Notes under the pieces: generated by a model
Database searches by the model: none
What the model saw: the letters and a program-made list of their open reading frames with translations, nothing else
What the model was told of the DNA's origin: nothing
In this document: piece by piece, positions 1 through 20,308 of the stretch
Layout of the letters: each line of letters starts with the position of its first letter
Numbering within the stretch: the first letter of the stretch is position 1
Origin: a virus
Direction: 5' to 3' (one strand)
Virus record (IMG/VR): IMGVR_UViG_3300025896_000234
Span: 1-20,308 of that record
DNA: 20,308 nt
Made by a program: the position numbers and the translations under genes

Positions 1-1
1 T

Positions 2-448
2 CTAAAGGTTATCGGGATCGATAAAAATAGAACAGCCCACGCAGAAATGAACCGCCTTCGCATGGAATTCACATCTGAGAATGCCTCCAAAACTTTGGCG
101 CATTTATTCCCTGGGGCTTCTCCGCATTTGCCTTTGACGTTTAAATCGATGGGGTATGATCCATCGTATTTTGGCAACGAAGAATCCTCCAATGTCATTC
201 ATCATGAGCCTAAAAGCTCATCTGAGAAAATGATCAAGGAAAAGATCAAGCAATCTGAAGACGCACGCCGGCTGGAAAAAATCGGCAACAAACAGGATGC
301 TCTTGAATATGAGCCTGTTGAGATTTTTGACGACGAAGAAACCGGCGGGGCTTTTGATGACACCGGAGATTTTGACATTGATGATGATGAAGAAATCCCA
401 ATCGTCGAAGATCTTCTGGATGCTGAGATGAGAAGCGATACCAAATAA
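2..448 (+). CDS. C-terminal part of a phage protein with acidic tail (5' truncated)
   Basis: The reading frame is open back to base 2 with no stop, so the ATG at 47 is probably internal and the true start lies outside the window. The visible 148 residues end in a strongly acidic tail (residues about 105-140 counted from base 2, rich in Asp and Glu, for example DIDDDEE). No catalytic motif is visible. It sits 12 bases before the head-tail adaptor gene. In podoviruses that slot follows terminase, portal, scaffold or capsid genes, so it is probably the end of a packaging or head protein. I do not recognise the family. The acidic tail could be a protein-interaction or scaffold-like extension, which is inference. 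Confidence 0.6.
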   Translation, partial: LKVIGIDKNRTAHAEMNRLRMEFTSENASKTLAHLFPGASPHLPLTFKSMGYDPSYFGNEESSNVIHHEPKSSSEKMIKEKIKQSEDARRLEKIGNKQDALEYEPVEIFDDEETGGAFDDTGDFDIDDDEEIPIVEDLLDAEMRSDTK

Positions 449-460
449 AAAGGATGCGCT

Positions 461-1204
461 ATGGCGAGAGGACTTACCCTTGAGCAATTGATTTATAACT
501 TACGGTCGGAGGTGGGGCAGTCCACCAATCCGGCCGTAAGTCGGTCAACCAGGGACAGATTCGTTACCCTGCTAAACCGCGTGCAGCGCCGGCTGTATGC
601 GGATTTTGAATGGCCGTTCCTGAATATCTATAGGGACATCGCCATGCAGGCAGGATCTCGATATTACGACTTTCCAGAAGATATTGATATGGATCGCGCC
701 GTTCGCTTCGAGGTGAAATGGGGTGGCCTTTGGCAGCGCGTCGGCAATAAAATCACAAATCAGAATCTCAATGAGTATGACAGTGATGCCAACGATCGGA
801 GTGATCCTGTTTGGCGCTGGGACTATTATCTTGAAGATGGGTCCAGTGAGCCGCAAATTGAGGTGTGGCCCATCCCGGCAAACAACGCGGTCGCAAGTAC
901 CCTGGAAGGCTATGTGCGCGTCCACGGGATCCAGAAGCTCACCAACATGGTTGAGGACGACGATACCTGCCTGATCGATGGAGATCTCCTGGTCCTTTAC
1001 GCGGCCGCAGAGATTTTGGCCAGGATGAAGTCTTCAGACGCCACGGCTAAATTAGAAAACGCTAATTCTTTATATGTAAAGCTTAAGGGCAGGTCGACGC
1101 CATCTGAGCCATTCAAAGTGGGCGGCGATACTTATGACCTTAAGAGCGGCGGCAGGCGCGAAATTGAGCTGCGCGTGGCATATGCCGGGCAGACGGAGGA
1201 ATAG
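461..1204 (+). CDS. Head-tail adaptor / tail tubular protein A-like (gp11/gp4-like)
   Basis: A 247-residue structural protein that likely forms the ring joining the portal to the tail nozzle. The N-terminal third carries a hallmark of the family: a helix reading LLNRVQRRLYADFEWPFL at about residues 37-54, followed by alternating short strands (YYDFPEDI). These resemble T7 gp11 and P22 gp4-type adaptors. A second helical region (about 170-205, LVLYAAAEILARM) matches the C-terminal helices of the family. The start is supported by an AAGGA ribosome binding site at about 450. Its stop TAG at 1202-1204 is directly followed by the ATG of the nozzle gene, so the two are probably translated together. 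Assignment is from residue patterns and gene order, not from a search. Confidence 0.75.
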   Translation: MARGLTLEQLIYNLRSEVGQSTNPAVSRSTRDRFVTLLNRVQRRLYADFEWPFLNIYRDIAMQAGSRYYDFPEDIDMDRAVRFEVKWGGLWQRVGNKITNQNLNEYDSDANDRSDPVWRWDYYLEDGSSEPQIEVWPIPANNAVASTLEGYVRVHGIQKLTNMVEDDDTCLIDGDLLVLYAAAEILARMKSSDATAKLENANSLYVKLKGRSTPSEPFKVGGDTYDLKSGGRREIELRVAYAGQTEE

Positions 1205-3313
1205 ATGCCAACCCTGATTCTTGAGGATTTCAAGATTGGGCTCGATCGCCGGCGGATGAGCGAGACATCCCTGCCTGGTTCCCTGACAACCTGTGAAAAT
1301 GCGCACATCACCCGCGGCGGAGAGATAGAAAAGTCAGAAGCATTTGTCCGCTTTTGCAATCTCCCTGATAACACCTACGGATTGAAGGCTATTAATAACG
1401 GATTCATGGTTTTTGGATCCGATAATATCACCCCGACAATCCTTAATAGCAATCCGCCTGTTCGATACCAGAGGCTCAATGCCGGCGCATCAAACATGAT
1501 TGATGTTTTGTCTGTCGATCTTTTCGATGGAAAGGCATATGTCGTTGCAGATTACGACGATGGCGTTATCCGCCACTGGTATGATGGCACCCTGGTTGCT
1601 GATATGTTTTCAGGAAAGGCAAGGGCAAAGTTTTCAATATCAGCAGATCCAGATGATGTATCTGCTGTTAGCTCATACGGCTCTTTCGTCATAGCTGATC
1701 CAGAAGATGGATGCTCCATATCTTCAATCACCATTGGCACCAATGAGATCCTTGCTGCTACCGTGACATTTGATGAGGATGTTGACGGCACAGGGGCCAG
1801 CGTTTTTGAGCAAAAGGTCGTCGATGCCATTAACGACAATGCAAGCACCAGCGGCTTTACAGCTTCTTTGGAGGCTGGGCGCAAAGTGGTTATTACATCG
1901 CAGATCGCAGGCGCCTCTCCTAATGGCAGCCTGGTGGCCGTGGTGTCGGCCGGGACGGTCACAATTCAAAACCTGGTCGCGATGGCCAATGGCGTTAATG
2001 CGCAAAGAATCACGAGCATAACAATCAATGCCGTAGAGATCATGCCCACCCCTGTTGATTGGGCAGATTCAAACCAGGCCACGGCCGCAGCGGTGGCTGG
2101 GGCTATCAATGACTATACTGCCACGAGCGGATATGAAGCTTTCGCTATTGGCTCAACGGTTTTAATGCGGTTTACATCCGATAGCATTGCCCCCAATACG
2201 CATCCCGTTATTATTTCCGCAGATCCAGATATTGATATTGTGGACCCATCTCTGACAGTCTCAGGCGGTAGCGCTACGGCAACCGTCGTGGATCCAGGGC
2301 GCTTTGTAAAAACCGTCAAGAACAAGATGTATGCCTTAACCGGCCCATCGCTTTATTATTCTGAAATTGGCGTGCCCACAAATTTCAATTCTGGCACAGG
2401 ATCCGGCTTTGACAACCTGTCGACAAATTCATCTGGTGCAGAAAACCTATCGGCCATAGCCAATTATTTTGAAAATATAGCGATATTTTCTCGAAACATT
2501 ATTCAGGTCTGGTTTGTTTCTGATGACCCTAATGAAAATTCACAGATCCAGGTCTTGAATAACACCGGCACTATTGCCCCAAAGAGTGTCGTTGAATTTG
2601 GCGATAATGACGTTTTTTACCTGTCTGAATCTGGGATCAGATCGCTTCGCGCAAGGGATGCCACCAACGCGGCATTCGTGAATGATGTAGGCATTGCAAT
2701 CGATCCGCTTATTCAGGAAGAAATCCTATCAAACAACATAGCTGCCGAGAGAGCCGTTGGCGTTCTTGAGCCGCGCCAGGGGCGCCTGCTCATGGCAATC
2801 GGTGGAACAGTTTATGTTTTCTCATTTTTCCCATCCAGTAAAATATCCGCATTCTCAACCTATCGCCCTGGGTTTGATATTAAAGAGATGGATTCGGTCG
2901 GGCAGACTGTTGTTTGCAGATCCGAGAACGCTCTTTACAAAATAGGATCGAGCACGGAGCGCGTCTATGATGCGCGGCCAGCAAAGATGATAACGCCATT
3001 TATGGCCGGCACAGATCCATCAATCATCAAACAATGGGTGGGCCTTGATGTAGCATGCCAGGGAACATGGGATGTTTACATCTCAACAGATCCGCTAAGG
3101 ATCGACGAAAACGGCCAGCCTGATGAAAACTATTTCGAGAAAATTGCCACCGTATCTGGGACGACATATTCAGAGAGCGGCGGAGAAAACGGCCATGTTG
3201 CCTTCGACGCCATATCAAGTCACATATCCCTGATGATGATTTCAAAGTCAGATGGCTATTGCAGGATTGGTAACGTATCGATCCACATTGCCGATGGTGG
3301 AGAAAAACAGTAG
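1205..3313 (+). CDS. Tail tube/nozzle protein (tail tubular protein B / P22 gp10-like)
   Basis: A 702-residue protein that should form the tail nozzle below the adaptor ring. The N-terminus ([11 protein letters not shown], then [18 protein letters not shown]) is typical of podoviral nozzle proteins, which open with a statement-like beta segment followed by a Gly-Glu-Ile-x-Lys motif. The rest is rich in beta strands, as expected for a beta-propeller scaffold ([38 protein letters not shown]). Two related insertions lie at about residues 170-265 and 266-350. Both begin with an SITI/SSITI strand and contain an AIND..x-TSG segment. The gene starts immediately after the adaptor stop, with GGAGG at about 1196 as ribosome binding site. 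Its TAG overlaps the GTG start of the next gene by one base. Confidence 0.75.
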
Positions 3314-3828
3314 TGGGTGTTTTTATAGAGCAAGCCACGCCGGCCATGGTTTATCACGTTTCAAAAAATATGCGTGATCGTGATCTTGAGGAATTGCTTG
3401 CCGTCCATTTTGAGAATGACAGGGAATCTTTGGCGATGGGCCTGGCCCAGGCGTATGGCGATAGGCCGTTTTGCTTTTGCCTGGGAATCGATTCGCAGCC
3501 GATATGCATTGTTGTGGGGAATCTCGTCCACCCAGGGGTGTGGTCGATGGGAATGTGGGCCACCAACGACATTAAGAAAATAGGGAAATTCCTTACAAAA
3601 TTCGTTGCTACTGAAGTTTTTAAGGCTATGCGCGCATCCGGCGCGCATAGAGTTGAATGCAAGTCAATAGTCGGTTATACTGAGGTTCATAAGTGGTTGC
3701 ATTTTCTTGGTTTTGCGCAAGGTGAAACTGAAAAAATGTATGGTAAGAACAAAGAAGACTTCGTGACTTTTTATTGGAACGAAGGAATGCCATTGCCAAA
3801 AGCTTATAACTACACCGCTGAATCCTGA
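3313..3828 (+). CDS. GNAT-like internal virion protein (T7 gp13-like)
   Basis: A 171-residue protein in the place where T7-like phages carry gp13, an internal virion protein related to GNAT acetyltransferases. The opening ([21 protein letters not shown]) and the closing segment ([26 protein letters not shown]) fit the GNAT layout: an N-terminal helix pair, then central strands ([17 protein letters not shown]), then a helix and the LGF strand. No clear acetyl-CoA binding Q/RxxGxG/A loop is visible, so it may be a structural relative rather than an enzyme. The GTG start is preferred because it overlaps the nozzle TAG (TAGTG) and has GGAG at 3298. The ATG at 3346 would remove the family-like N-terminus. 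Confidence 0.65.
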
Positions 3829-3869
3829 GGTCGCGTCTCACATAGATATCCAAATCAAGGGGAATTTTT

Positions 3870-4484
3870 ATGTGTATGCCAAAGGGCGGCAAAGGTGGAG
3901 ATGGCGGGGCAGCGCAGCGCGAAAAGCAGCGGCAAGCCAGTATCACCCAGGGTTACGAACAAATCCAAAATATTTTTGGCGGGTTTAACGATGATTTTTA
4001 TAATCAGCGTGGACAAGCCTTTATTGACTACGCACAGCCTCAGCTTGATCAGCAGTATGAAGATGCTGTTAAAAACCTGACGTTTGCGCTTTCAAGGAAC
4101 GGCCGATTAGATTCTTCCGTTGCCGGCGAGCAGCGCGCGAAATTGCAGCAAGACTACGACAAGCAAAAAGCTGGTTTGATTGATAAGGGAATGAATTACG
4201 CCAATGATGCCCGGAGTGCTGTTGAGCGTTCCAGGGGCGATCTGGTGTCCCTGAATTCAAACCTTGCTAATCCGGCAACAATCGCCAATGAGGCACAAAA
4301 CAGGCTATCCAGCCTGCAGGCCATGCCAAGCTTTGAGCCTCTGGCTCCATTGTTTGTGAATGCCGGAGAGAGCCTCGGTACGCAGGCGGATCTTGAGCGC
4401 CGCAGTGCAGCCAGGTACAACACCGGCCTGTTTACCCCAGCGGCCGTTAGCAGTGGGCAGGGGTCGGGAAGGATTTTGAAATAA
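3870..4484 (+). CDS. Putative internal virion/ejection protein, MC-type N-terminus
   Basis: A 204-residue, Gln- and Ala-rich, mostly helical protein. The N-terminus MCMPKGGKGGDGG is glycine-rich and is followed by a helix with many charged residues (QREKQRQ). The middle (YAQPQLDQQYEDAVKNLTFALSRNGRLDSSVAGEQRAKLQQDYDKQ) looks like a long amphipathic helical hairpin. It is expected to be packaged in the head and ejected with the DNA, on the basis of position between the gp13-like and gp14-like genes and its helical composition. AAGGGGA at about 3858-3864 precedes ATG 3870 by six bases. It ends directly before the ATG of the next gene. No family is recognised with certainty. Confidence 0.55.
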   Translation: MCMPKGGKGGDGGAAQREKQRQASITQGYEQIQNIFGGFNDDFYNQRGQAFIDYAQPQLDQQYEDAVKNLTFALSRNGRLDSSVAGEQRAKLQQDYDKQKAGLIDKGMNYANDARSAVERSRGDLVSLNSNLANPATIANEAQNRLSSLQAMPSFEPLAPLFVNAGESLGTQADLERRSAARYNTGLFTPAAVSSGQGSGRILK

Positions 4485-5180
4485 ATGTGCGATCCAGTAT
4501 CAATCGGCTCTGCAGCACTTACGGCGTTTGGAACGCTGCAACAATATCAGTCTCAGAAAAAAGCTGCCGACCGTGTTGAGCAGGCTGTGGCTAATAACGC
4601 CCAGGAGCAGGAGCGCCTGCGCCAAAATTCACAAGCCGGTGTTCAGGATTCTGCACAGCAATTCAGTCGCGATAAATTCGACAAAACACAGTCTGATGAA
4701 ACAGCGACAATCGAGAAAAAGCTCACCGATAGTCTTTCCCAAGGGGATCTCCCAGGAGAGTATTACGGCGGCCGTGAAAGCGCCAATACCAAACAATATG
4801 CTCAGACAAAAAGCATGGAGAGCACAGACTTTTCACGCCAGATGGCTGAGGCCCTGGCTAAAATGCGCGGCTTTGATGCCGGTATGGGAAAAACAAACCT
4901 TGGAATTAATCGCGCCAGTGAAAAGGTTGTGATGAACAATGGCTTTATGGACGGCAATAACGCTGTGCTTCCTCTTCAGATCGAAGCTGCTAAACAGAGC
5001 GGCCAAAACCCATTGGCAGACATCATGGTTGGTGTTGGATCGGCTGGCCTGCAGGCAGGACTTAGCGGCGGCAGCGGCCCGATGACCACCGGCACCGGAG
5101 CCGGCAAGATAACATGGAACACCGGCCGAAATGGCGTTCCATATAACAAAGCGCAGAAGTTTTTCGGGAGCCTAGTTTAA
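4485..5180 (+). CDS. Putative internal virion protein, T7 gp14-like
   Basis: A 231-residue protein beginning MCDPVSIGSAALTAFGTLQQYQSQKKAADR. This pattern of a Met-Cys start, a short hydrophobic stretch and then Gln/Lys-rich coiled coil is typical of podoviral gp14-type internal virion proteins. In T7 these line the channel through the outer membrane. The body is helical and Gln/Ala-rich. The last 60 residues are glycine-rich (VGSAGLQAGLSGGSGP). The ATG follows the preceding TAA with no gap, and its own TAA overlaps the next ATG (TAATG at 5178-5182). The predicted channel role is inferred from the family resemblance and gene order. Confidence 0.6.
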   Translation: MCDPVSIGSAALTAFGTLQQYQSQKKAADRVEQAVANNAQEQERLRQNSQAGVQDSAQQFSRDKFDKTQSDETATIEKKLTDSLSQGDLPGEYYGGRESANTKQYAQTKSMESTDFSRQMAEALAKMRGFDAGMGKTNLGINRASEKVVMNNGFMDGNNAVLPLQIEAAKQSGQNPLADIMVGVGSAGLQAGLSGGSGPMTTGTGAGKITWNTGRNGVPYNKAQKFFGSLV

Positions 5181-5554
5181 TGGAAGATTTGGCCAAAATT
5201 TTTACCGGCGGTGATAAGCCAAAGCCGTATGTGAATTTTCCGCAGCGCAATCCAAATGAGCTGTATGACCGGAATGGTGTTCCAATTATAGACCCCAATG
5301 TGCAAAGCGGTCGCCTTGCTACGCCTAATGTATGGCGCCAAGAGGCTGGTAAAAACTTGGCTGCAGCCAATCCCCAAGCTCCAAATATTGGTGATTACAT
5401 GACGATGGTTTTGCAGGCCATGTTTGCGCCAAACCAAAGAGAGCCGCGCGATGATGCAAATGCTGTCATGAAAATGAACGCCTTCCAAAACCCGGCGCCA
5501 TTGGACGATAGAATGCAACGCATATGGGGGGACGGCGTGCCGGTTAGAAAATAA
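5180..5554 (+). CDS. Hypothetical protein in ejection-protein cluster (124 aa)
   Basis: A 124-residue protein of unknown function, Pro- and Asn-rich, with no predicted membrane segment. Visible traits are a short helix at the start (MEDLAKIF), a linker with many Pro (KPKPYVNFPQRNPNELYDRNG), and a Met-rich helix (YMTMVLQAMFA) at about residues 73-84. It overlaps both neighbours by TAATG or AATAATG junctions, so it is translated from the same message as the ejection proteins. That makes a virion-associated or assembly role likely. I do not recognise a family. Confidence 0.6.
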   Translation: MEDLAKIFTGGDKPKPYVNFPQRNPNELYDRNGVPIIDPNVQSGRLATPNVWRQEAGKNLAAANPQAPNIGDYMTMVLQAMFAPNQREPRDDANAVMKMNAFQNPAPLDDRMQRIWGDGVPVRK

Positions 5555-6759
5555 TGCCATATTCAACATCAAACAATCCTGGAATGGCGCAAGCCGCAAA
5601 TTCTATAGCCAAGATCTTTGTCGGAGATCCTGAGGCGGATGCTGCTTACAAAAACAACCAAATAAAAAATGAAACTGAATATGCTCGTCAGAGAATGCTT
5701 CAGGAGCAAATGCTTTCCGAAGGTGTCCGTCGCAAACAGATGGAGGCAGCTGCGGCTGCCAGCTATGCGGCCGCTAAGGCTAACCAGGGCCTGGCAGACG
5801 AGCGCGGCCGTAAGAACACGGCTGCCACAGATCTTGGCTCAATCTTCACGCAAGACCATAGAGACTTCAGCACGCCTGGTGGGATGTCGAAACCAGGCGA
5901 TGCTCCAGCCGGCACGCCTGGTGCAGGGTTTGATTTGAACAATCCAGCCATTGCAAGCCGTGTTGTTCAAAATATGCTGACAGGTGAAATGGATCCAAAG
6001 GTTCTCTCTGCAATGGCATTGATGCCTGGGCAGGATGATAACACCCTTGCGCGCATCATGACCGGATCTGGGCAGACGATCGGCAAAGATGATTACGTTT
6101 CCCTTGGTGATAGGAACACAAACCGCAATTATGAGCTTGGCGCCAATGAGCGCCTGGTTGGTGGCGGTGGCAATGTCATGCAGGGTGTTGATCCATCCTA
6201 TGCTGATTCTCAATCAGCTCTTGCTAAGCAGCGCAACGCCACGGCGAAAAGGCAAGAAACAATGGCGGCCGGCGGTGGGGGGAAGATCCCTCGTCTCGAC
6301 CAGGCGCAGATGAATTCGATGGTTTTGAATGCGATCCTTGCCCAGGGTGCGCAGATTCCAAAGAACGATGAAGGGGACTATTCAATGGGGGCGGCCGCAT
6401 ATCTTTCTGGACAGCCAGAAATTTATGCCGATATGTCGCGCCTGATTGATGAGGCATATCGCCTGTCTGGTGGCCGCGCCTCGGCCGTACAGGATGCGCT
6501 TTCTCAATATTTGTCTGGTGCCGATTTCAGCAATTTCAGGCAGCGCAAGGGCGAAGGCATGTTCAATGGCGCGCCGCGTGACGTGTTCAACCCAATCCAG
6601 CGCCCGGACCTTGAATCCATAATGTCTGCAATACAGCAAATGTATGGCCAGGGCGCCGGCATCTCGCCGGAGATCTTCACTGAAGGCGGAGATGGGGACT
6701 TGCAAAACCTACAAAATGTAGGTAACACTGGTGGCTGGCAGGTCATCGGGGTAGAATAG
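5554..6759 (+). CDS. Putative internal virion protein (T7 gp15 position)
   Basis: A 401-residue protein with an Ala/Gln-rich helical N-terminal half (RRKQMEAAAAASYAAAKANQGLADERGRK at about 55-80), a Gly/Asp-rich middle and a helical region at about 235-330. It takes the place of T7 gp15, the middle ejection protein, between the gp14-like gene and the giant last protein. The start overlaps the previous stop (TAATG). Its last 20 codons contain a perfect copy of the phage operator palindrome at 6708-6722, encoding the stretch LQNVG. That is odd, because the other copies sit in promoters. Function is inferred from position, with no catalytic motif seen. Confidence 0.5.
   Translation: MPYSTSNNPGMAQAANSIAKIFVGDPEADAAYKNNQIKNETEYARQRMLQEQMLSEGVRRKQMEAAAAASYAAAKANQGLADERGRKNTAATDLGSIFTQDHRDFSTPGGMSKPGDAPAGTPGAGFDLNNPAIASRVVQNMLTGEMDPKVLSAMALMPGQDDNTLARIMTGSGQTIGKDDYVSLGDRNTNRNYELGANERLVGGGGNVMQGVDPSYADSQSALAKQRNATAKRQETMAAGGGGKIPRLDQAQMNSMVLNAILAQGAQIPKNDEGDYSMGAAAYLSGQPEIYADMSRLIDEAYRLSGGRASAVQDALSQYLSGADFSNFRQRKGEGMFNGAPRDVFNPIQRPDLESIMSAIQQMYGQGAGISPEIFTEGGDGDLQNLQNVGNTGGWQVIGVE
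6708..6722. promoter_or_regulatory. Perfect intragenic copy of the operator palindrome
   Basis: CCTACAAAATGTAGG lies inside the gp15-position gene, 51 bases before the giant gene's ATG. TTGCAA (6700-6705) lies 17 bases from a poor -10-like TAACAC (6723-6728). It may mark a weak operator-controlled promoter, a roadblock site, or be coincidence. Confidence 0.45.
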
Positions 6760-6773
6760 CAAGGGAGCAATTT

Positions 6774-9700
6774 ATGGCAATTTACAAAATCAAAGCGCCT
6801 GACGGTCGTTTAATCAGCCTGCAGGGGCCTGATGGGGCATCTCAAGAAGAGGTGATTGCCAGGGCACAAAAGCTTTATCAGCCCAGCTCCCAGCCCCCAG
6901 CACCGGCATTGCCCCCCAGTGTGCCACAAATCGCGCCAGAGGCGGTTATTCCCACAGCCCCCATCGCTGCGACCGTAGATCCATCAACCGTTATCAGCGG
7001 GGCTCCTTCGCCCGTTCTGAGCCAAAGGCTGGCAGAGCCAGATCCAGGCATGGGGCCGTTTGAAGCAGACCCGAGTGTTGGCGCTGGATTTTCCAATAAT
7101 GCTTTGGACGTTGGCCGCAAGATTATGGATTCCACTGGCGCCGCCTATCAGGGCTTTGGCAACGTTATTGATAATTCCATATCAAGTGCAAAGCTCAACC
7201 TTGCGAGATTGTTTATCGGTGATGAAGAGCTGAATAGACGATCGGCAAATGCGCCTGCAGAGTTGATGGCACCTGATGACAATTTGGTGTCGCGCTCCGC
7301 GCGCGCCGTGGCCGATGACGCCTTTGGCGCTGCAAACAAGCTGGAATCCATCCAGATGCAAAACCCTGTCGACCGCCGTGGTCGCACAACGATCGATCAG
7401 ATTATTGCAGATCCGCTCAATGTTCCGCAGATAGCAAAATTTGGTTTTGAAACCGGGGTTGAATCCCTGCCGGAGATGGCAACGGCCGCCATTCCTGTTA
7501 TTGGGCCGGCTGCCTTTGGCTTGTCGATGAATGAGGGTATTGCGCAGCAGCGCGCTCAAAACGATGGGCGCGACAAAAGCGAAACAACCTTTAAAGACAG
7601 ATTGGCCGCTGCGCCATTCGCTGCCATATCGGCCATAACTGAAAGGCTCGGCATTAAGGGCCTGGGCTCAACCGGCAAAAATGCTGTAACTAGAACAGCG
7701 AAATCAGCGGCAAAAGAGGCTGGCACTGAAGCTATCCAGGAGCCGATAGAGCTGGCCGGACAAAGCATTGCCACGGACAATGAAGCCTCAGCTAAAGACT
7801 ATGGCAAGGCATCCCTGGGTGGCGCTATTGGTGGTGTCACTACAGGCGGAGGCTTAAAGGGTGGGGCAGAGGTTGCTGGTGCAATCAAGGACGCCACAGA
7901 AACGAAATCAGCATCATATTCTCCATTTGATCTTGGGGCCGGCACGCGCCAGCCAGTCAACGAAATCCCTCAGGTGTCACAGCCCTCTCCCCAGAGCCAG
8001 CCAGCTGTGAAGCGGGAGCCTGCGCAGCCACCGTCCGCTCCGTCGGTCGCAGCGCCAATTGCTCCTGTCGCTCCTATGCCTTCTGACCCGCCGGCTAAGG
8101 CGCCGCCTGAGGGAGCCAAATCACCAACCCGTAAAAAGGTCGTTACCCCTGATGGTAGCATCGAGATTGATACCGAGGATGAGATTGTTGATCTGGATTC
8201 CTTACAAAGTGCAAGCGGGGAAATCCAGCCGCGTGATCGATCCAGGGCTACAAGCGATATTCAGATCCAGGACATTGCATCAAAGCTAGACCCTGAAAGG
8301 CTTGGCGATTCTCGCACAACAGATATGGGATCGCCTATAGTCGGACCTGATAACCAGGTTGAAAGCGGAAACGGCCGCACGGCTGCAATCAGGATGGCTT
8401 ACCAGGCCAATGGTGAGCAGGCTGAGAAGTACAGGCAATCTCTTATAGCGCGCGGCTATAAGATTGATGGCATTAAAAACCCTGTTCTTATTCGTCGTCG
8501 TAAAACAGAGATGACGCCGGAAGAGCGCGTGCGCTTTACGACACTGAGCAACAAGCCGCAAATTGCAGAGATGTCATCGACAGAAAAAGCAAAGGCCGAT
8601 GCATTGCAAATCGACGACAATCTCATCAACCTGCACAAAGGTGGTGAGCCCAACAGTATGGACAATCAGGATTTTATCCGAGCGTTCATAGCGAAGATTG
8701 TCACCGGCAACGAAAGCAGCTCACTGATTGGCCCTGATAAAAATATCAACCAAGAGGGAATCAAACGCGCCAAAGCCGCAATGGTGGCAAAGGCATATAA
8801 TGATTCTGATCTTGTGGAGAATATTTTTGAAAACGCGGACCCAGAGATTCGGTCGATCGGCAATGCCTTGCGCGATAGGGCACCTGAATTCGCCCAGCTG
8901 GGGGCGGCCGTTAGGGCAAAGGAGACGCCGGCCAGGTTTGATATAACAAAGCAGCTGATGGATGCCGTCAGAATCATACGCGATGCGAAGCGTGATGGAA
9001 AGTCAATACGCGATGTTATCGAAGGCACAAAGCAGGCCAGCCTTATTGATGAGGCGCCAATCGATCCAATGGTTGAAAAAATTGTCCGTTCGATGTATCG
9101 TCCTGGGCTGGGAAGAATGCTGTCACAATCGGCAATCGATAAAGTTTTAAGGCAATATGCAGTAACCGCAAGAGAGCAAAAAGAAAATGATCTATTTGGA
9201 GAAAACACAAAACAGCCTGCGGATCTGCTTGATGCTGCCTACGAAAAAATCTCTGGGGAGTTGGAAGAGAAGGCGAGTGGACAGGGAGCCTTGCTCGACG
9301 CCGGACAAGATGGACCCATGGAAAAGGCAGCGCCTTCCAGGGGCATTGCCCGTGATACCGACGCCGGCAAACCAGCCAATGAGAGCGCAGGCGGCCTAGA
9401 ACAGGACGCCATAACGGCCGATAAAATTGGCACTCCTGAAGAGCTGGCCAAAACAAGTGGCCGAACATTTGGCGATGTTTCAAATAACCGAGACATCAAC
9501 ATCAATAAGCAGGTCTTTAAAGACGCCGGCCATGACCCTGAGGCGGCCGTTAATTACGCGCCCCTGAAGCAAAGAAAAATCATCATAGATCAGATCATGT
9601 CAAAATTTGGCATGAAGGTCGCCCTTGATGAAAAAATGAAAATCAAGGATCAGATCGATCACCTTGCTGATATGTATGTTGGCATGAATAATATGGCCGC

Positions 9701-12700
9701 TGTGCTTGGCATTCCTGCCAAGGGCATGTCCTTAAATGGTCGCCTGACAGTTATTCTTGAGGGCGGAAACAAGCCGTACCTGGGGCAATATGCACACGAT
9801 GGCGCGAGCATCGCTCAAATTTCACTCCCTAAAAAATCAAACTCATTCGCCCATGAATTCCTGCACGCGCTTGATGACTGGATGATGAGCCGCTTCGGGG
9901 CAATGACTGGAAAGCCAATTTTGTTTTCCCAGGCTGTCAGATCAGACGGCATCGTTGATCTTTCCAATCCCGTTCAAAGCTCTTTTGCAAACCTTCTGAA
10001 CGCGCTGTTTTACGACAAGGCTTTCCTTGCCTCAAAGATCCTTGAGCTGCAAAACCAAATCGACAAAACAAAATCAGAGAAAGTGAAAAATGACGCCCAG
10101 CGGAAAATTGATCAGATTAAATCTGGCAATTATGCCGGGATTGCAGGTAAGACTGATTTTTATAAAAACGCCAGAACGATGCCGAACGCGGATTATTTTG
10201 CTTCGCCGCATGAGATGATGGCCAGGGCATTCGAGGCATTCATCGCATACAAACTGAGCGATGCCGGTGTTACAACCCGTGCAGTTTCAAAGCTCGATGA
10301 CGCCTATAATTCAAACGCAGATGAGCGGCTTGCAAAAACATTCCCGAAGCTGGCGGATCGCATTCACATCTTTGAAGCATTCGATGCTTTCTTCTCTGCC
10401 GTGTCTATGGCGCAGGTTATGGGCACAGACGCCACACCCCAGGTCCAGGCCGATCCTGATTATCTGGGCATTTTCGATCCAAAGTATTGGGCATCGCCGG
10501 AAACCAGTGAGCAGCAGGCGGCCGCTAACATGGGTTTTGTGCGCCGTGAAATAGAATTCACCAAGGCGGCGATAAAGCGCTGGAAAGAAGAGCGCGCCAT
10601 AAAAAATGCAGAAGAGCAGCGCAATCAGAAAATCCGCGATACACTCGACCCCAAAGAACCTGGATTTAAGGGTTTTGTAAAACGTCTAGGGAAGGGCCTG
10701 TCTGATTCTTCAGGCTTTGCAATGTGGAATCACTTCTATAGGACAGAGCGCACCCTTGCGCATGCTATTGAGAAAAAGTATCAGGGCATTACTGCGCTGC
10801 GCGTTCTTAATGATCGTGTGTTTACACGACCAGGAGAGGCCACGGCTGTAAATCAGACGTATAATAAAAATATCTCCACATCGATTAATAGAGATTCCAA
10901 CATTCTTGAAAATCTAATGTCCACGTTAAAAAGTGGCGTTGATAAAAAGAAAACAAAGCTTACAGCAGATGAAAACGATCAGCTGCGCAATGCCATTCTT
11001 GGCCTGAAAATAGACGCCTCAAAGCTTACCGGCATGACAGAAAAGCAGTTAGTTTCTGCGGCCGCAAAGCTTCGTCAGTTTGCTGACCAGCAATGGGGCA
11101 ACATGAGCAAAGCCGGGTTTGAAATTGGCTACTACGAAAAGGGCGCCTGGCTGCGCCGGCATTACATGCGCGATGCTATTATGGCCGATCTGTCTGGCTT
11201 TACTGATAAGGCAGAGCTGACATATTTGGATCAGTTTGATGAGGTATTCCCCAATAGCGATGCGGCCGTTAAAAACATTGAAGACTTTGTTGATATGGTC
11301 AAGGGTATGCTTAGGGCAGATCCGGACGGTGTGAGCTTTGATAAGAAATCACTGCAGGCCATCATAGATGCGGCTAACGATAAAGATGCGGCCAAACTTA
11401 AAGAGCTGATCGATGACATTTTTGATGAGGTCCGTGAACAATACGCTGGCCTTGCTGCCAAGGCATGGCTGAAGAATCTCGTGAGGGATTCATCAGGTGG
11501 GGAATTTGAAAGCACATTCCCACGCCCAGGATTCATGAAAGCGCGCGGCCTTCCAGTGTCGGCCGATGTTCACATGAAAGACTACATGGAAACCAATGTG
11601 GAAAGAATTTTGTTCCACTATATGGTCTCCAGCAATACCGCAATTGCTCAAAAGAATGTCATGAATCCAGCTGGTGAGCAAAGCATGGAGCAGCTGCTAA
11701 ACGAGGCTCGCGACGCCGGCGCCAATGCCGATGATATTCGCAACCTTGAGGACGCTATCAACCGTGTCGTCCACGGCATCCAGCTCGGCCCCACAGGAAG
11801 AAAAATTGGCCAGTTTATATCGCTAATGAGAATGGGCGGGATTCTCATGAACCTGAACAAGGTCGTTTTCGCGGCCGTTGTGGAGCCTATGGTTGTCGGG
11901 TTAAAAACCAGAAACGTGACCAATGCCGCGATGGCCTACAGATACGCCATCGAAGATATGCTCAATACCGGTGAGGCAAAATACTTTAAAGATATCGCCC
12001 ACCTGATTGGCGCGATCGGCACCGACTATGCCGACATGATGCAGCAAGAACGCTTTGGCGGCGGCTTTGAAATGGGCCTGCTTAATAGGGAAACTATGTC
12101 AAAGTTTTTCAGGTACACCGGCAACACCGGCATTACCAACATTGAATCTCGCGTGGCAATTCGCTCAGGTTATCGCTGGATGAGCTTTGTGGCGGAGAAG
12201 CTGATCAATGGGACGGCCAAGGAAAAGTCCATGGCTGAGCGGGATTTGGCCGAGCTGGGCATTCCTGGCGGGGTGTACGCCAAGGCGTTCTCCACCTGGC
12301 TTTTGGACCAGGGCGGGAAGCCGGATATTAATTCCGTAATAAATGATAGCTCCAATGTTTTTGGCCATGCCTTTATTGTCGCTGCGAATCGATTCCGCGA
12401 TGAGGCTGTTCAGCAGCCAAAGAAAGAGGATCGGCCGGCGCTGGCAAACCACCCGGTTGGGGCTGTTCTCTATACCGGCCTTGGCTTTACGTTTTCATTC
12501 TGGGACAACGTTGTGAAGGCAGAGGCAAAAAGAGCAAAGGCAATCCTGCAAAACGAGGGTGGGGCAGCCTTCGCAAAGGTTGTGGCCAACCATGTTGCGA
12601 CGATCGGATCCATGGTCGTTATAAGCATGCTGATAGGTGCATTGAAGGGCGCTATATTTGATAGCGAGGAAAAGAAAAAGGAACATGCCAAGGATCCTGA

Positions 12701-13166
12701 AAAATACACAATGATGTTACTCGGCCGTGGGCTTGAAAACACGAACCTGGCTGGGCCTGCATATAGCATTATGTGGAATATGTATCGTGGCGCAGAGTAC
12801 GGAAAAGACCCGGCCACATCACTCTCTGGCATGGTTTTGTCAAACTATCTAAACTGGCTTCAAAAAGGGTTGGAGCTTGGCGGAGATAGGAATTCACCCA
12901 ACAACACAAATTCAGAGCGTGAGTTTGTTAAGCAGACATTCCGCGTGATGGCAGCCCCGGCCATTACCGCGGCCATGCTGAATGCCCCAGGCCCAGCTCG
13001 GTTGCTTGCCGTGCCCACTGGTGTTGCGGCGATGTTCTTAAACTCAAGCGCCACATCAGATCTTGTGGCAAATACAATCATTGGTGAAAAGGAGACTGGT
13101 CGTGGAAAAAAACGATCCGCAGAACCCGCAGAGCCCAAAGAGCCAAAAGAGCCCAAGACGGAGTAA
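6774..13166 (+). CDS. Giant polyvalent ejection protein with ParB-like (DdrB) and zincin metallopeptidase domains
   Basis: A 2130-residue protein in the T7 gp16 position, so probably ejected with the DNA. The N-terminus (IKAPDGRLISLQGPDGAS) is common in large podoviral ejection proteins. Residues about 40-110 and 385-460 are Pro-rich linkers, and 225-370 holds Gly/Ala-rich hydrophobic segments. A DdrB-type ParB-superfamily domain spans about 465-620 with the motif SGNGRTAA (G532-R535). A zincin-type metallopeptidase domain (large polyvalent-associated type) spans about 905-1190 with H1027-E1028-F-L-H1031 and SPHEMMARAFEAF at 1144-1156, which could give the third ligand. Residues about 1230-1900 are long helical stretches. 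Hydrophobic segments near 1690-1710 and 1936-1955 could insert in a membrane. No lytic transglycosylase is visible. AAGGGAGC at about 6761 is the ribosome binding site. The domains come from known polyvalent-protein families. The role in host entry is inference. Confidence 0.75.
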   Translation: MAIYKIKAPDGRLISLQGPDGASQEEVIARAQKLYQPSSQPPAPALPPSVPQIAPEAVIPTAPIAATVDPSTVISGAPSPVLSQRLAEPDPGMGPFEADPSVGAGFSNNALDVGRKIMDSTGAAYQGFGNVIDNSISSAKLNLARLFIGDEELNRRSANAPAELMAPDDNLVSRSARAVADDAFGAANKLESIQMQNPVDRRGRTTIDQIIADPLNVPQIAKFGFETGVESLPEMATAAIPVIGPAAFGLSMNEGIAQQRAQNDGRDKSETTFKDRLAAAPFAAISAITERLGIKGLGSTGKNAVTRTAKSAAKEAGTEAIQEPIELAGQSIATDNEASAKDYGKASLGGAIGGVTTGGGLKGGAEVAGAIKDATETKSASYSPFDLGAGTRQPVNEIPQVSQPSPQSQPAVKREPAQPPSAPSVAAPIAPVAPMPSDPPAKAPPEGAKSPTRKKVVTPDGSIEIDTEDEIVDLDSLQSASGEIQPRDRSRATSDIQIQDIASKLDPERLGDSRTTDMGSPIVGPDNQVESGNGRTAAIRMAYQANGEQAEKYRQSLIARGYKIDGIKNPVLIRRRKTEMTPEERVRFTTLSNKPQIAEMSSTEKAKADALQIDDNLINLHKGGEPNSMDNQDFIRAFIAKIVTGNESSSLIGPDKNINQEGIKRAKAAMVAKAYNDSDLVENIFENADPEIRSIGNALRDRAPEFAQLGAAVRAKETPARFDITKQLMDAVRIIRDAKRDGKSIRDVIEGTKQASLIDEAPIDPMVEKIVRSMYRPGLGRMLSQSAIDKVLRQYAVTAREQKENDLFGENTKQPADLLDAAYEKISGELEEKASGQGALLDAGQDGPMEKAAPSRGIARDTDAGKPANESAGGLEQDAITADKIGTPEELAKTSGRTFGDVSNNRDININKQVFKDAGHDPEAAVNYAPLKQRKIIIDQIMSKFGMKVALDEKMKIKDQIDHLADMYVGMNNMAAVLGIPAKGMSLNGRLTVILEGGNKPYLGQYAHDGASIAQISLPKKSNSFAHEFLHALDDWMMSRFGAMTGKPILFSQAVRSDGIVDLSNPVQSSFANLLNALFYDKAFLASKILELQNQIDKTKSEKVKNDAQRKIDQIKSGNYAGIAGKTDFYKNARTMPNADYFASPHEMMARAFEAFIAYKLSDAGVTTRAVSKLDDAYNSNADERLAKTFPKLADRIHIFEAFDAFFSAVSMAQVMGTDATPQVQADPDYLGIFDPKYWASPETSEQQAAANMGFVRREIEFTKAAIKRWKEERAIKNAEEQRNQKIRDTLDPKEPGFKGFVKRLGKGLSDSSGFAMWNHFYRTERTLAHAIEKKYQGITALRVLNDRVFTRPGEATAVNQTYNKNISTSINRDSNILENLMSTLKSGVDKKKTKLTADENDQLRNAILGLKIDASKLTGMTEKQLVSAAAKLRQFADQQWGNMSKAGFEIGYYEKGAWLRRHYMRDAIMADLSGFTDKAELTYLDQFDEVFPNSDAAVKNIEDFVDMVKGMLRADPDGVSFDKKSLQAIIDAANDKDAAKLKELIDDIFDEVREQYAGLAAKAWLKNLVRDSSGGEFESTFPRPGFMKARGLPVSADVHMKDYMETNVERILFHYMVSSNTAIAQKNVMNPAGEQSMEQLLNEARDAGANADDIRNLEDAINRVVHGIQLGPTGRKIGQFISLMRMGGILMNLNKVVFAAVVEPMVVGLKTRNVTNAAMAYRYAIEDMLNTGEAKYFKDIAHLIGAIGTDYADMMQQERFGGGFEMGLLNRETMSKFFRYTGNTGITNIESRVAIRSGYRWMSFVAEKLINGTAKEKSMAERDLAELGIPGGVYAKAFSTWLLDQGGKPDINSVINDSSNVFGHAFIVAANRFRDEAVQQPKKEDRPALANHPVGAVLYTGLGFTFSFWDNVVKAEAKRAKAILQNEGGAAFAKVVANHVATIGSMVVISMLIGALKGAIFDSEEKKKEHAKDPEKYTMMLLGRGLENTNLAGPAYSIMWNMYRGAEYGKDPATSLSGMVLSNYLNWLQKGLELGGDRNSPNNTNSEREFVKQTFRVMAAPAITAAMLNAPGPARLLAVPTGVAAMFLNSSATSDLVANTIIGEKETGRGKKRSAEPAEPKEPKEPKTE

Positions 13167-13722
13167 CACGCCGCTTCCTCCACACATTCGAGATAAGGGT
13201 ATAGCAACATACAATGAGCTTGTGCTTGCCCTGACGCCATTCATGAAGTGGCGCAGACGACAAGATATTTTAAAAGACTTTGAAAAAATACTGCCACACA
13301 CAAAGGATGGTAAATTTTACAATAGGGCTTTTTCATGCTGCCTTTGGAATTTAAAAAAAAGAGGCTATATCGAAGTCATGCATGGAGAGAAAACAGTAAG
13401 CTCAAGAAAGGAGCTTAAAACTCCGCACAAGGCGTATTATAGAAGGCTGGTTAAAAGCGCCCACAAAACCAAAAACAGAGACAGCATGCTGAATGGCACA
13501 CATGGGATGGGTAAGGCAAAAAAGGCAGCCATGAAAAAAATTGGCCCCCCTCGCAAAGAGCCCAAAAAACTCACAATGGACGACATCAGAAAAATCCAAA
13601 ACAAGCCTGACTATTTAAGCTTCAGAGCCGTTGCTGAAATGCATGGTATTAGCATGTGTCTTGCTAGAAAAATATATTTTGGATACGTTCCTAAATATAT
13701 TACAAAGCCGCCTGCTCAATAG
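13102..13722 (+). CDS. Small basic protein with C-terminal helix-turn-helix
   Basis: A 206-residue Lys/Arg-rich protein, probably DNA-binding. The GTG at 13102 is chosen because GGAG at 13091-13094 lies seven bases upstream. The in-frame ATG at 13063 has no ribosome binding site and would add 13 residues inside the giant gene. It overlaps the end of that gene by 65 bases in another frame. Residues about 30-110 look like a winged-helix-type fold (NRAFSCCLWNLKKRGYIEVMHG). The C-terminus (LTMDDIRKIQ, then FRAVAEMHGISMCLARKIYFG at about 175-195) matches the HTH tail common in phage regulators and in HNH-type nucleases, but no nuclease motif is present. It ends 23 bases inside the opposite-strand integrase. 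A regulatory role is possible. The family is not recognised. Confidence 0.65.
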   Translation: MEKNDPQNPQSPKSQKSPRRSNTPLPPHIRDKGIATYNELVLALTPFMKWRRRQDILKDFEKILPHTKDGKFYNRAFSCCLWNLKKRGYIEVMHGEKTVSSRKELKTPHKAYYRRLVKSAHKTKNRDSMLNGTHGMGKAKKAAMKKIGPPRKEPKKLTMDDIRKIQNKPDYLSFRAVAEMHGISMCLARKIYFGYVPKYITKPPAQ

Positions 13723-14563
13723 CCTCCTGCAGATACCCTGGCTGGAATTTTGCATAGACCTTTTCCACCGTGACAATGCTATCCCCCAGGATGCGCGCAA
13801 TTTCCCCCATTGAAACGCCGTTCATGCTGGCATGGGTGGCCCAGGTATGACGGAATACGTGTGGTGTCACACCCCCCACACCGGCGCGCCTGGCTACGGC
13901 ATCAAGGCTCCATCTGATCTGGCCGTTATCACCAAGAACGTATTCGCTTAGCTTTTGTTTTCTAAGATTCTCAAGATACTTGCGAAGCTCTAAATTCATC
14001 GGAACGATGGGGCGTTTCTTATTTGTCTTTTTCGTTTGGCCCTTGCCAAAATCGATCTGGTTTGTATGCCAGTTAATCTGGTCCCACCGCAGATTTTCAA
14101 TCACGCTCTTCCTGGCGCCGGTGGCAAGGGCAATGCGGATGAAGATGTCTGCTCGACTACCAGGCACGGCCGCCTTTTTAATGGCTGCGATCTCATCCTT
14201 CTCAAGCCACCTATCTCTGGGCGCCGGCTTGTCTGGAAGAGGGATAAATGGAATGTGTTCTGGGTTTACCAGCTTTGACTTTGCACAAAATTTAATTGCC
14301 GTTTGCAGGTGCGAAAGCTCGCGCCTCAACGTGCCTGTGCTGCGCGCAGCACGCCGGCCGAAAGATTTTCTCTTTCTCCCCGAAATGTAGGCATTGAAAT
14401 GCTCCGGCCGCAGATCTTCAAGCCGCTTCCTTCCCATCACCTCAATAAAAACATTGGTCATGTTCGCAAGGTCTGCCCAGGATTCAACGCCAAATCCGTG
14501 ATTTTCCATGTAATATTCCAAAACATCTTTTACGGTTTCGAGACGATATTTTTTTTCGGCCAT
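13700..14563 (-). CDS. int: Tyrosine site-specific recombinase (phage integrase)
   Basis: A 287-residue integrase that should insert and excise the phage genome. A SAM-like core-binding domain occupies about residues 10-100. The catalytic domain shows Arg151 (ATGARKS), a Lys-rich hairpin at about 175-184, H235-V-F-R238-H in box II, and Tyr270 (EKVYAKF). The usual third-position His of LGH is Asp261 (LGDS), a variant also found in other phage integrases. The ATG at 14561-14563 is preferred, with GAAAGG as ribosome binding site ten bases upstream. A TTG at 14581 would add six residues but would consume that site. The gene reads toward the late operon and overlaps it at its 3' end. Its promoter faces the early promoter and carries the shared operator. 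Confidence 0.93.
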   Translation of the reverse strand: MAEKKYRLETVKDVLEYYMENHGFGVESWADLANMTNVFIEVMGRKRLEDLRPEHFNAYISGRKRKSFGRRAARSTGTLRRELSHLQTAIKFCAKSKLVNPEHIPFIPLPDKPAPRDRWLEKDEIAAIKKAAVPGSRADIFIRIALATGARKSVIENLRWDQINWHTNQIDFGKGQTKKTNKKRPIVPMNLELRKYLENLRKQKLSEYVLGDNGQIRWSLDAVARRAGVGGVTPHVFRHTWATHASMNGVSMGEIARILGDSIVTVEKVYAKFQPGYLQEAIEQAAL

Positions 14564-14601
14564 GAAAAAATAACCTTTCAATTAAAAATGACATGAGCTA
14601 T

Positions 14602-14630
14602 ATTCTACAAAATGTAGGGGGAAAAATCAA
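14602..14630 (-). promoter_or_regulatory. Leftward sigma70-type promoter for int
   Basis: Read on the - strand: TTGATT (14625-14630), a 17-base spacer and TAGAAT (14602-14607). Transcription would start near 14595, about 30 bases before the integrase ATG. An operator copy overlaps the spacer and the -10 box, so binding should block polymerase. This is seen by pattern and not tested. Confidence 0.65.
14604..14618. promoter_or_regulatory. Operator copy 1 (TCTACAAAATGTAGG) in int promoter
   Basis: A 15-base inverted repeat with 6-base arms around an AAA centre, one base different from CCTACAAAATGTAGG. It covers the -10 side of the int promoter. Its centre lies 37 bp from that of operator copy 2, about 3.5 helical turns. 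Confidence 0.75.
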
Positions 14631-14633
14631 GGT

Positions 14634-14662
14634 TTGACTTCCTACAAAATGTAGGGTATGAT
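14634..14662 (+). promoter_or_regulatory. Rightward early promoter
   Basis: TTGACT (14634-14639), exactly 17 bases, then TATGAT (14657-14662), close to sigma70 consensus. The operator fills positions 2-16 of the spacer. A start near 14669 would leave a leader of only about 11 bases, with the AAGGA ribosome binding site almost at the 5' end before ATG 14680. Confidence 0.8.
14641..14655. promoter_or_regulatory. Operator copy 2 (CCTACAAAATGTAGG) in early promoter spacer
   Basis: A perfect inverted repeat, CCTACA-AAA-TGTAGG, placed between the -35 and -10 boxes with one base left on each side. Occupancy would exclude polymerase from the early promoter. The most likely binder is the HTH protein encoded just downstream, or a repressor outside the window. 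Confidence 0.8.
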
Positions 14663-14679
14663 CTAAAAAGGATGGCAAA

Positions 14680-14910
14680 ATGATTCGTAGAAACCAAAAG
14701 ACAATTGATGCGGAGGCTATCGTTAAGTTATTTGGCGGTAAGCATCAAATCGTTGCTGACTACGAAAAAATTCTTCGTGTCGTCATCAGCGTAAAGGCCG
14801 TGGAGAAGTGGCTTGAGCGAAGCGCGATCTCGATCACAAACCTGCTAAGCCTTCAGACTATAGCAGAGCGCAAGGAAATCGATTTTAAACTTGAGGACTA
14901 CATAAAATGA
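14680..14910 (+). CDS. Small Cro/CI-like helix-turn-helix regulator
   Basis: A 76-residue protein, first gene of the early operon. The layout VKLFGGKHQIVADYEKILRV at about 15-34, then VSVKAVEKWLERSAIS-like recognition helices, then LLSLQTIAERKEIDFKLEDYI, matches small phage Cro-like HTH proteins of the FGG...W...R type. It likely binds the CCTACAAAATGTAGG operators that flank its own start and so regulates itself and int. It overlaps the next gene by ATGA (14907-14910). It could be a Cro, an excisionase-like factor or the lysogeny repressor. No other repressor gene is visible between int and the early genes, and the assignment of the operator to this protein is inference. Confidence 0.7.
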   Translation: MIRRNQKTIDAEAIVKLFGGKHQIVADYEKILRVVISVKAVEKWLERSAISITNLLSLQTIAERKEIDFKLEDYIK

Positions 14911-15362
14911 ATAATCTGCAAGCTGTCGTTAAGGGTCTTATTGAAGCTCGCGAAAGCGCGAAGTCTCATGAAAAGGGCTGGAAGGAAGAGCAAAAAAGGA
15001 TTGATTCCGAGCTCGCCTCCATCATTGAACCTGCCGAGATCGCCAAGGCGGCCGGCAAGGACAAAACCGGCGGATCTAAAACCGTTGAGATGTACGGCGG
15101 AAAATTCACCGTTGATGTTGAAAAGAAGGTTTCCTGGGACAGTGCAAAGCTTCAGGCCGTAGCGGCCAGTCTGCCGTGGGAAATGGTTGAGGCCATTTTC
15201 AAAATCAAGTTTGAGATCAGCGAAACAAAATACAAGGATCTGGTTGAAAATTCCAAAGGAGGGATGTTCGACCCGGAGGTTTTGAAGAAAATCAACGATG
15301 CACGCACCGTTGAAATCGGAGAAGCCAAAATCAAAGCAGTAGAAATTTCAACTCAAACCTAA
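14907..15362 (+). CDS. Phage early protein with N-terminal coiled coil (DUF7173-like?)
   Basis: A 151-residue protein with an N-terminal helical, likely coiled-coil region (about 1-45, KGLIEARESAKSHEKGWKEE). A beta-rich segment follows (GGKFTVDVEKKVSW at about 65-80). The end reads EVLKKINDARTVEIGEAKIKAVEI, ending in a strand. This plan resembles uncharacterised phage proteins often placed next to a Sak4-type ATPase and an SSB-like protein, as is the case here. Translation is coupled to the HTH gene by ATGA overlap, and 12 bases separate it from the ATPase. Function is unknown. A partner or inhibitor role in recombination is only suggested by the neighbours. Confidence 0.6.
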   Translation: MNNLQAVVKGLIEARESAKSHEKGWKEEQKRIDSELASIIEPAEIAKAAGKDKTGGSKTVEMYGGKFTVDVEKKVSWDSAKLQAVAASLPWEMVEAIFKIKFEISETKYKDLVENSKGGMFDPEVLKKINDARTVEIGEAKIKAVEISTQT

Positions 15363-15374
15363 ATAGGAGCAAAT

Positions 15375-16226
15375 ATGTTAGAGTTTCAAGCTGCGCAGGA
15401 TCGCCTCCTGCGCCAGAAGAAGATCAATATGCTTATTACTGGTGCGCAAGGTGTTGGCAAAACGTTCGCCGCTCGCACGCTCAATCCGACCGATACGCTT
15501 TTTATCGATTGCGAGGCTGGTACGCTTTCTTTGGAAAACTCCAAAGAACATAAGGCATGGCAGGGCACGACAATGGACATGAAGCGCATGGCGCAAAAAT
15601 TTAATGTCCATCCATGGTTTTTGTGCCGTGCTATTGCCAGCATGCTTATGGGCCCAGATCCGGCGGACCCAAATGGCTGGTATGGCGTCAATGCCTATAA
15701 TCATTATGTTCAAACATACGCCGGCGGTGATCCTAATAAATTTGCCGCATTCAATACGGTGTTTGTTGATTCTCTGACCGTGGTTTCCAGGTGGGCGTTC
15801 GATTGGGCTTGCCAGCAGCCGGAAAGCATTTCCGAGAAAACAAAAAAGCTGGATAAGCGCGGAGCTTATGGATTGATGGGCACGGAGCTTGTCACCTGGG
15901 CCACGGTATTGCAGCATCAACCAAAAAACATCATTCTCAGCTGTATCCTTGAGCAGGATGAGGATGATTTCAAACGTGTGTTCTGGCAGCTGCAGATCGA
16001 AGGTAAGGCCGCAGGGCGTAAAATCCCTGGCATCTTCGACCTGGTGATGACGCTCGCATGGGTTGACTTTGGCGAGCCCCACGGCCGGCAGAGAGTTTTT
16101 GTTACCCAGGAGGGTAACGCATTGGGTTTTCCAGCAAAAGATCGTTCTGGTTTGCTGGAACAGTATGAGCGTCCCGATCTTGGGGCGATCATATCTAAGA
16201 TTCAGAACTTCCACGCTCAACAGTAA
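15375..16226 (+). CDS. RecA-fold AAA ATPase, Sak4-like recombination protein
   Basis: A 283-residue phage ATPase. Walker A is GAQGVGKT at 23-30 and a Walker B-like strand is TVFVDS at 128-133 with Asp132. DTLFIDCEAGT at 40-50 is the second strand typical of AAA_24/Sak4 proteins. LSCILEQDEDDF near 193-204 and the C-terminal VFVTQEGNALGFPAKDRSG resemble the sensor and end strands of this family. These proteins pair with a phage SSB and anneal or pair single strands, and the SSB-like gene follows here after 20 bases. TAGGAGC at about 15364 is the ribosome binding site. The ATPase fold is secure. The recombinase role rests on family knowledge and context. Confidence 0.8.
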   Translation: MLEFQAAQDRLLRQKKINMLITGAQGVGKTFAARTLNPTDTLFIDCEAGTLSLENSKEHKAWQGTTMDMKRMAQKFNVHPWFLCRAIASMLMGPDPADPNGWYGVNAYNHYVQTYAGGDPNKFAAFNTVFVDSLTVVSRWAFDWACQQPESISEKTKKLDKRGAYGLMGTELVTWATVLQHQPKNIILSCILEQDEDDFKRVFWQLQIEGKAAGRKIPGIFDLVMTLAWVDFGEPHGRQRVFVTQEGNALGFPAKDRSGLLEQYERPDLGAIISKIQNFHAQQ

Positions 16227-16246
16227 AAAATACAGGAGAAATCAAT

Positions 16247-17176
16247 ATGAATATGCCAATGAACTTCGGTCAAAAAATTGAAGAAAAATCAGGTGACATC
16301 ATTCCAAAGGATACGATCCTTTGGTGCATCCTCAACATCCGCGAAATCAAAAACTCAAGGGACACCCAGGGCCGGTATCTTGATATTGAGCTGACCGTTG
16401 CCGATGGGCAGCCATACGCTCGTCGCAAGCTGTGGGATAAAATTGCAGATCCGTTTGATTCCTTAAATTCGGAAGGATGGAGAACGATGGCATACGGCTC
16501 AATCCGCCGCATTCTTGAGGCTGTTCGCGGTGCTACGCCTGATAACCCAAATAGCTACAACCTCAGCCGCCTTGAGGATCTGCACGGCCTTGCCGTTCCT
16601 GTCCTGATTGGGGTTGAAAAGGGTAGTGCGCAATATCCAGATGAAAAAAACCGTGTCGAGTACATTTCCCCGCACAGCTCTGTGAAGAAAATTGTCGAGG
16701 CATGGCGTCTTTTGTCGTCCGGTGTGCACCAATACGGGAAGCCGGCCGCTCCTGCTACTGGAATTCCGTCCCAGGGCAGCATGTTTGCTGGAACAGCGTC
16801 CCCCCCGCCGGCCTCGTTCGTTGCCCCTCAATCCGCGGCTCCTGCTCAGCAGGCTGGCCCAGGTTGGTTGGCACCGGCCGGTAGCGCTCCTGCCGCAATG
16901 CAGACCCCGCAGGCACCCCAATTTGCAGCTCCGGCTGCAGCTGTGGGTTTTCAGCAGGGCCAGGCACCAGCCCCCATCCAACAGGACCAGCCGGCAGCTA
17001 TGGGCACTGTAAATGCGGCGCCCCCGCAACCTGCATTGACGACCACGGCCCCAGCTGCGCAGAATGTTGGAGCATTCCCTTCTAACCAACAGCCTGGTCA
17101 ACAACCTTGGCAGGCACCTCAGCAAGCCGGGATGCCGGCACAATTCCCTGTTTCCAATACACAAACAGGTCAATAA
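16247..17176 (+). CDS. DUF669-like single-strand DNA-binding protein with Pro/Ala/Gln-rich tail
   Basis: A 309-residue protein in two parts. Residues about 10-165 show an OB-like pattern as in DUF669 phage SSBs: KDTILWCILNIREIKNSRDTQGRYLDIELTVADGQPYARRKLWDKI, then helices (YGSIRRILEAVRG). The remaining 140 residues are a disordered tail of Pro, Ala and Gln with no charged tip, ending PVSNTQTGQ. That differs from bacterial SSBs, whose acidic tip recruits partners. AGGAG at about 16233 gives a good ribosome binding site. It probably coats single strands for the ATPase and for the helicase and nuclease downstream. A hairpin terminator follows its stop. Confidence 0.7.
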   Translation: MNMPMNFGQKIEEKSGDIIPKDTILWCILNIREIKNSRDTQGRYLDIELTVADGQPYARRKLWDKIADPFDSLNSEGWRTMAYGSIRRILEAVRGATPDNPNSYNLSRLEDLHGLAVPVLIGVEKGSAQYPDEKNRVEYISPHSSVKKIVEAWRLLSSGVHQYGKPAAPATGIPSQGSMFAGTASPPPASFVAPQSAAPAQQAGPGWLAPAGSAPAAMQTPQAPQFAAPAAAVGFQQGQAPAPIQQDQPAAMGTVNAAPPQPALTTTAPAAQNVGAFPSNQQPGQQPWQAPQQAGMPAQFPVSNTQTGQ

Positions 17177-17187
17177 GTAAAATACTG

Positions 17188-17216
17188 CACGGCGGAGTTT
17201 TCGCTCCGCCGTGTTT
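17188..17216 (+). terminator. Strong hairpin, likely terminator or attenuator
   Basis: A perfect 10-bp GC-rich stem, CACGGCGGAG (17188-17197) with CTCCGCCGTG (17204-17213), has a TTTTCG loop and a short TTTC tail. The U-run is weak, so read-through into the helicase gene is likely and it may lower rather than stop expression. It begins 12 bases after the SSB-like stop. Confidence 0.65.
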
Positions 17217-17227
17217 CATGTGAAACA
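17212..17227. promoter_or_regulatory. parS-like palindrome (TGTTTCATGTGAAACA)
   Basis: Sixteen bases that match the widely conserved chromosomal parS consensus TGTTTCACGTGAAACA at 15 of 16 positions; only the central C is a T. It is a 6-bp arm repeat (GTTTCA/TGAAAC) directly abutting the terminator stem. It could recruit host ParB. Alternatively it is a second hairpin of the terminator. Binding is not shown. Confidence 0.5.
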
Positions 17228-17252
17228 TTATTGAAATTCAGGAGTAAAGGCC

Positions 17253-19037
17253 ATGATGCTTAGAAAGCGTCAGCGTGAATACGTTGATAAATGCAATGCC
17301 GCATTACGGGAAAAGAAAAACACGCTGGGGATAGCGCCGACCGGCGCCGGCAAAACGATTATGATGGCCGCCATTGCTCTGGAAAATAAGCCAGATAGCC
17401 TTCCATCTTTGATTATTCAGCATCGCGATGAGCTGGTGAATCAGAACCGCGATAAATTCATCCAGTATGCCGGGATCCGCAATATCCGCCGCCCTATGAC
17501 CATTGATGCGTCCAGCAAGGCATGGGATCGCGCAGGAGGGGGCTGGAACTTCGCCATGATCCAAACCCTCGCCCAGAACATCGACAGCATGCCGCCCCTG
17601 GGATTGCTCGCTATCGACGAAGCGCACCACGCGGCCGCGCCCACCTACCTGCAGGTCATCACCCGGGCCAAACAGCTCAACCCGGACATCCTGATTTATG
17701 GAACAACAGCCACCCCCAATCGTGGCGATAAAAAGGCACTCAGGACCGTTTTCGATAATTGTGGCGATCAGATCCAGGTTGGTGAGCTGATTCGTGAGGG
17801 CCACCTGGTTCGGCCGCGCACCTTTGTTATGGACATTGGCGTGAATGATCAGCTGCGCTCTGTAAAGCGCACGGCGATAGACTTCGATATGAAAGAGGTC
17901 GAAAGCATCATGAACAAGTCCGTTCTGAATGATGCAATCGTTGAAAAATGGAAGGGTTTTACCACACCCAACGGGCAATACATAAACTGTTCCGATCGGC
18001 AGACGATTGTATTTTGCTCTACCGTTCAGCACGCCGTTGATGTTACGGCCGCATTCCAGGCCCATGGCGTAAAGGCCGAGAGCATTGATGGAAAGCTGGG
18101 CCTGAAGGCGCGCAGAGATATTCTCAGCAGATATGATCGCGGTGATATTCAGGTTTTAGTCAACGTTGCCGTCTTAACCGAGGGGTTTGACAACCAACCA
18201 ACCAGCTGTGTTTTGCTGCTAAGGCCGTCATCCTGGAAGTCTACCATGGTGCAGATGATTGGCCGTGGGCTGCGCAAGGTTGATTCTGAGCTCTATCCTG
18301 GCGTCGTTAAAGACGATTGCATAGTTCTTGATTTTGGCACCAGCTGCCTGACGCACGGATCCCTTGAGGACGAGCCTAACCTGGACGGCCGTGGGGTTAA
18401 AATGTGCCCTGAGTGCGATAGCACAGTGCCACAGAATGCGAAAGACTGTGCCATATGCGGACATGAATTCCCTGTGCTACCGCGTGATCCATCTTCTCCC
18501 AGCCTGGGCGGCGGCGGCGGTGAAGAAAAAAGCATTCTTGAAAATTTTGTAATGTCTGAAATAGACATTCTGCAAGATAGCCCGTTTAAATATGAAAGCT
18601 TCTATAATGGCAGGGTTATGCTTTGCTTTGGGTTTTCCTATTGGGCGGCCGTGATCCATTTTCAAGATGGCCGCTTCTACGCCATTGGCGCGGAAAGCAA
18701 GGATGAAAAATCTAAAGATTTTAAAATCCACATCCTGAATTCAAGTGATAGCTATCTGATAGCCCTGCAATCGGCCGATGACTATATGCGAACAAAGGGA
18801 AATAAAACTGATGCTCGCCGTGTTGCTCAATGGCTCTATGAGCCTCCGACTGTTAAGCAGCTAAACATTATCAATGGAGGATCTGGCGGTATTGAATCAT
18901 CTCCGGTGTTCTTTGCTGGGATGAGCAAGTACAGGGCATGCTGCGAGATTCAATTTAAGTTTTACGGAACAAGGATTCGGAAATCTATCGAGGGATTTAT
19001 TCATGCCACCGAAGAAAACAGGAAAAAATACGCATAA
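17253..19037 (+). CDS. Superfamily 2 DEAH helicase with zinc ribbon
   Basis: A 594-residue ATP-dependent helicase. Motif I PTGAGKT is at 29-35, motif II D122-E-A-H, motif III-like GTTATP at 150-155, a Gly-Phe-Asp segment (LTEGFDNQP) before motif V/VI, and motif VI QMIGRGLR ending at R341. A zinc ribbon follows with C385, C388, C399 and C402 (CPECDS...CAICGHEF). The last 170 residues are an added domain of unrecognised type. Such phage helicases remodel replication or recombination intermediates, and here it precedes a zinc-ribbon protein and a Cas4-like nuclease. AGGAG at 17240-17244 supports ATG 17253, though ATG 17256 is also possible. Its end overlaps the next gene by 35 bases. Confidence 0.9.
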   Translation: MMLRKRQREYVDKCNAALREKKNTLGIAPTGAGKTIMMAAIALENKPDSLPSLIIQHRDELVNQNRDKFIQYAGIRNIRRPMTIDASSKAWDRAGGGWNFAMIQTLAQNIDSMPPLGLLAIDEAHHAAAPTYLQVITRAKQLNPDILIYGTTATPNRGDKKALRTVFDNCGDQIQVGELIREGHLVRPRTFVMDIGVNDQLRSVKRTAIDFDMKEVESIMNKSVLNDAIVEKWKGFTTPNGQYINCSDRQTIVFCSTVQHAVDVTAAFQAHGVKAESIDGKLGLKARRDILSRYDRGDIQVLVNVAVLTEGFDNQPTSCVLLLRPSSWKSTMVQMIGRGLRKVDSELYPGVVKDDCIVLDFGTSCLTHGSLEDEPNLDGRGVKMCPECDSTVPQNAKDCAICGHEFPVLPRDPSSPSLGGGGGEEKSILENFVMSEIDILQDSPFKYESFYNGRVMLCFGFSYWAAVIHFQDGRFYAIGAESKDEKSKDFKIHILNSSDSYLIALQSADDYMRTKGNKTDARRVAQWLYEPPTVKQLNIINGGSGGIESSPVFFAGMSKYRACCEIQFKFYGTRIRKSIEGFIHATEENRKKYA

Positions 19038-19281
19038 GGATCTGACGGAAAGGTGCGCAATCACGGGGCAGGCGAAGTATCCAGGATCAATAACAAAAGC
19101 GGAGCAGGTTTATATTGAGACGTGCAAAAAATGCCTGACACACTATCCAGGCGGAATAAAGCTTAGAGGGTATGCCGGCATATACATATGCGACCACTGC
19201 GATGACAATTATTATGACCCAGAAATAACAGGAGAAGACGATGAGCGAAGGACAACCATTGAATTTTTTCCGCGCCGGTGA
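19003..19281 (+). CDS. Small zinc-ribbon protein
   Basis: A 92-residue protein with two Cys pairs, CKKC (about 41-44) and CDHC (about 63-66), 18 residues apart, which should bind one zinc. The start is basic (PPKKTGKNTHK) and the end acidic (EDDERR). It overlaps the helicase by 35 bases and the nuclease gene by 41. GAGGGA at about 18984 precedes ATG 19003. The tight overlap with both enzymes and the preserved Cys pattern argue that it is real. A role as a DNA-binding or protein-bridging accessory is inference. Confidence 0.6.
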   Translation: MPPKKTGKNTHKDLTERCAITGQAKYPGSITKAEQVYIETCKKCLTHYPGGIKLRGYAGIYICDHCDDNYYDPEITGEDDERRTTIEFFPRR

Positions 19282-20155
19282 TGTAAGCGCCAGCGTGAAA
19301 TTGACTGAAGAGGTGGCCATGTTCAGCCACCTTGACAAGAGCCTGGTTGCATCCAGGCAGGCTGAAGAGGCCAATCGGTATAAGGATCGGGCGAAATCCC
19401 TGGGCGCCGGCCGTGTGGGGCACCCTCTGGCGCCAACGCCCTGGGATCGCGGATGCGAGCGCGCTTTGTGGTTTGAAACAAAGCAATACGCAAGCGATCG
19501 TCCATTCTCACACAACCTTTACCGTATTTTCAGCATGGGGCATGCAGCTGAGGCCATCGTTGCAGAGAACATCAGGTTGGCAGGCTTTACCCTCCTGACA
19601 GAGGATGCGCAGGGAAACCAGTTTGGCTTCGCCATAGCGCACGCCCCCACCACCGGCCAGCCAAGAATGAAAGGGTTTTGTGATGGTGTTATTGTCGCAG
19701 GCCCTGAATCAATCGCCATTGGCGGCGATACCGTGGCTTTGAAATATCCGTTCTTGTGGGAAAATAAGGCCATCAATTCAAAAAAGTTTGCCAAGTTTGT
19801 TGCGGAAGGTGTTGAGCGTTCTCATCCTCACTACTATGGACAGATCCAGATTTACATGAATTTTTTCCAGCTGTATCAAAATCCAGCCCTTTTAACGGTC
19901 CTGGATAGGGAGAGCGGGGAGTTGCGGTGTGAATTCGTGCGCTTTAATCAAAGGCATTGCCAGGCGATCCTTGATCGCGCAGCACGCATCATTGAGGCAA
20001 AGGGTCCGCTGGTGCTCGACAGGGCGGCAGATGACTATACGAAAATTCCCTGCAAGTGGTGTGATTTCCGTAGCCACTGCGAAAAGGCAGAGCTGAATAG
20101 AAGTCAGGACACCGGCGAACAGCAAGCGCCGTCGTGGTTACAAAAACAAGATTGA
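19241..20155 (+). CDS. Cas4-like PD-(D/E)XK nuclease with Fe-S cluster
   Basis: A 304-residue RecB-family nuclease of the Cas4/AddB-like type. The motif I His is H101 (SMGHAAEAIV). Motif II Asp is D148 (KGFCDGV). Motif III is E174-N-K176 (LWENKA). The Gln motif is in YYGQIQIYM at about 197-205. One cysteine near the N-terminus (C72, GCERALW) and three at the C-terminus (C271, C274, C280 in PCKWCDFRSHC) make the 4Fe-4S set. It may resect DNA ends for the ATPase and SSB-like proteins of this operon. GGAGAAG precedes ATG 19241. There is no adjacent cas1/cas2, so it is a phage recombination enzyme rather than a CRISPR adaptation gene. Confidence 0.88.
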   Translation: MSEGQPLNFFRAGDVSASVKLTEEVAMFSHLDKSLVASRQAEEANRYKDRAKSLGAGRVGHPLAPTPWDRGCERALWFETKQYASDRPFSHNLYRIFSMGHAAEAIVAENIRLAGFTLLTEDAQGNQFGFAIAHAPTTGQPRMKGFCDGVIVAGPESIAIGGDTVALKYPFLWENKAINSKKFAKFVAEGVERSHPHYYGQIQIYMNFFQLYQNPALLTVLDRESGELRCEFVRFNQRHCQAILDRAARIIEAKGPLVLDRAADDYTKIPCKWCDFRSHCEKAELNRSQDTGEQQAPSWLQKQD

Positions 20156-20180
20156 TTACCGACAAAATGTAGGATATAAT
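20152..20180 (+). promoter_or_regulatory. Second operator-controlled promoter
   Basis: TTGATT (20152-20157), 17 bases, then the perfect -10 box TATAAT (20175-20180). The operator sits at the same offset in the spacer as in the early promoter at 14634. It begins inside the nuclease stop region and would fire the last partial gene with a leader of about 15 bases. Confidence 0.8.
20159..20173. promoter_or_regulatory. Operator copy 3 (CCGACAAAATGTAGG)
   Basis: Differs from the perfect palindrome by one base (T to G at position 3). Its place between -35 and -10 repeats the design of copy 2, so it is probably under the same repressor. Confidence 0.75.
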
Positions 20181-20201
20181 CTCAAACCCATGGAGAGAGC
20201 A

Positions 20202-20308
20202 ATGCGAGAAGTTTACGTCAATACAGTAATAATCACCAGTATCTGCATCAAGCCAGGTAAAAAATTTGCATTCGGGCTTATTTTTGAAACCAAGCCGCGC
20301 ACTGTTTT
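20202..20308 (+). CDS. Start of a phage gene cut by the window end
   Basis: An open frame from ATG 20202 to the window edge, 35 visible codons beginning MREVYVNTVIITSICIKPGKKF and continuing with FGLIFETKPR. GGAGAGAG at 20192-20199 is a strong ribosome binding site at a suitable distance. The fragment looks beta-rich and shows no recognisable motif. It is the first gene after the second operator-controlled promoter, so it begins a separate transcription unit of the early region. Confidence 0.6.
   Translation, partial: MREVYVNTVIITSICIKPGKKFAFGLIFETKPRTV

Follow-up and report, generated by a model that had tools for sequence, protein, structure and literature searches.

Operator-like palindromes in the int, early and further promoters of an uncultivated integrase phage group, with a Cro-like protein as their candidate regulator

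Palindromes and promoters at the int/early region

The DNA analysed here (the window) is the whole 20,308-bp stretch of the IMG/VR virus record IMGVR_UViG_3300025896_000234, in which a tyrosine integrase gene and the gene of a 76-residue HTH protein are divergently oriented (Table 1). The original prediction had placed between these genes two palindromes, one of them with a single mismatch and with 37 bp between their centres, inside two back-to-back promoters with 17-base spacers. Both palindromes, centred at 14611 and 14648, and the boxes of both promoters were found as described, with a gap of only 3 bp between the two -35 boxes. The location of the palindromes had to be amended in part, since the exact copy lies fully within the spacer of the early promoter but the copy with one mismatch also overlaps the -10 box of the int promoter. 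Two further copies that had previously gone unnoticed are present in the window, an exact one at 6708-6722 and another with one mismatch at 20159-20173. When strand-matches with up to three mismatches were counted over the whole window and compared with dinucleotide shuffles, 6 were found against 0.36 expected, a number that was reached in none of 100 shuffles, and a scan of the window with the reversed pattern as a control rendered no match.

Table 1. Coordinates of the features in the window, and of the corresponding sites in the related locus L006
Feature	Position	Strand	Sequence or match	Context	Site in L006
Putative operator 4	6708-6722		exact palindrome	3' end (last codons) of ORF 5554-6759	
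Tyrosine integrase, 287 aa	13700-14563	-	phrog_1, E 1.7e-50; PF00589		
int promoter (P_int)	14602-14630	-	TTGATT (14630-14625), 17-nt spacer, TAGAAT (14607-14602)	sigma70-like	
Putative operator 2	14604-14618		TCTACAAAATGTAGG = TCTACA-AAA-TGTAGG, single arm mismatch	overlaps spacer and -10 box of int promoter	7932-7946, identical 15-mer
Early promoter (P_R)	14634-14662	+	TTGACT (14634-14639), 17-nt spacer, TATGAT (14657-14662)	sigma70-like	
Putative operator 1	14641-14655		CCTACAAAATGTAGG = CCTACA-AAA-TGTAGG, perfect 6-bp arms	wholly in 17-nt spacer of early promoter	7969-7983
Predicted Cro-like HTH protein, 76 aa	14680-14910	+		heads early operon; proposed binder	
Third promoter	20152-20180	+	TTGATT-17-TATAAT	directly after Cas4-like exonuclease gene	
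Putative operator 3	20159-20173		CCGACA-AAA-TGTAGG, one mismatch	in spacer of third promoter	13183-13197 (orthologous site)

Scored against random 61-bp stretches of the window, the int promoter ranked in the top 3.5% and the early promoter in the top 0.55%. A plain consensus scan of the window for promoters was not significant (6 found, 4.5 expected), so that the case rests on conservation in the relative described below. Downstream of the third promoter, an ORF that starts at 20202 and runs off the window is, by reading, the homologue of a 113-aa ORF of that relative. Operator 4 is located 52 bp upstream of a 2130-aa ORF (6774-13166) whose matches are confined to PHROGs without an assigned function (phrog_5143 being the best, E 4e-71), and whose product is possibly a large polyvalent protein.

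Conservation of the sites in related records

A search with the 76-residue protein rendered one clear relative, L006, which is part of the 46,651-bp record G001. This record appears to be complete, since the portal ORF interrupted at its end seems to resume in frame at its start. Its proteins are 30-71% identical to those of the window and are encoded in the same order, and all four sites of the window are kept at equivalent places, one within the 3' end of the homologous coding sequence, two between int and the HTH gene, and one after the exonuclease gene. Also conserved are the distance of 37 bp between the two palindromes next to int and that of 3 bp between the divergent -35 boxes, the early promoter reading TTGACT-17-TATAAT and the int promoter TTGACT-17-TAGAAT. 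Loss of the palindromes from relatives that retain the flanking genes would have spoken against the original prediction, and this relative retains both. Moreover, two additional palindromes were found in G001, making six in total, one of them within TTGACC-17-TATAAG and the other, at 32167, close to several small genes that are oriented leftward. At the latter, TTGACT-18-TACGAT could be read by eye, the top match of the scorer being a different one. Strong promoter matches coincide with three of the four sites in the window and with at least four of the six in G001, mostly in the same register. With at least four sites in the window and six in G001, the locus is better described as part of a regulon than as the self-contained 61-bp switch first envisaged. 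In G001, a group of small genes that lack annotation and are transcribed leftward (L112 14562-16624) carries an operator palindrome at its head, and no HTH domain was found in those of its members that were scanned.

The palindrome is also found in more distant phages. In four further records, a homologue of the 76-aa gene is followed by the same early genes and preceded at its 5' side by the palindrome with 0, 1, 1 and 2 mismatches, matches that were equalled by 0, 0, 0 and 6 of 3000 shuffles, respectively. Chance palindromes lying beside chance promoter-like boxes, an idea with which the non-significant consensus scan would agree, are therefore hardly credible, given these four records and given that the positions of all four copies, their spacing and the promoters recur in G001, at 30-71% protein identity. 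When the sites are compared, it is the arms that are conserved, the triplet at the centre being variable (AAA, AAT, CTT, GAT, AAC), as expected of a site for a dimer.

In L119 and L120, a gene encoding an XRE protein (PF01381, E 2e-10 and 4e-11, respectively) lies between int and the operator, which is the classic position of CI. This slot by the operator contains no XRE gene in the window, G001 and G002/G003. The two copies adjoining int in the window could suggest arm-type or core integrase sites (attP), but this is very unlikely, since the copies at 6708 and 20159 and the two additional ones of G001 lie at distances of kilobases, for the most part in promoters, and since the site remains 5' of the 76-aa gene homologue where another gene separates it from int (L119, L120) or where int is not adjacent (L121). 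No tRNA that could serve as an att site was found in the window or in G001.

Neither a match to the 76-aa gene nor a palindrome with up to two mismatches was found with the Sak4 homologues L125-L129. A search of 50,697 phage records rendered no relative of the 76-aa protein, and no match was obtained at the DNA level. A contig of Elusimicrobia (L123) retrieved in a scan of genome contigs was discarded as spurious because the gene context is absent. Most exact matches to the 15-mer in viral contigs were likewise set aside as unrelated, many of them being in terminator-like or coding contexts; in unrelated phages (e.g., viral contigs L009, L010, L020 and L031) the same 15-mer is the stem of a terminator-like hairpin, AAACCCTACAAAATGTAGGGTTTTT. 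A different arrangement was observed in the unrelated viral contig L042 (IMGVR_UViG_3300045135_000633), with seven ACCTACA-N3-TGTAGGT palindromes (at 246, 832, 1510, 3126, 4226, 5455 and 7462), five located 12-27 bp before the start codons of consecutive genes and two immediately ahead of hairpins that resemble terminators; this would seem to be a different kind of intergenic signal, distributed over the whole contig.

It could be argued from these contexts that the palindromes act as RNA hairpins, either terminators or processing sites, as many unrelated viral contigs carry the same 15-mer within AAACCC...GGGTTTTT and the stretches at 6708 (z -2.7) and 14600-14680 (z -5.8) fold well. We consider this highly improbable, because the promoter copies are upstream of the predicted starts and hence outside the transcripts from those promoters, no T-run follows the palindromes, the copy at 20159 folds no better than shuffles, and no Rfam match was obtained.

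The copy inside a coding sequence offers another view of conservation. The six codons (N-L-Q-N-V-G) over this palindrome are all identical between the window and G001, whereas codon identity at identical degenerate residues is 38.5% in the eight aligned genes and 33% in the gene that contains the palindrome; only two runs of six identical codons occur across the eight genes. This is suggestive, but not proof, of selection acting on the DNA sequence. No good promoter was found by scoring at this site in the window, where the score is average (P 0.65), and in G001 it is slightly raised (P 0.12); the site may represent a weak promoter or a roadblock.

A Cro-like protein as candidate regulator

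The original prediction had named the 76-residue HTH protein as the candidate binder, and by structure prediction it is an HTH protein with a Cro fold. Its AlphaFold2 model (pLDDT 90.9) consists of five helices, and the all-helical fold of N15 and P22 Cro is confidently predicted. The top Foldseek match among solved structures was N15 Cro (probability 0.80, with a weak E of 0.67), and VIA-align gave a Z of 5.5 with N15 Cro and of 4.9 with P22 Cro, although other XRE folds tie and Cro is not distinguished by these values from the remaining small XRE folds. The protein matched no Pfam family, P22_Cro included, and two homologues scored 17.8 and 13.7 bits with P22_Cro, under the cut-off of 30.2, so that the Cro assignment is based on the fold together with these sub-threshold matches in relatives. 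In a viral library, three uncharacterised phage proteins matched it at E below 0.001. Residues 37-47, which comprise the predicted recognition helix and its start, are the most conserved part of the protein and contain 7 of the 13 residues that are invariant in six homologues (p 0.0004). This clustering of invariant residues would be in line with a conserved operator.

Taken as operators, the palindromes are probably the targets of a regulator of the phage itself, most likely this Cro-like protein. A homodimer of it would bind CCTACA-N3-TGTAGG. Occupancy of operator 1, in the spacer of the early promoter, would block the polymerase, by which the protein would curb its own synthesis and that of the recombination and replication genes. 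A dimer on operator 2 would cover the -10 box of P_int, turning off the integrase, and one on operator 3 would likewise turn off a second early unit, whereas the operator at 6708 would mark a site ahead of the gene of the giant 2130-aa protein. Additional competition may come from the divergent -35 boxes, which at a distance of 3 bp would let polymerase occupy one promoter at a time, as expected from the general footprint of the enzyme. That a single protein controls both int and the early operon, as first proposed, gains from the operator-like palindromes that overlap the two promoters, with the identity of that protein at the level of probability given above. The accompanying idea of looping or cooperative binding between operators 1 and 2 is unlikely, since 37 bp amounts to 3.5 helical turns, and with the sites on opposite faces of the DNA the dimers are not expected to touch each other directly or to form a loop of 37 bp; the fixed spacing can be explained by the back-to-back promoters with their -35 boxes 3 bp apart.

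It can also be the case that the operators are read by another repressor of the lysogeny type, either encoded elsewhere in the phage or a host protein (e.g., LexA-like), the 76-aa protein being one of two readers or having another target, as in CI/Cro. The XRE HTH_3 gene between int and the operator in two relatives would agree with this, the window is a fragment of a genome, and a host regulator is conceivable. A weakly HTH-like protein is, moreover, conserved near int. This 206-aa protein (13102-13722), encoded convergently with int, shows weak HTH-like matches in its L006 homologue and is a possible second DNA-binding protein; its structure model (pLDDT 59) was uninformative. On the other hand, no HTH_3, HTH_26 or S24 domain was found anywhere in the window, G001, G002 or G003, G001 looks complete, and the operator stays beside the 76-aa gene with or without the XRE gene. 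We therefore regard another reader as unlikely.

A Cro-type autorepressor fits the gene order better than a lysogeny repressor does, since the 76-aa gene heads the operon that it would shut off, and since in two relatives the position of CI is taken by a distinct XRE repressor. The first gene of an operon repressing its own operon cannot by itself explain stable lysogeny. It is tempting to speculate, though we regard this as rather unlikely, that a lineage of integrase phages has lost its CI-type repressor and runs its life cycle on a single autoregulated Cro-like protein, with operators in int, early and further promoters and also within a coding sequence whose codons, being of dual use, are constrained to preserve the operator. 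These results define a regulon for an uncultivated phage group and name a candidate for its regulator. They also raise the question of how lysogeny is controlled in an integrase phage whose CI slot beside the Cro gene is empty, a question that can be tested by comparing relatives that carry the XRE gene with those that lack it.

Comparison with known phage control systems

The stoperators of cluster A mycobacteriophages are 13-bp sites that for the most part lie outside promoters and have one predominant orientation (PMC6550527). The phages described here share with them the recurrence of a single motif at many genomic positions, in promoters and within genes, as well as the possession of an integrase or other inheritance genes (PMC6550527). 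They differ in that their sites are few, with 4 in 20 kb and 6 in 46.6 kb, and are palindromes located for the most part in promoters, and many asymmetric sites lying mainly outside promoters were not found. A reading as asymmetric, orientation-dependent stoperators was rejected, given the lack of conservation of the central triplet.

The resemblance to the CI/Cro switch of the lambda type lies in the divergent transcription over shared operators and in the conserved Cro-like gene, and operators overlapping both divergent promoters are found in the window. The complete layout of int, XRE repressor, operator and Cro-like gene is present in L119 and L120. In the window, int and not a CI-type gene faces the Cro gene, and the system was not classed as a lambda-type switch because the CI gene was sought and not found.

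The Cro repressors of N15, PY54 and phiKO2 and that of P22 belong to the all-helical Cro class and act with OR operators (PMC4488713, PMC4997575). As in N15 and P22, the candidate regulator is a small helical HTH protein encoded by the first gene of a rightward early operon, and a palindromic operator of about 15-18 bp overlaps early promoters. The differences are that int, rather than cI, lies across the operator in the window, G001 and G002/G003, that the operators of these phages are also spread over other promoters, and that the similarity of the 76-aa protein stays below the Pfam cut-offs. The system would work like a Cro-type operator system.
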